From contig NZ_CAMFKW010000031.1 of assembly GCF_945957345.1 (NCBI RefSeq), forward strand, positions 1-64,000: DNA of 64,000 nt, given 5' to 3'. The notes beneath the pieces were generated by a model. It was not told the DNA's origin. It made no database searches and saw only the letters and a program-made list of their open reading frames with translations. The DNA comes from an uncultured Allobosea sp. (lineage in GTDB: Bacteria; Pseudomonadota; Alphaproteobacteria; Rhizobiales; Beijerinckiaceae). Each line of letters starts with the position of its first letter. Within the stretch, counting starts at the first letter, position 1. Below, piece by piece: positions 1 through 64,000 of the stretch. The translations under genes and the position numbers were made by a program.

Positions 1-1245
1 GCGCCGGCACAAACGCAGGCGCTCCACTGGATGGTTTTCTCACCGCCGTGCACAGAGATTGATGGGAAGCCAAGAGCTTACATTATTGACGCGCTTCGAC
101 ACCCGGCAGAAGTGAAGCTTTTAAGAAAATTATATCAAGATGCTTTCTTTTTGGTGGGTGTCGTTTGCGATCCAGATGTAAGGGAAGCTAGGTTAATCAA
201 CGAGCTTTACGAATTTTCGGAAAGAGGTCAGACAGCCACAAAAGACGCTGTAGTCTCTTTCATGGAGAGGGACGCTGATGCACCCGAGAAACACGGGCAG
301 CACGTTCTTGACACATTTCATGAGGCTGATTTTTTCGTAGATAATTCTGAGAACTCTTCTGGAGGAGCTCAGAATACACATATGAACGAATCTTTGAGGA
401 GGTTTGTGGATTTAATTATATCTGATCGTGTTATTCGTCCCAGCGTTTCTGAGACTGCAATGTATCACGCACATGCGGCAAAACTTCAGAGCGCCTGTCT
501 TTCTCGTCAAGTCGGCGCTGCACTTATTGACGATGGTGGCAATATTATCGCCGCCGGAACAAATGAGGTCCCTAAAGCTGGGGGTGGGGTCTATGGCGAA
601 GTTGACGATCTGTCCGGCGATGATGAGCGGTGTGTGTTTAGGGCAAGCAAATATTGCAGTAACAATAGAGAGCAAAATGATATTATAACCGATCTTTTTG
701 ATAAGTTTCCATCCATGCTGGATGGGAAGACGAGGGAAGACGCATTCGCTGCGGTTCGAAGCACTAAAATCGGTGGTCTCATCGAGTTTAGTCGAGCGGT
801 TCACGCTGAGATGGATGCTATTATATCTGCTGGGCGTATTGGGGTTTCGACTGTAGGTTCTCGGCTCTATGTTAGTACGTTTCCGTGCCATTATTGTGCG
901 CGACACATAGTAACGGCTGGTGTTTTTGAGGTTCATTATATCGAGCCATATCCTAAAAGCCGCGCGTTGGCCCTTCATTCAGATTCCATAACTGTTGATC
1001 GTAAGGAGTATGAGGATATAAATCAGAAGTCTAACGAGAAAAAAATTGGAAAAAGGAAGGTTTTATTTACTCCATTTGTTGGAGTTTCGCCCCGAATGTA
1101 TGCGGTAATGTTTCTGAAGGATCGCGATTATAAAAATAAACTTACGGGAGAATATTTCCTTGGCAAGCCGGACTGGGGTGGTCAGGCCGAGGTTTTTCAG
1201 GTACACTACTCAGAGTTGGAAGAACAATTGGCGGCGGTCGAGTAA
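1..1245 (+). CDS. Anti-phage dCTP/dCMP deaminase (AvcD/DCD type), 5' end outside window
   Basis: The frame is open to base 1 and the residues before the first ATG (31) read on without a break, so the start lies upstream and the N-terminal P-loop part of the family is missing from view. Counted from ATG 31, residues 1-110 match the end of the nucleotide-kinase-like half (IIDALRHPAEVKLL). Residues 140-310 are a zinc cytidine/deoxycytidylate deaminase domain with HAE at 258-260 and PCHYC at 285-289 (Cys286 and Cys289). An insert with extra cysteines (201, 209) may bind a second zinc. Proteins with this architecture defend against phage by deaminating dCTP/dCMP and draining the pool during infection; that role is known for the family and inferred here. 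The gene is much more AT-rich than the rest of the window, a sign of transfer. It overlaps the next ORF by one base. Confidence 0.85.
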   Translation, partial: APAQTQALHWMVFSPPCTEIDGKPRAYIIDALRHPAEVKLLRKLYQDAFFLVGVVCDPDVREARLINELYEFSERGQTATKDAVVSFMERDADAPEKHGQHVLDTFHEADFFVDNSENSSGGAQNTHMNESLRRFVDLIISDRVIRPSVSETAMYHAHAAKLQSACLSRQVGAALIDDGGNIIAAGTNEVPKAGGGVYGEVDDLSGDDERCVFRASKYCSNNREQNDIITDLFDKFPSMLDGKTREDAFAAVRSTKIGGLIEFSRAVHAEMDAIISAGRIGVSTVGSRLYVSTFPCHYCARHIVTAGVFEVHYIEPYPKSRALALHSDSITVDRKEYEDINQKSNEKKIGKRKVLFTPFVGVSPRMYAVMFLKDRDYKNKLTGEYFLGKPDWGGQAEVFQVHYSELEEQLAAVE

Positions 1246-1757
1246 TGGGGCGAGAATCTATTGGTATAGTAGATTTTTCTACTACATTTAACGACCGAGA
1301 TCTTGATTCTGCTGAAGCTTTGCCTCAGCAGCTTTCGTTGTTCGACTGCTTTCCGCAGAAGGTTGTGACTTTTATGTCGATGCATGAAATGCATGGATCG
1401 ACTTTTTTTCGTGTTCTCGACCAGGCTGATCGACCAATTATTATCGATATTCGTGGTTATCCTTTTTTTGATATGGGCGGTGTGAGGCGAGATATAGTAT
1501 CGTCTTATTTTGCCAGAAATAATTATCCGTATAAACATGCTCCGATTAGCATGATTAGAGGAAATGATAGTAGGGATAGGTGGAATATGAGAAGTAAGGT
1601 TGTAGATATATTTAAGGATATGGATAGATTTTTTGATATCGAAAGTAAATTTGCTTTGATGCTGGTTGATAATTTTGAAGATGCGCTCATGATGATCAGT
1701 TATGCAAAAAGTATAGACTCAATTTCTAGGGATTATCGATTTTCTGTTGTGCGTTAA
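1245..1757 (+). CDS. Unknown protein coupled to the deaminase; DUF488-like fold suspected
   Basis: A 170-residue ORF whose ATG shares a base with the TAA of the deaminase gene (TAATG), so the two are almost certainly translationally coupled. I do not recognise the protein with confidence. By eye, residues 39-100 follow the opening of the DUF488/rhodanese-like fold: a strand (VVTFMSM), a helix (FFRVLDQ), a strand with IIIDIRGYP, a helix and then YPYKHAPIS, where DUF488 proteins have L-D-V-R-x-x-P and later Y-x-H. The second half is rich in hydrophobic residues and Asp, with no signal peptide or membrane segment. Codon use is AT-rich like the deaminase and unlike everything downstream, so both probably arrived together. 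Its role as an accessory or regulator of the defence enzyme is inferred from context only. Confidence 0.7.
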   Translation: MGRESIGIVDFSTTFNDRDLDSAEALPQQLSLFDCFPQKVVTFMSMHEMHGSTFFRVLDQADRPIIIDIRGYPFFDMGGVRRDIVSSYFARNNYPYKHAPISMIRGNDSRDRWNMRSKVVDIFKDMDRFFDIESKFALMLVDNFEDALMMISYAKSIDSISRDYRFSVVR

Positions 1758-1896
1758 TTTCTCTGATCTAGAGAAGGGTAAGGATTTCCACGACCGCCCC
1801 TTCCGCTCTAGCTTACGCCTTGCGCGATTTCGATCGCTTCCTGCTCGATGCGCGGTGAAGATCGGAGCGGTTCGGGAGCCTTTGGCTGGTCTGCCC
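1758..1896. other. Islet/backbone junction, no gene seen
   Basis: About 140 bases between the AT-rich defence genes and the GC-rich backbone. Composition changes sharply around 1790. No tRNA, integrase or clear direct repeat is visible here. On the minus strand a short open stretch ends in a TAG at about 1808 (R-I-E-Q-E-A-I-E-I-A-Q-G), which could be the tail of a disrupted gene, but it is too short to call. Confidence 0.4.
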
Positions 1897-2394
1897 TCAA
1901 CCCCCGTCGAAAGCCGCGTGGTAGCGCACCGTGCCGGCCGGTAGCGCTGCGCCGAAACCGAGGCGCATGAAGTACTCCTGCGGCACGCCCTCCAGCACCA
2001 GCGCGGGATCGTTGGCGAAGCCGAAGCGGCCGTAATAGGCGGGGTTGCCGAGCAGGACGCAGCCGGCGGCGCCCATTTCGCGCAGGCGCCGCAGGCCCTC
2101 GCGGATCAGGCCCGAGCCGATGCCGCCGCGCTGCCGGCCCGGCTTCACCGAGACCGGCCCGAGCCCGAACCAATCGCATTCCGCCCCGTCGATCGTCACC
2201 GGCGAGAAGGCGACATGGCCGACGATCTCTCCATCTTCGACGGCGACGAGCGAGAGCGTCAGTGCTCCGGCCGCGCGCAGGCCGTCGACGATCGCCGCTT
2301 CGGTACCGCTGCTATGCGGCGCCGTCGCGAAAGCCTCCGTGGTCAAGGCGCGGATTGCATCGGTATCGGCGGGCTGTTCGGGTCGGATCGACAT
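1897..2394 (-). CDS. GNAT family N-acetyltransferase
   Basis: 165 residues starting MSIRPEQPADTDA. The ORF track extends upstream to 2544, but that extension is a translated palindromic repeat. ATG 2394 has a good AGAGGAG ribosome site just upstream and gives the usual N-terminus of the family. The protein looks like the YhbS-like group: an acyl-CoA pyrophosphate loop region around VKPGRQRGGIGSGLI (Q/R-x-x-G-x-G/A form), followed by LLGNPAYYGRFGF, a stretch typical of these small acetyltransferases. It should move an acetyl group from acetyl-CoA to an amine; the substrate cannot be told. It lies convergent with the upstream defence pair and is not obviously in an operon. Confidence 0.85.
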   Translation of the reverse strand: MSIRPEQPADTDAIRALTTEAFATAPHSSGTEAAIVDGLRAAGALTLSLVAVEDGEIVGHVAFSPVTIDGAECDWFGLGPVSVKPGRQRGGIGSGLIREGLRRLREMGAAGCVLLGNPAYYGRFGFANDPALVLEGVPQEYFMRLGFGAALPAGTVRYHAAFDGG

Positions 2395-2458
2395 GCTGTC
2401 TCCTCTGGCGACGTTATGCCATGCCGATGTCCCGGCGGGGAGCTGCATGGGATCTGCC

Positions 2459-2551
2459 GTCATGCTCGGGCTTGTCCCGAGCATCCACGTCTGGATACGC
2501 CTTGGATGCGCGAAGACGTGGATGGTCGCCACAAGGGCGACCATGACGGGC
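2459..2551. repeat. Palindromic intergenic repeat, family A, copy 1
   Basis: An imperfect hairpin of about 93 bases. It opens with GTCATGCTCGGGCTTGTCC, carries CGTCTGG in the first arm and GAAGACGTGGATG in the second, and closes with GCCACAAGGGCGACCATGAC. Three more copies with the same arms occur in the window (16404, 27655, 37250). It is a REP/BIME-like element, not coding. Confidence 0.8.
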
Positions 2552-3061
2552 AGCGCTCCCTCAGCGAAAACTTATCCCCGCCTCTTCAACCACGCCTATC
2601 CTGGGCTCACCTCACCCCGAGGGGCGGCCATCCGGAGGCATGCTGCATGGCGGGGTGGGGGCGGCGCCCTGCGGCCGGGTTTGCACCCCGGACTCGGGAG
2701 GCTGCGGGAACCGCCCTGGGGGTACTATGGCCCCTGCGCGAGGAGCCTCGCTAGGAGAGGCGGCGCGGCGGTGGCAAGGCGGCAGGCTCGCGACGACCCG
2801 TTGAGGGAAGCTGGCGCGTCCTGTCCGTCCGCGATCGACGCTCCGCCCAACGGAAGCGCGGCCCGCAGCTTTCAAGAACGCCGACAAGCGGAGCGCCACG
2901 GGGCGTGCGGATGGTGGCTCAATCCATCCGCGCCGCATCCTGGCTCAACGGAAGCGGCCGATACCCCGCGCCTCGCGGCGCTCCGCTGCCCCTCGTCATC
3001 CACCAACGCCCGCGCGCGAGCCGGGCGGTCGAACACCCATGAGCTTTCACGCAGGCGCGCG
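2552..3061. other. GC-rich non-coding stretch, possibly a structured or repeated element
   Basis: About 510 bases without a convincing gene. Long ORFs cross it in several frames (for example 2045-3409 plus and 2612-2938 minus), but their translations are low-complexity Arg/Pro/Ala sequence typical of GC-rich non-coding DNA. The middle part (about 2620-2900) is very rich in G runs and short inverted repeats. No rRNA, tRNA or RNase P signature was recognised. It may be an intergenic repeat or an RNA gene; nothing in the sequence settles this. Confidence 0.4.
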
Positions 3062-3076
3062 ATGCAGGAGCGGATC

Positions 3077-3409
3077 ATGGCGAGGCTGAACTGGCAGACG
3101 CCGGAGCAGGCGCAGTGGCAGGCGGATTACGAGGCCCGGCGGGCCCGGCAATATCGCAGCCTGGTGGACCGGCTGGAGATCTGGGCGTTCTGCCCGCGCA
3201 AGGGCTGCCAGCGGCAGAACAGCTGCGGCAACGAGCGGCCGTCGCTCTGTCTGAGCGCCTTCTTCGTGACGATGCCCGAAGATCTCAAGCAATATGTCCG
3301 GCTCGTGATCACCGCCCGGAGCGCCGGCGCGAGCCCCGCCGACGCCGATCGGATCGCCTGCGAGCGCATGATCGCTGTCGACGGCTGCACGCCCTTCGAC
3401 GGGCTCTGA
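3077..3409 (+). CDS. Hypothetical small Cys-rich protein
   Basis: 110 residues starting MARLNWQTPEQAQW; AGGAG lies about 8 bases before ATG 3077, which is why I prefer it to ATG 3062 or the far longer ORF in the track. The middle holds four cysteines in CPRKGCQRQNSCG plus PSLCL, which could bind a metal or an Fe-S cluster. A helical Arg-rich segment (ADYEARRARQYRSL) precedes it, and the C-terminus carries two more cysteines (IACERM, DGCTPF). There is no signal peptide or membrane segment. I do not recognise the family. It is a single gene, convergent with the Nudix gene and followed by a palindromic repeat. Confidence 0.6.
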   Translation: MARLNWQTPEQAQWQADYEARRARQYRSLVDRLEIWAFCPRKGCQRQNSCGNERPSLCLSAFFVTMPEDLKQYVRLVITARSAGASPADADRIACERMIAVDGCTPFDGL

Positions 3410-3441
3410 TACGCGGGCGCTGAGAGTGTTCTGGAAACCTC

Positions 3442-3569
3442 CACAGCCCTCATCCTGAGGAGCCATTTCGTCAGAAATGGCGTCTCGAAGGAGGTTCCAG
3501 GAGGCTCGGATGCCCACTGGAATATCCTTCGAGACGCCGCTATCGCGGCTCCTCAGGATGAGGGCTGTG
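3442..3569. repeat. Palindromic repeat, family B, intergenic copy
   Basis: 128 bases bounded by a perfect 22-base inverted repeat (CACAGCCCTCATCCTGAGGA at the left and its complement at the right), with an inner pair GCGTCTCGAAGGA / TCCTTCGAGACGC. It sits between two convergent genes. The same element occurs inside the coding sequence of the E2 gene (31043-31163). Confidence 0.9.
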
Positions 3570-3584
3570 TTTCCACGCGGTCGC

Positions 3585-4034
3585 TCAGGCCGCGACGGCG
3601 AGCTGCGTGTCGAGCTTGCGGATGGCGGTGCTGAGCTCGGGCTCGTCGACGAGATCGGCGGCATCGGCGAGCTTGAACCAGTGCAGGTCGCGCTGGTGCT
3701 GCTCGGCCCAGCTGTCGAGCTGCCTCTCGACCTCGAGCAGGTAGAGCTTCACCTCGCAGAGCGCGAAATGGTCGCTCATCCGCTTCCAGTAGGTGTAGCG
3801 CCCGGCCGGCTTCTCGCTGACGCGGCCGACGACGCCGGCCTCCTCATAGGCCTCGCGCGCGGCGGCGTCGCGGTCCTTGACGCCCTTCATCGGCCAGCCC
3901 TTGGGCACGATCCAGCGGCGCGTGGTGCGCGAGGTCACGAGCAGGATCTCGGTCGAGCCGTCGGCGGCCTGGCGGATCGGCATGGCGGCGATCTGCGACC
4001 GCTTCTCCCCCGGTTTCCGCTTGGCCTTCTTCAT
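3585..4034 (-). CDS. Nudix hydrolase, DIPP-like
   Basis: 149 residues from MKKAKRKPGEK; ATG 4034 has AGGAG 11 bases upstream, whereas the track start at 4115 adds an unlike, Cys-containing leader. The Nudix box reads GWPMKGVKDRDAAAREAYEEAG. The REAYEEAG part holds the metal-binding glutamates, but the first Glu of the consensus (G-x5-E) is Val. That form, with PKGWPMKG ahead of it, is typical of the diphosphoinositol-polyphosphate/diadenosine-polyphosphate branch. It should cleave a nucleoside or inositol diphosphate linkage in the cytoplasm. The substrate is not known. Confidence 0.85.
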   Translation of the reverse strand: MKKAKRKPGEKRSQIAAMPIRQAADGSTEILLVTSRTTRRWIVPKGWPMKGVKDRDAAAREAYEEAGVVGRVSEKPAGRYTYWKRMSDHFALCEVKLYLLEVERQLDSWAEQHQRDLHWFKLADAADLVDEPELSTAIRKLDTQLAVAA

Positions 4035-4154
4035 CGCCGCTGAACGCTCCTGTTCCCCTGCACATTCGTCCGGACTCGAATCACAGATGTTCGCCGGAGC
4101 GAATAAATATTGCATCGATTTGCCGAAATGGAAGAGGCGTTCCGCGGAATCGCA

Positions 4155-5366
4155 TCAGGTCTTCGTTTCGCGCATGCCTTGGTTGTGGACATCTTCCGGT
4201 TGCGCGAGCCGCAGCAGCAGCCAGCCACCGATGCCGGAGAGCAATGAGCCGGCGAGCACGCCGATCTTGGTCTGGTCCTGCAGCGCCTCCGAGGCGGGGA
4301 AGGCGAGCAGCCCGATGAACAGGCTCATGGTGAAGCCGATGCCGCAGAGCAGGGCGATGCCGTAGAACTGCGTCCAGGAGGCTTTCGCAGGGAGGTCGGC
4401 GAGCCCGGCGCGGATCGCGAGCCAGCCGAAGCCGAAGACGCCGATCTGCTTGCCGAGGAACAGCCCGAGCATGATGCCGAGCGGCACGGACTGGCCGAGC
4501 GTCGCGAGGCCTAGCCCGGCGAAGGAGACGCCGGCATTGGCGAAGCCGAAGATCGGGATGATCAGGAAGGCGACATAGGGGTGCAGGCCGTGCTCCAGCC
4601 GGTGCAGCGGCGAGGAAGCGCTGTCGGGCTTGGCGGGCGAGGGCGTGAGCGGGATTGTCAGTGCCAGAGCGACGCCGGCCAAGGTGGCATGCACGCCGGA
4701 TTTCAGCGTGAAGTACCAGAGCGCCGCGCCCAGCAGCAGATAGGGCGCAAGCCTGGCCACGCCGAGCCGATTGAGTGCGACGAGCGCGGCGAGCGTCGCG
4801 GCGGCAAGGCCGAGACACAGGCCGGAAAGCTCGGCGGTGTAGAAGATCGCGATGATGATCACCGCGCCGAGATCGTCGAGGATGGCCAGCGCCGTGAGGA
4901 AGATCTTGAGCGAGGCCGGCACGCGCGAACCCAGCAGCGAGAGCACGCCGAGCGCGAAGGCGATGTCGGTGGCGGCGGGGATCGCCCAGCCGCGCAAGGT
5001 CTCCGGCGAGCCGAGATTGAAGCCGACATAGACCAGCGCCGGCGCGATCATGCCGCCGAGCGCAGCGAAACCGGGCAGCACGCGGCGGCTCCAGCTCGAG
5101 AGCTGGCCGTCGAGCATCTCGCGCTTGATCTCGAGGCCGACGAGCAGGAAGAACACCGCCATCAGCGCGTCGTTGATCCAGTGCAGGACCGAAAGCCCGA
5201 GCACATAGCTCTTGAGAAGGCCGAAATAGAGCGGTGCCGCCGGCGAGTTGGCGACGAGGAGGGCGAGCGCCGCGACGACCATCAGGACGATGCCGCCCGC
5301 CGCTTCGCCGTGCAGGAAGTCCCGCAAGGCGGAAAGGGGTTTCGTCCGGGTCGCGGGCGCGGCCAT
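4155..5366 (-). CDS. nhaA: Na+/H+ antiporter NhaA
   Basis: 403 residues from [14 protein letters not shown]. The track begins one codon earlier at a TTG; ATG 5366 has AGGAG six bases upstream. This inner-membrane protein swaps external protons for internal Na+ or Li+ in pH and salt control. There are about 11-12 hydrophobic segments. The functional aspartates of the family are present: ATDIAFALG (Asp134) and the pair in AILDDLGAV (Asp164, Asp165), within one position of the Escherichia coli numbering. The length fits the family. It is read towards the Nudix gene and separated from it by 120 bases. Confidence 0.95.
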
Positions 5367-5449
5367 CAAGCTCTCCTTCGTCGATCAGACGCAAAGAGAT
5401 ACGACAGGCCGCCGCCGAGGACCAAGTTTGCCGGTGACGCAGCCCGGAT

Positions 5450-5836
5450 TCAGAGCTTCTTGCCGTCCTTGTCGAACTGCTTGAGGAAGGCGGTCAGGTC
5501 CTTGATCTCCTTCTCGCCCTTGATACCGGCGAAGATCATCTTGGTGCCCGGGATCTTGGCCTTGGGGTCCTTGATGTACTCGGCGAAGGTCGCCTCGTCC
5601 CAGGTCAGGCCGGAGCCCTTGTTGGCGGCCGAGTAGCTATAGCCCTCGACGGCGCCGGAATGCCGGCCGATCAAGCCGTTGAGCTCGGGCCCGACGAGAT
5701 TGCGCGCGCCCTCGCCGATCTGGTGGCAGGCACGGCATTTGGCGAAGGAGCGCTCGCCCGCGGCGGCGTCCTGCGCCGCGGCCGGCTGCGCGAGGAGGGG
5801 AAGGAGGAGGACAAGGCCGGAGAGAATGGCTCGCAT
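5450..5836 (-). CDS. Soluble class I c-type cytochrome
   Basis: 128 residues with a Sec signal peptide (MRAILSGLVLLLPLLAQPAAAQ) and thus periplasmic. One haem site CRACH gives Cys34, Cys37 and His38. The likely axial methionine is in PGTKMIFAG (Met100), the usual class I / cytochrome c2 pattern, and the length matches that group. An in-frame GTG at 5842 is an alternative start; neither has a strong ribosome site. It probably shuttles electrons between periplasmic dehydrogenases or the bc1 complex and an oxidase. It follows the alpha/beta hydrolase gene on the same strand after 90 bases. Confidence 0.9.
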   Translation of the reverse strand: MRAILSGLVLLLPLLAQPAAAQDAAAGERSFAKCRACHQIGEGARNLVGPELNGLIGRHSGAVEGYSYSAANKGSGLTWDEATFAEYIKDPKAKIPGTKMIFAGIKGEKEIKDLTAFLKQFDKDGKKL

Positions 5837-5926
5837 GATCACGTCTTTCGACTTGGAGGCATTCTCAGCTTAGCGTCGAGTCGCATGGCGATGGCATGAG
5901 CCATTTCGCCGCGCCGGCGAGCTCTT

Positions 5927-6742
5927 TCAGAGTTCGCCGATCCATTCCGCCACGGTCGCGGTGAAGGCGTCCGGCCGCGAGATCGGGAAGAGATGTCCGC
6001 CGGTTTCCATGATCGCGCGGCGGCAGCCGGGCAGGGCGGCGGCGAGCGCCTCCTGGTGGTAGACGGGTACGACCATGTCGTCGCGCGTACCGAGGATCAG
6101 CACCGGCATCATCAGCGAGTCGATATCGGCCGTGCCATCGAAGGCGAGCAGGGCGTCGAGGCGCTCGCGGGCGATCGTCCGGGCATGCTCGCTCACCGGC
6201 GCGGCCTCGATCGCGGCGTCGTAGATGTGCCAGTTGGCTTCGATCCAGCGCGGCTGGTAGCCGCTGAGCACCGAGGTCGCGGCATAGGCATGGGGGTCGC
6301 AGCCGAGGATGGCGCGCCGCGCACCGAAGACGGCGTTGAGATAGCGGCCGGATTTCAGCCAACTCGCGCTCAGGATCAGGCCGTCGAGCCGGCCGGGCGC
6401 GAGTTTGGCGATCGCCTGCGCGATACAGCCGCCGGTCGAGTGGCCGAGCACGACAGCCCGTGAGACGCCGGCCGCGTCGAGCACCGCGAGGCTGTCCTGC
6501 GCCAGCGTTTCGATGGTGCAGGGCGCTTCGCCGCGCGTGCTGGCGCCGATGCCGCGCTGGTCGAAGCGGATGACCTCGAAGGAGCGCGAGAGCGTCGCGG
6601 CGATGTCGCTCCAGAAGGCGGCGCTGCCGCTCAGCCCGCTGACGAGCAGCAGCGGCTGGCCGTGCCCTTCCTTGAAGGCGTGCAGCGTGGCGCCGTCCGG
6701 CGTCTCGATCTTGAAATCGACGATGTCAGTAGTAGCCGTCAT
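5927..6742 (-). CDS. Alpha/beta-fold hydrolase
   Basis: 271 residues with the full alpha/beta hydrolase layout: oxyanion-loop region LLLVSGLSGS, FDQRGIGAST, nucleophile elbow GHSTGG (Ser102), acid in LGTRDDMVVP (about Asp222) and histidine in ETGGHLFP (about His249). The form resembles enol-lactonases (PcaD) and aminoacrylate hydrolase (RutD), small cytoplasmic ester or amide hydrolases. It sits next to the GntR regulator and the importer/amidohydrolase operon, which suggests a late step in the same catabolism; that link is inference. No signal peptide is present. Confidence 0.85.
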   Translation of the reverse strand: MTATTDIVDFKIETPDGATLHAFKEGHGQPLLLVSGLSGSAAFWSDIAATLSRSFEVIRFDQRGIGASTRGEAPCTIETLAQDSLAVLDAAGVSRAVVLGHSTGGCIAQAIAKLAPGRLDGLILSASWLKSGRYLNAVFGARRAILGCDPHAYAATSVLSGYQPRWIEANWHIYDAAIEAAPVSEHARTIARERLDALLAFDGTADIDSLMMPVLILGTRDDMVVPVYHQEALAAALPGCRRAIMETGGHLFPISRPDAFTATVAEWIGEL

Positions 6743-7043
6743 GCATCACCTTGCGGATGGAGATGCCGAATGCCGTGCTGCCGGCGCGTGATCCCGCACA
6801 TGGCCCCATCCTCCCTTACATTGGGTCGCCCACCCGATCGTTCGGTCTTGATGTGGCCGATCTGATTGCTTCGTGGCAGGATGGCGCATCGGCACCGCCC
6901 TCGCCATGGTCTGAGCGCAGGGGGAGCAATGTTCTTGACGCAGATCAAATAGACCAAAGACTAATTGGCCTGCGTCTGGTGCATGTCTTTGCGTGCCGTT
7001 TGGCTGGCCGTCCCGCTATCGTCTTGTGCGGTCACGCAGGTTG
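6743..7043. other. Intergenic region, 301 bases, no gene
   Basis: This lies between the start of the hydrolase gene and the stop of the GntR gene. ORFs in the track here (6739-6957 minus, 6751-7077 plus) have no recognisable protein. The only structured sequence seen is an FNR/FixK-like box at 6935-6948 in a locally AT-rich stretch. Confidence 0.5.
6935..6948. promoter_or_regulatory. Possible FNR/FixK-type box (anaerobox)
   Basis: TTGACGCAGATCAA matches the TTGA-N6-TCAA pattern bound by FNR/FixK/FnrN regulators, with ATCAA as one perfect half. It lies about 190 bases upstream of the alpha/beta hydrolase start and upstream of the cytochrome c gene on the same strand. A chance match of this short motif cannot be excluded. 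Confidence 0.45.
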
Positions 7044-7751
7044 TCAGGACGGGTTGAGGCCTTCGCTGAGGGCATAAGGCGCGAGCACGTCGCGGATGTC
7101 GCGTTCCACGCGCGGGGTCAGCAGCGCGCGGGTGACCACGGCCCGCAGATGGTGGTCCATGAGGTCGGCGGCGCGGGCGGCGTCGCCGGCACGCAGCGCG
7201 TCGATCAGCTGGCGATGTTCGGAGACGGCGCATTCGCTCGAATGCGGGCGTCCATAGATCGCCAGGATCAGCGAGCAGCGCGAGGAAGCCTCCTGCACAT
7301 AGCGCAGCAGCAGCGCATTGCCGGTCATCTTGGCGAGCTTGATGTGGAATTCGCCGGACAGGCGGATCGATTCCGGCCCGTCCTGCTCATGCGCCTTCTC
7401 CTCCTGGCGGACATGGGCTTCCAGCTCCGTGAGCTGGGCGGAGGTGATGCGCCCGGCCAGGCTTTCGGCGACGAGCCGCTCGAGGCCGCGTCGGACCTCG
7501 AACACGTCGCGCGCCTCTTCCAGTGTCGGATAGGCCACCGAAGCACCGCGATTGGGCTTGAGCTCGACGAGGCCCTCGACGGCCAGTCGTCCGAAGGCTT
7601 CGCGGACCAGGGTGCGACTGACGCCGAGTTGTTCGCCGATCGAATCCTCGGGCAGCTTCATGCCCGGCTTCAGGGCCTGTTCGATGATGGCGCGTCGCAG
7701 CGCCCGATAGACGGATTCGGCGCGCAGAACCGGGGCTCGCTTCTCACCCAT
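7044..7751 (-). CDS. GntR family regulator (FadR/FCD subfamily)
   Basis: 235 residues from MGEKRAPVLRAE, chosen because GAGGGAAAG lies just upstream; the track start is a GTG at 7802. Residues 10-75 form the winged helix-turn-helix (VYRALRRAIIEQALKPG, then VSRTLVREAFGRLAVEG). The rest is the all-helical FCD effector domain with the expected metal-site histidines (EFHIKLAKMTGN, SEHRQLIDALRAGD, MDHHLRAV). Such regulators are usually ligand-released repressors of a neighbouring catabolic operon. Here the importer/amidohydrolase operon starts divergently 245 bases away, with strong palindromes between the two. Confidence 0.92.
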   Translation of the reverse strand: MGEKRAPVLRAESVYRALRRAIIEQALKPGMKLPEDSIGEQLGVSRTLVREAFGRLAVEGLVELKPNRGASVAYPTLEEARDVFEVRRGLERLVAESLAGRITSAQLTELEAHVRQEEKAHEQDGPESIRLSGEFHIKLAKMTGNALLLRYVQEASSRCSLILAIYGRPHSSECAVSEHRQLIDALRAGDAARAADLMDHHLRAVVTRALLTPRVERDIRDVLAPYALSEGLNPS

Positions 7752-7844
7752 CGTGGCTTTCCCTCGTGCAGGGACGGTGTTGTCCGGAGGTGTCAATGTC
7801 ACGATAGCGGTCTCCGCGCCAGTTTCCCCTTGTGTTCAATAATC

Positions 7845-7873
7845 GCATACAATACGATTGTTATATCGTATGC
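7845..7873. promoter_or_regulatory. Palindromic operator candidate for the GntR regulator
   Basis: Two nested inverted repeats share one centre region: GCATAC (7845) with GTATGC (7868), and ATACGAT (7852-7858) with ATCGTAT (7865-7871), both exact. Nearby, ATAATCGCATAC and ATAATCGCACAC form a direct repeat (about 7840 and 7885). The site is AT-rich, lies between the divergent GntR gene and ABC operon, and has the size expected for an FCD-GntR dimer site. Confidence 0.7.
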
Positions 7874-7995
7874 AAGTATGCCTTATAATCGCACACGAAA
7901 GTGGCGCGCAAAGCGCCAGGTGCATAACGGGACGGCAAAAAGCGATCGAGACTCGGCGAGGCCCGCAGGCGCGCCAGCGAAAAGGGGAGAAGTCG

Positions 7996-9564
7996 ATGAA
8001 GAAAGCCTGGTTGCTGGCGGCCGTTGCCGCCTTTGCGCTTACGGGCGCGGCGGAAGCCAAGACGCTGAAATGGGGCGCGCCACGCGAGATCGCTTCGCTC
8101 GATCCCTATTCTTACGGCGAGACCTTCACGCTTTCGGTTCTGAACCATGTCTATGAAGGGCTGGTGCGCTATACCGGCGACCTCAAGATCGAGCCGGCGC
8201 TGGCGGAATCCTGGGAGACGGTCTCGCCGACGGTATGGCGCTTCCATCTGCGCAAGGGCGTCAAGTTCCACAATGGCGATACGTTCTCTGCTGACGACGT
8301 CATCGCGTCGTTCGCGCGTGTCTCAGACCCGGATTCGCCGCTGAAGGGCAACCTGCCGGCCTACAAATCCTCGAAGAAGATCGACGACTACACCGTCGAA
8401 GTCGAGGTCGACGGCCCCTATCCGCTGCTGCTCAACGATCTGACCAACATCTTTATCTTCGACAAGAAGTGGCTGGAGGCGAACAACGCTCTCAAGCCGA
8501 CCGATTTCGGCAAGGGCATTACCGGCTATCCGACCGATCACACCAACGGCACCGGCCCCTTCATCATCGAGAGCCGCCAGCCCGACGCCAAGACGGTTTT
8601 CGTCAAGAATCCGAATTGGTGGGACAAGCCGCAGCACAATATCGACCGCATCGAGTTCGTGCCGATCACTTCGGCAGCGACCCGCGTCGCGGCGATGCTG
8701 TCGGGTGAGATCGACTTCACCAATGTCGCGCCGCTGCAGGACCTGCCGCGCCTGAAGGCCTCGCCTGAGGTCAAGGTGTTGCAGACCAACGAGCTGCGCT
8801 CGGTGTTCTTCGCCTTCAACATGACGGACAAGCTCATCGAGAGCGACGTCAAGGACAAGAACCCCTTCAAGGACCTTCGTGTCCGCGAGGCGCTCTATCG
8901 CGCCATCGACATCGATGCGGTGCAGAAGCGCGCCATGCGCGGCCTCTCGCGCAATACCGGCGCGCTCGTCGCCCCGGCGATCCCCGGCTACGATCCGTCG
9001 CAGGACGAGCGTCCGCCCTTCGATCTGCCGGGCGCCAAGAAGTTGCTCGCCGATGCCGGCTATCCCAACGGTTTCTCCTTCCAGCTGAACTGCCAGAGCG
9101 ATGCGCTGGTCAATGAGGAGGAGTTCTGCCAGGCGGTCGCCTCGATGTGGTCGCGGGCTGGCTTGAAGCCCAATCTCAGCATGGCGCCGCGCAGCCAGCA
9201 GGGGCCGAAGCGCACCCGCGGCGAATATGATGTGGAATCCTTCGGCTGGGCCAACGAGCCGATGATCGACGCCTATTCCCTGCTCGTGCAGGTCATTCAC
9301 ACCAAGAGCGGCACGGGCGGCGTCTTCAACACGGGCGGCTGGGGCAATGCCAAGATGGACGCGCTGATCGACAAGGCCGGCGTCGAATTCGATACGGGCA
9401 AGCGTATCGAGCTGATGAAGCAGGTGCTGAAGATGGCGAAGGATGACCACATGTTCATCCCGCTGCATCAGCAGCCGATGGCCTGGGCGATGCGGACGAG
9501 CGTCGAGAACGTGGTGCAGGCCTCCGACAACAAGCCGCGCCTCTGGCTGACCAAGCTGAAGTGA
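7996..9564 (+). CDS. ABC transporter substrate-binding protein, family 5 (DppA/OppA type)
   Basis: 522 residues from MKKAWLLAAVAAF. ATG 7996 has GGGGAGA upstream; the track ORF starts far earlier inside the operator region. A clear Sec signal peptide ends at AAEA, so the protein is periplasmic. The body matches the family 5 solute-binding proteins (PREIASLDPYSYGE, then VYEGLVRYTGDLKIEPALAESW), which bind peptides, nickel, glutathione or other small organic compounds. It is the first gene of an operon with two permeases, two amidohydrolases and two ATPases. That context suggests the ligand is the amidohydrolase substrate, not a peptide. Confidence 0.93.
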   Translation: MKKAWLLAAVAAFALTGAAEAKTLKWGAPREIASLDPYSYGETFTLSVLNHVYEGLVRYTGDLKIEPALAESWETVSPTVWRFHLRKGVKFHNGDTFSADDVIASFARVSDPDSPLKGNLPAYKSSKKIDDYTVEVEVDGPYPLLLNDLTNIFIFDKKWLEANNALKPTDFGKGITGYPTDHTNGTGPFIIESRQPDAKTVFVKNPNWWDKPQHNIDRIEFVPITSAATRVAAMLSGEIDFTNVAPLQDLPRLKASPEVKVLQTNELRSVFFAFNMTDKLIESDVKDKNPFKDLRVREALYRAIDIDAVQKRAMRGLSRNTGALVAPAIPGYDPSQDERPPFDLPGAKKLLADAGYPNGFSFQLNCQSDALVNEEEFCQAVASMWSRAGLKPNLSMAPRSQQGPKRTRGEYDVESFGWANEPMIDAYSLLVQVIHTKSGTGGVFNTGGWGNAKMDALIDKAGVEFDTGKRIELMKQVLKMAKDDHMFIPLHQQPMAWAMRTSVENVVQASDNKPRLWLTKLK

Positions 9565-9578
9565 GGCTGAGGCGGATG

Positions 9579-9721
9579 CCATCATTCCGGGGCGCTGCAC
9601 GGCAGCGAGCCCGGAATCCATGAACGCAAGTGGTGCCGCCGCAGTGATGGCGGCACCGTTTCATGGATTGCGGCGGCATTCATGGCTTCCGGGCTCTTCG
9701 CTGCGCGAGGCCCCGGAATGG
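9579..9721. repeat. Long intergenic palindrome inside the ABC operon
   Basis: The outer arms are ATTCCGGGGC and GCCCCGGAAT. An inner pair (ATCCATGAA with TTTCATGGAT) and the sequence GTGGTGCCGCC / GGCGGCACC make a long multi-arm hairpin. It lies between the SBP and first permease genes, where such structures often lower downstream expression relative to the binding protein. It looks like a third repeat family. Confidence 0.7.
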
Positions 9722-9752
9722 TGTCAAGATTTTCGAGACCGGAGAGCACCCT

Positions 9753-10745
9753 ATGCCGGCCTTTCTCCTCAAGCGTCTTCTGAACGCTGCGGGCGTCATG
9801 CTCGCCGTGGCGTTCCTGGCCTTCCTCTGCTTCCGCTTCGTCGGCGATCCCGTCGATCTGATGCTGAACGAGCAGGCTAGCCAGCAGCAGCGCGACGAGC
9901 TGCGGACCCGCCTGGGCCTCGACAAGGGCTTCGTGCTGCAGTTCGCGACCTTCGTGAAAAACGCCGCGCAAGGTGATTTCGGCATCTCCTATCGCAATCA
10001 GAAGGACGTCTTCTCGCTGATCTCGGACCGCTTCCCGGCGACTTTCGAGCTCGTGCTGGTCGCGACCTTCCTGTCGCTCTTCGTCGGCATCCCGCTCGGG
10101 GTCTACACCGCGATCCGACGAGAAAGCCTGCCAGCCAAGGCCTTGCAGTTCATTTCGGTGCTGGGTGTCTCCCTGCCCAGCTTCGCGCTCGGCATCCTCT
10201 TCATCCTGGTCTTCTCGGTGACGCTGCAATGGCTGCCGGCCTTCGGCCGCGGCGAGGTCGTGCAGATCGGCTGGTGGAGCACGGGCCTGCTCACCGCGTC
10301 GGGCCGCAAGGCGCTGATCCTGCCCGGCATCACGCTCTCGCTCTTCCAGATCACGCTGGTGATGCGCCTCGTCCGCGCCGAGATGCTGGAGACGATGCGG
10401 ACCGACTTCATCCGTTTCGCCCGGGCGCGCGGGCTGCCGTCCCGTGCAGTCCATTTCGGCCATGCGCTGCGCAACTGCCTGATGCCGGTCATCACCGTCA
10501 CCGGCTTGCAAATCGGCAATCTGATCGCCTTCGCGCTGGTCACCGAGACGGTGTTCCAGTGGCCGGGCATGGGCATGCTCTTCGTCCAGGCGGTGACCTT
10601 CGTCGATATCCCGGTGATGGCGGCCTATCTGATCGTCGTTTCCTTCATCTTCGTTACGCTCAACACGCTGGTCGACCTGACCTATGCCTGGGTCGATCCG
10701 CGCCTGCGCGAGGACGCGCTGACGGGAGGCGCAAATGCCCGCTGA
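9753..10745 (+). CDS. ABC transporter permease (DppB type)
   Basis: 330 residues from MPAFLLKRLLNAAGV. The track start at 9663 reads through the intergenic palindrome and is rejected. This inner-membrane subunit has about six hydrophobic segments and the usual N-terminal DppB features (FRFVGDPVDLM, then GLDKGFVLQF). The EAA-like loop is present as RARGLPSRAVHFGHALRNCLMP, which contacts the ATPase. It pairs with the next gene, which it overlaps by 11 bases. Confidence 0.93.
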   Translation: MPAFLLKRLLNAAGVMLAVAFLAFLCFRFVGDPVDLMLNEQASQQQRDELRTRLGLDKGFVLQFATFVKNAAQGDFGISYRNQKDVFSLISDRFPATFELVLVATFLSLFVGIPLGVYTAIRRESLPAKALQFISVLGVSLPSFALGILFILVFSVTLQWLPAFGRGEVVQIGWWSTGLLTASGRKALILPGITLSLFQITLVMRLVRAEMLETMRTDFIRFARARGLPSRAVHFGHALRNCLMPVITVTGLQIGNLIAFALVTETVFQWPGMGMLFVQAVTFVDIPVMAAYLIVVSFIFVTLNTLVDLTYAWVDPRLREDALTGGANAR

Positions 10746-11670
10746 CACCGTGAAAACCCCCGGCCGCCTGCGCCGCTTCCTCGACAGCGACATCGGCTGG
10801 AGCTTCTGCCACACGCCGGTGGCCTGGCTCTCGGCGCTGGTGCTGGTGCTGCTTGTCCTGACCGCGCTCTTCGCCCCGCTGATCGCGCCGCAGAACCCCT
10901 TCGATCTCAGCCAGATCTTCATCGACAAGGCCGAGATTCCGCCGATCTGGCAGGAGGGCGGCGAATGGCCCTTCCTGCTCGGCACCGATCCGCAGGGGCG
11001 CGACGTGCTCTCGGCCATCCTCTACGGCTCGCGCGTCTCGCTGATCATCGGCTCCGCGGCGGTGATGGTCTCGATGCTGGTCGGCGTCTCGATCGGCCTC
11101 TGCGCCGGCTTCTATGGCGGGCGCGTCGACAACCTCCTGATGCGCGTCGGCGATACCGTGCTCTCGATCCCGACGCTGCTGATGGCGATCCTGGTCTCGG
11201 CGATCTTCCGCGAGATGCTGCCGCCGGCTCTGCGCGAGCCCTTCTCCGCCGTGGTGCTGGTGCTCTCGATCGCGCTGACGAGCTGGGTCCAGTACGCCCG
11301 CACCGTGCGCGCGCTGACCATGGTCGAGCGCCGCAAGGAATATGTGCTGGCCGCCCGCATCATCAAGGTGCCGGCGACGCGGATCATGGGCCGCCACATC
11401 CTGCCCAACACGATGACGCCGGTGCTGGTTTCCGCGACGCTGAGTCTCGGCCTCGCCATCCTCTCGGAGGCGACGCTCTCCTTCCTCGGCGTCGGCATGC
11501 CGATCACCCAGCCCTCGCTCGGCACGCTGATCCGCATCGGCAACCAGTACCTGTTCTCCGGCTCCTGGTGGCTCGTCGTCTTCCCCTCGCTCCAGCTCGG
11601 TCTGATCGTGCTCTCGGTCAATCTGCTCGGCGACTGGCTGCGCGACGCGCTGAACCCGAAGCTGCGCTGA
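10735..11670 (+). CDS. ABC transporter permease (DppC type)
   Basis: 311 residues, overlapping the previous permease gene by 11 bases. It has the DppC N-terminal cytoplasmic segment, a first membrane span and then a periplasmic stretch ending in FLLGTDPQGRDVLSAILYGSRVSL, a hallmark of this subunit. The EAA loop follows as VLAARIIKVPATRIMGRHILPN. Five or six membrane segments are visible. With the DppB-type subunit it should form the transmembrane channel of the importer. Confidence 0.93.
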   Translation: MPADTVKTPGRLRRFLDSDIGWSFCHTPVAWLSALVLVLLVLTALFAPLIAPQNPFDLSQIFIDKAEIPPIWQEGGEWPFLLGTDPQGRDVLSAILYGSRVSLIIGSAAVMVSMLVGVSIGLCAGFYGGRVDNLLMRVGDTVLSIPTLLMAILVSAIFREMLPPALREPFSAVVLVLSIALTSWVQYARTVRALTMVERRKEYVLAARIIKVPATRIMGRHILPNTMTPVLVSATLSLGLAILSEATLSFLGVGMPITQPSLGTLIRIGNQYLFSGSWWLVVFPSLQLGLIVLSVNLLGDWLRDALNPKLR

Positions 11671-11702
11671 CCATCATAAGAAACCACGAGGATACGCCTG
11701 CG

Positions 11703-12899
11703 ATGACTGCCTCTCTCCTCATCCGCAATGTCAGGCCGAATGCCGGGCCGGCACTCGACATCCTGATCGAGAACGGCCGCATCAGCCGGATGGCGAAGGA
11801 CATCGCCGCTCCTGCCGGCGTGACGGTCGAGGATGGCCGCGGCGACATCGCCATCCCCGGTCTGGTCGAGGCCCACGCCCATCTCGACAAGAGCCTCTGG
11901 GGCATGGCCTGGTACGTCAACGAGGTCGGCCCGAAGCTGCTCGACAAGATCGACAACGAGCGCGAGAGCAAGAAGCGCCTCGATCTCGATCCGGCCCGCC
12001 AGTCGGCGCGCCAGACCGTCCAGTCCTCGACGATGGGCTCGACCCATACCCGCAGCCATGCCGATGTCGACACCGAGCTCGGGCTCTGGGGCGTCGAGGG
12101 CATCATGAAGACCCGCGAGGACTACGCGGACATCATGGACATCGAGCTCGTCGCCTTCCCGCAATCGGGCCTGCTGCGCCGTCCGGGCACGCTGGAATTG
12201 ATGCATGAGGCGATGAAGGCCGGCTGTGAGATCGTCGGCGGCCTCGATCCCTGCGCCATCGACCGCGACCCCAAGGGCCATCTCGATGCGATCTTCGGGC
12301 TGTGCCAGACCTATGGCCGCCCGCTCGACATCCACCTGCACGAGCCCGGCGAGATGGGCCTGTTCTCGCTCGACCTGATCATAGAGCGCACCCGCGCGCT
12401 CGGCATGAAGGGCAAGGTCACCGTCAGCCACGCCTTCTGCCTGGGCACCGCGCCGGAACTGGTCGATCCCGTGATCCCGCAGCTCGCCGAGCTCGATATC
12501 GCGATCATGACCACGGCGCCGGCCCGCAACACCGCGCCGGCCGTCAAGAAACTGCTCGATGCCGGCATCCGCGTCTGCTCGGGCTCGGACGGCATCCGCG
12601 ACACCTGGGGCCCCTATGGCAATGCCGACATGGTCGAGCGCGCCATGTTCATCGGCCTGCGCAACAATTTCCGCCGCGACGACGAGGTCGAGCTGGGCTT
12701 GCACGTCTGCACCACCGGCGGCGCCCAGGTGATGGAGATCGCCGATTACGGCCTCGCCGAGGGCAAGATCGCCGATCTCGTCATCATGCCCGGCCAGAGC
12801 CTGACGGATATCGTCGTGACCCGTTCGCCCAAGCGCCGCGTGATCAAGCGCGGCAAGATCGTCGCCCGTGACGGCGTTTCCGTGAGGACTGCCCCGTGA
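11703..12899 (+). CDS. Amidohydrolase, cytosine deaminase/AtzC-like
   Basis: 398 residues from MTASLLIRNVRPNAG; the track ORF starts at 10965 in a shadow frame of the permease. It is a cytoplasmic metal-dependent TIM-barrel hydrolase. The metal motif VEAHAHLDKSLWG, the middle segments THTRSHADVDTELG and IELVAFPQSGLL, DIHLHEPGEMG, VSHAFCLG and the Asp in GSDGIRDTWGPYG all align by eye with cytosine deaminase and the triazine enzyme AtzC. It should hydrolyse a C-N bond on a heterocycle or amide. It begins 32 bases after the permease stop, and its TGA overlaps the GTG start of the next gene. Confidence 0.9.
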   Translation: MTASLLIRNVRPNAGPALDILIENGRISRMAKDIAAPAGVTVEDGRGDIAIPGLVEAHAHLDKSLWGMAWYVNEVGPKLLDKIDNERESKKRLDLDPARQSARQTVQSSTMGSTHTRSHADVDTELGLWGVEGIMKTREDYADIMDIELVAFPQSGLLRRPGTLELMHEAMKAGCEIVGGLDPCAIDRDPKGHLDAIFGLCQTYGRPLDIHLHEPGEMGLFSLDLIIERTRALGMKGKVTVSHAFCLGTAPELVDPVIPQLAELDIAIMTTAPARNTAPAVKKLLDAGIRVCSGSDGIRDTWGPYGNADMVERAMFIGLRNNFRRDDEVELGLHVCTTGGAQVMEIADYGLAEGKIADLVIMPGQSLTDIVVTRSPKRRVIKRGKIVARDGVSVRTAP

Positions 12900-14401
12900 G
12901 CCTGCAAGCCAAGAAGCGGCCCGAAGGCCGCATCCTGATGACCGCGCGCTGGGTCGTCGGACACAAGGACGGCCGCCATCGCCTCTACGAGAACGGCGAA
13001 GTGGTGTTCGAGAACGGCGAGGTCGTCTTCGTCGGCCATGGTTTCCCGGGCGAAGTCGCCCGTCGCATCGATTACGGCCATGCCCTGATCGGGCCGGGCT
13101 TCGTCGATTGCGACGCGCTCTCCGACCTCGACACCACCATCCTCGGCTATGACAACCAGCCGGCCTGGAAGAAGGGCCGCGTCTGGCCGCGCAGCTATCT
13201 CGAGGCCGGCCCTTACGAGATGTATACGCGCGAGGAACTGGCCTTCCAGAAGCGCTATGCCTTCTCCCAATTGATCCGCAACGGCATCACCACCGCGCTG
13301 CCGATCGCCTCGCTGTTCTACCGCGCCTGGGGCGAGACGGTGCAGGAATTCGAGGATGCGGCCGAAGCGGCTGCCGATCTCGGCATGCGCGCCTATCTCG
13401 GCCCGGCCTATCGCACCGGCAATCAGGTCGTCGAGAGCGACGGCCGCGTCGTCACCTATTACGAGGAGGAGCGCGGCCTCGCCGAACTCGACGCGGCCAT
13501 CGACTTCGCGAAGCGCCATGAGGGCGAAGCCGGCGGGCTGATCCGCGCCATGTTCGCGCCGGACCGCATCGAGACCTCGACGGCCGAGTTGCTGCGCCGC
13601 ACGTCCGCCGCCTCGCGCGAGCTCGACATTCCCGTCCGGCTCCATTGCTGCCAGTCGAAGATCGAGTACGACCTCGTCCTCGCCCAGCACGGCATGAGCC
13701 CGCCGGAATGGCTGGAGAGCCTCGGCTTCCTCAACGAGCGCTGCCTGCTGCCGCATGGCACCGTCGTCTCCGGCAGCCGCCTGATCGACCGTCCCGGCCG
13801 CGATCTCGAGATCATCCGCGATTCCGGCGCGAGCATCGTGCATTGCCCGCTCGTCTCGGGCCGGCACGGCAACAGCATCAACCATTTCGGCAGCTATCGC
13901 GCCATGGGCCTGAACATCGCCATGGGCACCGATACCGCCCCGCCGGACATGGTGATGAACATGCAGACCGGCATGATCCTCTCCCGCACCATGGCCGGCA
14001 ATGTCGGCGCCGTGCGCTCCGAGGATTACTACGACGCCGCGACCATCGGTGGCGCGGATGCGCTGCAGCGTCCCGATCTTGGCCGCCTCCAGCCGGGTTC
14101 GCGCGCCGACATCACCGTCTTCGAGTTCGACCGGCCGCATAGTGGGCAGGTCATCGACCCCATCCAGACGATGATGCTGACCGGCCATGGCCGCGATTTC
14201 GCGACGGTGGTGATCGACGGCCGCTTCGTCATGGAGAACCGGGCGATCCCCGGCCAGGACGAGGCCGCCGACAATGCCCGCGCCCAGAAGCAGTTCGAGG
14301 GCGTGATGGCGCGCTATCCCGAGCGCACGCTCGGCCACCCGCCGATGAGCGAGATATTCTCGTCGAGCTACGCGATCGAACGCAGCGAGGCCTCTGCATG
14401 A
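12896..14401 (+). CDS. Amidohydrolase superfamily protein (chlorohydrolase-like), HxH motif altered
   Basis: 501 residues starting at GTG 12896 (GTGA overlap with the previous stop). It follows the AtzA/TrzN/guanine-deaminase-like fold: an N-terminal beta sandwich, a barrel with VRLHCCQSK (strand 5 His), LLPHGTVVSGS (strand 6 His) and MGTDTAPPDMV (strand 8 Asp), then the C-terminal strand LQPGSRADITVFE. The strand 1 HxH motif that normally binds the metal (PGFVDxHxH) is GPGFVDCDALSD, with no histidine. So either the metal is bound differently or this is a specialised or inactive relative. It is encoded between the AtzC-like gene and the ATPases and probably acts on the imported compound or its product. 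Confidence 0.85.
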   Translation: MSLQAKKRPEGRILMTARWVVGHKDGRHRLYENGEVVFENGEVVFVGHGFPGEVARRIDYGHALIGPGFVDCDALSDLDTTILGYDNQPAWKKGRVWPRSYLEAGPYEMYTREELAFQKRYAFSQLIRNGITTALPIASLFYRAWGETVQEFEDAAEAAADLGMRAYLGPAYRTGNQVVESDGRVVTYYEEERGLAELDAAIDFAKRHEGEAGGLIRAMFAPDRIETSTAELLRRTSAASRELDIPVRLHCCQSKIEYDLVLAQHGMSPPEWLESLGFLNERCLLPHGTVVSGSRLIDRPGRDLEIIRDSGASIVHCPLVSGRHGNSINHFGSYRAMGLNIAMGTDTAPPDMVMNMQTGMILSRTMAGNVGAVRSEDYYDAATIGGADALQRPDLGRLQPGSRADITVFEFDRPHSGQVIDPIQTMMLTGHGRDFATVVIDGRFVMENRAIPGQDEAADNARAQKQFEGVMARYPERTLGHPPMSEIFSSSYAIERSEASA

Positions 14402-15387
14402 ACGCCCCCGCCGCCCAGCCTCTCCTGTCCGTCCGCGACCTGCGCATCGTCTTCGATGGCCGCCACGGCCCGTTGACCGCGCTGGACGGCGTGTCCTTCG
14501 ACATCGCGCCGGGCGAGATCCTCGGCATGGTCGGCGAGTCCGGAGCGGGCAAGTCCCTGACCGGCACGGCGGTGATCGGCCTGCTCGATCCGCCGGGCCG
14601 CATCGCCGGCGGCGAGATCCATCTCGCCGGCCAGCGCATCGACAACCTCCCGGCGGAAGCGATGCGCAAGCTGCGCGGCCGGCGCATCGGCGCGATCTTC
14701 CAGGACCCGCTGACCTCGCTGCACCCCCTGCTCAAGGTCGGCGACCAGCTCGTCGAGACCATCCTGACCCATCTGCCGGTCAGCCGGGCGGAGGCGCGCA
14801 AGCGTGCGCTCGATCTGCTCAAGGAGGTCGGCATTCCCGCCGCCGAGACGCGGATCGACCATTTCCCGCACCAGTTCTCCGGCGGCATGCGCCAGCGCGT
14901 CGTCATCGCGCTCGCGCTCTGCGCCGAGCCCTCGCTGATCATCGCCGACGAGCCGACGACCGCGCTCGACGTCTCGATCCAGGCGCAGATCACCACCTTG
15001 CTGAAGCGGCTCTGCCGCGAGCACGGCACGGCGATCATGCTGGTCACCCACGACATGGGCGTCATCGCCGAGACCGCCGATCGGGTTGCGGTGATGTATG
15101 CCGGCCGCATCGTCGAGATTGGCCCGGCCGAGGGGGTGACGCGTCGGCCGAGCCATCCCTATACGGCCGGCCTGATGGCCTCGATCCCGAGCGTCCATGC
15201 CCGTCACGAGCACCTCAACCAGATCGACGGTGCCATGCCGCGCCTCAACGCCATCCCGCCGGGCTGCGCCTTCAACCCGCGCTGCGGCAAGGCGGAGGCC
15301 TTCTGCCGCGAGCACAAGCCCGGCCTGCCTCTGGCCGGGCATGCTGCCGCCTGCCATTTCCCCCTGAAGGAGGCGGTCCATGCTTGA
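14398..15387 (+). CDS. ABC transporter ATP-binding protein (DppD type)
   Basis: 329 residues; ATGA overlap with the amidohydrolase stop. Walker A is GESGAGKS, the signature SGGMRQR, and Walker B LIIADEPTTALD, followed by a switch histidine in LVTHDMGV. The C-terminal oligopeptide/dipeptide-type extension (GCAFNPRCGKAEAFC) contains the cysteines typical of the DppD/OppD group. It should drive import together with the DppF-type subunit encoded next. Confidence 0.95.
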   Translation: MNAPAAQPLLSVRDLRIVFDGRHGPLTALDGVSFDIAPGEILGMVGESGAGKSLTGTAVIGLLDPPGRIAGGEIHLAGQRIDNLPAEAMRKLRGRRIGAIFQDPLTSLHPLLKVGDQLVETILTHLPVSRAEARKRALDLLKEVGIPAAETRIDHFPHQFSGGMRQRVVIALALCAEPSLIIADEPTTALDVSIQAQITTLLKRLCREHGTAIMLVTHDMGVIAETADRVAVMYAGRIVEIGPAEGVTRRPSHPYTAGLMASIPSVHARHEHLNQIDGAMPRLNAIPPGCAFNPRCGKAEAFCREHKPGLPLAGHAAACHFPLKEAVHA

Positions 15388-16384
15388 CCAGGCAGCGACG
15401 CTCGCCTCGGCCCGGGTCGCCGGCGACGACATAATCCTCGATGTCGCCGCGGCCTGCTGCCGCTTCGACGTTTCGGCGCCGGCCCTGTCGCGGCTGTTTT
15501 CGCATGAGCCGCGGCGCATCCTGCGCGCGGTCGAGAACGTCTCCTTGACGGTCCGGCGCGGCACCACCTTCAGCATCGTCGGCGAGTCCGGCTGCGGAAA
15601 ATCGACGCTCGCCCGCATGGTCGTCGGCCTCCAGCGCCCGACCGAGGGCAAGCTGAGTTTCCGCGACATCCGTCGCGCTGACGGCACGATCGGTCCGCCG
15701 CGCGTGCAGATGATCTTCCAGGACCCCTATGCCTCGCTCAATCCGCGCTGGCGTGTCGGCGACATCATCGCCGAGCCGATCCGCGAGCTGAAGCTCAGGT
15801 CGGACGAGGCGGCGGTCCAGCAGCGCGTCGGCGATCTGCTGGAAGTGGTCGGCCTGTCGCGCACCGATGCGAGCCGCTATCCGCACGCCTTCTCCGGCGG
15901 CCAGCGCCAGCGCATCTCGATTGCGCGTGCGCTTGCGACCGAGGCCGATTTCCTCGTCTGCGACGAGCCGACCTCGGCGCTCGACGTTTCCGTGCAGGCG
16001 CAGATCCTCAACCTGATGGTCCGGCTGCAGAAGGAATTCGGGCTGACCTATCTTTTCATCAGCCACAATCTCTCGGTCGTCCGGCACATGTCGGACGATC
16101 TTGCGATCATGTATCTCGGCCGTTTCGTCGAAGCGGGCCCGGCCGAGCAGGTCTTCACCCGGCCGCAGCACCCCTATACGCGCCTGCTGCTCGACACGAT
16201 CCCCGATGTCGAGCAGCCGAACCGGGAGCGCCGGCCGATGTCGGGCGAGGTGCCCAGCCCGATCAGCCCGCCTGCCGGCTGCACCTTCAACCCGCGCTGT
16301 GCGCAGGCCGCCGACCGCTGCCGCGTCGAGCGACCGGAGCTGCGGCAATTGGGCGGTGTCGAGGTGTCCTGCCACTTCGCCTGA
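15380..16384 (+). CDS. ABC transporter ATP-binding protein (DppF type)
   Basis: 334 residues, overlapping the DppD-type gene by 8 bases. Walker A is GESGCGKS, the signature SGGQRQR and Walker B LVCDEPTSALD, with ISHNLSVV as switch region. It ends with the CTFNPRCAQAADRC extension of the oligopeptide importer group. An N-terminal insert of about 30 residues precedes the first strand. It is the last gene of the operon; a family A palindrome follows 19 bases after the stop and may mark the transcript end. Confidence 0.95.
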   Translation: MLDQAATLASARVAGDDIILDVAAACCRFDVSAPALSRLFSHEPRRILRAVENVSLTVRRGTTFSIVGESGCGKSTLARMVVGLQRPTEGKLSFRDIRRADGTIGPPRVQMIFQDPYASLNPRWRVGDIIAEPIRELKLRSDEAAVQQRVGDLLEVVGLSRTDASRYPHAFSGGQRQRISIARALATEADFLVCDEPTSALDVSVQAQILNLMVRLQKEFGLTYLFISHNLSVVRHMSDDLAIMYLGRFVEAGPAEQVFTRPQHPYTRLLLDTIPDVEQPNRERRPMSGEVPSPISPPAGCTFNPRCAQAADRCRVERPELRQLGGVEVSCHFA

Positions 16385-16403
16385 GGCGAATGGCCCGCTC
16401 CGT

Positions 16404-16495
16404 CATGGTCGGGCCTGTCCCGACCATCCACGGCTTCCCTGGCCGAAGGCGGTGTTCAAGACGTGGATGCTCGCCACAAGGGCGAGCATGACGGT
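16404..16495. repeat. Palindromic intergenic repeat, family A, copy 2
   Basis: It begins GTCATGGTCGGGCCTGTCC and ends GCCACAAGGGCGAGCATGAC, with the CAAGACGTGGATGC arm before the end. It has the same layout as the copies at 2459, 27655 and 37250. It lies between the convergent ABC operon and osmC gene. Confidence 0.85.
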
Positions 16496-16509
16496 GTGGA
16501 CCGTGGCTC

Positions 16510-16941
16510 TCAGTCGATCAGCGTCGCTTCCAGTGTGATCGGCGCTTTGAACAGCTTGGAGACCGGGCAGCCGGCCTTGGCCTTACCGGCCAGCGACTCG
16601 AAGGTCGCCTGGTCGGCGCCGGGCACCTTGCCTCTGAGCGTCAGGTGGATCGCGGTGATCGCGTAGCCGTCGTCGAGCTTGTCGAGCGTCACCCGCGCCG
16701 TGGTGTCGAGCGCATCGGCCTTGAGATTGGCCTCGCCGAGGATCAGCGAAAGCGCCATCGTGAAGCAGGCGGCATGCGCAGCGCCGATCAGCTCCTCGGG
16801 ATTGCTGCCGGGCTTGCCCTCGAAACGGCTGGCGAAGCCGTAGGGGTAGGCATCGAGCGCCTTGGTCTCGGTCGAGATCGTGCCCTTGCCGTCCTTGATG
16901 CCGCCTTCCCAATGGGCCGCGCCGGTCTTGTTGATCGCCAT
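16510..16941 (-). CDS. OsmC family peroxiredoxin
   Basis: 143 residues, the usual length. Reactive cysteines are Cys59 in AHAACFTMAL and Cys125 in KAGCPVSKL, the two-Cys arrangement of OsmC/Ohr thiol peroxidases that reduce organic hydroperoxides in the cytoplasm. The N-terminal AHWEGGIKDGKGTI and the central NPEELIGAAHA favour OsmC over Ohr. It is divergent from the ABM gene. Confidence 0.93.
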   Translation of the reverse strand: MAINKTGAAHWEGGIKDGKGTISTETKALDAYPYGFASRFEGKPGSNPEELIGAAHAACFTMALSLILGEANLKADALDTTARVTLDKLDDGYAITAIHLTLRGKVPGADQATFESLAGKAKAGCPVSKLFKAPITLEATLID

Positions 16942-17100
16942 GATCTGTCTCCCGTTCTGGTTTCGGAGGGCTATCCTGCTTCCGGAAAGCTACCTTTTGA
17001 CAACGGCCCAGCGCCTGCCGGGTTCATCGGCATATGAGCGCGACGAGGACAGGAACGTTGAATTGCCGTAAGGTCATCGTTCCGAACGCTGGAGGCTGCC

Positions 17101-17397
17101 ATGACTGCATTCAATGCCGTTCGTTTCAAGGTGAAGCCGGGGATGGAGGCCGCTTTCCTCGATGCCCACCGCAATGTCGCCGCTGACTGGGCTGGCCTGC
17201 GGCATGCGAACATCATCGCGGCCGGCGAGGGGCGCTACTGCATCATCGCGGAATGGGAGAGCATGGACGCGATCGCGGCGGCGCGGCCGCAGATGATCGC
17301 CACGCTCAACGGCTTCCGCCACACGCTCGATGATCTCGGCGGCGGGCTCGGCGTCACCGACCCGATCGCGGGTACAGTTGCGTTGTCGCTGAAATAG
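17101..17397 (+). CDS. ABM-domain / dimeric alpha-beta barrel protein
   Basis: 98 residues with the beta-alpha-beta-beta-alpha-beta pattern of the antibiotic biosynthesis monooxygenase-like ferredoxin fold: VRFKVKPGMEAAFLDAHR, ANIIAAGEGRYCIIAEWESM, then a helix. Family members bind haem or small aromatic compounds, or act as co-factor-free monooxygenases. The exact role is not predictable. It is a single gene with a GGAGG ribosome site. Confidence 0.7.
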   Translation: MTAFNAVRFKVKPGMEAAFLDAHRNVAADWAGLRHANIIAAGEGRYCIIAEWESMDAIAAARPQMIATLNGFRHTLDDLGGGLGVTDPIAGTVALSLK

Positions 17398-17437
17398 AGC
17401 CCGCTGCTCCGTAAGACCGAACGCTTCGCTGCAAGAG

Positions 17438-17468
17438 AAAGGCCCGCACCGATCGCTCGATGCAGGCC
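17438..17468 (-). terminator. Probable terminator of the MFS antiporter gene
   Basis: On the minus strand the sequence forms a stem GGCCtGCA ... TGCgGGCC followed by TTTCTC, about 24 bases after the antiporter stop. The T tract is short, so termination may be partial. Confidence 0.55.
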
Positions 17469-17491
17469 CTCTGATCGTCTGATGTCGCTGC

Positions 17492-19150
17492 TTAGCGGAA
17501 CAGCGCCAGCGACTTCGACAGCGTGATCCAGACGCCCCAGGCGATCGGCAGGCCGACCACGGCCCAGGCGAGGAGAGCCGTGCCGTCGAAGCCGCCCTTG
17601 CCGATGCCGTAGGAGCCGTAATGAGTGGTCGCGCTGGCATTGGCAGTCCGGGCCTGAAGCGCGGCGACCTCGGCATCCTTCATGAACCATTTGGCCGCGA
17701 CGGGGCGGACCAGCAGGTTGCAGAGGAAACCGAGCACCAGCATGCCGGCGAGGATGTACATGGTGCGGTCATAGACCTGCGCGCGCGGCACGCCGGCATT
17801 GATCTGCGCCTCGCGGATATAGTTCACCACGACAGGGCCGATGATGCCGGCGGTCGACCACGCCGTCAGCAGGCGGCCATGGATGGCGCCGACGAACTGC
17901 GTGCCGAACATGTCGGCGAGATAGGCCGGCACCGTCGCGAAGCCGCCGCCATACATCGACAGGATGATGCAGAAGAAGCCGACGAACAGCGCGAGCGAAC
18001 CGGCATGCGCCGCCCAGGGCGAGAGCGCGTAGAGCAGGATGCCGAGCCCGAAGAAGGTGGCATAGGTCAGCTTGCGGCCGAGCTTGTCCGAGAGCGAGGC
18101 CCAGAAGAAGCGGCCCGCGATGTTGAACAGCGAGAGCAGGCCGACGAAGGCCGCCGCGATCGTGGCGATCTGCGTCTTCTGCCCGGCGTCGAGCGCGGAG
18201 AAACCGATCTCCGGCTTGCCGATCAGCGAGCCCGCGAAGATCTCCTGCAGCATCGGCGAGGCCATGCCGAGCACGCCGATGCCGGCCGAGACGTTCAGCG
18301 TCAGCACCGACCAGATCAGCCAGAACTGCGGCGTCTTGTGCGCGTTCTTCAGGTGGACATGGCCGGAGGTGATCATGGCGTTCTGGGTCGCGGGCGGCGT
18401 CCAGCCTTCGGGGCGCCAGTTCGCCGGCGGCACGCGATAGCCGAAGGTGCCGGCCATCATGAAGACGAAATAGATCGCAGCCATCGCGACGAAGGTCTGC
18501 CAGACGCCGACCGAGGCGGGCGTCTTGAAAGTGTTCATCAGCATGTCCGCCAGCGGCGAGCCGATCATCGCACCGCCGCCGAAGCCCATGATCGCCATGC
18601 CGGTCGCCATGCCGCGCCGGTCCGGGAACCATTTCACCAGGGTCGAGACCGGGGAGATGTAGCCGAGGCCGAGCCCGATGCCGCCGATCACGCCGGAGCC
18701 CAGCCACATCAGCCAGAGCTGGTGCGTGTAGACGCCGAGCGCCGAGATCAGCAGGCCGCCGCACCAGCACAGTGTCGAGACGAAGGCCGCCCTGCGCGGG
18801 CCGACGCGCTCCAGCCAGCCGCCCCAGATCGCGGCCGAGGAGCCGAGCAGCACGAAGAACAGCGTGTACATCCAGCCGAGATCGGCGACCTTCCAGTCGC
18901 AGGCGGTGGTGAACAGCGAGCCGACCAGGCCGATATCCGCTGCGCAGGCGACGGGCTTGGTGATGCCGATCGCCTGGCTCAGCGGCAGCCAGAACACCGA
19001 GAAGCCATAGGCCATGCCGATGCACAGATGGATGCAGAGCGCGGCCGGCGGCACGAGCCAGCGGTTGAAGCCTGCCTTGGCGATGGTCCTTTCGCGGTCG
19101 AGCAGCCCGATGCCGCCTCCGACCTGTCCGACATCCTGTGCGACACTCAT
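17492..19150 (-). CDS. MFS oxalate/formate antiporter family transporter
   Basis: 552 residues from MSVAQDVGQVGGG (ATG 19150, with GGAAAGGAA upstream); the track start at 19579 is a shadow extension across fdsD. Twelve membrane segments are visible. The OFA-family signature is clear: LCIGMAYGFSVFWLPLSQ near the start, WFPDRRGMATGMAIMGFG, and NIAGRFFWASLSDKLGRK. An inserted loop with CAADIGLVGSLFTTACDW after segment 1 and a C-terminal extra hydrophobic helix (residues about 520-545) are as in the longer proteobacterial members. It starts 95 bases after fdsD on the same strand, so co-expression with formate dehydrogenase is likely. It may bring in oxalate or formate. Confidence 0.88.
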   Translation of the reverse strand: MSVAQDVGQVGGGIGLLDRERTIAKAGFNRWLVPPAALCIHLCIGMAYGFSVFWLPLSQAIGITKPVACAADIGLVGSLFTTACDWKVADLGWMYTLFFVLLGSSAAIWGGWLERVGPRRAAFVSTLCWCGGLLISALGVYTHQLWLMWLGSGVIGGIGLGLGYISPVSTLVKWFPDRRGMATGMAIMGFGGGAMIGSPLADMLMNTFKTPASVGVWQTFVAMAAIYFVFMMAGTFGYRVPPANWRPEGWTPPATQNAMITSGHVHLKNAHKTPQFWLIWSVLTLNVSAGIGVLGMASPMLQEIFAGSLIGKPEIGFSALDAGQKTQIATIAAAFVGLLSLFNIAGRFFWASLSDKLGRKLTYATFFGLGILLYALSPWAAHAGSLALFVGFFCIILSMYGGGFATVPAYLADMFGTQFVGAIHGRLLTAWSTAGIIGPVVVNYIREAQINAGVPRAQVYDRTMYILAGMLVLGFLCNLLVRPVAAKWFMKDAEVAALQARTANASATTHYGSYGIGKGGFDGTALLAWAVVGLPIAWGVWITLSKSLALFR

Positions 19151-19245
19151 TCCCCGGTTCCTTTCCCCATGGCTTCGCCGTTCGGGCCGGGTAGGCTCCC
19201 GGCTCGTTGTCATCTCTTGCCGCCGGCAAAACCGGCGTCGGGCTG

Positions 19246-19503
19246 CTAACCTCCGCGCCCCGGCCTGATCTGCGGCAGCGCGTGCCTCAACAGGGGCGTG
19301 AGGTCCTCCGGCCGGTCGGCGAAGGCGGCGAGGAAGTCCCCGCGCATGCGTCCGGTCCAGAACTGGTTGATGTGGTCGGCGACGGAGTGCGCAGCCTCCG
19401 CCTCCGGATAGGCCTTGAAGAAATCGGCGATCTGCCCGGCCATGCGCCGGAGCTTCTCGACGTTTTCGGCGTGGTGATCGGTGGTCAGCCCAGCCTCCGT
19501 CAT
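19246..19503 (-). CDS. fdsD: Formate dehydrogenase delta subunit FdsD
   Basis: 85 residues, starting at ATG 19503, which overlaps the fdhD stop (ATGA). The core MAGQIADFFKAYPEAEAAHSVADHINQFWTGRM is characteristic of the FdsD family, a small protein needed for assembly of the NAD-dependent molybdenum formate dehydrogenase. The track merges it into a longer ORF (19246-19824) that runs through fdhD in another frame; that extension is not coding. It is the last gene of fdsGBACD. Confidence 0.93.
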   Translation of the reverse strand: MTEAGLTTDHHAENVEKLRRMAGQIADFFKAYPEAEAAHSVADHINQFWTGRMRGDFLAAFADRPEDLTPLLRHALPQIRPGRGG

Positions 19504-20342
19504 CGGGCGATCGTCTCGGTTTCCGGCGCGAGCGCACCGGTGAAGACGATGCAGCCGTCGCGGCGCGCCACAGCGGCAAGAGTCAGGCCGAGATGCTTCG
19601 CCCGCTCGATCGCGAGCGAGGTCGGCGCCGAGATCGCGACCAGCGTGCCGGCGCCGAAGATCGCGGCCTTCTCGACCATCTCGAAGGAGGCGCGGCTGGT
19701 GACGAGCAGGAAGCCTTCGCCGGCATCCGCCCCGGCGCGTAAGCGGGCCCCGATCAGCTTGTCGAGCGCGTTGTGGCGGCCGACATCCTCGCGCACGGCC
19801 AGGATCGCGCCCGAGGCATCGCACCAGGCGGCGCCATGGACGGCGCGGGTGAGCTGGTTCAGCGGCTGGTGCTTGTCGAGCGCTACGAGAGCAGTCTCGA
19901 TCGCGGCGGCTGATACGGCGCGGGAGGCCCGCGTCGCTGCATCGGCCATCGGGATTTCCTCGATCGTCTCGACGCCGCAGAGCCCGCAGGAGGTGCGGCC
20001 CGAGAGATTGCGCCGGCGCGCCAGATGTTCGCGGAAGCGGCCGGGCGCGAGCTCGACGGTGACGATGACGCCCTCGTCCTTCGGCTCGACGGCGATGCCG
20101 CGGATCTCGTCCGCGCCGCGCACGATGCCTTCGGTCAGGCTGAATCCGGTGACGAAATCCTCAAGGTCGGACGGGCTCGCCATCATCACCGCATAGGGCA
20201 TGTTGCCGTAGACGATGTTGATCGGCGTCTCGACCGCGACCTCGATCTCGCGCACATCCTCCTGCGCTGTGCCGAAGCGCAGCGGCTGAGCCGTGACGGC
20301 GGCCGAGGCCGGCGGCTGGGCTTCGCGGTTATTCGGCGGCAT
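19500..20342 (-). CDS. fdhD: Formate dehydrogenase accessory sulfurtransferase FdhD (FdsC)
   Basis: 280 residues. FdhD carries sulfur from the cysteine desulfurase to the molybdenum cofactor before it enters formate dehydrogenase. The essential pair is present in RTSCGLCG (Cys119, Cys122), followed by family blocks REDVGRHNALDKLIG and LVTSRASFEMVEKAA. It overlaps fdsA by 14 bases and fdsD by 3, in the order expected for fdsGBACD, where it is called fdsC. Confidence 0.96.
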   Translation of the reverse strand: MPPNNREAQPPASAAVTAQPLRFGTAQEDVREIEVAVETPINIVYGNMPYAVMMASPSDLEDFVTGFSLTEGIVRGADEIRGIAVEPKDEGVIVTVELAPGRFREHLARRRNLSGRTSCGLCGVETIEEIPMADAATRASRAVSAAAIETALVALDKHQPLNQLTRAVHGAAWCDASGAILAVREDVGRHNALDKLIGARLRAGADAGEGFLLVTSRASFEMVEKAAIFGAGTLVAISAPTSLAIERAKHLGLTLAAVARRDGCIVFTGALAPETETIAR

Positions 20343-23211
20343 CAGGCAGGCGCTCCGCGATCCGGCGCAAGGTCACGTCCTCCTCGAAATTCTTCTCCTG
20401 CCAGGCGGAATACGCGTTGGTGCGCCGGACCTCAACGGCGGTCACCTTGTATTCCGGGCAGTTCGTCGCCCAGTCCGAATAGTCGGTGGTGATGACGTTG
20501 GCGCCGGTCTTGGCATGGTGGAAGGTCGTATAGACCACGCCCGGCTGCATGCGCTCGGAAATCACCGCCCGGAGCGCGATATCGCCCGAGCGACTGGCGA
20601 GCGCGACGAGATCGCCGTCGCGGATGCCGCGGCTCTCGGCGTCGAAAGCGTGGATCTCCAGCACGTCCTCGTCATGCCAGGCGCCGTTCTCGGTGCGCCG
20701 GGTCTGCGCGCCGACATTGTATTGCGAGAGGATGCGCCCGGTGGTGAGGAGCAGCGGGAAGCGTGGCCCCGTCCGTTCGTCGGTCGGGACGTATTCGGTA
20801 ATCATGAATTTGCCCTTGCCGCGCACGAAGCGATCGACATGCATCAAGGGCGTGCCGGTCGGGGCTTTGTCGTTGCAGGGCCACTGCACCGAGCCGAGCT
20901 TGTCGAGCTTGTCATAGGAGACGCCGGCGAAGCTCGGCGTCAGCCGCGCGATCTCGTCCATGATCTCGCTAGGATGGCCGTATGCCATCTCGTAGCCGAG
21001 GGCGCGGGCCAGATCGATCGTGACCTGCCATTCGTCCTTGCCGGCGAGCGGCGCCATCACCTGCCGCACGCGGTTGATGCGCCGCTCGGCATTGGTGAAG
21101 GTGCCGTCCTTCTCCAGGAACGAGGCGCCCGGCAGGAAGACATGGGCGTATTTCGCCGTCTCGTTCAGGAAGATGTCCTGGATGACGACACATTCCATCG
21201 AGGCGAGGCCCGCCGTGACATGCTTGGTGTTCGGGTCGGACTGGGCGATGTCCTCGCCCTGGACATAGAGGCCCTTGAACGTGCCCTCGACCGCCTCGTC
21301 CAGCATATTGGTGATGCGCAGGCCCTGCTCGGCATCGAGCGGCACGCCCCATAGCATCTCGAAGACTTGCCGGGTCGAATCGTCGGAGACGTGGCGATAG
21401 CCGGAGAACTCGTGCGGGAAGGAGCCCATGTCGCAGGAGCCCTGGACATTGTTCTGCCCGCGCAGCGGATTGATGCCGACGCCGTCGCGCCCGATATTGC
21501 CGGTCGCCATGGCGAGATTGGCCATCGCCATCACCGTGGTCGAGCCCTGGCTGTGCTCGGTGACGCCGAGCCCGTAATAGATCGCGCCATTGCCGCCGGT
21601 GGCATAGAGCCGCGCCGCGGCGCGCACATCGGCTGCGGACACGCCGGTATACTGCTCGCTCATCTCCGGCGAGTTCTCCTCGCGGGCGACGAAGCGAGCC
21701 CAGTGCTCGAAATCACCGAGATCGCAGCGCTCACGCACATAGGCTTCGTCGATCAGCCCTTCGGTGACGACGACATGGCTGAGCGCATTGAGCAGCGCGA
21801 CATTGGTGCCGGGGCGCAGCGGCAGGTGGTAATCCGCCTTGATATGCGGCGACTGCACCATGTCGATCCGGCGGGGGTCGGCGACGATCAGGCGGGCGCC
21901 CTCGCGGATGCGCTTCTTCATCCGCGAGGCGAAGACCGGGTGTCCGTCGGTCGGGTTGGCGCCGATGACGAGGATGACGTCGGATTTGGCGACCGACTTG
22001 AAATCCTGCGTGCCGGCCGAGGTGCCGAGCGTCGTCTTCAGCCCGTAGCCGGTCGGCGAATGGCAGACGCGGGCGCAGGTATCGACATTGTTGTTGCGGA
22101 AGGCGGCGCGCACCAGCTTCTGGACGAGGAAGACCTCTTCGTTGGTGCAGCGCGACGAGGTGATGGCGCCGACCGATTCACGACCGTACTTGGCCTGGAT
22201 GCGCTTGAACTCGCTGGCGGCGTAATCGATCGCCTCTTCCCAGGAGACCTCGCGCCAGGGGTCCGTGATCTTCGCTCGGATCATCGGCTTGGTCATGCGG
22301 TCGGTGTGGGTCGCATAGCCCCAGGCGAAGCGGCCCTTCACGCAGCTATGGCCCTCGTTCGCCTTGCCGTCCTTGAAAGGCACCATACGGATGACGCGGT
22401 CGCCCTGCATCTCCGCCTTGAACGAGCAGCCGACGCCGCAATAGGCACAGGTCGTGACCACCGAATGCTCGGGCTGGCCATGCTCGATGACCTTGTTCTC
22501 CATCAGCGTAGCGGTCGGGCAGGCCTGTACGCAGGCGCCGCAGGAGACGCATTCGGACCCGAGGAAATCGGTCGGCCCCGCCGCGACGCGCGAGTCGAAG
22601 CCGCGCCCCGTGATCGTCAATGCGAAGGTGCCCTGCACCTCCTCGCAGGCGCGTACGCAGCGATTGCAGACGATGCATTTCGAGGGGTCGTAGGTGAAAT
22701 ACGGGTTCGACGTATCCTTGGCGAGCCAGTTCTCGTTGGCAAGCCCGTCTGACCCCTTGGCGAAGACGTGGTTCTCGCCCTCGTAGCCGTAGCGCACCTC
22801 GCGAAGGCCGACCGCGCCGGCCATGTCCTGCAATTCGCAATCGCCATTGGCCGAGCAGGTCAGGCAGTCCAGCGGGTGGTCGGAGATATAGAGCTCCATC
22901 ACGCCCTTGCGCAGGCCGGAGAGATTCTCCGACTGGGTGCGCACAATCATTCCGTCTTCTGCCGGAGTCGTGCATGACGCGGGCGTGCCGCGCCGCCCCT
23001 CGATCTCGACGAGGCAGAGCCGGCAGGAGCCGAAGGGTTCGAGCGAGTCGGTGGCGCAGAGCTTGGGGATCTTGGTTCCCAGGCTCATCGCGGCCGCCAT
23101 CACGGAAGTGCCGGTCGGCACCGTGACGCTCTGGCCATCGATGGTCAGCGTCACCGTCTTCTCGGAAAGCCGGATCGGCGTGCCGTAGTCGATTTCCTTG
23201 ATCAGGGCCAT
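20329..23211 (-). CDS. fdsA: NAD-dependent formate dehydrogenase, molybdenum catalytic subunit FdsA
   Basis: 960 residues, cytoplasmic. In order: [2Fe-2S] ferredoxin domain (Cys52, 63, 66, 80); a NuoG-type His-Cys3 cluster (His112, Cys116, 119, 125); two [4Fe-4S] sites in CIVCNRCVRACE (179-189) and CVSCGACVQACP (221-231); the Mo-subunit [4Fe-4S] site CAYCGVGC (255-262) with Cys290; and then the bis-MGD domains. The active-site residue is Cys383 followed by His384 (RVCHSPTGYG), so this is the cysteine and not the selenocysteine form. It oxidises formate to CO2 and passes electrons to FdsB. It follows fdsB after 10 bases. Confidence 0.97.
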   Translation of the reverse strand: MALIKEIDYGTPIRLSEKTVTLTIDGQSVTVPTGTSVMAAAMSLGTKIPKLCATDSLEPFGSCRLCLVEIEGRRGTPASCTTPAEDGMIVRTQSENLSGLRKGVMELYISDHPLDCLTCSANGDCELQDMAGAVGLREVRYGYEGENHVFAKGSDGLANENWLAKDTSNPYFTYDPSKCIVCNRCVRACEEVQGTFALTITGRGFDSRVAAGPTDFLGSECVSCGACVQACPTATLMENKVIEHGQPEHSVVTTCAYCGVGCSFKAEMQGDRVIRMVPFKDGKANEGHSCVKGRFAWGYATHTDRMTKPMIRAKITDPWREVSWEEAIDYAASEFKRIQAKYGRESVGAITSSRCTNEEVFLVQKLVRAAFRNNNVDTCARVCHSPTGYGLKTTLGTSAGTQDFKSVAKSDVILVIGANPTDGHPVFASRMKKRIREGARLIVADPRRIDMVQSPHIKADYHLPLRPGTNVALLNALSHVVVTEGLIDEAYVRERCDLGDFEHWARFVAREENSPEMSEQYTGVSAADVRAAARLYATGGNGAIYYGLGVTEHSQGSTTVMAMANLAMATGNIGRDGVGINPLRGQNNVQGSCDMGSFPHEFSGYRHVSDDSTRQVFEMLWGVPLDAEQGLRITNMLDEAVEGTFKGLYVQGEDIAQSDPNTKHVTAGLASMECVVIQDIFLNETAKYAHVFLPGASFLEKDGTFTNAERRINRVRQVMAPLAGKDEWQVTIDLARALGYEMAYGHPSEIMDEIARLTPSFAGVSYDKLDKLGSVQWPCNDKAPTGTPLMHVDRFVRGKGKFMITEYVPTDERTGPRFPLLLTTGRILSQYNVGAQTRRTENGAWHDEDVLEIHAFDAESRGIRDGDLVALASRSGDIALRAVISERMQPGVVYTTFHHAKTGANVITTDYSDWATNCPEYKVTAVEVRRTNAYSAWQEKNFEEDVTLRRIAERLPDAAE

Positions 23212-23221
23212 CTCAGCCTCC

Positions 23222-24781
23222 TCACTCGGCCGCCAGAGGCAGCGGAGGACGGTCGAAATCCTCGGGGAAATGGTTCAGCGCGCTCAGCACCGGCATGGGG
23301 GTCAGGCCACCCATCGCGCAGAGCGAGGCGTCGGTCATCAGCTTCGAGAGATCGCGCAGCACGGCGATGTTCTTCGGCACCTCGGTGCCCGCCATGATGC
23401 GGTCCATCACCTCGACGCCGCGCGTAGCCCCAATGCGGCAGGGCGTGCACTTGCCGCAGGATTCCTTGGCGCAGAACTCGAAGGCGAAACGGGCCTGCCG
23501 GGCCATGTCGACGCTGTCGTCGAAGACCACGATACCGCCATGGCCGAGCATGGCGCGCATGGAAGCTAGCGCCTCGTAATCCATCTGCACGTCGAGCTGT
23601 TCGGCCGTGAGATAGGCGCCGAGCGGCCCGCCGACCTGCACGGCCCGGATCGGCCGGCCCGAGAGCGTGCCGCCGCCCATGTCCTCGATGATCTCGCGGA
23701 GCGTGATGCCGAAGGCAAGCTCGATCAACCCGCCGCGCCTGACGTTGCCGCCGAGCTGGATCGGCAAAGTGCCGCGCGAGCGACCCATGCCGTAATCGGC
23801 ATAGGCCTGCGCGCCATGGTCCAGGATCCACGGCACGGCGGCGAAGGAGAGCACATTGTTGACGACGGTCGGCTTGGCGAACAGGCCTTGCAGAGCCGGC
23901 AGCGGCGGCTTGGCCCGGACGATGGCACGCTTGCCTTCCAGGCTCTCCAGCAGCGAGGTCTCCTCGCCGCAGATATAGGCGCCGGCCCCGAGCCTGACTT
24001 CGAGATGGAACGCGTGCTCCGAACCCATCACCGAGGCGCCGATCAGCCCGGCCGCTTCAGCTTTCACGATAGCGCGCTGGAGCGTGCGATGAGCATGCGG
24101 ATATTCCGAGCGCAGATAGATATAGCCGCGCGTCGCCCCGACCGCGATCGCGGCGATCGTCATGCCCTCGATGGTGAGATAGGGGTCGCCTTCGAACAGC
24201 ATGCGATCGGCGAAGGTGCCGCTATCGCCCTCGTCGGCATTGCAGACGATGTATTTCTGCGTCGCAGCGGCGTCGTGGACGGTCTTCCACTTGATGCCGG
24301 TCGGGAAGCCGGCGCCGCCACGGCCGCGCAGGCCCGACGCCTTCACCGCCTCGACGATCTCGCCGCCGGTCAGGGCCAGCGCCTTCTCCAGCCCCTTGAA
24401 GCCGCCATGGGCGCGGTAGTCTGCAATCGAGAGCGGATCGATGACGCCGACGCGCTCGAAGGTGAGGCGCTGCTGGCGCTTCATCCAGTCGAGCTCTTCG
24501 GTCTTGCCCAGGCGCAAGCCATGCGCGCCGCCTGAGACGAAGCCAGCGTCGAACAAGGCGGCGACATCCTTTGCCGCGACCGGCCCATAGGCGATGCGAC
24601 CTTCCGCGCTCTCGACCTCGACCATTGGCTCCAGCCAGAGCATCCCGCGCGAGCCGTTGCGGACGATCTCGACGGCAAGCCCACGCGCGGCAGCTTCGCT
24701 GGCGATAACCTGCGCGACGGCTTCCGCGCCGACCGACAGGGCGGCGGCGTCGATGGGAACGAAGATGCGGACGGCGCTCAT
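23222..24781 (-). CDS. fdsB: NAD-dependent formate dehydrogenase beta subunit FdsB (NuoF-like)
   Basis: 519 residues from MSAVRIFVPIDAAAL; the track start at 24892 lies inside fdsG and is rejected. The N-terminus is a thioredoxin-like domain. From about residue 150 come the NuoF signatures: LRGRGGAGFPTGIKW (NAD/FMN site), CNADEGDSGTFADR, GAYICGEETSLLES, and near the C-terminus the [4Fe-4S] motif ESCGKCTPCRIG with a later Cys. It transfers electrons from FdsA to NAD+ through FMN. Its ATG overlaps the fdsG TGA. Confidence 0.96.
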   Translation of the reverse strand: MSAVRIFVPIDAAALSVGAEAVAQVIASEAAARGLAVEIVRNGSRGMLWLEPMVEVESAEGRIAYGPVAAKDVAALFDAGFVSGGAHGLRLGKTEELDWMKRQQRLTFERVGVIDPLSIADYRAHGGFKGLEKALALTGGEIVEAVKASGLRGRGGAGFPTGIKWKTVHDAAATQKYIVCNADEGDSGTFADRMLFEGDPYLTIEGMTIAAIAVGATRGYIYLRSEYPHAHRTLQRAIVKAEAAGLIGASVMGSEHAFHLEVRLGAGAYICGEETSLLESLEGKRAIVRAKPPLPALQGLFAKPTVVNNVLSFAAVPWILDHGAQAYADYGMGRSRGTLPIQLGGNVRRGGLIELAFGITLREIIEDMGGGTLSGRPIRAVQVGGPLGAYLTAEQLDVQMDYEALASMRAMLGHGGIVVFDDSVDMARQARFAFEFCAKESCGKCTPCRIGATRGVEVMDRIMAGTEVPKNIAVLRDLSKLMTDASLCAMGGLTPMPVLSALNHFPEDFDRPPLPLAAE

Positions 24782-25254
24782 GAATGCGCCCTTCCGTGCT
24801 GGCAGAGCCCGGCGATGCGGGCGGCGTCGACGCGCCCGATCAATTCGCCATCGACCAGGGCGGACGGCCCGAGCGCGCAATTGCCGAGACAATACACCGT
24901 TTCGACCACGGCGTCGCCGGCATGGTGGTCGTCGACCGCGATACCATGCGTGCGGGCAAGCTCGTCGACGACGCTCTCGCAGCCCAGCGCCTGGCAGGCT
25001 TCAGCACGGCAGAGCTTGATGATGCGCGCCGGCTGAGGAGCGGTCTTGAAGTCGTGATAGAAGGAGATCGCGCCATGGACCTCGGCGCGCGAGAGGTTCA
25101 GCGCCTCGGCGATCAAAGGCACTGCCTGCGGGTCGACATAGCCGAACTCGTCCTGCAGGGCGTGCAGCATCGGCAGCGTGGCGCCTTCCAGATGCGCCAG
25201 CCCGGCGACGATCATGCGTGCGCTGTCCTGATCCCAGGCCGGATAAGCCGCCAT
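24778..25254 (-). CDS. fdsG: NAD-dependent formate dehydrogenase gamma subunit FdsG (NuoE-like)
   Basis: 158 residues with a thioredoxin-like [2Fe-2S] domain. Ligands by position are Cys82 and Cys87 (LCRAEACQALG) and Cys122 and Cys126 (VYCLGNCALGPS), as in NuoE and FdsG. The N-terminal helical part (LPMLHALQDEFGYVD) is also standard. It is the first gene of the operon. The 228 bases upstream hold two copies of a likely LysR binding site. Confidence 0.95.
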   Translation of the reverse strand: MAAYPAWDQDSARMIVAGLAHLEGATLPMLHALQDEFGYVDPQAVPLIAEALNLSRAEVHGAISFYHDFKTAPQPARIIKLCRAEACQALGCESVVDELARTHGIAVDDHHAGDAVVETVYCLGNCALGPSALVDGELIGRVDAARIAGLCQHGRAHS

Positions 25255-25345
25255 CTTTCCTCCGTCAGGTCCGGTTCGCCGGACGCTCGTTAAGGGGAGG
25301 GTGGTTGAAACTGGAATGATTTCAAATCGTTTCTTTCGAATGTGT

Positions 25346-25362
25346 GATAGTTTTTATCTATC
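25346..25362. promoter_or_regulatory. LysR-type operator candidate, proximal copy
   Basis: GATAG-tttttat-CTATC, a perfect inverted repeat with seven spacer bases, fits the T-N11-A form of LysR sites. It lies about 92 bases upstream of fdsG in an AT-rich stretch and shares its half-sites and spacing with the copy at 25469. Confidence 0.7.
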
Positions 25363-25468
25363 AAGATGCGCGATATGGGTTCGTGTGTGCCAATCCGGAA
25401 GCTCGTTGGGCTCCAAAAACTCGTCGGCGCAGCCATTTTGCGCTGCACAATGCTGCGTCGCTTCTAAG

Positions 25469-25489
25469 ACGATAGGCGAAGGCTATCGT
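25469..25489. promoter_or_regulatory. LysR-type operator candidate, distal copy
   Basis: ACGATAG-gcgaagg-CTATCGT, a perfect 7-base inverted repeat with the same seven-base spacer and GATAG/CTATC core as the site at 25346. It covers the stop codon of the LysR gene. It could instead act as a weak hairpin, but no T tract follows. Confidence 0.6.
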
Positions 25490-26397
25490 ATAATGGGCCG
25501 GCGAGGCAGACCGGCATCGGCGACCGGCTTCGTCATCATCAGCAGGTTGCGCGCGAGCGGCGCCACGGGCTGTCGGTCCGCGACGATCAGGCCGATCGTG
25601 CGTTGTGCCTCGGGCTCGACCAGCGACAGCGCCTTCGTGCCGAGCGGCACGCCGAAGAACTCCAGCAATTGCAGCGAGACGATGCTGGCGACGCCCTGGA
25701 TGCCGGCATGCGAACAGAGGTTGAAGATCGAGTTGGTCTCGATGGACGGGCGCGGCGCGGTGCCGACCGAGCGGAAGATGCCGTCGATGATGCGCCGGTT
25801 CTGCATGTCGCCGGTGAGCAGGCAGAGCTTCTGTTCGGCCGCTTCGGCCCAGGTGATCGCGTCGCGCGCGCCGAACGGCCCGTCTTCGCGCGTCAGCAGC
25901 ACATAGGATTCCTGGTAGATCGGCTTCGAGATCACCCGGTCGAGCGGCTCGTTGTCGAGGTAGGTCAGGCCGACATCGAGCTCGAAATCGTCGATGCCCT
26001 GCTGGATTTCCTGCGAGGTCAACGACAGCACGGTCAGCGACACCGCGGGATAGCGCTCGGAGAACGGCGCGGTGATATGGGCGATCATCGGCAGCGCGGT
26101 CGGGATCGCGCCGAGCCTGATACGGCCGGAGACGCCCTCGCGCAGTTCGGCGATCGAATCCTTCATCACCTCGGCCTCGGCCAGGATGCGCCGGGCATGG
26201 GCGAGCACGACCTCGCCCTCCTTGGTGAAGCCCTGGAAGCGCCGCCCGCGCTCGACGATCATCACGCCGAGCTCCTCCTCGAGCTGCACGATCGCGGCCG
26301 AGAGCGTCGGCTGCGAGACATGGCAGGCCTCGGCCGCGCGGCGGAAGTGCTTTTCGCGGGCGAGCGCGTCGAGATAGACGAGTTGGCGAATGATCAT
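25483..26397 (-). CDS. LysR family regulator of the formate dehydrogenase operon (FdsR-like)
   Basis: 304 residues from MIIRQLVYLDALAREKHF; ATG 26397 gives the normal LysR N-terminus, while the track start adds 38 unlike residues. The HTH is at residues 18-37 (FRRAAEACHVSQPTLSAAI), followed by a linker helix and the two-lobed effector domain. It lies directly upstream of fdsG on the same strand, as LysR genes do in other fds operons. Control of the operon through the two GATAG-N7-CTATC sites is inferred. Confidence 0.9.
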   Translation of the reverse strand: MIIRQLVYLDALAREKHFRRAAEACHVSQPTLSAAIVQLEEELGVMIVERGRRFQGFTKEGEVVLAHARRILAEAEVMKDSIAELREGVSGRIRLGAIPTALPMIAHITAPFSERYPAVSLTVLSLTSQEIQQGIDDFELDVGLTYLDNEPLDRVISKPIYQESYVLLTREDGPFGARDAITWAEAAEQKLCLLTGDMQNRRIIDGIFRSVGTAPRPSIETNSIFNLCSHAGIQGVASIVSLQLLEFFGVPLGTKALSLVEPEAQRTIGLIVADRQPVAPLARNLLMMTKPVADAGLPRRPIIR

Positions 26398-26606
26398 GGC
26401 GTCGTGTCGGCTGCGGTATCGGTCACCGCCGGCGCGAGCATCGGCAGCTTGCGCGGGCGATGCAAGCGCGGCGGTTGCATTCCTGCAAACAACCTGTTGC
26501 TGGAGCGGCAACGCCTGGAGAATTGCGCTGCGGCAATCCCGACCCTAACTCCCGGAGGCCGGGATGGCCGGCAGGCAACAGGCCGCCTCGCGGCCTCGGG
26601 ATGATC

Positions 26607-27638
26607 ATGGCACAGGAACTGGAATTCGGGCTCGACACCTTCGGCGACGTCACCAACGGGGCGGACGGCAAGCCGCTGCCGCATGCGCAGGTGATCCGCA
26701 ATCTCGTCGAGGAAGCCGTCCTGGCCGACGAGATCGGCATCGATTTCATCGGCGTCGGCGAGCATCACCGTGCCGATTTCGCGGTGTCCTCGCCGGAGAC
26801 GGTGCTGGCCGGCATGGCCACGCGCACCAGCCGGATCAAGCTCGGCTCGGCCGTGACCGTGCTGAGCTCGGACGATCCGATCCGCGTCTTCCAGCGCTTC
26901 TCGACGGTCGATGCGCTCTCGAACGGGCGCGCCGAGGTCATCCTGGGCAGGGGCTCCTTCACCGAGTCCTTCCCGCTCTTCGGGCTCGACCTGCGCGATT
27001 ACGAGAAGCTGTTCGAGGAGAAGCTCGACCTCTTCGCCGGCCTGCTGCCGCAGGAGCCGCTGACCTGGCAGGGCTCGATCCGCCCGCCGCTGAAGGATCA
27101 GCTGGTCTATCCGCCGGTGGAGAATGGTCCGCTCAAGACCTGGATCGGCGTCGGCGGCAGCCCGGAATCGGTGGTGCGCGCGGTGCGCTACGACCTGCCC
27201 TTGATGCTCGCCATCATCGGCGGCGACCCGCTGCGCTTCAAGCCGTTCGTGGACCTTTACCACCGCGCCTATGGCCAGATCGGCAAGCCGGCGAAGCCCG
27301 TCGGCGTGCACTCGCCGGGCTATGTCGCGGCGACCGACGAGCAGGCCAGGGAGGAGTTCTTCCCGGCCTTCAAGGCCAACCGCGACCGGATCGGAGCCGA
27401 GCGCGGCTGGCCGCCGATGAGCCGCGAGGATTTCGAGCAGGAGGTCGCGCGCGGCTCGCTCTATCTCGGCGCGCCCGAGACGGTGGCCCACAAGATCGCC
27501 GCGACGGCCAAGGGGCTGGGCATCGCCCGCTTCCAGCTCAAGTACAGCGCCGGCCCGCTGGAGCATGAGAAGGCGATGGAGTGCATCCGGCTCTACGGTG
27601 AGAAGGTCGTGCCGCTGGTGCGGGAGATGCTGGCTTAA
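26607..27638 (+). CDS. Luciferase-like (LLM class) flavin-dependent oxidoreductase
   Basis: 343 residues from MAQELEFGLDTFGDV; an in-frame ATG at 26601 is also possible. The track start at 26460 adds a leader with no likeness to the family. The bacterial luciferase-like TIM barrel shows EEAVLADEIGIDFIGVGEHHRADFAVSSP, TSRIKLGSAVTVLSSDDPIRVFQ, GRAEVILGRGSFTES and a C-terminal SLYLGAPETVAHKI. Such enzymes use reduced FMN to oxygenate a small molecule or reduce it with F420. The substrate is unknown. It is divergent from the LysR gene and followed by a family A repeat. Confidence 0.88.
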   Translation: MAQELEFGLDTFGDVTNGADGKPLPHAQVIRNLVEEAVLADEIGIDFIGVGEHHRADFAVSSPETVLAGMATRTSRIKLGSAVTVLSSDDPIRVFQRFSTVDALSNGRAEVILGRGSFTESFPLFGLDLRDYEKLFEEKLDLFAGLLPQEPLTWQGSIRPPLKDQLVYPPVENGPLKTWIGVGGSPESVVRAVRYDLPLMLAIIGGDPLRFKPFVDLYHRAYGQIGKPAKPVGVHSPGYVAATDEQAREEFFPAFKANRDRIGAERGWPPMSREDFEQEVARGSLYLGAPETVAHKIAATAKGLGIARFQLKYSAGPLEHEKAMECIRLYGEKVVPLVREMLA

Positions 27639-27654
27639 GGGCTCCGTCACATCG

Positions 27655-27746
27655 TCATGGTCGGGCTTGTCCCGACCATTCACGTCTTCATTCCTCCAAC
27701 GCGGGTTCAAGACGTGGATGCTCGCCACAAGGGCGAGCATGACGGT
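27655..27746. repeat. Palindromic intergenic repeat, family A, copy 3
   Basis: It opens GTCATGGTCGGGCTTGTCC and closes GCCACAAGGGCGAGCATGAC, with TTCAAGACGTGGATGC in the second arm. It lies between the convergent LLM and Lrp genes. Confidence 0.85.
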
Positions 27747-27754
27747 GGCGGCGA

Positions 27755-28252
27755 CTATCCCACCACCTTCAGCGGATCGACCGACAGCGTCCGCTTCAGC
27801 GCCCTCAGTCCGAACGTCGTCCGCGTCTGGCGGACGCCGGGAATGCGGTAGATCGTTCCGCGCAGGAAGCGCTCGTAATGGTCGGTGCCGCTGACCACGA
27901 CCTTGGCGAGATAGTCGTATTCGCCGGTGACGAGATGCGCCTCGACCACCTCCGGCGCCCGACTCAGCGCTTCGCCGCACTGGTCCAGCACCTGATCGTC
28001 ATGCTTGTCGAGCGTGATCTCGACGAAGACGATATTGTTGTAGCCGAGCGCCTTGTGGTCGAGCAGCGCGACATATTTCTCGATCGCACCGGACTCCTCC
28101 AGGCGCTTCACCCGCGTCCAGCAGGGGGAAGGCGAAAGCCCGACCTTCTCGGCCAGCGCCTGCGTCGTCAGCCGCCCGTCATCCCGCAACGCAGCGAGAA
28201 TCTTGCGATCGATCAGATCGAGAGCAGGACCGTTCTGGCTCTTTTTGTTCAT
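27755..28252 (-). CDS. Lrp/AsnC family regulator (BkdR-like)
   Basis: 165 residues from MNKKSQNGPALDLID; the track start at 28420 crosses the divergent promoter region. The N-terminal HTH is LDLIDRKILAALRDDGR ... SPSPCWTRVKRLEESG, and the C-terminal RAM domain follows with VEAHLVTGEYDYLAKVV, typical of amino-acid-sensing Lrp proteins. It is transcribed away from the branched-chain oxoacid dehydrogenase operon, 228 bases away, as BkdR is in other bacteria. The effector is likely a branched-chain amino acid (inference). Confidence 0.92.
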   Translation of the reverse strand: MNKKSQNGPALDLIDRKILAALRDDGRLTTQALAEKVGLSPSPCWTRVKRLEESGAIEKYVALLDHKALGYNNIVFVEITLDKHDDQVLDQCGEALSRAPEVVEAHLVTGEYDYLAKVVVSGTDHYERFLRGTIYRIPGVRQTRTTFGLRALKRTLSVDPLKVVG

Positions 28253-28261
28253 CGGGTGATC

Positions 28262-28272
28262 ATTCTGAGAAT
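28262..28272. promoter_or_regulatory. Possible Lrp/BkdR binding palindrome
   Basis: ATTCT-G-AGAAT, an exact 11-base palindrome 10 bases upstream of the Lrp gene start and inside the divergent promoter region. The surrounding 60 bases are AT-rich. The motif is short, so this is only suggestive. Confidence 0.35.
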
Positions 28273-28465
28273 TGGCTATATTGCAGTCGTTTCTTCTGCC
28301 TGATTTCGCCCTTGTCGGCAAATTCGGAATGAACCTCCGAACCGTCCCCGCTAGCGTTGGTTGCAAGGGGAACGATCGCCGGCCGGCTGTGCGTCCTGCT
28401 GCATCTCTGAAGAGCGCCACAGGCGCTTGCGGGATGCGCGCGAAGGCGAAATGCTGGTGGCGTAA

Positions 28466-29740
<1,275 letters not shown>

Positions 29741-29744
29741 CGCG

Positions 29745-30761
29745 ATGGCCAGGATGACGATGATCGAGGCGATCCGTTCCGCCATGGACGTCTCCATGGG
29801 CCGTGACGACGATGTCGTGGTCTTCGGCGAGGATGTCGGCTTCTTCGGCGGCGTCTTCCGCTGCACCCATGGGCTGCAGCAGAAATACGGCGTCTCGCGC
29901 TGCTTTGACGCGCCGATCAGCGAATCCGGTATCGTCGGCACGGCGATCGGCATGGCGGCCTACGGGCTGAAGCCCTGCGTCGAGATCCAGTTTGCCGACT
30001 ACATGTACCCGGCCTACGACCAGATCGTCTCCGAAGCCGCGCGGCTGCGCTATCGCTCGGCCGGCGACTTCACCTGCCCGATGGTGATCCGCATGCCGAC
30101 CGGTGGCGGCATCTTCGGCGGCCAGACCCACAGCCAGAGCCCGGAAGCGCTCTTCACCCATGTCTCGGGGCTGAAGACCATCGTCCCCTCCAATCCCTAC
30201 GACGCCAAGGGCCTGCTGATTTCGGCCATCGAGGACCCCGATCCGGTGATCTTCCTCGAGCCGAAGCGGCTCTATAACGGCCCCTTCGACGGCCATTACG
30301 ATCGGCCGGTCACGGCCTGGTCGAAGCATGAGCTCTCCGAGGTGCCGGATGGCCACTATACCGTGCCGCTCGGCAAGGCGGTGACGCGGCGCGAGGGCTC
30401 GGCCGTCACCATTCTCGCCTACGGCACCATGGTCCATGTCGCTTTGGCGGCGGCCGAGGACACCGGCATCGATGCCGAAGTCATCGACCTGCGCACCCTC
30501 GTCCCGCTCGATCTCGAAGCGATCGTCGCTTCGGTCGAGAAAACCGGCCGCTGCATCGTGCTGCATGAGGCGACGCTGACGTCGGGGTTTGGCGGGGAGC
30601 TGGCCGCGCTGGTGCAGGAGCACTGCTTCTACCATCTGGAGGCGCCGGTGATGCGCGTCACCGGCTGGGATACGCCCTATCCGCATGCGCAGGAATGGGA
30701 CTATTTCCCCGGGCCCGCCCGCCTCGGACAGGCGCTGCGCGACATCATGGAGGCACGCTGA
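29745..30761 (+). CDS. bkdA2: Branched-chain 2-oxoacid dehydrogenase E1 beta subunit
   Basis: 338 residues starting MARMTMIEAIRSAMD at ATG 29745, four bases after the E1 alpha stop; the track ORF begins earlier in a shadow frame. Key blocks are VVVFGEDVGFFGGVFRCT, FDAPISESGIVGTAIG, EIQFADYMYPAYDQIVSEAA and the C-terminal transketolase fold with VIDLRTLVPLD. It forms the E1 heterotetramer with the alpha subunit. Its TGA overlaps the E2 start (TGATG). Confidence 0.96.
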   Translation: MARMTMIEAIRSAMDVSMGRDDDVVVFGEDVGFFGGVFRCTHGLQQKYGVSRCFDAPISESGIVGTAIGMAAYGLKPCVEIQFADYMYPAYDQIVSEAARLRYRSAGDFTCPMVIRMPTGGGIFGGQTHSQSPEALFTHVSGLKTIVPSNPYDAKGLLISAIEDPDPVIFLEPKRLYNGPFDGHYDRPVTAWSKHELSEVPDGHYTVPLGKAVTRREGSAVTILAYGTMVHVALAAAEDTGIDAEVIDLRTLVPLDLEAIVASVEKTGRCIVLHEATLTSGFGGELAALVQEHCFYHLEAPVMRVTGWDTPYPHAQEWDYFPGPARLGQALRDIMEAR

Positions 30762-32134
30762 TGGCCGAGCGCATCATCAAGCTGCCGGATGTCGGCGAAG
30801 GCATCGCGGAAGCCGAACTCGTCGAGTGGCACGTCAAAATCGGCGACATCGTCCGCGAGGACGACCTGATTGCGGCCGTGATGACCGACAAGGCGACGGT
30901 CGAGATTCCCTCGCCGGTCGAGGGCGAGGTGACCTGGGTCGGCGCCGAGGTCGGCGACACCGTCGCGATCGGCTCGGCTCTGGTGAAGCTCAAGGTCGCG
31001 GGCGAGGGCGAGCAGGCCCCCGACACCGCGACTGGCAATCTCAGCCCTCATCCTGAGGAGCCGCGCAGCGGCGTCTCGAAGGATGTTCCAGAAGGTTCCC
31101 GAGCCTCCACGGCCATCCTTCGAGACGCCGTTCCCAAGGGAACGGCTCCTCAGGATGAGGGCTCGCGGAGTGGTCCGCGTGCGCCCGCCAAGCCAGTTGC
31201 CCCACCTCCGCCGCCGAAGCCGGCCCGCGCCTCTGCCGCCCCCGCCCAGCGCCGCGCGCCGGGCGAGAAGCCGCTGGCCTCGCCGGCCGTGCGCCTCAAG
31301 GCGCGCGAGGCCGGGATCGATCTGCGCCAGGTGCCGGGCACTGGCCCGGCCAACCGCATCACCCATGAGGACATCGACGCCTTCCTGCTGCGCGGCCCGG
31401 AGCCGGCCCGTGGCGGCGGGCTCGTCGAGCAGAGCGCCGTCACCGAGGTCAAGGTCGTCGGCCTGCGCCGCCGCATCGCCGAGAAGATGGCGCTGTCGAA
31501 ATCGCGCATCCCGCACATCACCATCGTCGAGGAGGTGAATGTCTCAGCCCTGGAGGACCTGCGCGCGACGCTGAACAAGAAGCCGACGCCGGAGCGGCCG
31601 AAGCTGACGCTGCTGCCCTTCCTGATGCGGGCCATGGTCAAGGCGCTCGCCGAGCAGCCGGCGTTGAACGCACTCTATGACGACGAGGCCGGCATCGTGC
31701 GCCAGCATGCCGCGATCAATATCGGGATCGCCACGCAGACGCCGACCGGCCTGATCGTGCCTGTGGTGAAGCATGCCGAGGCGCGCGATCTCTGGGGCTG
31801 CGGCATCGAGCTCGCCCGCCTCGCCGAGCGCGGCCGGCAGGGCAACGCGACCCGCGACGAGCTGACCGGTTCGACCATCACCATCACCTCGCTCGGCGCG
31901 CTCGGCGGCATCGCGACGACGCCGGTGATCAACTACCCGGAAGTCGCCATCGTCGGCGTCAACAAGATGGTCGTGCGCCCGGTCTGGGACGGCACGACTT
32001 TCGTGCCGCGCAAGATGATGCACCTCTCCTCCAGCTTCGACCACCGCGTCATCGATGGCTGGGACGCCGCCGTCTTCGTGCAGCGGCTGAAGGAGCTGCT
32101 GGAGAACCCGGCCACGCTCTTCGTGGACATCTGA
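30761..32134 (+). CDS. bkdB: Branched-chain 2-oxoacid dehydrogenase E2 (dihydrolipoyl acyltransferase) with a palindrome-derived linker
   Basis: 457 residues from MAERIIKLPDVGEG. Lipoyl domain 1-80 with the lipoylated Lys44 in MTDKATVEI; peripheral subunit-binding domain around 180-215 (ASPAVRLKAREAGIDL); catalytic domain to the end with SSSFDHRVIDGWDAA. It moves the acyl group from E1 to CoA. The linker between the lipoyl and E1/E3-binding domains is unusual: residues about 95-135 (HPEEPRSGVSKDV, then AILRDAVPKGTAPQDEG) are the translation of a family B palindromic repeat. After it comes a normal Pro/Ala-rich linker. The frame is intact through the repeat. Confidence 0.95.
   Translation: MAERIIKLPDVGEGIAEAELVEWHVKIGDIVREDDLIAAVMTDKATVEIPSPVEGEVTWVGAEVGDTVAIGSALVKLKVAGEGEQAPDTATGNLSPHPEEPRSGVSKDVPEGSRASTAILRDAVPKGTAPQDEGSRSGPRAPAKPVAPPPPPKPARASAAPAQRRAPGEKPLASPAVRLKAREAGIDLRQVPGTGPANRITHEDIDAFLLRGPEPARGGGLVEQSAVTEVKVVGLRRRIAEKMALSKSRIPHITIVEEVNVSALEDLRATLNKKPTPERPKLTLLPFLMRAMVKALAEQPALNALYDDEAGIVRQHAAINIGIATQTPTGLIVPVVKHAEARDLWGCGIELARLAERGRQGNATRDELTGSTITITSLGALGGIATTPVINYPEVAIVGVNKMVVRPVWDGTTFVPRKMMHLSSSFDHRVIDGWDAAVFVQRLKELLENPATLFVDI
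31043..31163. repeat. Palindromic repeat, family B, inside the E2 coding sequence
   Basis: 121 bases with a perfect 21-base terminal inverted repeat (AGCCCTCATCCTGAGGAGC at the left, complement at the right) and the inner pair GCGTCTCGAAGGAT / ATCCTTCGAGACGC. It is the same element as the intergenic copy at 3442-3569, lies wholly inside the E2 linker and keeps the reading frame open. Confidence 0.92.
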
Positions 32135-32143
32135 GGGCGCGCC

Positions 32144-33556
32144 ATGACGGACATCACCTGCAAGCTCCTCGTCATCGGCGCCGGCCCCGGCGGCTATGTC
32201 TGCGCCATCCGCGCTGGCCAGCTCGGCATCGACACCGTCATCGTCGAGAGCACCAAGCTCGGCGGGTCCTGCCTCAATGTCGGCTGCATTCCCTCCAAGG
32301 CGATGATCCATGTCGCCGAGGAGTTCGAGAAAGCCGCGGAAGCCGCTGCCGGCAAGACGCCTTTCGGCCTGACCGCGGCCGAGCCGAAGCTCGACCTGAA
32401 GCAGGCGGTGGCCTGGAAGGACGGCATCGTCCAGCGCCTTAACAACGGCGTCGCCGGCCTGCTGCGCAAGGCCAAGGTCAAGATCGTCCATGGCAAGGCC
32501 CGCTTCCGCGACGGCAAGACCGTCGTGGTCGAGACCGAGACCGGCCCGAAGACGATCCAGGCCGAGGCCATCGTCATTGCGACCGGCTCGGCCCCGGTCG
32601 AACTGCCCTTCCTGCCCTTCGGCGGCAACGTGATCTCCTCGACCGGCGCGCTGGCATTGACCGAGGTTCCGAAGCGCCTTGTCGTGGTCGGCGGCGGCTA
32701 TATCGGGCTGGAGCTCGGCACCGCCTTCGCCAAGCTCGGCGCCAAGGTCACGGTCGTCGAGGCGCAGGACAAGATCCTGCCGCTCTACGATGCCGAGCTC
32801 ACCGGCCCGATCTCCAAACGCCTGACCGCGCTCGGCGTCGAGGTGCTGACGGGCGCCAAGGCGCTCGGGCCGACGCCCAAGGGCGCCGCGCAGAAGGGTG
32901 ACGGCCTGCGCATCGAGACGGCGGACGGCAAGGAGCGCAGCCTGCCGGCCGACAAGATCCTGGTCACGGTCGGCCGCAAGCCGGTGACCGACGGTCTCGG
33001 GCTCGAAAATCTCGTGCTCGACATGGATGGCCGCTTCATCCGCATCGGCGAGCGCTGCGAGACCGCGATGCGCGGCATCTATGCCATCGGTGACGTCACC
33101 GGCGAGCCGATGCTGGCGCATCGCGCCATGGCGCAGGGCGAGATGGTGGCGGAGATCGTTGCCAGCCTGCCGCGTGCCTGGGACAAGCGCGGCATCGCGG
33201 CGATCTGCTTCACCGATCCCGAAATCGTCTCGGTCGGCCTCTCGCCGGATGAGGCCAAGCGGGCCGGGCACGAGCTGAAGATCGGCCAGTTCCCCTTCGC
33301 CGCCAATGGCCGGGCCATGACGCGCCATGGCGAGGCCGGCTTCGTGCGCGTCGTCGCACAGGCCGGCAGCGATCTGGTGCTCGGCATCCAGGCGGTCGGG
33401 CAAGGCGTCTCGGAATTGTCGGCTGCCTTCGGGCTCGCGATCGAGATGGGCGCGACCTTGCAGGACATTGCCGGCACGATCCACGCCCATCCGACCCTGG
33501 GCGAGGCCTTCCCGGAGGCCGCAATGAAGGCACTCGGTCACGCGCTGCATATCTGA
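32144..33556 (+). CDS. lpdA: Dihydrolipoyl dehydrogenase (E3)
   Basis: 470 residues. The FAD site is VIGAGPGGYVCAIRAGQLG, the redox disulfide is GGSCLNVGCIPSK (Cys43, Cys48), the NAD site is VVVGGGYIGLELGTAF, and the C-terminal dimer-interface catalytic dyad is in HAHPTLGEAFPE. It reoxidises the lipoyl group of E2 and makes NADH. It starts nine bases after the E2 stop and closes the bkd operon, so it is probably the E3 dedicated to this complex. Confidence 0.96.
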   Translation: MTDITCKLLVIGAGPGGYVCAIRAGQLGIDTVIVESTKLGGSCLNVGCIPSKAMIHVAEEFEKAAEAAAGKTPFGLTAAEPKLDLKQAVAWKDGIVQRLNNGVAGLLRKAKVKIVHGKARFRDGKTVVVETETGPKTIQAEAIVIATGSAPVELPFLPFGGNVISSTGALALTEVPKRLVVVGGGYIGLELGTAFAKLGAKVTVVEAQDKILPLYDAELTGPISKRLTALGVEVLTGAKALGPTPKGAAQKGDGLRIETADGKERSLPADKILVTVGRKPVTDGLGLENLVLDMDGRFIRIGERCETAMRGIYAIGDVTGEPMLAHRAMAQGEMVAEIVASLPRAWDKRGIAAICFTDPEIVSVGLSPDEAKRAGHELKIGQFPFAANGRAMTRHGEAGFVRVVAQAGSDLVLGIQAVGQGVSELSAAFGLAIEMGATLQDIAGTIHAHPTLGEAFPEAAMKALGHALHI

Positions 33557-33595
33557 GCGCTGCCCGCGACCGATCCGCGCAGGCAGCCAGCTAAG

Positions 33596-33623
33596 ATGCA
33601 TACAATCTTGACATTGTCTGCAT
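33596..33623. promoter_or_regulatory. Palindromic operator-like site upstream of the DUF983 gene
   Basis: ATGCATACAAT and ATTGTcTGCAT form an 11-base inverted repeat with one mismatch around a six-base spacer that contains TTGAC. It lies about 60 bases before the DUF983 start. The half-site GCATACAAT is also found in the operator region at 7845, so a related GntR-type regulator could bind. Confidence 0.5.
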
Positions 33624-33681
33624 CGAGAGCGATCTGAGGGGCGACGCCGAACGAGCGGCGCCGTCCTGAGGAGATCATTCC

Positions 33682-34089
33682 ATGTCCGGCGAGCACTGGC
33701 CGCCACTCTCTCCGCTCAAGACCGGCCTGCGCGGCCGCTGCCCGCGCTGTGGGCAGGGCAAGATGTTCGAAGGCTTCCTGAAGCTGAAGCCGAAATGCGA
33801 GAATTGCGGCCTGGATTATTCCTTCGCCGATCCCGCGGATGGTCCAGCCTTCTTCGTGATGATGTTCGTCTGCATCCCGGCCGCGGCCTTCCCGCTCTGG
33901 CTGGAATTGACCTACAACCCGCCGACCTGGGTGCATCTGGTCACGACGCTGCCGCTGATCCTGCTGACCTGCATCCCGCCCTTGCAGCCGCTCAAGGGCT
34001 GGCTGGTCGCCTCGCAATATTTCCACAAGGCCGAGGAGGGCCGGCTTGCCCGTCCGGTGCCGCAGGATAAGCCGGTCGCTTCAAGCTGA
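33682..34089 (+). CDS. DUF983 family membrane protein
   Basis: 135 residues. The N-terminal zinc ribbon has CPRCG and CENCG (Cys20, 23, 39, 42), followed by DPADGPAFFVMMFV and two membrane segments (about 53-72 and 80-98). That layout is diagnostic for DUF983, found widely in alphaproteobacteria, often near respiratory genes. Its function is not known. It is a single gene downstream of the bkd operon and convergent with the MocR gene. Confidence 0.9.
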   Translation: MSGEHWPPLSPLKTGLRGRCPRCGQGKMFEGFLKLKPKCENCGLDYSFADPADGPAFFVMMFVCIPAAAFPLWLELTYNPPTWVHLVTTLPLILLTCIPPLQPLKGWLVASQYFHKAEEGRLARPVPQDKPVASS

Positions 34090-34103
34090 GCTCATCGGCG
34101 CGC

Positions 34104-35483
34104 TCAGCCTCCGTCGCGGATCAATCCGGCGAGCAGGCTGAGTGCTTCCGCCAATCGCGCTCGCTCGGGGATCGCGCCAAGCGCGATCCGGATCGCATCT
34201 GGCGCCACGCCAGCCGAACTGAACGCATCCGCAGCCATCACGCCGAGCCCGGCCTCGCGAGCCCGCTCGATCAAACGGTCGCGCGCCCAATGTGCAGGCA
34301 GAGGCTGCCAGGCATGCAGGGCATATGGGTGGGCCTGCATCGTCTCGGGCAAAATCTCTCTCGCCAGCGACTGCCGCTCGGCCGCCTCGCGCCGCACGCC
34401 TTCCAGTAGATCTCTCGCTACGCCGATCTTGACCCAATGCGCAGCGAGCGCCGTCAGCAGAGGTGCGGGCATCAGGGCCGTCGCGCGCAGTGCGGCAAGG
34501 AAGGGGGCGCTGTCGACCCCTTCCGGCATGACGACGAAGGCTGTGCGCAGGCCGGGCGTCAGCACCTTCGACAAGGTCGCGATATGCCAGGTCCGCTCCG
34601 GCGCCAGGGCGGCAAGAGGCGCGGGCGCGTCCCCCGCGAGCAGGCTGTAAGGGTCGTCCTCGATCAGGATGAGATCGCGGCGCCGAGCGACCGCGACAAG
34701 CTCCTGCCGACGCTGTTCCGGGATCGTGATGCAGGTCGGATTCTGCAATGTCGGCGTCAGGGCGAACAGCTTCGCCTTCGAACGACCAGCAGCTTCGTCG
34801 AGTGCGTCGGGCAAAGGACCGTCGGCATCATCGGCAACGGGCACCATCGAAAGCCCGCGCTGCCGCGCCGCGCCGATCAGGCCAGGATAGGTCAACGGCT
34901 CCGTCAGGATCGTGTCGCCGGGTCGGGCCAATAGCGAGAGCAGGGCATTGAGCCCTGTCTGGGCACCGGACGCCACGGCGATACGCTGCGGCGGAACCGC
35001 GCCCATCAGGGGCGCGAGCCAGGCCGCGCCGGCCGCGCGCTCGGCCAGCGAACCCGCGCCGCCATGATAGTTCATCAGCTGGTCGGCATCGCTGCGCGTC
35101 AGGATCTCGGCGATGCCGCGCTGCATCAGTTCGCCAAGCCGCAAGCCCTTCGGCGCCGGCGGGATGGTCATGCTGAGATCGAGCGGCGGCCCTTCCTGCT
35201 CCTGCCGTGCCGAGATGAAGGAGCCACGCCCCGTCACGGCATCGATCAGCCCGCGTTCTCGCGCCTCGCCGAAGGCGCGCGTCACCGTGGTGAGGTCGAC
35301 CGCGAGATGCTCGGCCAATTTACGCTGTGGTGGTAGGCGATCGCCTGGCCGGAGCAGCCCGCTTGCGACGGCCTGCTCAAGCTGAGCGACGATCTGCAGG
35401 TAGCGCGGCCCTGCAGTCGGATCGAGCTGGCCGGTCCAGTGAAGCCCGTCATCGCTGTCGGCCATCGCCAAGTTGATTTCCAT
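34104..35483 (-). CDS. MocR-type regulator (GntR HTH fused to aminotransferase domain)
   Basis: 459 residues from MEINLAMADSDDGLHW; ATG 35465 is also possible and the track start at 35792 runs across the divergent promoter. Residues about 25-95 are a GntR winged helix (LRPGDRLPPQRKLAEHLAVDLTTVTRAFGEARERG). The rest is a fold-type I aminotransferase-like domain with the PLP-binding lysine in IATLSKVLTPGLRTAF and IEDDPYSLL. MocR proteins sense PLP or an amino-acid adduct and usually control a divergent gene. Here that would be the Lrp gene at 35635. Confidence 0.9.
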   Translation of the reverse strand: MEINLAMADSDDGLHWTGQLDPTAGPRYLQIVAQLEQAVASGLLRPGDRLPPQRKLAEHLAVDLTTVTRAFGEARERGLIDAVTGRGSFISARQEQEGPPLDLSMTIPPAPKGLRLGELMQRGIAEILTRSDADQLMNYHGGAGSLAERAAGAAWLAPLMGAVPPQRIAVASGAQTGLNALLSLLARPGDTILTEPLTYPGLIGAARQRGLSMVPVADDADGPLPDALDEAAGRSKAKLFALTPTLQNPTCITIPEQRRQELVAVARRRDLILIEDDPYSLLAGDAPAPLAALAPERTWHIATLSKVLTPGLRTAFVVMPEGVDSAPFLAALRATALMPAPLLTALAAHWVKIGVARDLLEGVRREAAERQSLAREILPETMQAHPYALHAWQPLPAHWARDRLIERAREAGLGVMAADAFSSAGVAPDAIRIALGAIPERARLAEALSLLAGLIRDGG

Positions 35484-35634
35484 ACATTCGTTGGATTGTA
35501 GGTATCGCATAGCGCGGCTCGCTGGTTCGCACCAGAGGCATGACGTCTCTGCCATTCGCCGTCGCGGAGATGCTGGTGGTGGCGGGCTTCCTCTCCTGTC
35601 ATAGAGCGATTTCAGCCGGGACCGGAGACAAGGC

Positions 35635-36123
35635 ATGGCACGCCTGCGCCTCGATGCGCTCGACCGCAAGATCATCGCGGAATTGCAGATCAATTCGCGT
35701 CTCTCGGTGCAGGATCTGGCCGAGCGCGTGGGTCTTTCCGCCTCGCCCTGCGCGCGGCGCATCCGCATCCTGGAGGAAGCCGGCGTCATCACCGGCTATG
35801 CCGCGATCATCGACCAGACCAAGGTCGGCCTGCCGATCAGCGTCTTCGTCTCGATCAAGCTGGAGCGCCAGCGCGAAGACGAGCTCGATCGCTTTTCGCA
35901 GGCGGTGGCCCGCTGGCCCGAAGTAGTCGATTGCTACCTGATGACCGGCCAGCGCGACTACTTGTTGCGCATCGTCGTGCGCGACCTGCCGGCCTATGAG
36001 CGCTTCCTCAAGGACAAGCTCACCCGCCTCGACGGCGTCGCCTCGATCGAGTCGAGCTTCGCGCTCGGCCAGGTGAAGCGCTCCAGCGCCTTGCCGATCG
36101 CGGCGGTGCCGGAGGAGGATTGA
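35635..36123 (+). CDS. Lrp/AsnC family regulator
   Basis: 162 residues. The HTH is LDALDRKIIAELQINSRLS ... SASPCARRIRILEEAG, and the RAM effector domain carries VDCYLMTGQRDYLLRIVV. The protein is of normal length. It is divergent from the MocR-type gene and convergent with the aldo/keto reductase gene, so its target is not clear from position; autoregulation or control of MocR is possible. Confidence 0.92.
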   Translation: MARLRLDALDRKIIAELQINSRLSVQDLAERVGLSASPCARRIRILEEAGVITGYAAIIDQTKVGLPISVFVSIKLERQREDELDRFSQAVARWPEVVDCYLMTGQRDYLLRIVVRDLPAYERFLKDKLTRLDGVASIESSFALGQVKRSSALPIAAVPEED

Positions 36124-36135
36124 TCGCAGCGAGGT

Positions 36136-37158
36136 TTACCGCTCCGCCGAAGCCGCCCAGATATTGATGCCGCCATCGACGGCGTGCCTGTCGATCGCCG
36201 CCAGCTCCTCAGCCGAAAACTCCGGGTTCTTCAGCGCCGCGACGCAATCCGTCACCTGCTCCGGCCGGCTCGCGCCGATCAGGGCCGAGGTCACGCGCCC
36301 GCCGCGCAGTACCCAGGCGATTGCCATCTGGGCGAGGCTCTGCCCACGCGCCGCTGCGATCTCGTTCAGCGCCGCGATGCTCCTGAGATTGGCTTCGCTG
36401 AGGAAGCCGTCGCGGAAGGAGGGCGCCTTTTTGTCGGCGCGGCTGCCGGCCGGCACGCCCTTCAGGTACTTGTCGGTCAGCATGCCCTGTGCCAGCGGTG
36501 AGAACATGATCGAGCCGATCCCCTCGGCATCGAGCGTATCGAGCAGGCCGTCCTGCTCGATCCAGCGGTTCAGCATCGAATAGCTCGGCTGGTGGATCAG
36601 GCAGGGCGTGCCGAGCCGGCGCAGGATAGCGACCGCCTCCTGCGTGCGCTTCGAATTGTAGGAGGAGAGGCCGACATAGAGCGCCTTGCCCTGGCGCACG
36701 ACAGCATCGAGCGCGCCCATCGTCTCTTCCAGCGGCGTATTCGGGTCGAAGCGATGCGAATAGAAGATATCGACATAGTCGAGCTTCATCCGCTTCAGGC
36801 TCTGGTCGAGGCTGGAGATCAGGTATTTGCGGCTGCCCCATTCGCCATAAGGGCCGGGCCACATCCGGTAGCCGGCCTTGGTCGAGATCACCAACTCGTC
36901 GCGATAACCCGCGAAATCCTGGCCGAGAATCTCGCCGAAGGCGGTCTCGGCCGAGCCGGGCGGCGGGCCGTAATTATTGGCGAGGTCGAAATGGGTGATG
37001 CCGAGGTCGAAGGCCGTGCGGCAGATCTCGCGCATATTGGCGAGGCTTCCGGTCTCGCCGAAATTCTGCCAGAGGCCGAGCGAGAGCGCCGGCAATTGCA
37101 GGCCGCTGCGGCCGCAACGGTTGTAGCGCATCGCGTCGTAGCGGTTCGGATTGACCAT
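36136..37158 (-). CDS. Aldo/keto reductase (YghZ/GPR-like)
   Basis: 340 residues. The catalytic Asp and Tyr are in THFDLANNYGPPPGSAE, the Lys in VISTKAGYRMWPGPYGEWGSRK, and the His in DIFYSHRFDPNTPLEET. The WPGPYGEWGSRKYL block is typical of the YghZ / L-glyceraldehyde-3-phosphate reductase group, which uses NADPH to reduce methylglyoxal and related aldehydes. It is a single gene, upstream of which lie a terminator hairpin and a family A repeat. Confidence 0.92.
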   Translation of the reverse strand: MVNPNRYDAMRYNRCGRSGLQLPALSLGLWQNFGETGSLANMREICRTAFDLGITHFDLANNYGPPPGSAETAFGEILGQDFAGYRDELVISTKAGYRMWPGPYGEWGSRKYLISSLDQSLKRMKLDYVDIFYSHRFDPNTPLEETMGALDAVVRQGKALYVGLSSYNSKRTQEAVAILRRLGTPCLIHQPSYSMLNRWIEQDGLLDTLDAEGIGSIMFSPLAQGMLTDKYLKGVPAGSRADKKAPSFRDGFLSEANLRSIAALNEIAAARGQSLAQMAIAWVLRGGRVTSALIGASRPEQVTDCVAALKNPEFSAEELAAIDRHAVDGGINIWAASAER

Positions 37159-37191
37159 GGCTCAAGCCTCTCAATCGATTGAAACGGGAAC

Positions 37192-37226
37192 AAAATGAAA
37201 GCCCGGTGGCGTTTGGTCCACCGGGC
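37192..37226 (-). terminator. Terminator downstream of the aldehyde dehydrogenase gene
   Basis: GCCCGGTGG and CCACCGGGC form a perfect 9-base stem with an 8-base loop. On the minus strand it is followed by TTTCATTTTG, the orientation expected for ending aldehyde dehydrogenase transcription. It lies 130 bases past that stop, after a family A repeat. Confidence 0.75.
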
Positions 37227-37249
37227 CTCGTTGTCGCAGGAAGCTCGCC

Positions 37250-37342
37250 GTCATGCTCGCCCTTGTGGCGAGCATCCACGTCTTGAACACAGCCCCTCAA
37301 GAGCGAAGACGTGGATGGTCGGGACAAGCCCGACCATGACGA
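37250..37342. repeat. Palindromic intergenic repeat, family A, copy 4 (inverted)
   Basis: The family A element in reverse order: it opens GTCATGCTCGCCCTTGTGGC, has CACGTCTTGAAC and GAAGACGTGGATGG arms, and closes GGGACAAGCCCGACCATGAC. It lies between the aldehyde dehydrogenase stop and the terminator. Confidence 0.85.
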
Positions 37343-37356
37343 CACAGCGAGATGCC

Positions 37357-38787
37357 TTACGCAGCCGCGTAGCCGACCGTGCCCTTGATCTCCAGGAACT
37401 CCTCGAGGCCGAAATCGGCGTATTCGCGACCGTTGCCGGACTGCTTGTAGCCGCCGAAGGGCGCGCCGGCGTCCCAGGCCGGGTAGTTGATGTAGACATT
37501 GCCCGAACGCATCTGCGCCGCGATGCCGCGAGCGCGCTCCTGCGAGCCGGACTGGACATAGGAAGCCAGGCCGTAGGGCGTGTCGTTGGCGCGCGAGACG
37601 ACCTCGTCGTCGCTCTTGTAGGGCAGGATCGAGAGCACGGGGCCGAAGATCTCCTCGCGGGCGATGGTCATCTCGTCGGTCACGCCGCCGAACACGGTCG
37701 GGCGGACATAGTAGCCGCGATTGAGGCCCTCCGGACGGCCCGTGCCGCCGGTGACGAGCGTCGCGCCTTCCTTGATGCCGGCCTCGATCAGGCGCTGGAT
37801 CTTGTCGTACTGGACCTCGCTGACAACCGGGCCCAGGAAGACGCCATCCGCCGAGGGAGCGCCGACCTTGAGTGGCTCGGCCACCTGCTTGGCGATGGCG
37901 AGCGCCTCCTCGTGCAGCTTCTCCGGCACGAACATCCGGGTCGGCGCGTTGCAGGACTGGCCGGAGTTGCGCATCACGCTCTCGACGCCGAGCTTCACCG
38001 ACTTCTTCAGGTCGGCATCATCAAGGATGATGTTGGCCGACTTGCCGCCGAGCTCCTGGTGCACGCGCTTGACGGTATCCGCCGCCGCCTTGGCGACGAG
38101 GATGCCGGCGCGCGTCGAGCCGGTGAAGGAGACCATGTCGACGCCGGGATGGCGCGAGATCGCCTCGCCGACCGTCGGGCCGTCGCCGTTGACGAGGTTG
38201 AACACGCCCTTCGGCACGCCGGCCTCTTCCATCGCTTCCGCGAAGATGATGGCGTTGAGCGGGGCGATCTCGGAGGGCTTCAGCACCATGGTGCAGCCGG
38301 CGGCGAGCGCGGGCGCGACCTTGCACATGATCTGGTTGAGCGGCCAGTTCCACGGCGTGATCATGCCGACGACACCGATCGGCTCCTTGGCGATCAGGGT
38401 GGTGCCGCGCAGCTCCTCGAACTCGAAGTTCTCGAGCGTCTCGATCATCTTGGCGAGATGGGCGGTGCCCATCGCGGCCTGCGCGCGGTGCGCCAGCTCC
38501 TTCGGCGCGCCCATCTCGCGCGACAGGATGTCGGCGATGGCGTCGTAGCGCTTCTTGTAGGCCTCGGCGAGGCGGCGCATCAGGGCGAGGCGCTCGGCCT
38601 TCGAGGTCTTGGCGAAAGCCGGGAAGGCGGCGCGGGCCGCGGCGACGGCCTTGTCGACATCGGCCTGCTCGCCGAGCGCGATCGTGGCGAAGACCTCTTC
38701 ATTGGAGGGGTCGATCACGCCGAGCGTGCGGTTGCCCGACGGCTTCACCCACTGGCCGTCGATATAGAATTCGAGCTCATGTGCCAT
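37357..38787 (-). CDS. NAD(P)-dependent aldehyde dehydrogenase
   Basis: 476 residues from MAHELEFYIDGQWV; the track start at 38982 adds a leader of unlike composition. It oxidises an aldehyde to the acid. The general base Glu is in HQELGGKSANI, the nucleophile Cys in RNSGQSCNAPTRM, and the coenzyme loop in FTGSTRAGI. The C-terminal GGYKQSGNGREYADFGLEEFLE fits the broad family that includes aminobutyraldehyde and betaine-aldehyde enzymes. The substrate is not determined. It may work with the aldo/keto reductase or amine catabolism encoded nearby. Confidence 0.93.
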   Translation of the reverse strand: MAHELEFYIDGQWVKPSGNRTLGVIDPSNEEVFATIALGEQADVDKAVAAARAAFPAFAKTSKAERLALMRRLAEAYKKRYDAIADILSREMGAPKELAHRAQAAMGTAHLAKMIETLENFEFEELRGTTLIAKEPIGVVGMITPWNWPLNQIMCKVAPALAAGCTMVLKPSEIAPLNAIIFAEAMEEAGVPKGVFNLVNGDGPTVGEAISRHPGVDMVSFTGSTRAGILVAKAAADTVKRVHQELGGKSANIILDDADLKKSVKLGVESVMRNSGQSCNAPTRMFVPEKLHEEALAIAKQVAEPLKVGAPSADGVFLGPVVSEVQYDKIQRLIEAGIKEGATLVTGGTGRPEGLNRGYYVRPTVFGGVTDEMTIAREEIFGPVLSILPYKSDDEVVSRANDTPYGLASYVQSGSQERARGIAAQMRSGNVYINYPAWDAGAPFGGYKQSGNGREYADFGLEEFLEIKGTVGYAAA

Positions 38788-39038
38788 GGTCTGGTCTCCT
38801 GCCTTAGTCTTGGCTCGGGCGCACGAACAGCCGGCCGGAAAGCGACCGGTGATCCACGCTCCAAGCGGGAACTGTGGGTGTCCGACGCGAGCGGGCGGCC
38901 TTGTGCGATCATGCATCGCCGGCCGCCACCAACGCTGTATCTGACGAGGCATAACGTTAGGGGGCGGATGCCCGCCTGTCACGGGGCGCCACGCTGCATT
39001 TGCGGATGGCGGCCATGCAGCGGCGCTTCTTGTAGGCG

Positions 39039-39476
39039 CTAGAGCCGCGCCTTGACGCTGCGCGGCGTCGCCAGCAGCAGGCTGGTCTCGCTGTTGGTGA
39101 CGCCGGGGATCATGCGGATGCGGCGCAGGACCTGATCGAAGGCGATCAGGTCCGAGGTGCCGAGCTCGACGACAAGGTCCCAGTTGCCGTTGGTGGTGTG
39201 GATGCTGGAGACCTCGGTGAAGCCGGAGAGCGCGTCGATCACCGAATCCGCCGCCTGGCCGGCGATCTCGATCATGGTGATGCCGCGTACCGGCAGGTCG
39301 ATCGCGTCCGAGCGCAGGATCACGGTGAAGCCGATGATCTCGCCGGACTGCTCCAGCTTCTCCAATCGCGCGCGGACGGTCGCCCGCGTCAGGCCGAGAT
39401 CGGCGGCGAGGTCCGAGATGCTGCGCCGCCCGTCATGGCGCAGCAGGGTGATCAGCTTGCGATCGAGATCGTCCAT
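39039..39476 (-). CDS. Lrp/AsnC family regulator, next to ornithine cyclodeaminase
   Basis: 145 residues from MDDLDRKLITLLRHD; ATG 39476 gives the standard Lrp start. HTH: ISDLAADLGLTRATVRARLEKLEQSG. RAM domain: SIHTTNGNWDLVVELG. It is divergent from the ornithine cyclodeaminase gene over 128 bases and most likely regulates it, as Lrp-type genes do beside ocd and arginine catabolic genes in rhizobia. Confidence 0.92.
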   Translation of the reverse strand: MDDLDRKLITLLRHDGRRSISDLAADLGLTRATVRARLEKLEQSGEIIGFTVILRSDAIDLPVRGITMIEIAGQAADSVIDALSGFTEVSSIHTTNGNWDLVVELGTSDLIAFDQVLRRIRMIPGVTNSETSLLLATPRSVKARL

Positions 39477-39604
39477 TGTTCGAAATGGATAGATCGCTTT
39501 GCCGTTTCGATCAATCTTGCTCCCGATCTGGTCGTTTTGGCTTCTTTCGCCTGCCGCCGAAAACGAGGACAATGGCTCCTTCAACGAGAACAGCGCGGGG
39601 ACCC

Positions 39605-40663
39605 ATGATTCAGCAGCTCAACGTCGTGCCTTTCGTCAGCGTCGACCACATGATGAAGCTGGTCCATGCGATCGGTATCGAGCGGATGCTGTCCGAGATC
39701 GCGGGCTATATCGAGGATGATTTCCGGCGCTGGGAGATCTTCGACAAGACGCCGCGCATCGCCTCGCACAGCCTGGAAGGCGTGATCGAACTGATGCCGA
39801 CCAGCGATGGCAAGCTCTACGGCTTCAAATACGTCAACGGCCACCCGAAGAACATGAAGGCCGGCCTGCAGACGGTCACCGCCTTCGGCCTGCTCTCGGA
39901 TGTCGCGACCGGCTATCCCGTCCTGCTCTCGGAGATGACCTTCCTGACCGCGCTGCGTACGGCGGCGATGTCGGCGGTTGCCGCGAAACATCTCGCCCCG
40001 AAGAACGCTGCGACCATGGCGATCATCGGCAATGGCGCGCAGTCCGAATTCCAGGCCTTCGCCTTCCGCGCCATCCTCGGCATCGAGAACCTGCGGCTCT
40101 ACGACGTCGATCCGGCTGCGACCGAGAAATGCGCCCGCAACCTCGCGCGGCACGGCTTCAGGATCACCCGCTGCGCGACCGCGATGGAAGCGGTCGAGGG
40201 CGCCGAGATCGTCACCACCGTCACCGCGGACAAGCAGTACGCGACGATCCTGACCGACAACATGGTCGGCGCCGGCATCCATATCAACGCGGTCGGCGGC
40301 GACTGCCCCGGCAAGACCGAGATTCATCGCGACGTGCTGCTGCGCTCCTCGATCTTCGTCGAGTATCCGCCGCAGACCCGCATCGAGGGCGATATTCAGC
40401 AGCTCGACGCCGATCATCCGGTCGAGGAACTCTGGAAGGTCATCACGGGAGCAGCGCAGGGGCGCACCGATGCCCGTCAGATTACGATGTTCGACTCGGT
40501 TGGTTTCGCGATCGAGGATTTTTCGGCGCTGCGCTATGTCTATGAGCGCATCCGCGAGGCCGGCACCTATGTCGATCTCGACCTGATCGCCGACCCCGAC
40601 GATTCCCGCGATCTCTTCGGCATGCTGATGCGCGCCGCGCCGAATTCGGCCGCCGCAGCCTGA
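39605..40663 (+). CDS. ocd: Ornithine cyclodeaminase
   Basis: 352 residues from MIQQLNVVPFVSVDHM (ATG 39605); the track start at 39476 overlaps the divergent regulator. The enzyme turns L-ornithine into L-proline and ammonia using NAD+. Visible blocks are GKLYGFKYVNGHPKNMKAGLQTVTAF, the Rossmann motif MAIIGNGAQSEFQAFAF, and HINAVGGDCPGKTEI with the catalytic Asp. Length and motifs match true ornithine cyclodeaminases better than the wider mu-crystallin family. Confidence 0.93.
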   Translation: MIQQLNVVPFVSVDHMMKLVHAIGIERMLSEIAGYIEDDFRRWEIFDKTPRIASHSLEGVIELMPTSDGKLYGFKYVNGHPKNMKAGLQTVTAFGLLSDVATGYPVLLSEMTFLTALRTAAMSAVAAKHLAPKNAATMAIIGNGAQSEFQAFAFRAILGIENLRLYDVDPAATEKCARNLARHGFRITRCATAMEAVEGAEIVTTVTADKQYATILTDNMVGAGIHINAVGGDCPGKTEIHRDVLLRSSIFVEYPPQTRIEGDIQQLDADHPVEELWKVITGAAQGRTDARQITMFDSVGFAIEDFSALRYVYERIREAGTYVDLDLIADPDDSRDLFGMLMRAAPNSAAAA

Positions 40664-40666
40664 GCT

Positions 40667-41545
40667 TCAACCGGCCTGACTGAGCGCGAGGAACGTCGCC
40701 GCCGCCTTGGCGAGGTAGCGTTCCTTGTGGCGCAGCGCGAGGAAGCGGCGCTTCGGCAGCGGCAGCGCCACGGTCGCAAGCCGGCCGGCGGCAATCGCGT
40801 TGGCCGCGACGAGGCGCGAGATCGCGGTCGCCCCCGCGCCGGAGGCAACGGCGGCACAGATCGCTTCGTTGGATGGCAATTCCAGTGCCACGGCGAGATC
40901 GTCCGCGGCGAGGCCGAGCGCCGGCAGCGCCGCCTCGAACATCGCACGCGTCCCCGAGCCCGCTTCGCGCAGGACCCAGGCACCCTGCGAGAGTTCTTCG
41001 GGGGAGGGAGGAGTCTTCGCCCAGGGATGGCCGGTGGGCACGACGATGACGAGTTCGTCCTCGTCGACCTCGGTCATGTCGAGGGAGGGGTCGTCGATCT
41101 CGCCCTCGATGAAGCCGAGATCGGACAGGCCGTCGCGGATGGCGGCACTGACCGTCTCCGTGTTGCCGATCGCGAGCGAGACGGCGATGCCGGGATGGTC
41201 TCGGCGAAAGCGCTGGATCAATGGCGGCAGCCAGTAATTCGCCACGGTCTGGCTCGCCATCAGCGCAAGCGAGCCGCGTGCCAGCCCCGAGAGATCGGAC
41301 AGCACGGCTTCGGCCGCCGCGGCCCGCGCCAGCACCGCGCGCGCCTCGATCATGAAGAGCTTGCCGGCCTCGGTCAGGGCGATGCGCCGGCCGATCCGGT
41401 CGAACAGCTTCGTCGCGTAGCGCGCCTCCAGCGTGGTGATCGCGGAGCTGACCGCCGACTGCGTGAGATTGAGGGCGCGCGCGCCTTGCGTCAGGTGCTC
41501 GCGTTCGGCGACGGCGACGAAGATGCGAAGCTGTTCAAGCGTCAT
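40667..41545 (-). CDS. LysR family transcriptional regulator
   Basis: 292 residues. HTH: LTQGARALNLTQSAVSSAITTLE, followed by the effector domain with GSLALMASQTVANYWLPPLIQRF, a form seen in the CysB/CbbR-like branch that includes sulfur and one-carbon regulators. It converges with the ornithine cyclodeaminase gene, four bases apart, and lies 19 bases downstream of ilvA on the same strand. It could therefore be read through from ilvA. The target is unknown. Confidence 0.9.
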   Translation of the reverse strand: MTLEQLRIFVAVAEREHLTQGARALNLTQSAVSSAITTLEARYATKLFDRIGRRIALTEAGKLFMIEARAVLARAAAAEAVLSDLSGLARGSLALMASQTVANYWLPPLIQRFRRDHPGIAVSLAIGNTETVSAAIRDGLSDLGFIEGEIDDPSLDMTEVDEDELVIVVPTGHPWAKTPPSPEELSQGAWVLREAGSGTRAMFEAALPALGLAADDLAVALELPSNEAICAAVASGAGATAISRLVAANAIAAGRLATVALPLPKRRFLALRHKERYLAKAAATFLALSQAG

Positions 41546-41564
41546 GCTTCCACCTTAAGCCGAT

Positions 41565-43091
41565 TCACGGCGCCGGCATCTCCGCCAGGAACGAGAGATA
41601 GGCCGGGTTGTCGCTCTCGCTCCAATAGGGATAGCCGAGCGCATCGAGCCGCTTGGCGAGCTGGCCGCGCTGCGCCGGCGGGATCTGGATCCCGGCGAGG
41701 ATGCGGCCGTAATCGGCGCCGTGGTTGCGGTAGTGGAACAGCGAGATGTTCCAGTCGGCCGAGAGGCTGTTGAGGAACTTCAGCAGCGCGCCCGGCCGCT
41801 CCGGGAACTGGAAACGGAAGATCAATTCGTCGCCGAGCCCCGGCGCCTTGCCGCCGACCATGTAGCGGATATGAAGCTTGGCGAGCTCGTTATCGCTCAT
41901 GTCGAGCACGGGGTAGCCTTGCTCGGAGAGCATTGCGATGATCTGGCGCTTCTCGGCATCGCCCTCCGAAAGCTGCACGCCGACGAAGATGCGGGCGGCC
42001 TTGGGGTCCGAGTAGCGGTAGTTGAACTCGGTGATCGCGCGCCGGCCGAGCAGTTCGATGAAGGCGCGGTAGGCGCCGGGCCTTTCGGGGATGGTGACCG
42101 CGAGCAGCGCCTCGCGGTGCTCGCCGATCTCGGCCCGTTCGGCGATATGGCGCAGCCGGTCGAAATTCATGTTGGCGCCGCTGTTGATCGCGATCAGCGC
42201 GCCGGTGCGCTTCGTCCCGCGCGCCGCATAGGCCTTGAGGCCGGCGAGGCTGACAGCGCCGGACGGCTCGGCGATGGCGCGGGTATCCTCGAAGATATCC
42301 TTCACCGCCGCGCAGATCTCGTCGGTCGAGACGGTGACGACCTCGTCGAGCAGTTCGCGGCAGAGCCGGAACGTTTCCTCGCCCGCCTGCCGCACCGCGA
42401 CGCCGTCGGCGAAGAGACCGACCTGATCGAGGATTACCCGCTCGCCCGCTGCGATGGCGCCGGCCATGGAGGCGGCGTCTTCCGGCTCGACGCCGATCAC
42501 CTTGATCTCCGGCCGCAGGAACTTGGCATAGACGGCGACGCCGGCCGCGAGCCCGCCGCCGCCGATCGGCACGAAGATCGCCTCGATCGGGTCGGAATGC
42601 TGGCGCAGGATTTCCATACCGACCGTGCCCTGGCCAGCGATGACATCCGGATCGTCATAGGGATGGACGAAGGTCAGGCCCTTCTCTGCTTCGAGCTTGC
42701 GGGCATGGCCATAGGCCTCGTCGAAATTCTCGCCATGAAGCACGACGCGCCCGCCGAGGCTGCGCACCGCCTGCACCTTGATGTCCGGCGTGGTGCGCGG
42801 CATCACGATGGTCGCCTTGATGCCGAGCTTCTTCGCCGCCAGCGCCACGCCCTGGGCATGGTTGCCGGCCGAGGCGCAGATCACGCCACGCTCGGCCTCG
42901 ACCGCGGTAAGCCCGGCGATCTTGTTGTAGGCGCCGCGCAGCTTGAACGAGAAGACCGGTTGCAGGTCCTCGCGCTTCAGCAGGGCGCTGCCGCCGAGCC
43001 GGGCGGACAATCGCGGCAGCGGATCGAGCGGGCTTTCGATCGCGACGTCGTAGACGCGCGCGCCGATGATCTTGCGGATGTAGTCTTGCAT
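41565..43091 (-). CDS. ilvA: Threonine ammonia-lyase, biosynthetic (ilvA)
   Basis: 508 residues. It makes 2-oxobutanoate from threonine, the first step to isoleucine. The PLP lysine is Lys50 in [10 protein letters not shown]; the glycine loop is [13 protein letters not shown], with [12 protein letters not shown] as the phosphate-binding region. After residue 330 come two ACT-like regulatory domains ([14 protein letters not shown] and [13 protein letters not shown]), which mark the long biosynthetic form inhibited by isoleucine rather than the short catabolic TdcB. Confidence 0.95.
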
Positions 43092-43282
43092 GGCCGGCCC
43101 GTCCTTCGAGCGCGGCGATAGTCCGATGTGCGGCTATGTCAACCGCGATGGCTGCGTGCGGCGAGGGGCGGGCGGTATCGGCCATGCGCCGGGCGGGATT
43201 GCCAAGCCCCCGGCCGGCGCGCCAAAGCGTTGGGCGAAACAAGGCGCCGCGCAGCGATGGCGTAGCAGAGGTGGAGACGAGC

Positions 43283-44878
43283 ATGAGCTGGGGCGTTCGC
43301 GATTTCATGGTGCCGGGCCGCCCGGTTGCGGTCGGCGATCGCGGCATGGCGGCGACCTCGCATCCGGCCTCGACGCTGGCCGCCGTCGATATTCTGCGCA
43401 ATGGCGGCAATGCTATCGACGCCGCCATCGCGGCGGTTGCCGTCCAGGCGGTGGTCGACCCGCATATGACCGGCATCGGCGGCGACTGCTTCGCAATCTA
43501 TGCTCCGGCCAATGGCAAGATGGTCGCGCTCAACGGCTCGGGCCGCTCGGCCGCCAAGGCCGAGCTCGGCTGGTTCCTCGGCCGGGGCATGACCTCGATC
43601 GCGGCGGATTCGCCCCACGCCGTCACGGTGCCCGGCGCGATCGATACCTGGTGCCGCCTCGTCGCCGACCATGGCAGCAAGAGCCTCGACGAGATCTTCG
43701 CAGCCGCGATCCGCGCTGCGGAAGAAGGCTTCGTGGTCACGCCGCGCGTCGCGCTCGACTGGGCCAAGGCACGCGGACGCATCGAGAAACACGGCCTCGG
43801 CAATGCCGTCTATCTGCCGGGCGGGAACCCGCCGGCCGTCGGCGACAAGATGGTCCACCCCGCGCTCGGCAACATGCTGCGCCGCGTCGCCCGCGAGGGT
43901 CGCTCGGCCTTCTACGAGGGCGAACTCGCTGAGGACATGGTCTCCGTGCTCAACGCCGCCGGAAGCCTGATCAGCCTCGAGGATTTCGCGGCTTCCAAGC
44001 CGGATTATGTCGATCCGATCGGCGCCGATTATCGCGGCCACCGCCTCTGGGAATGCCCGCCGAACGGCCAGGGCATCGCGGCGCTGCTGATCGCCCGCAT
44101 CCTCGAAGGCTTCGATATGAAGGACGGGAAGCTGAGCGAGGCCGATCGCATCCATCTCCTCGCCGAGGCCAGCAAGGCCGCCTATCGCCAGCGCGATGCG
44201 TTGGTCGCCGACCCCATTGTGAGCCCCTTCGACACCGAGGCCTTCCTGTCGGACCAGTTCGTCGGCCGCATCCGCCAGCAGATCAGCCTGGAGAAGGCGG
44301 CGGCGCCCGAAGCCTTCGACATGCCCCTGCACAAGGACACGATCTATCTCTGCGTCGTCGACGGCCAGGGCAACATGGTGTCCTTCATCAATTCGCTGTT
44401 CTCCGCCTTCGGCAGCGGCATCTATGCGGCCAAGGCCGGCGTCATGCTGCAGAACCGCGGCTCGGGTTTCCGCCTGATCGAGGGCCATCCCAACGCTATC
44501 GCGCCGCGCAAGCGCCCGTTCCACACGATCATTCCGGGCATGCTCGCCAAGGACGGCAAGCCGATCATGCCGTTCGGCGTCATGGGCGGCCAGTATCAGT
44601 CGACCGGCCATATCCATTTCCTCTCCGGCATCCTCGATCGCGGCTTCGATCCACAGCAGGCCTCTGACGCGCCGCGCAGCTTCGCCTATGACGGCAAGCT
44701 CTCGCTGGAGACGACGATCCCGGCAAGCGTCGCCGCCGATCTCAAGGCGCGCGGCCACGACGTGGTCTGGTCCGAGGAGCCGCTCGGCGGCTGCCAGGCG
44801 ATCTGGGTCGATCACAAGCGCGGCGTGATGTTCGGCGCCTCCGATCACCGCAAGGACGGCTTTGCGCTGGCGGTGTGA
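43283..44878 (+). CDS. Gamma-glutamyltransferase family protein
   Basis: 531 residues from [18 protein letters not shown] 43283 has GGAG nine bases upstream and the track extension is not like the family. It belongs to the N-terminal nucleophile hydrolases. The conserved opening is [26 protein letters not shown], and the autoprocessing threonine lies in [12 protein letters not shown] (Thr353), dividing large and small subunits. No signal peptide is seen, so unlike classic periplasmic Ggt this is probably a cytoplasmic member (YwrD-like). It likely hydrolyses gamma-glutamyl or related amide bonds. It is divergent from ilvA. Confidence 0.9.
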
Positions 44879-45051
44879 CGCCGCCCGTATTGCATGAAAA
44901 CATCCGTCACTCCGGGGGCAAACCTGGGGTGACGGCGATTGATGTGGGGAAGGGCGCCTGCGCAGCGATGCCATTCGGCGAAAGCGCAGCCGCTCTGGCA
45001 ACTATCGAAGCAATGCCAGTTGGGTCGGCAAAGGCGCGTTGATGCGCCGCG

Positions 45052-45321
45052 TCAGTGACGCGTGCCGCAGGTGAAGGCGCCGCAGCGGATCTTGTCGGCC
45101 AGCGTCTCGGCGAAGGTCGCGGTCGCGTCCTCGCCATACGTTTCGACCAGCGTGCGCAGGGCCGCGAACAGGGCGGCATGGGCCATGGCGTCGGAATCGA
45201 GCCCGTCCTGCTGCGCCTCGTTGAAGGCGTCCTCGACATAGCCATAGGCAACGCGGCGGACGTCGCCATGGTCCTCGGCGAGATTCGGGTCGAGCATCGT
45301 GTCGTCTGGCTGGATCGGCAT
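45052..45321 (-). CDS. Hypothetical small acidic protein
   Basis: 89 residues from MPIQPDDTMLDPN; ATG 45402 is possible and would add 27 basic residues. The sequence is acidic and helical (VAYGYVEDAFNEAQQDGLDSDAMAHAALFAALRTLVETYGEDATATFAETLADKIR) and ends in a CGAFTCG pair of cysteines. It looks like small conserved helical proteins of Hyphomicrobiales that I cannot name. No signal peptide or membrane segment. Confidence 0.65.
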   Translation of the reverse strand: MPIQPDDTMLDPNLAEDHGDVRRVAYGYVEDAFNEAQQDGLDSDAMAHAALFAALRTLVETYGEDATATFAETLADKIRCGAFTCGTRH

Positions 45322-45488
45322 CGAAACGGGACTCTTGAGCCTTCTATCTGACGCGAATCGCGGCGGTTCTGCCCCGGATCGCGACGGTTGGGCGATGCTC
45401 AAGACATAAGCCGTGCCAGAGCGGCACGCTACCGCGCAGTTTAAGAAAGGTTAACGCGACCGGCAAAATCCGGTGGAAGACGCGTTAG

Positions 45489-45504
45489 GGCAACAGCTGT
45501 TGCC
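45489..45504. repeat. Perfect 16-base palindrome at the end of the TIGR02301-like gene
   Basis: GGCAACAGCTGTTGCC is exactly self-complementary and touches the stop codon of the TIGR02301-like gene. There is no T tract, so it is not a typical terminator. Confidence 0.6.
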
Positions 45505-45950
45505 TATCCGCCATAGCGGCCGGCGAGCGCCCGCGACAGTTGTTCGCCCTCGGCTGCGAGCCGGGAGGACGCTTCCTGGCTGGCGTCGGTACAGGAACGA
45601 TGCGTCAGGGAGTAGGCTTTGAAGCCGCGGTTGAAGGCTGCGGTCAGCCGGTCGCGGCGCTGCGGCGTCCGGCCCTCGGCTTCGATCAGCGCGGCCATGC
45701 GCGCGCGCCAGTCCTGCGCCTCCCGCCCGCCGCAGAGCGTCCGGAGATAGGCGAGCGAGCCCATGATCTCGGATAATTGCAGGAGCTGTGGCTCGTAGGG
45801 CGGGCCTGCCGGTTCTGGAGCGGGTTGCTCGGCCGGCTTGACCGCGGGAGGCTTCGCGGCCGGTTGCTGCGGCCGCTGCTGCGCTTCCGCCGGAATCGGC
45901 AGCAGGAGCAGGGCGGCCAGAAGCGCCGGATAGCGAAGCCGAGCTCTCAT
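45504..45950 (-). CDS. TIGR02301-like periplasmic protein
   Basis: 148 residues from MRARLRYPALLAALLLLP; ATG 45950 overlaps the Nudix stop (ATGA). A Sec signal peptide ends near AEAQ, then comes a Gln/Pro/Ala-rich stretch. The conserved domain starts PYEPQLLQLSEIMGSLAYLRTLCGG and runs through WRARMAALIEAEG, AFNRGFKAYSLTHRSCTDAS to the C-terminus RALAGRYGG. It holds two cysteines that may pair. This matches a family of exported alphaproteobacterial proteins of unknown function. Confidence 0.85.
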   Translation of the reverse strand: MRARLRYPALLAALLLLPIPAEAQQRPQQPAAKPPAVKPAEQPAPEPAGPPYEPQLLQLSEIMGSLAYLRTLCGGREAQDWRARMAALIEAEGRTPQRRDRLTAAFNRGFKAYSLTHRSCTDASQEASSRLAAEGEQLSRALAGRYGG

Positions 45951-46426
45951 GCGGGCACACCCGCTGCGAAAATCTGATGGGCGCGGCGCAGCACGTCGCC
46001 GAGCTCGCGCGTGGTGGCGAGACCGCCGAGCTTGAGCGGATCGGCCCACATCACGGCGCCGGCTTCCGGCCCCGTTCGCGGCTCGCCGGAGAGCCATTCC
46101 CCGACGAAGGAAGCGACGACGAAATGATGCGTTACCGCGCCCTTCGAATCGCGGCCGAATATCTCGACATGGCGGTTGAAGCGAAGGATGCGGGCGGCGA
46201 CGCCGACCTCTTCCTCCAGCTCGCGCAGGGCTGCCTCTTCAAGCGTCTCGCCGGCCTCGACCTTGCCGCCGGGCAGGGACCAGAGCTGATCGGCTGGTGG
46301 CTTCGTCCGCGTCGCCAGCAGGACCTTGCCGTCGCGGAAGACCGCGACGGAGGCCGCCAGCACCGGTCGTGCTGCAGCCCGGCCGGGTGTCGGGAAGCGG
46401 ATGACCTGGCCGCCGTCTTCGTTCAT
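45947..46426 (-). CDS. Nudix hydrolase
   Basis: 159 residues with a textbook Nudix box, GKVEAGETLEEAALRELEEEVG, in which all metal-binding glutamates are present. The first strand is ASVAVFRDGKVLLATR. The preceding PADQLWSLPGG points to the MutT/ADP-ribose pyrophosphatase-like group that cleans up damaged nucleotides or nucleotide sugars. It overlaps the TIGR02301-like gene by 4 bases, so the two are expressed together. Confidence 0.92.
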   Translation of the reverse strand: MNEDGGQVIRFPTPGRAAARPVLAASVAVFRDGKVLLATRTKPPADQLWSLPGGKVEAGETLEEAALRELEEEVGVAARILRFNRHVEIFGRDSKGAVTHHFVVASFVGEWLSGEPRTGPEAGAVMWADPLKLGGLATTRELGDVLRRAHQIFAAGVPA

Positions 46427-46442
46427 GCCAAGGGCTCACGCA

Positions 46443-47219
46443 TCAAACGTGCTGCCCGCCATTGATGTGCAGCTCCGAACCGGTGACGTAGCTCGAAGCG
46501 TCCGTGCACAGGAAATAGATCGCCTTGGCGACCTCGTCGGGCTTGCCGAGGCGCTGCATCGGCAGCGTCGCGACGATCTTTTCGGTGCCGGGCGACAGGA
46601 TCGAGGTGTCGATCTCACCGGGCGAGATCGCGTTGACGCGCACGCCGAGCGGACCGAAATCGGCGGCCATCTCGCGGGTCAGGCTGGCGAGCGCCGCCTT
46701 CGAGGTCGCATAGGCCGCCCCGGCGAAGGGGTGGACGCGCGAGCCGGCGATCGAGGAGACGTTGACGATCGCGCCCTTGGCGGCGGTGAGCTCGTCGAGA
46801 AGGCCGCGCGCCAGCATGATCGGCGCGAAGAAATTGACCTGGAAGACCTTGTGCCAGTCGTTGAAGGAGGTGGTGGCGGCGCCGAGACGCTCGCCCTTCG
46901 GCCCCTTCGGCGAGATGCCGGCATTGTTGACCAGCGCGTGGAGCTTGCCGCCCTCGACGGCCAGCCGCTTCTTGATCTCCGCGATGCCGCGCATCGTGTC
47001 CTCGGGGTCGCCGAGATCGATCTGGACATGGTCGTCGGCGCCCGACGGCCACGGGCATTTGTCGGAAAAGGCCTGGCGCGAGCAGGACAGGATGCGCCAG
47101 CCCGCCATGGCGAACTGCATCACTGTGGCATGGCCGATGCCGCGGCTCGCCCCGGTCAGCAGCATCACCGGGCGCTTGCCGGCCTCGGTCTTCGGGAAAT
47201 CGAACTTGGGCATCGCCAT
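46443..47219 (-). CDS. SDR family oxidoreductase
   Basis: 258 residues from MAMPKFDFPKTEAGK; the track start at 47300 runs into pdxH. It is a classical short-chain dehydrogenase: LLTGASRGIGHA for coenzyme binding, LVNNAGIS, the catalytic Ser and Tyr-x-x-x-Lys in VSSIAGSRVHPFAGAAYATSKAALA, and ISPGEIDT. The C-terminal SSYVTGSELHINGGQHV is typical of 3-oxoacyl-ACP-reductase-like members. The substrate is unknown. It is read in the same direction as pdxH, 13 bases after its stop. Confidence 0.92.
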   Translation of the reverse strand: MAMPKFDFPKTEAGKRPVMLLTGASRGIGHATVMQFAMAGWRILSCSRQAFSDKCPWPSGADDHVQIDLGDPEDTMRGIAEIKKRLAVEGGKLHALVNNAGISPKGPKGERLGAATTSFNDWHKVFQVNFFAPIMLARGLLDELTAAKGAIVNVSSIAGSRVHPFAGAAYATSKAALASLTREMAADFGPLGVRVNAISPGEIDTSILSPGTEKIVATLPMQRLGKPDEVAKAIYFLCTDASSYVTGSELHINGGQHV

Positions 47220-47232
47220 GGGGCAGGTGTCC

Positions 47233-47847
47233 TCAGGGGTAGAAGCGGGTCTTCGTCCAGGGCGCGTCGGACGCGTCGCGTCGGAAGATGATGCGGTCAT
47301 GCAGGCGGAAGGCGCCGTCGCGCCAGAACTCGATATAGGTCGGCGTGATGCGAAACCCGCGCCAATAGGGTGGGCGCGGAATCTCGCCGATGCCGAATTT
47401 CAGCGTGTAGCTCGCGACCGCCTTCTCCAGCGCGAAGCGGCTCTCCAGCGGGCGCGACTGCTGTGACGCCCACGCGCCGATGCGGCTGTCGCGTGGGCGA
47501 GACTGGTAATAGGCATCTGATTCAGCGTCGCTGACGAGCGCGACATGGCCGCGGATGCGGATCTGCCGGCGCAGGCTCTTCCAGTGGAACAGGGCGGCCG
47601 CCTTGGGCTGGCCGAGCAGCTCCTGCCCCTTCTGACTCTCCGTATTGGTGTAAAACACGAATCCGTCCGGTCCGTGGCCTTTGAGCAGCACCATGCGGCT
47701 GTTCGGCATGCCTTCGGCATCGACAGTGGAGAGCGCCATGCCGGTCGGGTCGTTGGGCTCCGATTTCGTGGCCTCGTCCAACCACTTCTGGAACAAGGTG
47801 AAAGGCTCGTTTTCCTCGGTGAAGTCACCGCTCGTTAACGGTTGCAC
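47233..47847 (-). CDS. pdxH: Pyridoxamine 5'-phosphate oxidase
   Basis: 204 residues, starting at GTG 47847 with GAGG eight bases upstream. The enzyme oxidises pyridoxamine or pyridoxine phosphate to PLP with FMN. Family blocks: [49 protein letters not shown], and the C-terminal [27 protein letters not shown], which holds the substrate-binding Arg and His. Full length. Confidence 0.96.
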
Positions 47848-47971
47848 GTTCTAATCCTCGGGTCGTTGAAATGGGCGTTGGGCGAGCGCAGAAGTGATCC
47901 GGGTTCGGGCGGTTGGTCTATATAGGGCAGGGGCAGGGGCGTTCCAAAGCCTCAACCATTGCGCAGCCCCC

Positions 47972-48442
47972 ATGCGCCCGCTGGCTGCCGCCGTGCTGCT
48001 GGCCGTGTTCAGCGCGGGCTGCTCGGTTTCCTTCCCGATTCTCGGTCTGTCCAGCAAGAGCGAGGACGAGGTCGCGGCGACCTCGGCGATGACGACCTCC
48101 TCGGTCCTGCCGGCGCGCGGTGGCGATCGGGCCGGCCCGTTCCACGGTTTGGCCTCCGAGCTCGGACCGGAGGACATGCGCCGCGCCGATGGGGCGATGG
48201 GCGTGGCGCTCGACCCGCAGGGCAATGGCGCCGCGGTCTCCTGGGACAATCCCCAGAGCGGCATCAAGGGCTCCTTCATCCCGGTCGGTGGCCCGTTCCT
48301 GCGTTCCGACGAGATCTGCCGCGCCTTCATCGCCAGCGTCCAGACACAAACCCAGCCGATCAAGCTGCAGGGCACCGCCTGCCGTCCCTCCGGCGGCGAT
48401 TGGGTGGTCAAGGATATGGGTCCCTGGAAGGGCCTGAGCTGA
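47972..48442 (+). CDS. RT0821/Lpp0805-like surface lipoprotein
   Basis: 156 residues from MRPLAAAVLLAVFSAGC; the track start at 47894 adds a leader without a signal. The lipobox FSAGC at 13-17 predicts an envelope lipoprotein. The C-terminal domain ALDPQGNGAAVSWDNPQSGIKGSF ... DEICRAFIA ... GTACRPSGGDWVVKD matches the RT0821/Lpp0805 surface-protein family. It is divergent from pdxH and upstream of dnaJ, a typical order in this bacterial group. Confidence 0.8.
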   Translation: MRPLAAAVLLAVFSAGCSVSFPILGLSSKSEDEVAATSAMTTSSVLPARGGDRAGPFHGLASELGPEDMRRADGAMGVALDPQGNGAAVSWDNPQSGIKGSFIPVGGPFLRSDEICRAFIASVQTQTQPIKLQGTACRPSGGDWVVKDMGPWKGLS

Positions 48443-48594
48443 GCCTTCCCACGCCGCTTGCCTTGCCGTGAAGCCGGGTGCAGAACGGCTCCGAATAGGT
48501 GTTGCGTACACGCCACACCGCCCCCACATAGGGCGAGACGGACGGCTGGCGGCTTCGGCGCTGGCCGTTTGGTTTTGCGTGAAAGAGGTTTTGG

Positions 48595-49530
48595 ATGCGC
48601 GATCCCTATCAGGTTCTGGGCGTCGCCCGCGGCGCGAGCGATGCGGAAATCAAGAAGGCTTTCCGCCGCCGCGCCAAGGAGCTGCACCCGGACCGCAACC
48701 GGGACGACCCCAAGGCGCAGGATAAGTTCTCCGAGCTCAACGCCGCCTATGAGATCGTCGGCGACGAGGCCAAGCGCAAGCAGTTCGACCGCGGCGAGAT
48801 CGATGCCGAGGGCAAGCCGCGCTTCCAGGGCTTCGAGGGGATGGGCGCCGGCCGCGGCGGGCGCAGCGGCGGCTTCGAGTTCAATTTCGGCCAGGGCGGC
48901 GGCCACCCCTTCGGCGGCCGCGGCGGGCCGGGCGGCGGCGCGGGCGATGCCGGCTTCGACGCCTCCGACATCTTCTCTTCGCTCTTCGGCGAGGCCGGTC
49001 GGCGCGCCCGCGGCAAGCCCGAGCCGCAGAAGCCTCCGGAGCAGAGCTTTACGCTCGAAGTCACGCTGGCGCAGGCCGCGACCGGAGGCACGCGCCGGGT
49101 CAAGCTGCCGGGGGGACGCGAGGTCGAGATCACCATTCCCGAGGGGGTGAGCGACGGCAAGGTGATGCGTCTGCGTGGGCTCGGGCAGACCGATCCGTTC
49201 TCCGGCGAGACCGGCGACGTGATGATGACCATCAAGATCAAGCCGGATTCCCGCTTCATCGTCGATGGCAACGATCTGCGCACCCGCGTCGCGGTGCCGC
49301 TCGCCAAGGCGGTGCTCGGCGGGCCGCTGCATGTGCCGACGTTGACCGGAGCCGTCGAGATGAACATCCCGCCGCTGACCGGCACGGTCAAACAGTTCCG
49401 CCTGCGCGGCAAGGGCCTGAAGGGCGAGAAGGGCGTCGTCGGCGATCTCTTCGTCGCCATCGATATCGAGATGCCGGCGAGCGATGCCGAGCTGACGGCG
49501 TTGATGAAGGCGAGGGACGGGGCGAAGTAA
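48595..49530 (+). CDS. DnaJ-like co-chaperone (CbpA/DnaJ class, no zinc domain)
   Basis: 311 residues. J domain 1-70 with the HPD tripeptide ([10 protein letters not shown]), which stimulates DnaK ATPase. A Gly/Phe-rich linker ([24 protein letters not shown]) follows, then the two C-terminal substrate-binding beta domains ([25 protein letters not shown]). The Cys-rich zinc domain of DnaJ itself is absent, so it is a class B protein like CbpA. Confidence 0.94.
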
Positions 49531-49685
49531 GCCGGCTGGACCGCTCGCGCGACGGAAATCGGGTCGTGCGGGCTCCGGATCGCGTCTCTATGCGTGATTC
49601 AGCCGTGGAGGCGGGCATCAAAGCGGTTCCCGTTTTCCTGCGACTGTTCTAAGAGACCTGCTCGTCATTCATCTGCGGGTCTCCC

Positions 49686-50525
49686 ATGCCTGATTCCAAC
49701 GCCGTTTCGCCGACCGCCAATCTCCTCAAGGGCAAGCGCGGGCTCGTGATGGGCGTCGCGAACAACCGATCCATCGCTTGGGGCATCGCCAAGGCGGCGG
49801 CGGATGCCGGCGCGGAACTGGCCTTCACCTATCAGGGAGATGCGCTGAAGAAGCGGGTCGAGCCGCTGGCCAAGGAACTCGGCGGCCATGTCGTCGGCCA
49901 TTGCGACGTCACCGACGGCGCCACGATCGATGCGGTCTTCGCCGAGGTCGAGAAGCTCTGGGGCAAGCTCGATTTCGTCGTCCACTGCATCGCTTTCTCC
50001 GACAAGGACGAATTGACCGGCCGCTATGTCGAGACCAGCGAGGCGAATTTCTCCAAGTCGCTGCTGATCTCCTGTTATTCCTTCACGGCGATCACCCAGC
50101 GCGCCGAGAAGCTGATGCCGGATGGCGGCTCGCTGCTGACCCTGACTTATTACGGCGCCGAGAAATGGATGCCGCATTACAACGTCATGGGCGTCGCCAA
50201 GGCCGCGCTGGAATCGAGCGTGCAATATCTCGCTGCCGATCTCGGCCCCTCGAAGATCCGCGTCAACGCGATCTCGGCCGGCCCGATCAAGACGCTCGCT
50301 GCCTCCGGCATCGGCGATTTCCGCTACATCCTGCGCTGGAACGAGTACAACTCGCCGCTGCGCCGGACGGTCACCATCGAGGAGGTCGGCGAGACCGCCG
50401 TCTTCCTCGTCTCCGACATGTCGCGCGGCATCACCGGCGAGATCATGCATGTCGATGCCGGCTACCATGTCGTCGGCATGAAGGTCCCGACCGCGCCGGA
50501 CATCTCCCTCGACAAGGGCGAGTGA
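49686..50525 (+). CDS. fabI: Enoyl-[acyl-carrier-protein] reductase [NADH] FabI
   Basis: 279 residues. It reduces trans-2-enoyl-ACP in the last step of fatty acid elongation and is the target of triclosan-type inhibitors. Signatures: GLVMGVANNRSIAWGIAKA at the NADH site, DFVVHCIAFSDKDEL, the catalytic LTYYGAEKWMPHYNVMGVAKAALE with Tyr-x6-Lys spacing, ISAGPIKTLAASGI, and GYHVVGM near the end. Full length. It has a 155-base gap upstream from the dnaJ-like gene. Confidence 0.95.
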   Translation: MPDSNAVSPTANLLKGKRGLVMGVANNRSIAWGIAKAAADAGAELAFTYQGDALKKRVEPLAKELGGHVVGHCDVTDGATIDAVFAEVEKLWGKLDFVVHCIAFSDKDELTGRYVETSEANFSKSLLISCYSFTAITQRAEKLMPDGGSLLTLTYYGAEKWMPHYNVMGVAKAALESSVQYLAADLGPSKIRVNAISAGPIKTLAASGIGDFRYILRWNEYNSPLRRTVTIEEVGETAVFLVSDMSRGITGEIMHVDAGYHVVGMKVPTAPDISLDKGE

Positions 50526-50531
50526 AAGGCG

Positions 50532-50723
50532 ATGGGCGGCTCACCTGAAAAGCCGCCACGCTCGGGTTGGGCCGAAGACTCCGCACGTCTTGCCGCAGAG
50601 CAGGACGACGGTCTGGTTTGGCCCGAATTTCCCAATGACGAGGATTCTGTCCTGACTTGGGAATGCCTGGGCTTGTCCGTGGCGACGGAAACGAATCTCC
50701 AGGCTCAGCGAAGCGCTGACTGA
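50532..50723 (+). CDS. Small hypothetical protein, resembles the C-terminal part of MazE/AbrB-type antitoxins
   Basis: 63 residues, starting six bases after the fabI stop. The core PPRSGWAEDSARLAAEQDDGLVWPEF looks like the P-R-x-G-W-A-E ... G-D-D-x-L tail that follows the AbrB DNA-binding domain in MazE-type antitoxins, but that domain and any toxin gene are missing. It could be a gene remnant or a real short protein. The ribosome site is weak (GAAAGG, close to the ATG). Confidence 0.45.
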   Translation: MGGSPEKPPRSGWAEDSARLAAEQDDGLVWPEFPNDEDSVLTWECLGLSVATETNLQAQRSAD

Positions 50724-50763
50724 AGGGCCGTTATAAAGGCCCGCCGATTGCTTACAAATGCAC

Positions 50764-50859
50764 CGTCATCCCGGGCTTGACCCGGGATCCATCGGAGGGC
50801 TCCGGAGCTCGACGATGGATCCCGGATCGGTGCCGCTATGCGGCTCGTCCGGGATGACG
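50764..50859. repeat. Palindromic intergenic repeat, family C
   Basis: It starts CGTCATCCCGGGCTTGACC and ends GTCCGGGATGACG, with inner GATCCATCGG / CGATGGATCCCGG arms, making a cloverleaf-like hairpin. It sits between convergent fabI/ORF63 and folK. Confidence 0.8.
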
Positions 50860-50901
50860 CCCTGTTCGTCAGTGATCAGCACGCCTTGGCCGTGGCACGG
50901 C

Positions 50902-51417
50902 TCACGCCGCCAGCAAATCCTTCAACCGATCCGTCGCGACCTCGTCACGGCGGATCGTTTCGTCTGTGGCGGCCGCCAACAGCTCGGTGACGCTGCGTCC
51001 GCCGATCAGGCGCCGCGGCATGATCTCGGCCAACGGCGTCAGCACGAAGGCGCGCTCGGGGATGCGCGGATGCGGGATCTGCAGGCGCGCCTGGTCGATG
51101 ATCGCATCGCCATAGGTCAGGATGTCGATGTCGAGCGTGCGCGGCCCCCAGCGCTCGCGGCGCTCGCGGCCGCCGGCGCGCTCCAGCTCCAGGCAGAAGG
51201 CGAGCAGGTCCGCCGGTTGCAGCGAGGTCTCGACCAGCGCGGCCATATTCAGGAATTCCGGCTGGTCGGTCTTGCCCCAGGGCGGCGTGCGATAGATCGA
51301 GGACAGCCGGCCGAGCGTGACGTCCGGGTGCGCGCGCAGGCCCTTCAGCGCCGCGGCGAAGGCCGCGACGGGGTCGCCGATATTGCCGCCGAAAGCGAGT
51401 GCGGCTTCAACCTTCAC
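50902..51417 (-). CDS. folK: 2-amino-4-hydroxy-6-hydroxymethyldihydropteridine diphosphokinase
   Basis: 171 residues from a GTG start. FolK adds a diphosphate to the pterin before coupling with p-aminobenzoate. Family blocks: ALAFGGNIGDPVAAF at the start, YRTPPWGKTDQPEFLN, the signature GPRTLDIDIL with the metal-binding aspartates, and IPHPRIPERAFVLTPLAEI. It is the last gene of folP-folB-folK, overlapping folB by 11 bases. Confidence 0.96.
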   Translation of the reverse strand: MKVEAALAFGGNIGDPVAAFAAALKGLRAHPDVTLGRLSSIYRTPPWGKTDQPEFLNMAALVETSLQPADLLAFCLELERAGGRERRERWGPRTLDIDILTYGDAIIDQARLQIPHPRIPERAFVLTPLAEIMPRRLIGGRSVTELLAAATDETIRRDEVATDRLKDLLAA

Positions 51418-51781
51418 GCTGGAACCTCAGCTGGATGCCGACCGAGCCGAGCGTTGCGGGGATCGGCGGGGCGGGCTTGCGCAGCGTGACTTCGACGCTC
51501 GTGATAGGAGGGAAAGCGTCGAAGATCGCGAGTGCCACGGCCCGCGCCGCACCTTCCAGCAGATGGTAGCGCTGAGCCGTGAAGGCCTCGGCGACGATCG
51601 CGACGGCGCGGCCGTAATCGACGGTGTCGGCGAGCCGGTCGCTGGCGGCGGCGGCGCGCAGGTCGGCGTCGAGCACGAGGTCGAGCACGAAGCGCTGGCC
51701 GAGCCGCTCCTCCTCCGAGAAGAAGCCGTGATAGGCGTAGATATCGAGTTTCTCGATCAGGATGCGGCCGGTTTCGCTCAC
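51407..51781 (-). CDS. folB: Dihydroneopterin aldolase
   Basis: 124 residues from a GTG start that overlaps the folP stop. It cleaves dihydroneopterin to the hydroxymethyl pterin used by FolK. Typical blocks: IEKLDIYAYHGFFSEEERLGQRFVLDLVL with the catalytic Glu, DTVDYGRAVAIV, HLLEGAARAVA and VEVTLRKPAPPI (catalytic Lys). Full length. Confidence 0.95.
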   Translation of the reverse strand: MSETGRILIEKLDIYAYHGFFSEEERLGQRFVLDLVLDADLRAAAASDRLADTVDYGRAVAIVAEAFTAQRYHLLEGAARAVALAIFDAFPPITSVEVTLRKPAPPIPATLGSVGIQLRFQREG

Positions 51782-52620
51782 AGGTCTGCTTTCATGCTGT
51801 CTTCGATGGCCGCCCAGGTCTTGAGCGCGTCGATATGCGGGGCGACGTCATGGGCGCGGATGATGGCGGCGCCGCGGCTCGCGCCATAGAGATGCGCGGC
51901 GATGCTGGCGGCGAGCCGCTCGGCCGGGACCTCGCGGCCGGTGATGCGTCCGAGCGTCGATTTCCGGGAGGCGCCGAGCAGGATCGGGCAGCCGAGCACG
52001 GCGAGCCGGTCGAGATGGCGGATCAGGTCGAGATTCTGCCTGACCGTCTTGCCGAAGCCGATGCCGGGGTCGACGACGATCTGGCTTTGCGGCATGCCGG
52101 CCTGCGTCGCGATTGCGATCGAGCGTTCGAGGAAGCGCAGGACGTCATTGAAGATGTCGAGCGAAGCGTCGATGATCTCGCGGTTGTGCATCAGGATGAT
52201 CGGCGCGCCGGCACGCGCCGCGACCTCGGCGATGCGCGGGTCGCGCTGGGCGCCCCAGACGTCGTTGACGATCGAGGCGCCGGCTGCGATCGCCGCTTCC
52301 GCGACATCGGCCTTGTAGCTGTCGATCGAGATCGGCGTGTCGATCCGTGCCTTCAGTCCGGCGATGACCGGCAGCACGCGTCCCATCTCGGTCGCTGCGT
52401 CGACGGCTTCATGGCCCGGCCGGGTCGATTCGCCGCCGATATCGACGATGGCAGCACCTTCGCTGGCGAGACGCATCCCGTGGGTGACGGCCACCTCGGC
52501 ATTCGCCAGCAGCCCGCCATCCGAGAACGAATCGGGCGTGATGTTGACGATGCCCATGACGAGCGGCGTCGCGAGAAGCGCGAGGCTGCGGCCGTCTGGC
52601 AAGGTGAGGGCAGGGGGCAT
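51778..52620 (-). CDS. folP: Dihydropteroate synthase
   Basis: 280 residues from MPPALTLPDGRSLAL; ATG 52620 is chosen over the track start at 52701, which lies in the divergent promoter. It joins hydroxymethyldihydropterin diphosphate with p-aminobenzoate and is the sulfonamide target. Signatures: MGIVNITPDSFSDGG, DIGGESTRPGHEAV, ISIDSYKADVAEAAI, IVNDVWG, IVDPGIGFGKT and LLGASRKSTLG. First gene of the folate operon. Confidence 0.96.
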   Translation of the reverse strand: MPPALTLPDGRSLALLATPLVMGIVNITPDSFSDGGLLANAEVAVTHGMRLASEGAAIVDIGGESTRPGHEAVDAATEMGRVLPVIAGLKARIDTPISIDSYKADVAEAAIAAGASIVNDVWGAQRDPRIAEVAARAGAPIILMHNREIIDASLDIFNDVLRFLERSIAIATQAGMPQSQIVVDPGIGFGKTVRQNLDLIRHLDRLAVLGCPILLGASRKSTLGRITGREVPAERLAASIAAHLYGASRGAAIIRAHDVAPHIDALKTWAAIEDSMKADL

Positions 52621-52760
52621 GGGGTTCCGCCGATGATCGAGCAAGGGCGCTATACACAGGCCGTGTAAATTCGGCCACAGAAAGCGGCCGATTGTCGCCA
52701 TCGGCGGAAAGCGCGGGCAAGAGCTTTGACCCTGCCGGTGGCAGCGTGCAGAAGCCCCGC

Positions 52761-53357
52761 ATGGTCCCGCTCTCGCTGCCTCATCGCCTCATCCTCGTCC
52801 GCCATGGCGAAACCGACTGGAATCGGGAGGGCCGTCTGCAGGGCGGGCAGGACATTCCGCTGAACGAGCTCGGCCGCCGCCAGGCCGCGGAGGCCGCAGG
52901 CCGCCTGAAGGCGCTCGAGCCGGCCTATGCCGATCTCGACTATCTCTGCTCGCCGATGCAGCGGGCGCGCGAGACCATGGACATTCTCAGGCGCGAGCTC
53001 GCCCTGCCCGAAGGCGCCTATACCGTGGACGACCGCCTGCGCGAATTGACCTTCGGCGAGTGGGAGGGCTTCACCTGGCGCGACATCCGCAAGGCCGAGC
53101 GCGAGCAGGCACATCTGCGCGAGCGCGACAAATGGGGCTTCGTGCCGCCGGGCGGCGAGAGCTACCGCATGCTGGCCGAGCGCGTCAGGCCGGTGCTCGA
53201 GGCGCTCACGCGAGAGACGGTGATCGTCAGCCACGGCGGTGTGGCGCGTGCCGTGCTGGCCTTGATCGGCGCGGTGGCGCCGCGCGAGGCCTCGATGGTC
53301 GAGATCTGGCAGGGCAAGCTGCTCGTCGTCAGCGGGAACAAGGCGGATTGGCTCTGA
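52761..53357 (+). CDS. Histidine phosphatase family protein (phosphoglycerate-mutase-like)
   Basis: 198 residues from MVPLSLPHRLILVRHGE. The catalytic RHGETDWN motif holds the phospho-accepting His; the second His is in VIVSHGGVARAV, with a Glu in LRELTFGEWEGFTW between them. Length and the FGEWEG block fit the broad-specificity phosphatase branch (GpmB/CobC-like) rather than glycolytic mutase. It is divergent from folP. Confidence 0.92.
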   Translation: MVPLSLPHRLILVRHGETDWNREGRLQGGQDIPLNELGRRQAAEAAGRLKALEPAYADLDYLCSPMQRARETMDILRRELALPEGAYTVDDRLRELTFGEWEGFTWRDIRKAEREQAHLRERDKWGFVPPGGESYRMLAERVRPVLEALTRETVIVSHGGVARAVLALIGAVAPREASMVEIWQGKLLVVSGNKADWL

Positions 53358-53592
53358 GTTCGCAAGGGTGCAGCCGGCATTCATCGTCGGTTCACGGGTG
53401 ATCTTGCAGGGAGAATATGCTAGCGACAGAGCGTGATGCGGCGGCCTGCCCGACCGGGGGGCTCATGCGGATGTCGCGTTGCGATGGCGACGATTCCGGT
53501 TTTATTCACGAGGTGCGTGATAAGGCGCCAGAGGACCGAAGGCAGGCTCTGCCGCGGTGTCAGCGACGGGCCTTTCAGCGCAGCGGGGCGCG

Positions 53593-56500
53593 ATGAACGA
53601 TATGACGAAGCTGCCGGCGGCGTCTGATGCGGCTGCCGCCAACCCTCTCGCCATGCTGGCCGGCGAGAAGCGCCCCGATCTGATTCGGGACGAGGTGCTG
53701 GCCGAGATCTTTGCGGCGACCGTCGCAGCTCGCCCCGACCATCCGGCCCTCACCGATCCCGAGCGCCGGCTGAGCTATGCCGAGGTCTGGGCTGAAGCCG
53801 GACGCCAGGCGCGCGGCCTTCATCTCGCTGGCATCGGCCCCGGCGACATGATCGGCCTGTGGATGCCGCGCGGCATCGATCTGCTCGTCGCGCAGATTGC
53901 GATCACGCGCGCGGGGGCGGCCTGGATTCCCTTCGATGCGGAGGCGCCGGTCGAGCGCATCGCGACCTGCCTCGACGATGCGCAGGCCAAGGGGCTCGTC
54001 ACCTGCCCCGGTTGGGTTGCCCGCGCCGAGGATACCGGTCGCAAGGTCTGGACGCCTGAGACGCTCGCCGCCGGCTCTGACGGAACGGAGTCGCCGGCGC
54101 GTGCCGCCGGACTGACCAAGGAACACCCAGCCTATCTGATCTACACCTCCGGCTCGACGGGCACGCCGAAGGCGATCGTCATCAGCCATCGCAACATCTG
54201 CCATTTCCTGCGCTCGGGGAACGCGGTCTACGGCTTCGGGGCGGATGACGTCGTCTTTCAGGGTGCCTCGGTCGCCTTCGACCTGTCGATGGAGGAAGTC
54301 TGGACGCCCTATCTCGTCGGCGCGACGCTGTTCGTCGCTTCGCCGGAGATGATGGGCGATGCCGAGAAACTGCCGGCGATCCTGAATGGAGCCGGCGTCA
54401 CCATCATCGATACGGTGCCGACGCTGCTCGGCATCCTGCCGGCCGACGTGCCTTCGCTGAAGCTGATCCTGCTCGGCGGCGAGGCGCTGCCGCCCGCGAT
54501 CGTGCAGAAATGGTCGAAGCCGGGCCGGCGCATCCTCAATACCTACGGCCCGACCGAGGCGACGGTCGTGGCGACCGCCGCCGAGGTCGTCCCCGGCGAG
54601 ACGGTTACCATCGGCAAGCCGATCCCGAACTACACGGCTTACGTCGTCAGCGAGGACCTGCATCTCGTCCATCCCGGCGAGCAGGGCGAATTGCTGATCG
54701 GCGGCCCCGGCGTCGCCAAGGGCTATCACGGCCGGCCGGAGCTGACGGCCGAGAAATTCATCGCCAATCCCTTCGCCGGCGTCGCGGGCGGGGACGATCC
54801 GATCCTCTACCGCTCGGGCGATGCCGTCAGCCTCGATGCCAACGGCAATATCGTCTTCCATGGCCGCATCGACGACCAGATCAAGATCCGCGGCTTCCGT
54901 GTCGAGCTCGGCGAGATCGAATCGAAGCTCGCCGACGAGCCGGGCGTCGCGCAGGCGGCGGTCGTGCTGCGCACCGACGACGGCATCGAACGGCTCGTCG
55001 CCTTCGTCGTCCCTGAGCCCGGCGTCGCGGTCGACGGCCCGGCACTGAGGGCCGCGCTGCGCGAGAAGCTGCCGCCTTACATGGTGCCCGCGCATTTCGA
55101 GGCGGCGGGATCGCTGCCGCGCATGGTCTCCGGCAAGGTCGACCGCAAGATGCTCAAGGCGGCGCCGCTGACGGCGCCGAGCGCCGATGGCGAGCAGGAG
55201 CCGCCGCGCAACGCGACGGAAGCTGTGCTGCTTGAGGCGGCCAAGCGCGTGCTCGGCACGGCGAGCCTGCCGCTGGAGGCCGATTTCTTCGTCGATCTCG
55301 GCGGCCACTCGCTGCTGGCGGCCCGCTTCATCTCGATCGTGCGCGAGACGCCGGCCTATGCCGGCATCACGCTGCAGGACGTCTATGCCGCCCGCACGCT
55401 GCGGGCGATGGCCGAGCTTCTCGACGAGCGCGGCGTCGCCGTGGCAGAGGACCTGTCCTTCACGCCGCCACCGCTGCTGCGCCGCTTCCTCTGCGGCCTT
55501 GCCCAGGCGATCGTGCTGCCGGTCATCATCGGCCTCGCGACCGCGCAATGGCTCGGCGTCTTCGTCACCTACATGATCATCTCGGGCGAGGATCTGTCGC
55601 TGCCGGGCCAGATCGCTGCGCTGCTCGGCGTCTATGTCGCGATCATCGTCGTCACCGGCCTCATCGGCATCGCATTGAAATGGCTGGTGCTCGGCCGGAC
55701 GAAGCCGGGCGTCTATCCGCTCTGGGGCGCGTATTACTTCCGCTGGTGGTTCGCTGCCCGCGTCGCCGGCCTCGTCCATATCAAGTGGCTGCAGGGCACG
55801 CCGGTGATGCGCTTCTATTGGCGCCTGCTCGGCGCCAAGGTCGGGCGCGACGTCATCATCTCCGATTACGAGGCCGGCGCCATCGACCTGATCGAGATCG
55901 GTGACTTCACGACCTTCGGCTCGAAGACCACCTTCGCCAATGGCGAGGCGATCGGCGACAAGCTGGTGATCGGCCGGATCAAGATCGGCAAGGACGTCTC
56001 GGCCGGTGCTTCCGTGGTCTTCGGCCATGGCTCGGTGACCGGCGACCATGCCGAGATCGGCGACCTGACCTCCATCCCGCCCGGCGCCCATGTCGGCGAG
56101 GCCGAGATCTGGGACGGCACGCCCGGCCGAAAGATCGGCTCGGTCGATCTCGCCGCCCTGCCGCCGCAGGCCGAGGCCTCCGCCGGCCGGCGCGCGCTGA
56201 TGACGTGCTTCTACATCCTGATGCTGGTGGTGCTGCCGCCTGTCAGCCTGCTGCCGATCTTCCCGGCCTTCTGGCTGTTCGACAAGATCGACTACTTCAT
56301 CGCCGGTTGGACCGATATCAGCTATCTCTGGTTCCTGCCGCTGCTGACCTGGCCGACGGCGATCGGCCTGATCGCCTTCACCGTGCTGCTGATGGCGGCC
56401 TTGCGCTGGGCGATCCTGCCGCGCGTGACCACGGGCTCCTGGTCGATCCATTCCGGCTTCTACGCCCGCAAATGGACGGTGGCGCTGGCGACCGAGGTGA

Positions 56501-57612
56501 CGCTGGAGACGCTCTCGTCGCTCTTCGCCACCATCTACATGCGCGCCTGGTACCGGCTGATGGGCGCGCAGATAGGCAAGGGCGCGGAGATCTCGACCAA
56601 TCTCTCCGGCCGCTACGACCTGACCGGCATCGGCGCCGGCAACTTCATCGCCGACGAGGTCGTCTTCGGCGACGAGGACATGCGCCGCGGCTATATGCGC
56701 CTCGACGCGACGCGCACCGGCGACCAGGTCTTCGTCGGCAACGACGCCGTCGTCCCGCCCGGCGCCGTCATCCCCGATCGCGTCCTGATCGGCATCAAGT
56801 CGAAGCCACCGGCCAACGACCGGATGCAGCCCGGCGACACCTGGTTCGGCTCGCCGCCGATCCGCCTGCCGACGCGGCAGAAGGTCGATCTCGGCGCCGA
56901 CTGGACCTACAAGCCCTCCTTCGCCAAGCAGTTCGGGCGCGGCGTCTTCGAGGCGCTGCACACCTCCTTCCCGGCGATGCTGTTCATCACCTTCGGCACG
57001 GTCGCGGTCGATATGGTCTTGCAGCAGAAGATCAACGATGGCGACTGGACTGGGCTCGTCCTCTCCTTCATGGGCGTCGCCATGGCGATCGCCATCGTCC
57101 AGGCGCTGATCTGCGCCGCCGTGAAATGGCTGATGATGGGCGTCTACAAGCCCGTGATGAAGCCGATGTGGTCGTGGTGGGCGATGCGCACCGAGGCCGT
57201 CGCGGTGATGTACTGGGGCCTCGGCGGCAAGGTGCTGTTCGACTATCTGCGTGGCACGCCCTTCCTGCCTTGGTGCCTGATGCTGTTCGGCGCGAAATAC
57301 GGCAAGGGCGTCTGGCTCGACTCGACGGATATCACCGAGTTCGACTGCATCCGCGTCGGCGACTACTGCACGGTCAACGCCCATTCGGCCCTGCAGACCC
57401 ATCTCTACGAGGACCGGGTGATGAAGGTCGGCCGCGTGCGCCTCGGCAAGGGCGTCTGCGTCGGTGCGGGCGCGACGGTGCTCTACGACACCCATGTCGG
57501 CGACTACGCCCAGATCGGCCAGCTCACCATCATCATGAAGGGCGAGAACCTGCCGGCGCATACGCGCTGGGAGGGCGCTCCCGCTGCGCCTGCGAAGAGG
57601 CCGGCGCATTGA
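53593..57612 (+). CDS. Pls/PosA-type single-module NRPS with membrane and left-handed beta-helix C-terminus
   Basis: 1339 residues from ATG 53593 (a GTG at 53557 is possible). Residues about 30-530 form an adenylation domain (YTSGSTGTPK at 183-192, then NTYGPTEATVV, YRSGD and GRIDDQIKIRGFRVELGE). About 545-620 is a carrier domain with DLGGHSLLAAR (phosphopantetheine Ser near 572). The remainder alternates membrane segments with three soluble hexapeptide-repeat blocks (about 750-845, 990-1090 and 1232-1322). That is the layout of epsilon-poly-lysine synthetase and its relatives. There is no condensation or thioesterase domain. By eye, pocket positions that correspond to GrsA 239 and 278 are acidic, which would suit a basic amino acid. 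A cationic homopolymer product is inferred. Confidence 0.9.
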   Translation: MNDMTKLPAASDAAAANPLAMLAGEKRPDLIRDEVLAEIFAATVAARPDHPALTDPERRLSYAEVWAEAGRQARGLHLAGIGPGDMIGLWMPRGIDLLVAQIAITRAGAAWIPFDAEAPVERIATCLDDAQAKGLVTCPGWVARAEDTGRKVWTPETLAAGSDGTESPARAAGLTKEHPAYLIYTSGSTGTPKAIVISHRNICHFLRSGNAVYGFGADDVVFQGASVAFDLSMEEVWTPYLVGATLFVASPEMMGDAEKLPAILNGAGVTIIDTVPTLLGILPADVPSLKLILLGGEALPPAIVQKWSKPGRRILNTYGPTEATVVATAAEVVPGETVTIGKPIPNYTAYVVSEDLHLVHPGEQGELLIGGPGVAKGYHGRPELTAEKFIANPFAGVAGGDDPILYRSGDAVSLDANGNIVFHGRIDDQIKIRGFRVELGEIESKLADEPGVAQAAVVLRTDDGIERLVAFVVPEPGVAVDGPALRAALREKLPPYMVPAHFEAAGSLPRMVSGKVDRKMLKAAPLTAPSADGEQEPPRNATEAVLLEAAKRVLGTASLPLEADFFVDLGGHSLLAARFISIVRETPAYAGITLQDVYAARTLRAMAELLDERGVAVAEDLSFTPPPLLRRFLCGLAQAIVLPVIIGLATAQWLGVFVTYMIISGEDLSLPGQIAALLGVYVAIIVVTGLIGIALKWLVLGRTKPGVYPLWGAYYFRWWFAARVAGLVHIKWLQGTPVMRFYWRLLGAKVGRDVIISDYEAGAIDLIEIGDFTTFGSKTTFANGEAIGDKLVIGRIKIGKDVSAGASVVFGHGSVTGDHAEIGDLTSIPPGAHVGEAEIWDGTPGRKIGSVDLAALPPQAEASAGRRALMTCFYILMLVVLPPVSLLPIFPAFWLFDKIDYFIAGWTDISYLWFLPLLTWPTAIGLIAFTVLLMAALRWAILPRVTTGSWSIHSGFYARKWTVALATEVTLETLSSLFATIYMRAWYRLMGAQIGKGAEISTNLSGRYDLTGIGAGNFIADEVVFGDEDMRRGYMRLDATRTGDQVFVGNDAVVPPGAVIPDRVLIGIKSKPPANDRMQPGDTWFGSPPIRLPTRQKVDLGADWTYKPSFAKQFGRGVFEALHTSFPAMLFITFGTVAVDMVLQQKINDGDWTGLVLSFMGVAMAIAIVQALICAAVKWLMMGVYKPVMKPMWSWWAMRTEAVAVMYWGLGGKVLFDYLRGTPFLPWCLMLFGAKYGKGVWLDSTDITEFDCIRVGDYCTVNAHSALQTHLYEDRVMKVGRVRLGKGVCVGAGATVLYDTHVGDYAQIGQLTIIMKGENLPAHTRWEGAPAAPAKRPAH

Positions 57613-57683
57613 TGCGGTAGCAGCAGACGAAACGTCTCAAGCGTTCCGACCGATTCATTGTTTTCTGCGCCTGCTGCGCCTAA

Positions 57684-57700
57684 ATGACTAGAGTAGTCAT
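57684..57700. promoter_or_regulatory. Palindromic operator of the Phd/VapC module
   Basis: ATGACTA-GAG-TAGTCAT, a perfect 7-base inverted repeat, lies 13 bases before the antitoxin ATG. Antitoxins of this type normally bind such a palindrome to repress their own operon. Confidence 0.8.
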
Positions 57701-57713
57701 ATTGGAGGCGGCG

Positions 57714-57956
57714 ATGCGCGAGATTCAGCTCAAGGACGCGAAGGCGACTTTGTCGGCAGTGGTTGATCAGGCGGTTAGTGGGACACCGTCCGTCATTACC
57801 CGTCATGGCCGCAAGGACGCGGTGATCCTGTCCTTCGAGGACTATGAGCGGCTCGCACGCGTTCCAAGTTTCGGGCGTTTGCTGGCCGCCTTCCCGGGCG
57901 AGCCGGAGGATATTCCCGAGCGCGGCGGAAAGCCTAGCCGGCCCGTCGATCTCTGA
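57714..57956 (+). CDS. Type II antitoxin, Phd/YefM family
   Basis: 80 residues from MREIQLKDAKATLSAVV; GGAGG lies seven bases upstream, so I reject the track start at 57684, which is inside the operator. The N-terminal Phd/YefM DNA-binding fold shows AKATLSAVVDQAVSG and PSVITRHGRKDAVILSFEDYERL. The Pro-rich tail should wrap around the toxin. The TGA overlaps the toxin ATG (TGATG), as is usual for these pairs. Confidence 0.92.
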   Translation: MREIQLKDAKATLSAVVDQAVSGTPSVITRHGRKDAVILSFEDYERLARVPSFGRLLAAFPGEPEDIPERGGKPSRPVDL

Positions 57957-58402
57957 TGTTCCTGCTCGACACCAATGTGATCTCGGCGCTGGCTCCCTCG
58001 AAGCGGGCTACGGCAGGGGACTTGGCGGCTTGGCTTGATCGGGCGAGCCCTTACCTGTTCCTGTCGGTGGTCACTGCGACCGAGGTGGTGGCGGGGATAG
58101 AGAAAGCCGAGCGCGAGGGGGCCATGACCAAGATGCGCGCGCTTCGCGAGTGGTGGCAGGCCGTCGAGCACTTTTATGGACCGCGAGTGCTGCCCTTCGA
58201 TTTGCGCTGCGCCCATCTTGCTGGGCGGATGCTGGACGGCGCACGCGCCTATCAGCCGGGCTTCGAAGACATCGCCATAGCGGCAACTGCCGAGGCGCAC
58301 GGCTTGACTGTCCTGACGAGAAACCTTCGCCATTTCATTCCGCTCGGAGTTTCGGCCCACGATCCGTTTCAGGGACTGCCGTTGCTGCCGGAAACCGAGT
58401 AA
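57956..58402 (+). CDS. vapC: Type II toxin, VapC/FitB-like PIN-domain ribonuclease
   Basis: 148 residues with the PIN acidic residues: Asp5 in [10 protein letters not shown], Glu43 in [11 protein letters not shown], and Asp105 in [16 protein letters not shown], then TRNLRHF. These bind Mg and cleave RNA. Start and overlap with the antitoxin are standard. The module sits between the NRPS and aroC and interrupts what is otherwise a run of housekeeping genes, so it may be a recent insertion. Confidence 0.93.
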
Positions 58403-58433
58403 GAAGCCAGCGCTTCAGCCCAGTCAGGTCTCC

Positions 58434-59552
58434 ATGTCGCATAACAGCTTCGGCCATCTCTTCCGCGTCACCACCTTCGGCGAAAGCCATGGTCCGGCCA
58501 TCGGCTGCGTCGTCGACGGCTGCCCGCCGCTCATCCCGCTGACGGAAGCCGACATACAGGGCGATCTCGACCGCCGCCGGCCCGGCCAGTCGCGCTTCAC
58601 CACGCAGCGCCAGGAGCCGGACCAGGTCCGCATCGTCTCCGGCATCTTCGCCCGCGAGAGCGACGGCGTGCAGGTCACCACCGGCACCTCGATCGGACTC
58701 CTGATCGATAATGTCGACCAGCGCTCGAAGGACTATTCCGACATCAAGGACAAGTATCGGCCGGGCCATGCCGACTACACCTATGACGTCAAGTACGGCA
58801 TCCGCGACTATCGCGGCGGCGGTCGTTCCTCGGCGCGCGAGACGGCGATGCGCGTCGCCGCCGGCGCCATCGCCCGCAAGGTCGTGCCCGGCATGATCGT
58901 GCGCGGCGCCCTCGTCCAGATGGGGCCGCACAAGATCGACCGCGCCAACTGGGATTGGGACGAGATTGGCCGCAACCCCTTCTTCTGCCCGGACGCCAAG
59001 GCTGCCGCATTCTTCGAGGGTTATCTCGACGGCATCAGGAAGTCCGGCTCCTCGATCGGCGCGGTGCTGGAGATCGTCGCCGAAGGCGTGCCGGCAGGCT
59101 TGGGCGCGCCGATCTACAGCAAGCTCGATTCCGAGATTGCGGCCGCGCTGATGAGCATCAATGCGGTCAAGGGCGTCGAGATCGGCGAGGGTTTTGGCGC
59201 GGCCGAACTCTCCGGCGAGGAGAATGCCGACGAGATGCGCGCCGGCAATGACGGCCACCCGCTCTTCCTCTCCAACCATGCCGGCGGTATCCTCGGCGGC
59301 ATCTCGACCGGCCAGCCGATCGTCGCCCGTTTCGCGGTGAAGCCGACCTCCTCGATCCTGGCGACCCGCGCGACGGTTACGCGAACGGGCGGCGAGGCCG
59401 AGATGTTCACCAAGGGCCGCCACGACCCTTGTGTCGGCATTCGCGCCGTGCCGGTTGGCGAGGCGATGGTCGCCTGCGTGCTGGCGGACCAGTATCTGCG
59501 CCATCGCGCGCAAGTCGGTGTCGTCGAGCCACGCTGGCCGTTCCAGGAGTGA
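58434..59552 (+). CDS. aroC: Chorismate synthase
   Basis: 372 residues. It converts EPSP to chorismate with reduced FMN. Signatures in order: [61 protein letters not shown], and [33 protein letters not shown] near the C-terminus with [19 protein letters not shown]. Full length and intact. Confidence 0.97.
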
Positions 59553-59588
59553 CGCGAAGCGACCTTCGCCGCAGCGTTGCATCTTGCA

Positions 59589-59605
59589 TTTCAGCAATAC
59601 TGAAA
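59589..59605. promoter_or_regulatory. Inverted repeat upstream of the HTH-RibBX gene
   Basis: TTTCAG-caata-CTGAAA, exact arms with a five-base spacer, about 50 bases before the start codon. A second exact palindrome, CTTCATG-g-CATGAAG (59648-59662), covers the start codon itself. Both could be operators for the helix-turn-helix encoded by the gene. Confidence 0.5.
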
Positions 59606-59656
59606 ATGCATCGGTCGTTCATTGCGGATGAAGTGTTGCCGTATTAGCTTCATGGC

Positions 59657-60937
59657 ATGAAGCTCGACGTCTGGCTCCGGCAGAACAAGACCGCACGCAG
59701 CGCCTTCGCGAAACAGGTCGGCCTGTCGCCGGCCAGCGTGACCGCTCTGTGCAACGATCCGGCCGCCTGGATTTCCCGCGAAAGCGCCGAGCGCATCACC
59801 GCCGCCACCGGCGGCGCCGTCACCCCCAATGATTTCCTCGGCCTGTCCGGGGCGCGCGAGGCTGCCATGTCCAACAATGTCGCCGAGACCATCGATGCTT
59901 TCGCCCGCGGCGATATCGTCATCGTCACAGATGACGACGATCGCGAGAACGAAGGCGATCTCATCGTTGCCGCCTCGCTCTGCACGCCGGAGAAGATGGC
60001 CTTCATCATCCGCAATACCTGCGGCATTGTCTGCGCGCCGCTGACCGCGAGCGAGGCCCGGCGCCTGCGGCTCGATCCGATGGTGTCCTCGAACGACGCC
60101 CCGCTCGGCACGGCCTTCACCATCACGGTCGACGTCAAGCACGGGCTGACCACCGGTATCTCGGCCGAGCAGCGCACCAATACGGTCCGCGCGCTCGCCA
60201 ACGGCAATATGGGCGCCGCCGATTTCGTCCGCCCCGGCCATGTCTTCCCGCTGATCGCGAGGGATGGCGGCGTGCTGATGCGCTCCGGACATACCGAAGC
60301 CGCCGTCGATCTCTGCAAGCTCGCCGAATTGCCGCCGGTCGGCGTCATCTGCGAGCTCGCCAATGACGACGGCACGGTGATGAAGGGCGCGCAGATCACG
60401 GCCTTCGCCGAGAAGCATGGGCTGAAGCAGATCACGGTGGCGGACCTGATCGCCTATCGCCAGTCGCGCGAGAAGCTGGTCGAGCGCGTGCATTCCTTCC
60501 CGGTCAAGACCGAGTTCGGCGACGTCACCGGCCATGTCTATGTCACGCCCTTCGACAACACCCAGCATTTCGCCTTCGTCATGGGCAAGCTCGGCGACGG
60601 CGAGAAGGTGCCGGCCCGCCTGCACCGCGCCGATGTCGTTGCCGACGTGCTCGGCGGCGCGAGCTCGATCCAGTGCGCGCTGCGGCGCTTCCAGCAGGAG
60701 GGCAAGGGCGTGCTGATCTACCTGCGCGACGGCAGCGCCGGCGTGCCGATCAAGCCGGTCGACGATGAAGGTTCGGACGCGCTGCGCAGCCAGCAATGGC
60801 GCGAGGTCGGCTTGGGCGCGCAGATCCTGCGCGATCTCGGCGTCCGTTCGATCGTGAATCTCGCCTCCTCGCCGCGCTCCTTCGTGGGCCTGTCCGGCTT
60901 CGGCATCGAGATCGCGGAGACCGCGCCGCTGGAATAA
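59657..60937 (+). CDS. ribB: RibBX-type 3,4-dihydroxy-2-butanone-4-phosphate synthase with N-terminal HTH
   Basis: 426 residues. Residues 1-62 look like a Cro/YdaS-type helix-turn-helix (RSAFAKQVGLSPASVTALCNDP). From Met71 comes RibB, with DDDDRENEGDLIVAA, GIVCAPLTASEA, DAPLGTAF, GHVFPL and RSGHTEAAVDL, which makes dihydroxybutanone phosphate from ribulose 5-phosphate. The C-terminal GTP-cyclohydrolase-II-like domain lacks the three zinc cysteines (the region reads RLHRADVVADVLGGASSIQ), so it should not cyclise GTP; this is the RibBX variant. Met71 also has a GAGG ribosome site, so a shorter RibBX product without the HTH is possible. Similar N-termini may be common in this order. Confidence 0.9.
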   Translation: MKLDVWLRQNKTARSAFAKQVGLSPASVTALCNDPAAWISRESAERITAATGGAVTPNDFLGLSGAREAAMSNNVAETIDAFARGDIVIVTDDDDRENEGDLIVAASLCTPEKMAFIIRNTCGIVCAPLTASEARRLRLDPMVSSNDAPLGTAFTITVDVKHGLTTGISAEQRTNTVRALANGNMGAADFVRPGHVFPLIARDGGVLMRSGHTEAAVDLCKLAELPPVGVICELANDDGTVMKGAQITAFAEKHGLKQITVADLIAYRQSREKLVERVHSFPVKTEFGDVTGHVYVTPFDNTQHFAFVMGKLGDGEKVPARLHRADVVADVLGGASSIQCALRRFQQEGKGVLIYLRDGSAGVPIKPVDDEGSDALRSQQWREVGLGAQILRDLGVRSIVNLASSPRSFVGLSGFGIEIAETAPLE

Positions 60938-60953
60938 GCGGCGCTTCCGGCGC

Positions 60954-61883
60954 CTAACCTTCCATCAGCGCCGAGACATGGGCGGCGGTCGATTTCGCCA
61001 GCGCGTCGAGATCGTAGCCGCCCTCCAGAACCGAGACGATACGGCCTCCGGCATGGCGGTCGGCCGCCTCCATCAACTTCGTGGTCGCCCAGGCGAAATC
61101 GGCTTCGCGGAGGTTGATGTCGGCGAGCGGATCGCGCCAATGCGCGTCGAACCCGGCCGAGATCATCAGGAGATCGGGACGGAAGGCATCGAGCCGCGGC
61201 AGGATCACGGTCTCGAAGGCCTCGCGGAATTCGTCGGAGCCGTCGCCGGCCTTCAAGGGAACGTTGACGATCGTGCCTTGCGTGCCGCGTTCCGCAGCCG
61301 AGCCGGTGCCGGGATAGAGCGGCATCTCGTGGGTCGAGGCGTAGAGCACGCTGGCATCGTCCCAGAAGATGTCCTGCGTGCCGTTGCCGTGATGCACGTC
61401 CCAGTCGACGATGGCGACGCGCTCGGCCCCATGTGCCCTTTGCGCATGGCGCGCGGCGATCGCGGCATGGTTGAAGAAGCAGAAGCCCATGGCGCGTTCG
61501 CGCTCGGCATGGTGGCCGGGCGGGCGCATTGCCACGAAGGCATTGCGGGCCTTGCCGGCCATCACCTCGTCCACGGCGGCGACCGCGCCGCCGACGCCGC
61601 GCAGCGCCGCTTCGATCGTGCCGGGCGACATGAACGTATCGGCGTCGACATGGACGAAGCCGGTCGTTGGTGAGGAAGCCACCAGCGCTTCGGCATAGGC
61701 CCGGGGGTGACAGAGCGCGACCTGATCGAGCGTGCCGAGCGGCGCTTCCACCCGAATCAGTGCCGCAAAACGTTCCGCCTCAAGCGCCCGGTCGACGGCG
61801 CTGAGCCTGTCCGCACATTCGGGATGGCCCGGCGGCATGGCATGGCCGAGCCCGGCGGGGTGGGTGAAGAGCAGTGTCGTCAC
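60954..61883 (-). CDS. Histone deacetylase family protein (AcuC/HdaH-like)
   Basis: 309 residues from a GTG start. It is a zinc-dependent deacetylase with HPECADRLSAV, AMRPPGHHAERERAMGFCFFNHAAIAA (catalytic His pair), VAIVDWDVHHGNGTQDIF (zinc ligands), MISAGFDAHWRDPL (zinc Asp), and VLEGGYDLDALA. Bacterial members remove acetyl groups from polyamines, acetoin-pathway enzymes or small amides. The substrate is not determined. It converges with the ribB gene 16 bases apart. Confidence 0.94.
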   Translation of the reverse strand: MTTLLFTHPAGLGHAMPPGHPECADRLSAVDRALEAERFAALIRVEAPLGTLDQVALCHPRAYAEALVASSPTTGFVHVDADTFMSPGTIEAALRGVGGAVAAVDEVMAGKARNAFVAMRPPGHHAERERAMGFCFFNHAAIAARHAQRAHGAERVAIVDWDVHHGNGTQDIFWDDASVLYASTHEMPLYPGTGSAAERGTQGTIVNVPLKAGDGSDEFREAFETVILPRLDAFRPDLLMISAGFDAHWRDPLADINLREADFAWATTKLMEAADRHAGGRIVSVLEGGYDLDALAKSTAAHVSALMEG

Positions 61884-62106
61884 GAGCCGTTATCCGCGCG
61901 AAAGAGCCGGCAAAAGGGCCATCCGTGGCCGGTTTGCCACGCTTTGCCCTGTTTCGAGCGCCCTCGGCGGAACCGGATTGCGCCGTTGCCGTTTGAGGCC
62001 TAGTGCTTCGCCGGACCGTCGCTTTTCGGGCAGTGCCCGGGCGATACGAAGCGTTAACGTTCGATTCATCATAAAGGCTGCCTGCGGGTCGGCTGGGGTG
62101 GAGGCT

Positions 62107-62703
62107 ATGAAGAAGTCCGTTTTCGTCGCACTGGCGCTGTCGGCCCTGCTGGGCGCATGCCAGTACAAGAGCGTGAGCGCACCGGAGCTGTCAGCCCGTG
62201 ACGCGGAATATATCGCGCTCGTCCCCAAGTTCGACACCTACCTGCCTTACCTTCCCTACGAGATCGCCGATCCGACGGGGCAGCCGCCAGGCACGATCTA
62301 TATCGATACCAAGGCCAAGTTCCTCTACCTCGTCCTGCCGAACAAGAAGGCGATCCGCTACGGCGTCGCCACGGGCGAGGAAGCTTATGGCTGGACCGGC
62401 GAGGCCGTGATCCAGCGCAAGGCGGAATGGCCGCGCTGGACGCCGCCGGCCGAGATGATCAAGCGCTGGCCGCATCTGAAGCCGGTCGCCGGCGGCCTTG
62501 CGGGCGGCCCGGACAATCCGCTCGGGGCGCGTGCGCTCTATCTCTATCAGAACGGCCACGACACGCTTTATCGCATCCACGGCACCAACGAGCCGGAGAC
62601 GATCGGCCGCTCGGCCTCCTCGGGCTGCATCCGGATGCGCAATATCGACGTGATCGACCTCTATAATCGCGTCCCGGCCGGCGCGAAGGTCGTCGTCGTC
62701 TGA
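62107..62703 (+). CDS. L,D-transpeptidase (YkuD domain) lipoprotein
   Basis: 198 residues from MKKSVFVALALSALLGAC; the track ORF starts far upstream in unrelated sequence. The lipobox ALLGAC gives Cys18 as lipidated. The YkuD domain begins GTIYIDTKAKFLYLVLPNKKAIRYGVATG and ends with the catalytic IHGTNEPETIGRSASSGCIRM. It cross-links peptidoglycan 3-3 or anchors outer-membrane proteins, as expected for Hyphomicrobiales, which use many of these enzymes. Confidence 0.95.
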   Translation: MKKSVFVALALSALLGACQYKSVSAPELSARDAEYIALVPKFDTYLPYLPYEIADPTGQPPGTIYIDTKAKFLYLVLPNKKAIRYGVATGEEAYGWTGEAVIQRKAEWPRWTPPAEMIKRWPHLKPVAGGLAGGPDNPLGARALYLYQNGHDTLYRIHGTNEPETIGRSASSGCIRMRNIDVIDLYNRVPAGAKVVVV

Positions 62704-62730
62704 CCAGGTGCGGATACGTGGAGAAATCAG

Positions 62731-62760
62731 CGGGCGGCCTTCGGGTCGCCCGTTTTCGTT
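62731..62760 (+). terminator. Terminator of the L,D-transpeptidase gene
   Basis: CGGGCG ... CGCCCG hairpin followed by GTTTTCGTTTC, 28 bases past the stop codon. Confidence 0.75.
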
Positions 62761-62777
62761 TCGGCTGCCGTCCAAGA

Positions 62778-62811
62778 AAAAGGCCGGTGGGAGATAGCTC
62801 CGCACCGGCCA
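62778..62811 (-). terminator. Minus-strand terminator of the 69-residue ORF
   Basis: GGCCGGTG-GGAG-atag-CTCC-g-CACCGGCC is a strong hairpin. Read on the minus strand it ends in TTTTTC, which implies a minus-strand transcript arriving from 62837-63046. Confidence 0.75.
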
Positions 62812-62836
62812 AGTCATGGGTCTCGAAGGGGAGGTT

Positions 62837-63046
62837 TCAGTCGAAGAAACCTTGGCGGAGCACGCCGGGCAACTCGGCCTTGCGCGCTTCACCGTGCTGC
62901 TTCAACGCAGGCGACGCCTGTCGGGTTCCCGCGGCGACAGCCCGAATTGCGATCGGGCGGAAGCGCGAGGCATAGATTGCCCGCGCCGTGGCGTCATGGA
63001 AACCTTTCCGGGCCGGTGCCGGGGAGTGTGGATCGCGTTGAAACAT
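62837..63046 (-). CDS. Hypothetical small basic protein
   Basis: 69 residues from MFQRDPHSPAPARKGFHD. AGGAG lies only two bases from the ATG, and an upstream in-frame start at 63199 exists. I do not recognise the family. It is basic (many Arg and Lys) and probably helical in the middle (ARAIYASRFRPIAIRAVAAG). Support for a real gene comes from a strong rho-independent hairpin placed about 26 bases after its stop on the same strand. A perfect inverted repeat GTGCCGGC / GCCGGCAC (63073-63099) lies in its leader. Confidence 0.5.
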   Translation of the reverse strand: MFQRDPHSPAPARKGFHDATARAIYASRFRPIAIRAVAAGTRQASPALKQHGEARKAELPGVLRQGFFD

Positions 63047-63200
63047 GGCTCCTGACTCAGCTGATGAACCTCGTGCCGGCGGCTCGCGCCTGCCGGCACC
63101 ATCTGTCTGACGGCGGATCGGGACGGCGCCGGGGCGCCTCTGTGATCTGTTCGTGGCGTTTTCAGGCGAGCGGATCGCTTCCGCCACATTGCTGAACATG

Positions 63201-63227
63201 AAAAAGGCCGGGCGTTGCCGCCCGGCC
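63201..63227 (-). terminator. Terminator of the class III aminotransferase gene
   Basis: GGCCGGGCG-ttgc-CGCCCGGCC, a perfect 9-base stem with a 4-base loop. On the minus strand it is followed by TTTTTCATG, 27 bases after the aminotransferase stop codon. Confidence 0.9.
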
Positions 63228-63253
63228 TTCGGTCTTTCGCAATGTCGGAGCGA

Positions 63254-64000
63254 TCAGGCCAGCAGGCCTTCGGCCTTGGCCCAATTCAGGGTCTTGTCCA
63301 GCGCGCGTTCGCAGCGGTTGAACATTTCCTCGATCTCGGCCTCGTTGATCACGAGCGGCGGGCAGAACGCGAGGCGATCGCCCATGGCGCGGGTGATGAA
63401 GCCCTCTTCCAGGGCGTAGGCCACGGCCTTGGCGCCGACGCCCTTCTTGGTCTCGAACGAGGCCTTGGTCTGCTTGTCCTTGACCAACTCGGCGCCGCCG
63501 ATCAGGCCGACGCCCTTGGCCTCGCCCACCAGCGGATGCTCGTTCAGCTTGGTGAGGCGGCGCAGGAAGGTCGGCGAGACCTTCTCGACATGCTCGACGA
63601 TCTTGTCGCGCTGGTAGATCTCCAGCGTCTTGACCGCGACGGCGCAGCCGACCGGATGGCCGGCATAGGTGTTGCCGTGGCCGAAGGTGCCGATCTTGCG
63701 GCTCTGGTCGACGAGCACGTCATAGATCTTGTCGTTCATCATCACGGCGCTGAGCGGGAAATAGGCCGAGGTGATCTGCTTGGCGAGCGAGATCGAGTCG
63801 GCGTTGAGCCCGTAGGTCTCGGTGCCGAACATCTTGCCGGTGCGGCCGAAGCCGGTGATGACTTCGTCCGAGATGAACAGGATGTCGTACTTGGCGAGCA
63901 CGGCATTGATCTTCTCGAAATAGCCCGCCGGCGGAATGATCGCGCCGCCGGCGCCCATTACCGGCTCGGCGATGAAGGCGGCGACCGTGTCCGGCCCCTC
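63254..64000 (-). CDS. Class III aminotransferase, 5' end outside window
   Basis: The C-terminal 249 residues are visible; the frame runs on past base 64000 (EGPDTVAAFIAEPVMGAGG before the track start at 63958), so the start lies outside. It is a PLP enzyme of the omega-amino-acid:pyruvate group: ILFISDEVITGFGRTGKMFG with the Asp that binds the cofactor nitrogen, the Schiff-base lysine in SISLAKQITSAYFPLSAVM, and HGNTYAGHPVGCAVAVKTLEIY. The sequence SLAKQITSAYFPLSAVMMND resembles putrescine/aspartate aminotransferase-family members annotated in rhizobia. The exact amine donor is unknown. Confidence 0.93.
   Translation of the reverse strand, partial: EGPDTVAAFIAEPVMGAGGAIIPPAGYFEKINAVLAKYDILFISDEVITGFGRTGKMFGTETYGLNADSISLAKQITSAYFPLSAVMMNDKIYDVLVDQSRKIGTFGHGNTYAGHPVGCAVAVKTLEIYQRDKIVEHVEKVSPTFLRRLTKLNEHPLVGEAKGVGLIGGAELVKDKQTKASFETKKGVGAKAVAYALEEGFITRAMGDRLAFCPPLVINEAEIEEMFNRCERALDKTLNWAKAEGLLA

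Follow-up and report, generated by a model that had tools for sequence, protein, structure and literature searches.

A DUF488-like partner protein of DCD/AvcD-type anti-phage deaminases with a predicted β-clamp-binding tail

Deaminases of the DCD/AvcD family defend bacteria by nucleotide depletion. Can such an enzyme also work with a protein partner and, if so, what might that partner do? The question is raised by the start of a 64,000-nucleotide stretch of DNA from an uncultured Allobosea sp. (all of which we call the window), where a deaminase gene runs directly into a second reading frame, ORF2 (Table 1). AvcD acts on dC nucleotides as a deaminase, restricts phage replication and is kept in check by a labile RNA (PMC10511110; PMC9455884), and the known AvcD/DCD systems consist of the enzyme alone or of the enzyme with this RNA, AvcI, upstream (PMC10511110, PMC9455884). 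The window gene belongs to the same enzyme family (PADLOC dCTPase) and has the same zinc motifs, but here, and in one DCD clade, a protein partner is coupled downstream. A limited literature search found no published description of a protein partner for DCD, or of DUF488, the domain family that ORF2 resembles, in an anti-phage context.

Table 1. Mapped features of the window and of short ORFs at three related loci
Feature	Position	Strand	Basis
End of a repeat (probably an insertion sequence) that forms the contig end and cuts the deaminase gene short	1..54	+	Identical at nine other contig ends
5'-truncated anti-phage dCTP deaminase (DCD/AvcD family), without P-loop N-terminus	56..1245	+	PADLOC dCTPase match; alignment to full-length relatives
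HAEMDA zinc motif of deaminase	802..819	+	
PCHYC zinc motif of deaminase	883..897	+	
ORF2, 170 aa, dedicated partner of one DCD clade; disordered N-terminus and DUF488-like core	1245..1757	+	
IGIV, first N-terminal short motif of ORF2 (LRLV-type in relatives)	1260..1271	+	Column conservation
QLSLF, canonical β-clamp-binding motif (predicted), residues 29-33	1329..1343	+	Column conservation; consensus match
Folded Rossmann-like core, residues 39-170, remote DUF488 relative	1359..1754	+	AF2 pLDDT mostly 80-93; hhalign
IIIDIRGYP, DxR motif common to DUF488	1437..1463	+	R invariant in 21 relatives
Short ORF with QLSLKL over DCD stop	L045 around 6449-6650		
Short ORF with QLSLKL over DCD stop	L053:3131-3325		
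Short ORF with QFDLNL over DCD stop	L052:1308-1517	minus	

The deaminase frame is open from the first base of the window to a TAA stop at 1243–1245. Its identity had been proposed in a preliminary description on the strength of HAE and PCxxC motifs, and this is borne out: both motifs are present, and the PADLOC dCTPase profile (PDLC02373) matches with an E value of 1.9e-135 (451 bits). The same description had also credited the protein with the kinase-like half of the family, and there the P-loop part does not hold up. The match covers profile positions 237–544 of 630, leaving out the P-loop part, and in alignments to full-length relatives homology begins only at about base 58, equivalent to residue 156 of the Pseudosulfitobacter enzyme. 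The N-terminal P-loop (kinase-like) region is thus missing from the window copy and present in relatives.

What removed it is visible at the contig start. Base 1 of the window is the first base of its contig (C31), and nine further contig ends of the genome carry an identical copy of the first 54–55 bases, with unrelated sequence after each. Copies of the repeat are also present on unrelated plasmids from Rhizobium and from Roseomonas; the Roseomonas copy has an IS5-family transposase immediately upstream, and nothing is annotated at the Rhizobium copy. This repeat is probably the end of an insertion sequence. Hence the deaminase is incomplete, truncated at its 5' end by the repeat, and the locus is not the intact two-gene defence islet for which it had been taken. 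We considered a simple insertion that left the N-terminal half on another contig, and rejected it: neither the family profile nor the N-terminal 161 residues of a relative, used as queries against the assembly, detected that half. The missing part may sit on a small contig absent from the assembly. With its deaminase truncated, the window copy probably does not work as a system, and we think it likely that the locus is a decayed remnant without present function, the deaminase having lost its promoter and N-terminus to the end of a mobile element. The repeat at bases 1–54 and the lack of an N-terminal half elsewhere in the assembly favor this reading, whereas both frames 3' of the break are intact, and the assembly breaks at the repeat with its far side unseen. 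A remnant here is compatible with our best explanation for the family as a whole. The deaminase and ORF2 have GC contents of 45% and 37%, versus 67% for the remaining window; this shared AT-richness, noted previously, is a composition as in acquired DNA.

ORF2 begins with an ATG at 1245, the A being the last base of the deaminase stop (TAATG), in keeping with the translational coupling first proposed. A deaminase-profile scan of one genome per species plus IMG/VR yielded 15 close intact loci, and an ORF2 relative lies directly 3' at the deaminase stop in all 15. One further close locus (L035) has no ORF2; its deaminase breaks off after residue 351. The same gene order is found on a Pseudosulfitobacter plasmid and on a Rhizobium plasmid, with overlaps of 8 and 4 bp, respectively. 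ORF2 profiles were also run on three surveys, of 385 genomes from the class, 398 from the order and 399 from the phylum, with E values below 1e-10 counted as strong. Outside this genome, 12 of 12 strong places were directly 3' of a DCD gene on the same strand. The weaker matches examined (E 1e-8 to 1e-3) have no adjoining deaminase and are, judged from their sequences, DUF488 proteins; three of them that were run against Pfam all score as DUF488. Strong homologues of ORF2 thus directly follow AvcD-type genes in both samples, so that the condition named beforehand as refuting the pairing, homologues mostly apart from deaminases, was checked and did not refute it. On a tree of 48 deaminases, the 28 with ORF2 or an ORF2–TIR fusion form one clade (SH-aLRT 96), and presence of ORF2 needs a single change of state; because the rows were partly picked for having ORF2, the tree shows coherence, not frequency. 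Judged by these sequence comparisons, the partnership between ORF2 and the deaminase is well supported. In the class survey, where genomes were chosen regardless of ORF2, DCD was present in 18 genomes; ORF2 was recognized by profile in 5 of these and by position in 2 more, and the others had short ORFs or nothing recognizable. A search of IMG/VR with patterns of ORF2 itself found none. Two ORF2 proteins, from Paracoccus (L033) and Sulfitobacter (L034), are nearly identical, indicating recent horizontal transfer. Separately, a ThiF adenylyltransferase/multiubiquitin-domain pair adjoins each of two plasmid loci (L009 and L028), and an ImmA/IrrE peptidase is encoded close by, a setting like that of a defence island.

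What kind of protein is ORF2? AF2 models of two family members agree on a disordered tail of ∼30–37 residues followed by a Rossmann-like core. No family in Pfam, NCBIfam, PHROGs or PADLOC is matched at its cut-off, which leaves the protein undescribed, as had been suspected; NCBIfam, PHROGs and PADLOC gave no shared hit. The window ORF2 has no hit to PF04343 (DUF488), and its best-scoring relative reaches 15.9 bits, against a gathering cut-off of 22.2. The likeness to DUF488 originally seen in the segment IIIDIRGYP nonetheless stands. An hhalign comparison of the ORF2 profile with the DUF488 alignment scored 50.6 (P 1.4e-8), whereas controls reached at most 21.0 with shuffled columns and 14.9 when reversed. 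ORF2 and DUF488 have in common the DxR motif and the surrounding β-α-β segment, and true DUF488 members are the next relatives found by the ORF2 profile. ORF2 differs in falling below the Pfam cut-off, in its added disordered N-terminal tail with two short motifs, in being tied to deaminases, and in having lost the CxxCHR-type C-terminal motif, which is present in DUF488 and absent from an alignment of 21 ORF2 relatives. In that alignment, the R of DxR is the only invariant core residue. The profile match, the common DxR and the lost CxxCHR together mark the core as a remote relative of DUF488 that is probably without catalytic activity. Foldseek searches of solved structures with the two AF2 models gave weak matches (TM below 0.5), among them Rossmann-like folds and dual-specificity phosphatases. 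Viral SLOG proteins and DUF488 proteins matched no better, and none of these structural matches is counted as evidence here. No sequence relative of ORF2 was found in the PDB, and none of significance for DUF488 (best E 0.73).

The tail is otherwise variable, yet two short motifs are kept, LRLV close to the start of the protein and QLSLF immediately ahead of the core. In the model of the window protein, QLSLF falls where the low-confidence (disordered) tail ends. QL[S/D]LF is the canonical β-clamp-binding motif, of which revised forms are Q-phi-x-[LM]-[FL] and Q-phi-x-[LM]-x-[FL] (PMC13254535). Strict QL[SD]LF was found in 9 of 29 ORF2 tails (shuffled tails: mean 0.007, maximum 2), and the published consensus in 16 of 29 (shuffled: mean 0.76, maximum 5; background: 27 of 917 ORFs). 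The other 13 tails miss the consensus (QGMLF, QSNLF, QLSFNL, QPLLF and others), several solely at position two; the motif may thus be less strict than the consensus, or may have a different binding partner. At several DCD genes without ORF2 there is instead an ORF of 60–76 aa over the stop codon, with no ORF2 core and with a six-residue clamp form, QLSLKL (L045, L053) or QFDLNL (L052). Of the hints at the clamp as target, the strongest is that two kinds of partner carry the docking motif in two forms.

Some further small proteins were encountered. On a Rhodococcus plasmid, an 86-aa ORF 37 nt after a DCD gene (L092:3187-3447) has the segments ALRVV and TQLPLL, which recall the tail motifs of ORF2. 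Directly after other DCD genes (L054, L057, L062 and L090), one of them in Vibrio nigripulchritudo, lies another micro-protein family with an ELDSWPxWMK-like motif. An ordinary DUF488 protein (L120; G1091 C2:373482-373763) ends in RQASLF, a clamp-consensus C-terminus; DUF488 may thus be linked to the clamp beyond the deaminase system.

In at least three loci, from Rhizobium gallicum (L026) and genomes G380 (L060) and G778 (L098), ORF2 runs on into a TIR domain. The R. gallicum fusion matches TIR_2 with an E value of 4.1e-18; the deaminase at this locus is annotated as two overlapping frames, so this copy may be broken. Such fusions suggest signalling from the ORF2 domain to an effector. The three ORF2 homologues share the TIR_2 domain with TIR-domain defence effectors but differ from those known in that TIR is fused to a DUF488-like domain, behind a deaminase. 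No published account of such an arrangement was found in a limited literature search. The clamp motif, the TIR fusions and the loss of CxxCHR are additions of the present analysis, absent from the preliminary description.

Taking these data together, we propose, with a probability of roughly 0.5, that ORF2 serves as the second, dedicated subunit in a DCD/AvcD variant made up of two genes; its QLSLF tail would dock the deaminase at the replication clamp, and the protein would sense or relay infection. ORF2 would replace or add to AvcI-type RNA control of the deaminase. Its tail is predicted to dock on the β sliding clamp, and the replisome would then hold the deaminase in place or gate it. On takeover or loading of clamps by a phage, the partner might switch on dCTP/dCMP deamination or concentrate it at forks; where TIR is fused, this sensing domain would trigger the TIR effector as well. 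Counting against the proposal are the 13 tails outside the clamp consensus, the weak match of the ORF2 core to solved structures and the lack of the P-loop half in the window deaminase. As a small accessory protein predicted to engage the hydrophobic pocket of the clamp, ORF2 resembles the clamp-targeting toxins SocB of Caulobacter and RipA of Streptococcus (PMC12795458). ORF2 has no demonstrated sequence relation to these toxins and is paired with a nucleotide-depleting enzyme, and for ORF2 clamp binding is predicted. More tentatively, these proteins may define a clamp-docked branch of anti-phage deaminases, in which a DUF488-derived sensor tethers the enzyme to the clamp, TIR fusion links replisome sensing to a second effector, and micro-proteins with the six-residue motif do likewise for DCDs that lack ORF2. 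We also looked for a structured RNA like AvcI. Upstream of 14 relatives, there was no consistent excess of folding (z from –2.3 to +1.6); the window has no upstream sequence.

Other explanations of ORF2 were weighed against this one. That it is a chance neighbor or a housekeeping gene is already refuted by the association counts, with a DCD gene adjoining ORF2 in every close intact locus and at every strong survey place outside this genome. Its absence from 60 relatives searched also speaks against this reading, nothing was found in its favor, and we give it almost no weight. It also seems improbable that ORF2 works alongside the deaminase as a further effector, an enzyme-like protein of the DUF488 kind with nucleotides or nucleic acid as its target. 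In favor of this are its homology to DUF488, including the retained DxR, and Pfam's 'active DUF488-N3' subclade, which indicates that part of the family is thought to be enzymatic; but the absence of CxxCHR among relatives and a core in which R alone is invariant are as expected of a non-catalytic binding domain.

The main rival to clamp docking is a plain protein inhibitor. ORF2 would here be an antitoxin that takes the place of AvcI RNA and keeps the deaminase inactive until phage stops the expression of host genes, and the QLSLF-like segment would bind the deaminase or some other host protein instead of the clamp. Strict coupling and co-inheritance fit this account, as do the control of known AvcD by a labile RNA antitoxin (PMC10511110) and the lack of unusual RNA structure upstream of these DCDs. 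Yet the pentapeptide is an exact clamp consensus in nearly a third of the proteins (9/29), ORF2 lies downstream of the toxin gene, and fusion to TIR is untypical of an antitoxin. We therefore regard the inhibitor as unlikely, though less so than a second effector, and retain the clamp-docked subunit as the preferred reading.

A strictly co-inherited partner with a canonical clamp tag makes the regulation and aiming of DCD/AvcD enzymes testable outside the AvcI RNA branch. Catalogues of defence systems would gain a second gene and a TIR-fused subtype that are now missed. Tethering to the replisome, if true, would explain how a soluble nucleotide-depleting enzyme acts where phage DNA is copied.
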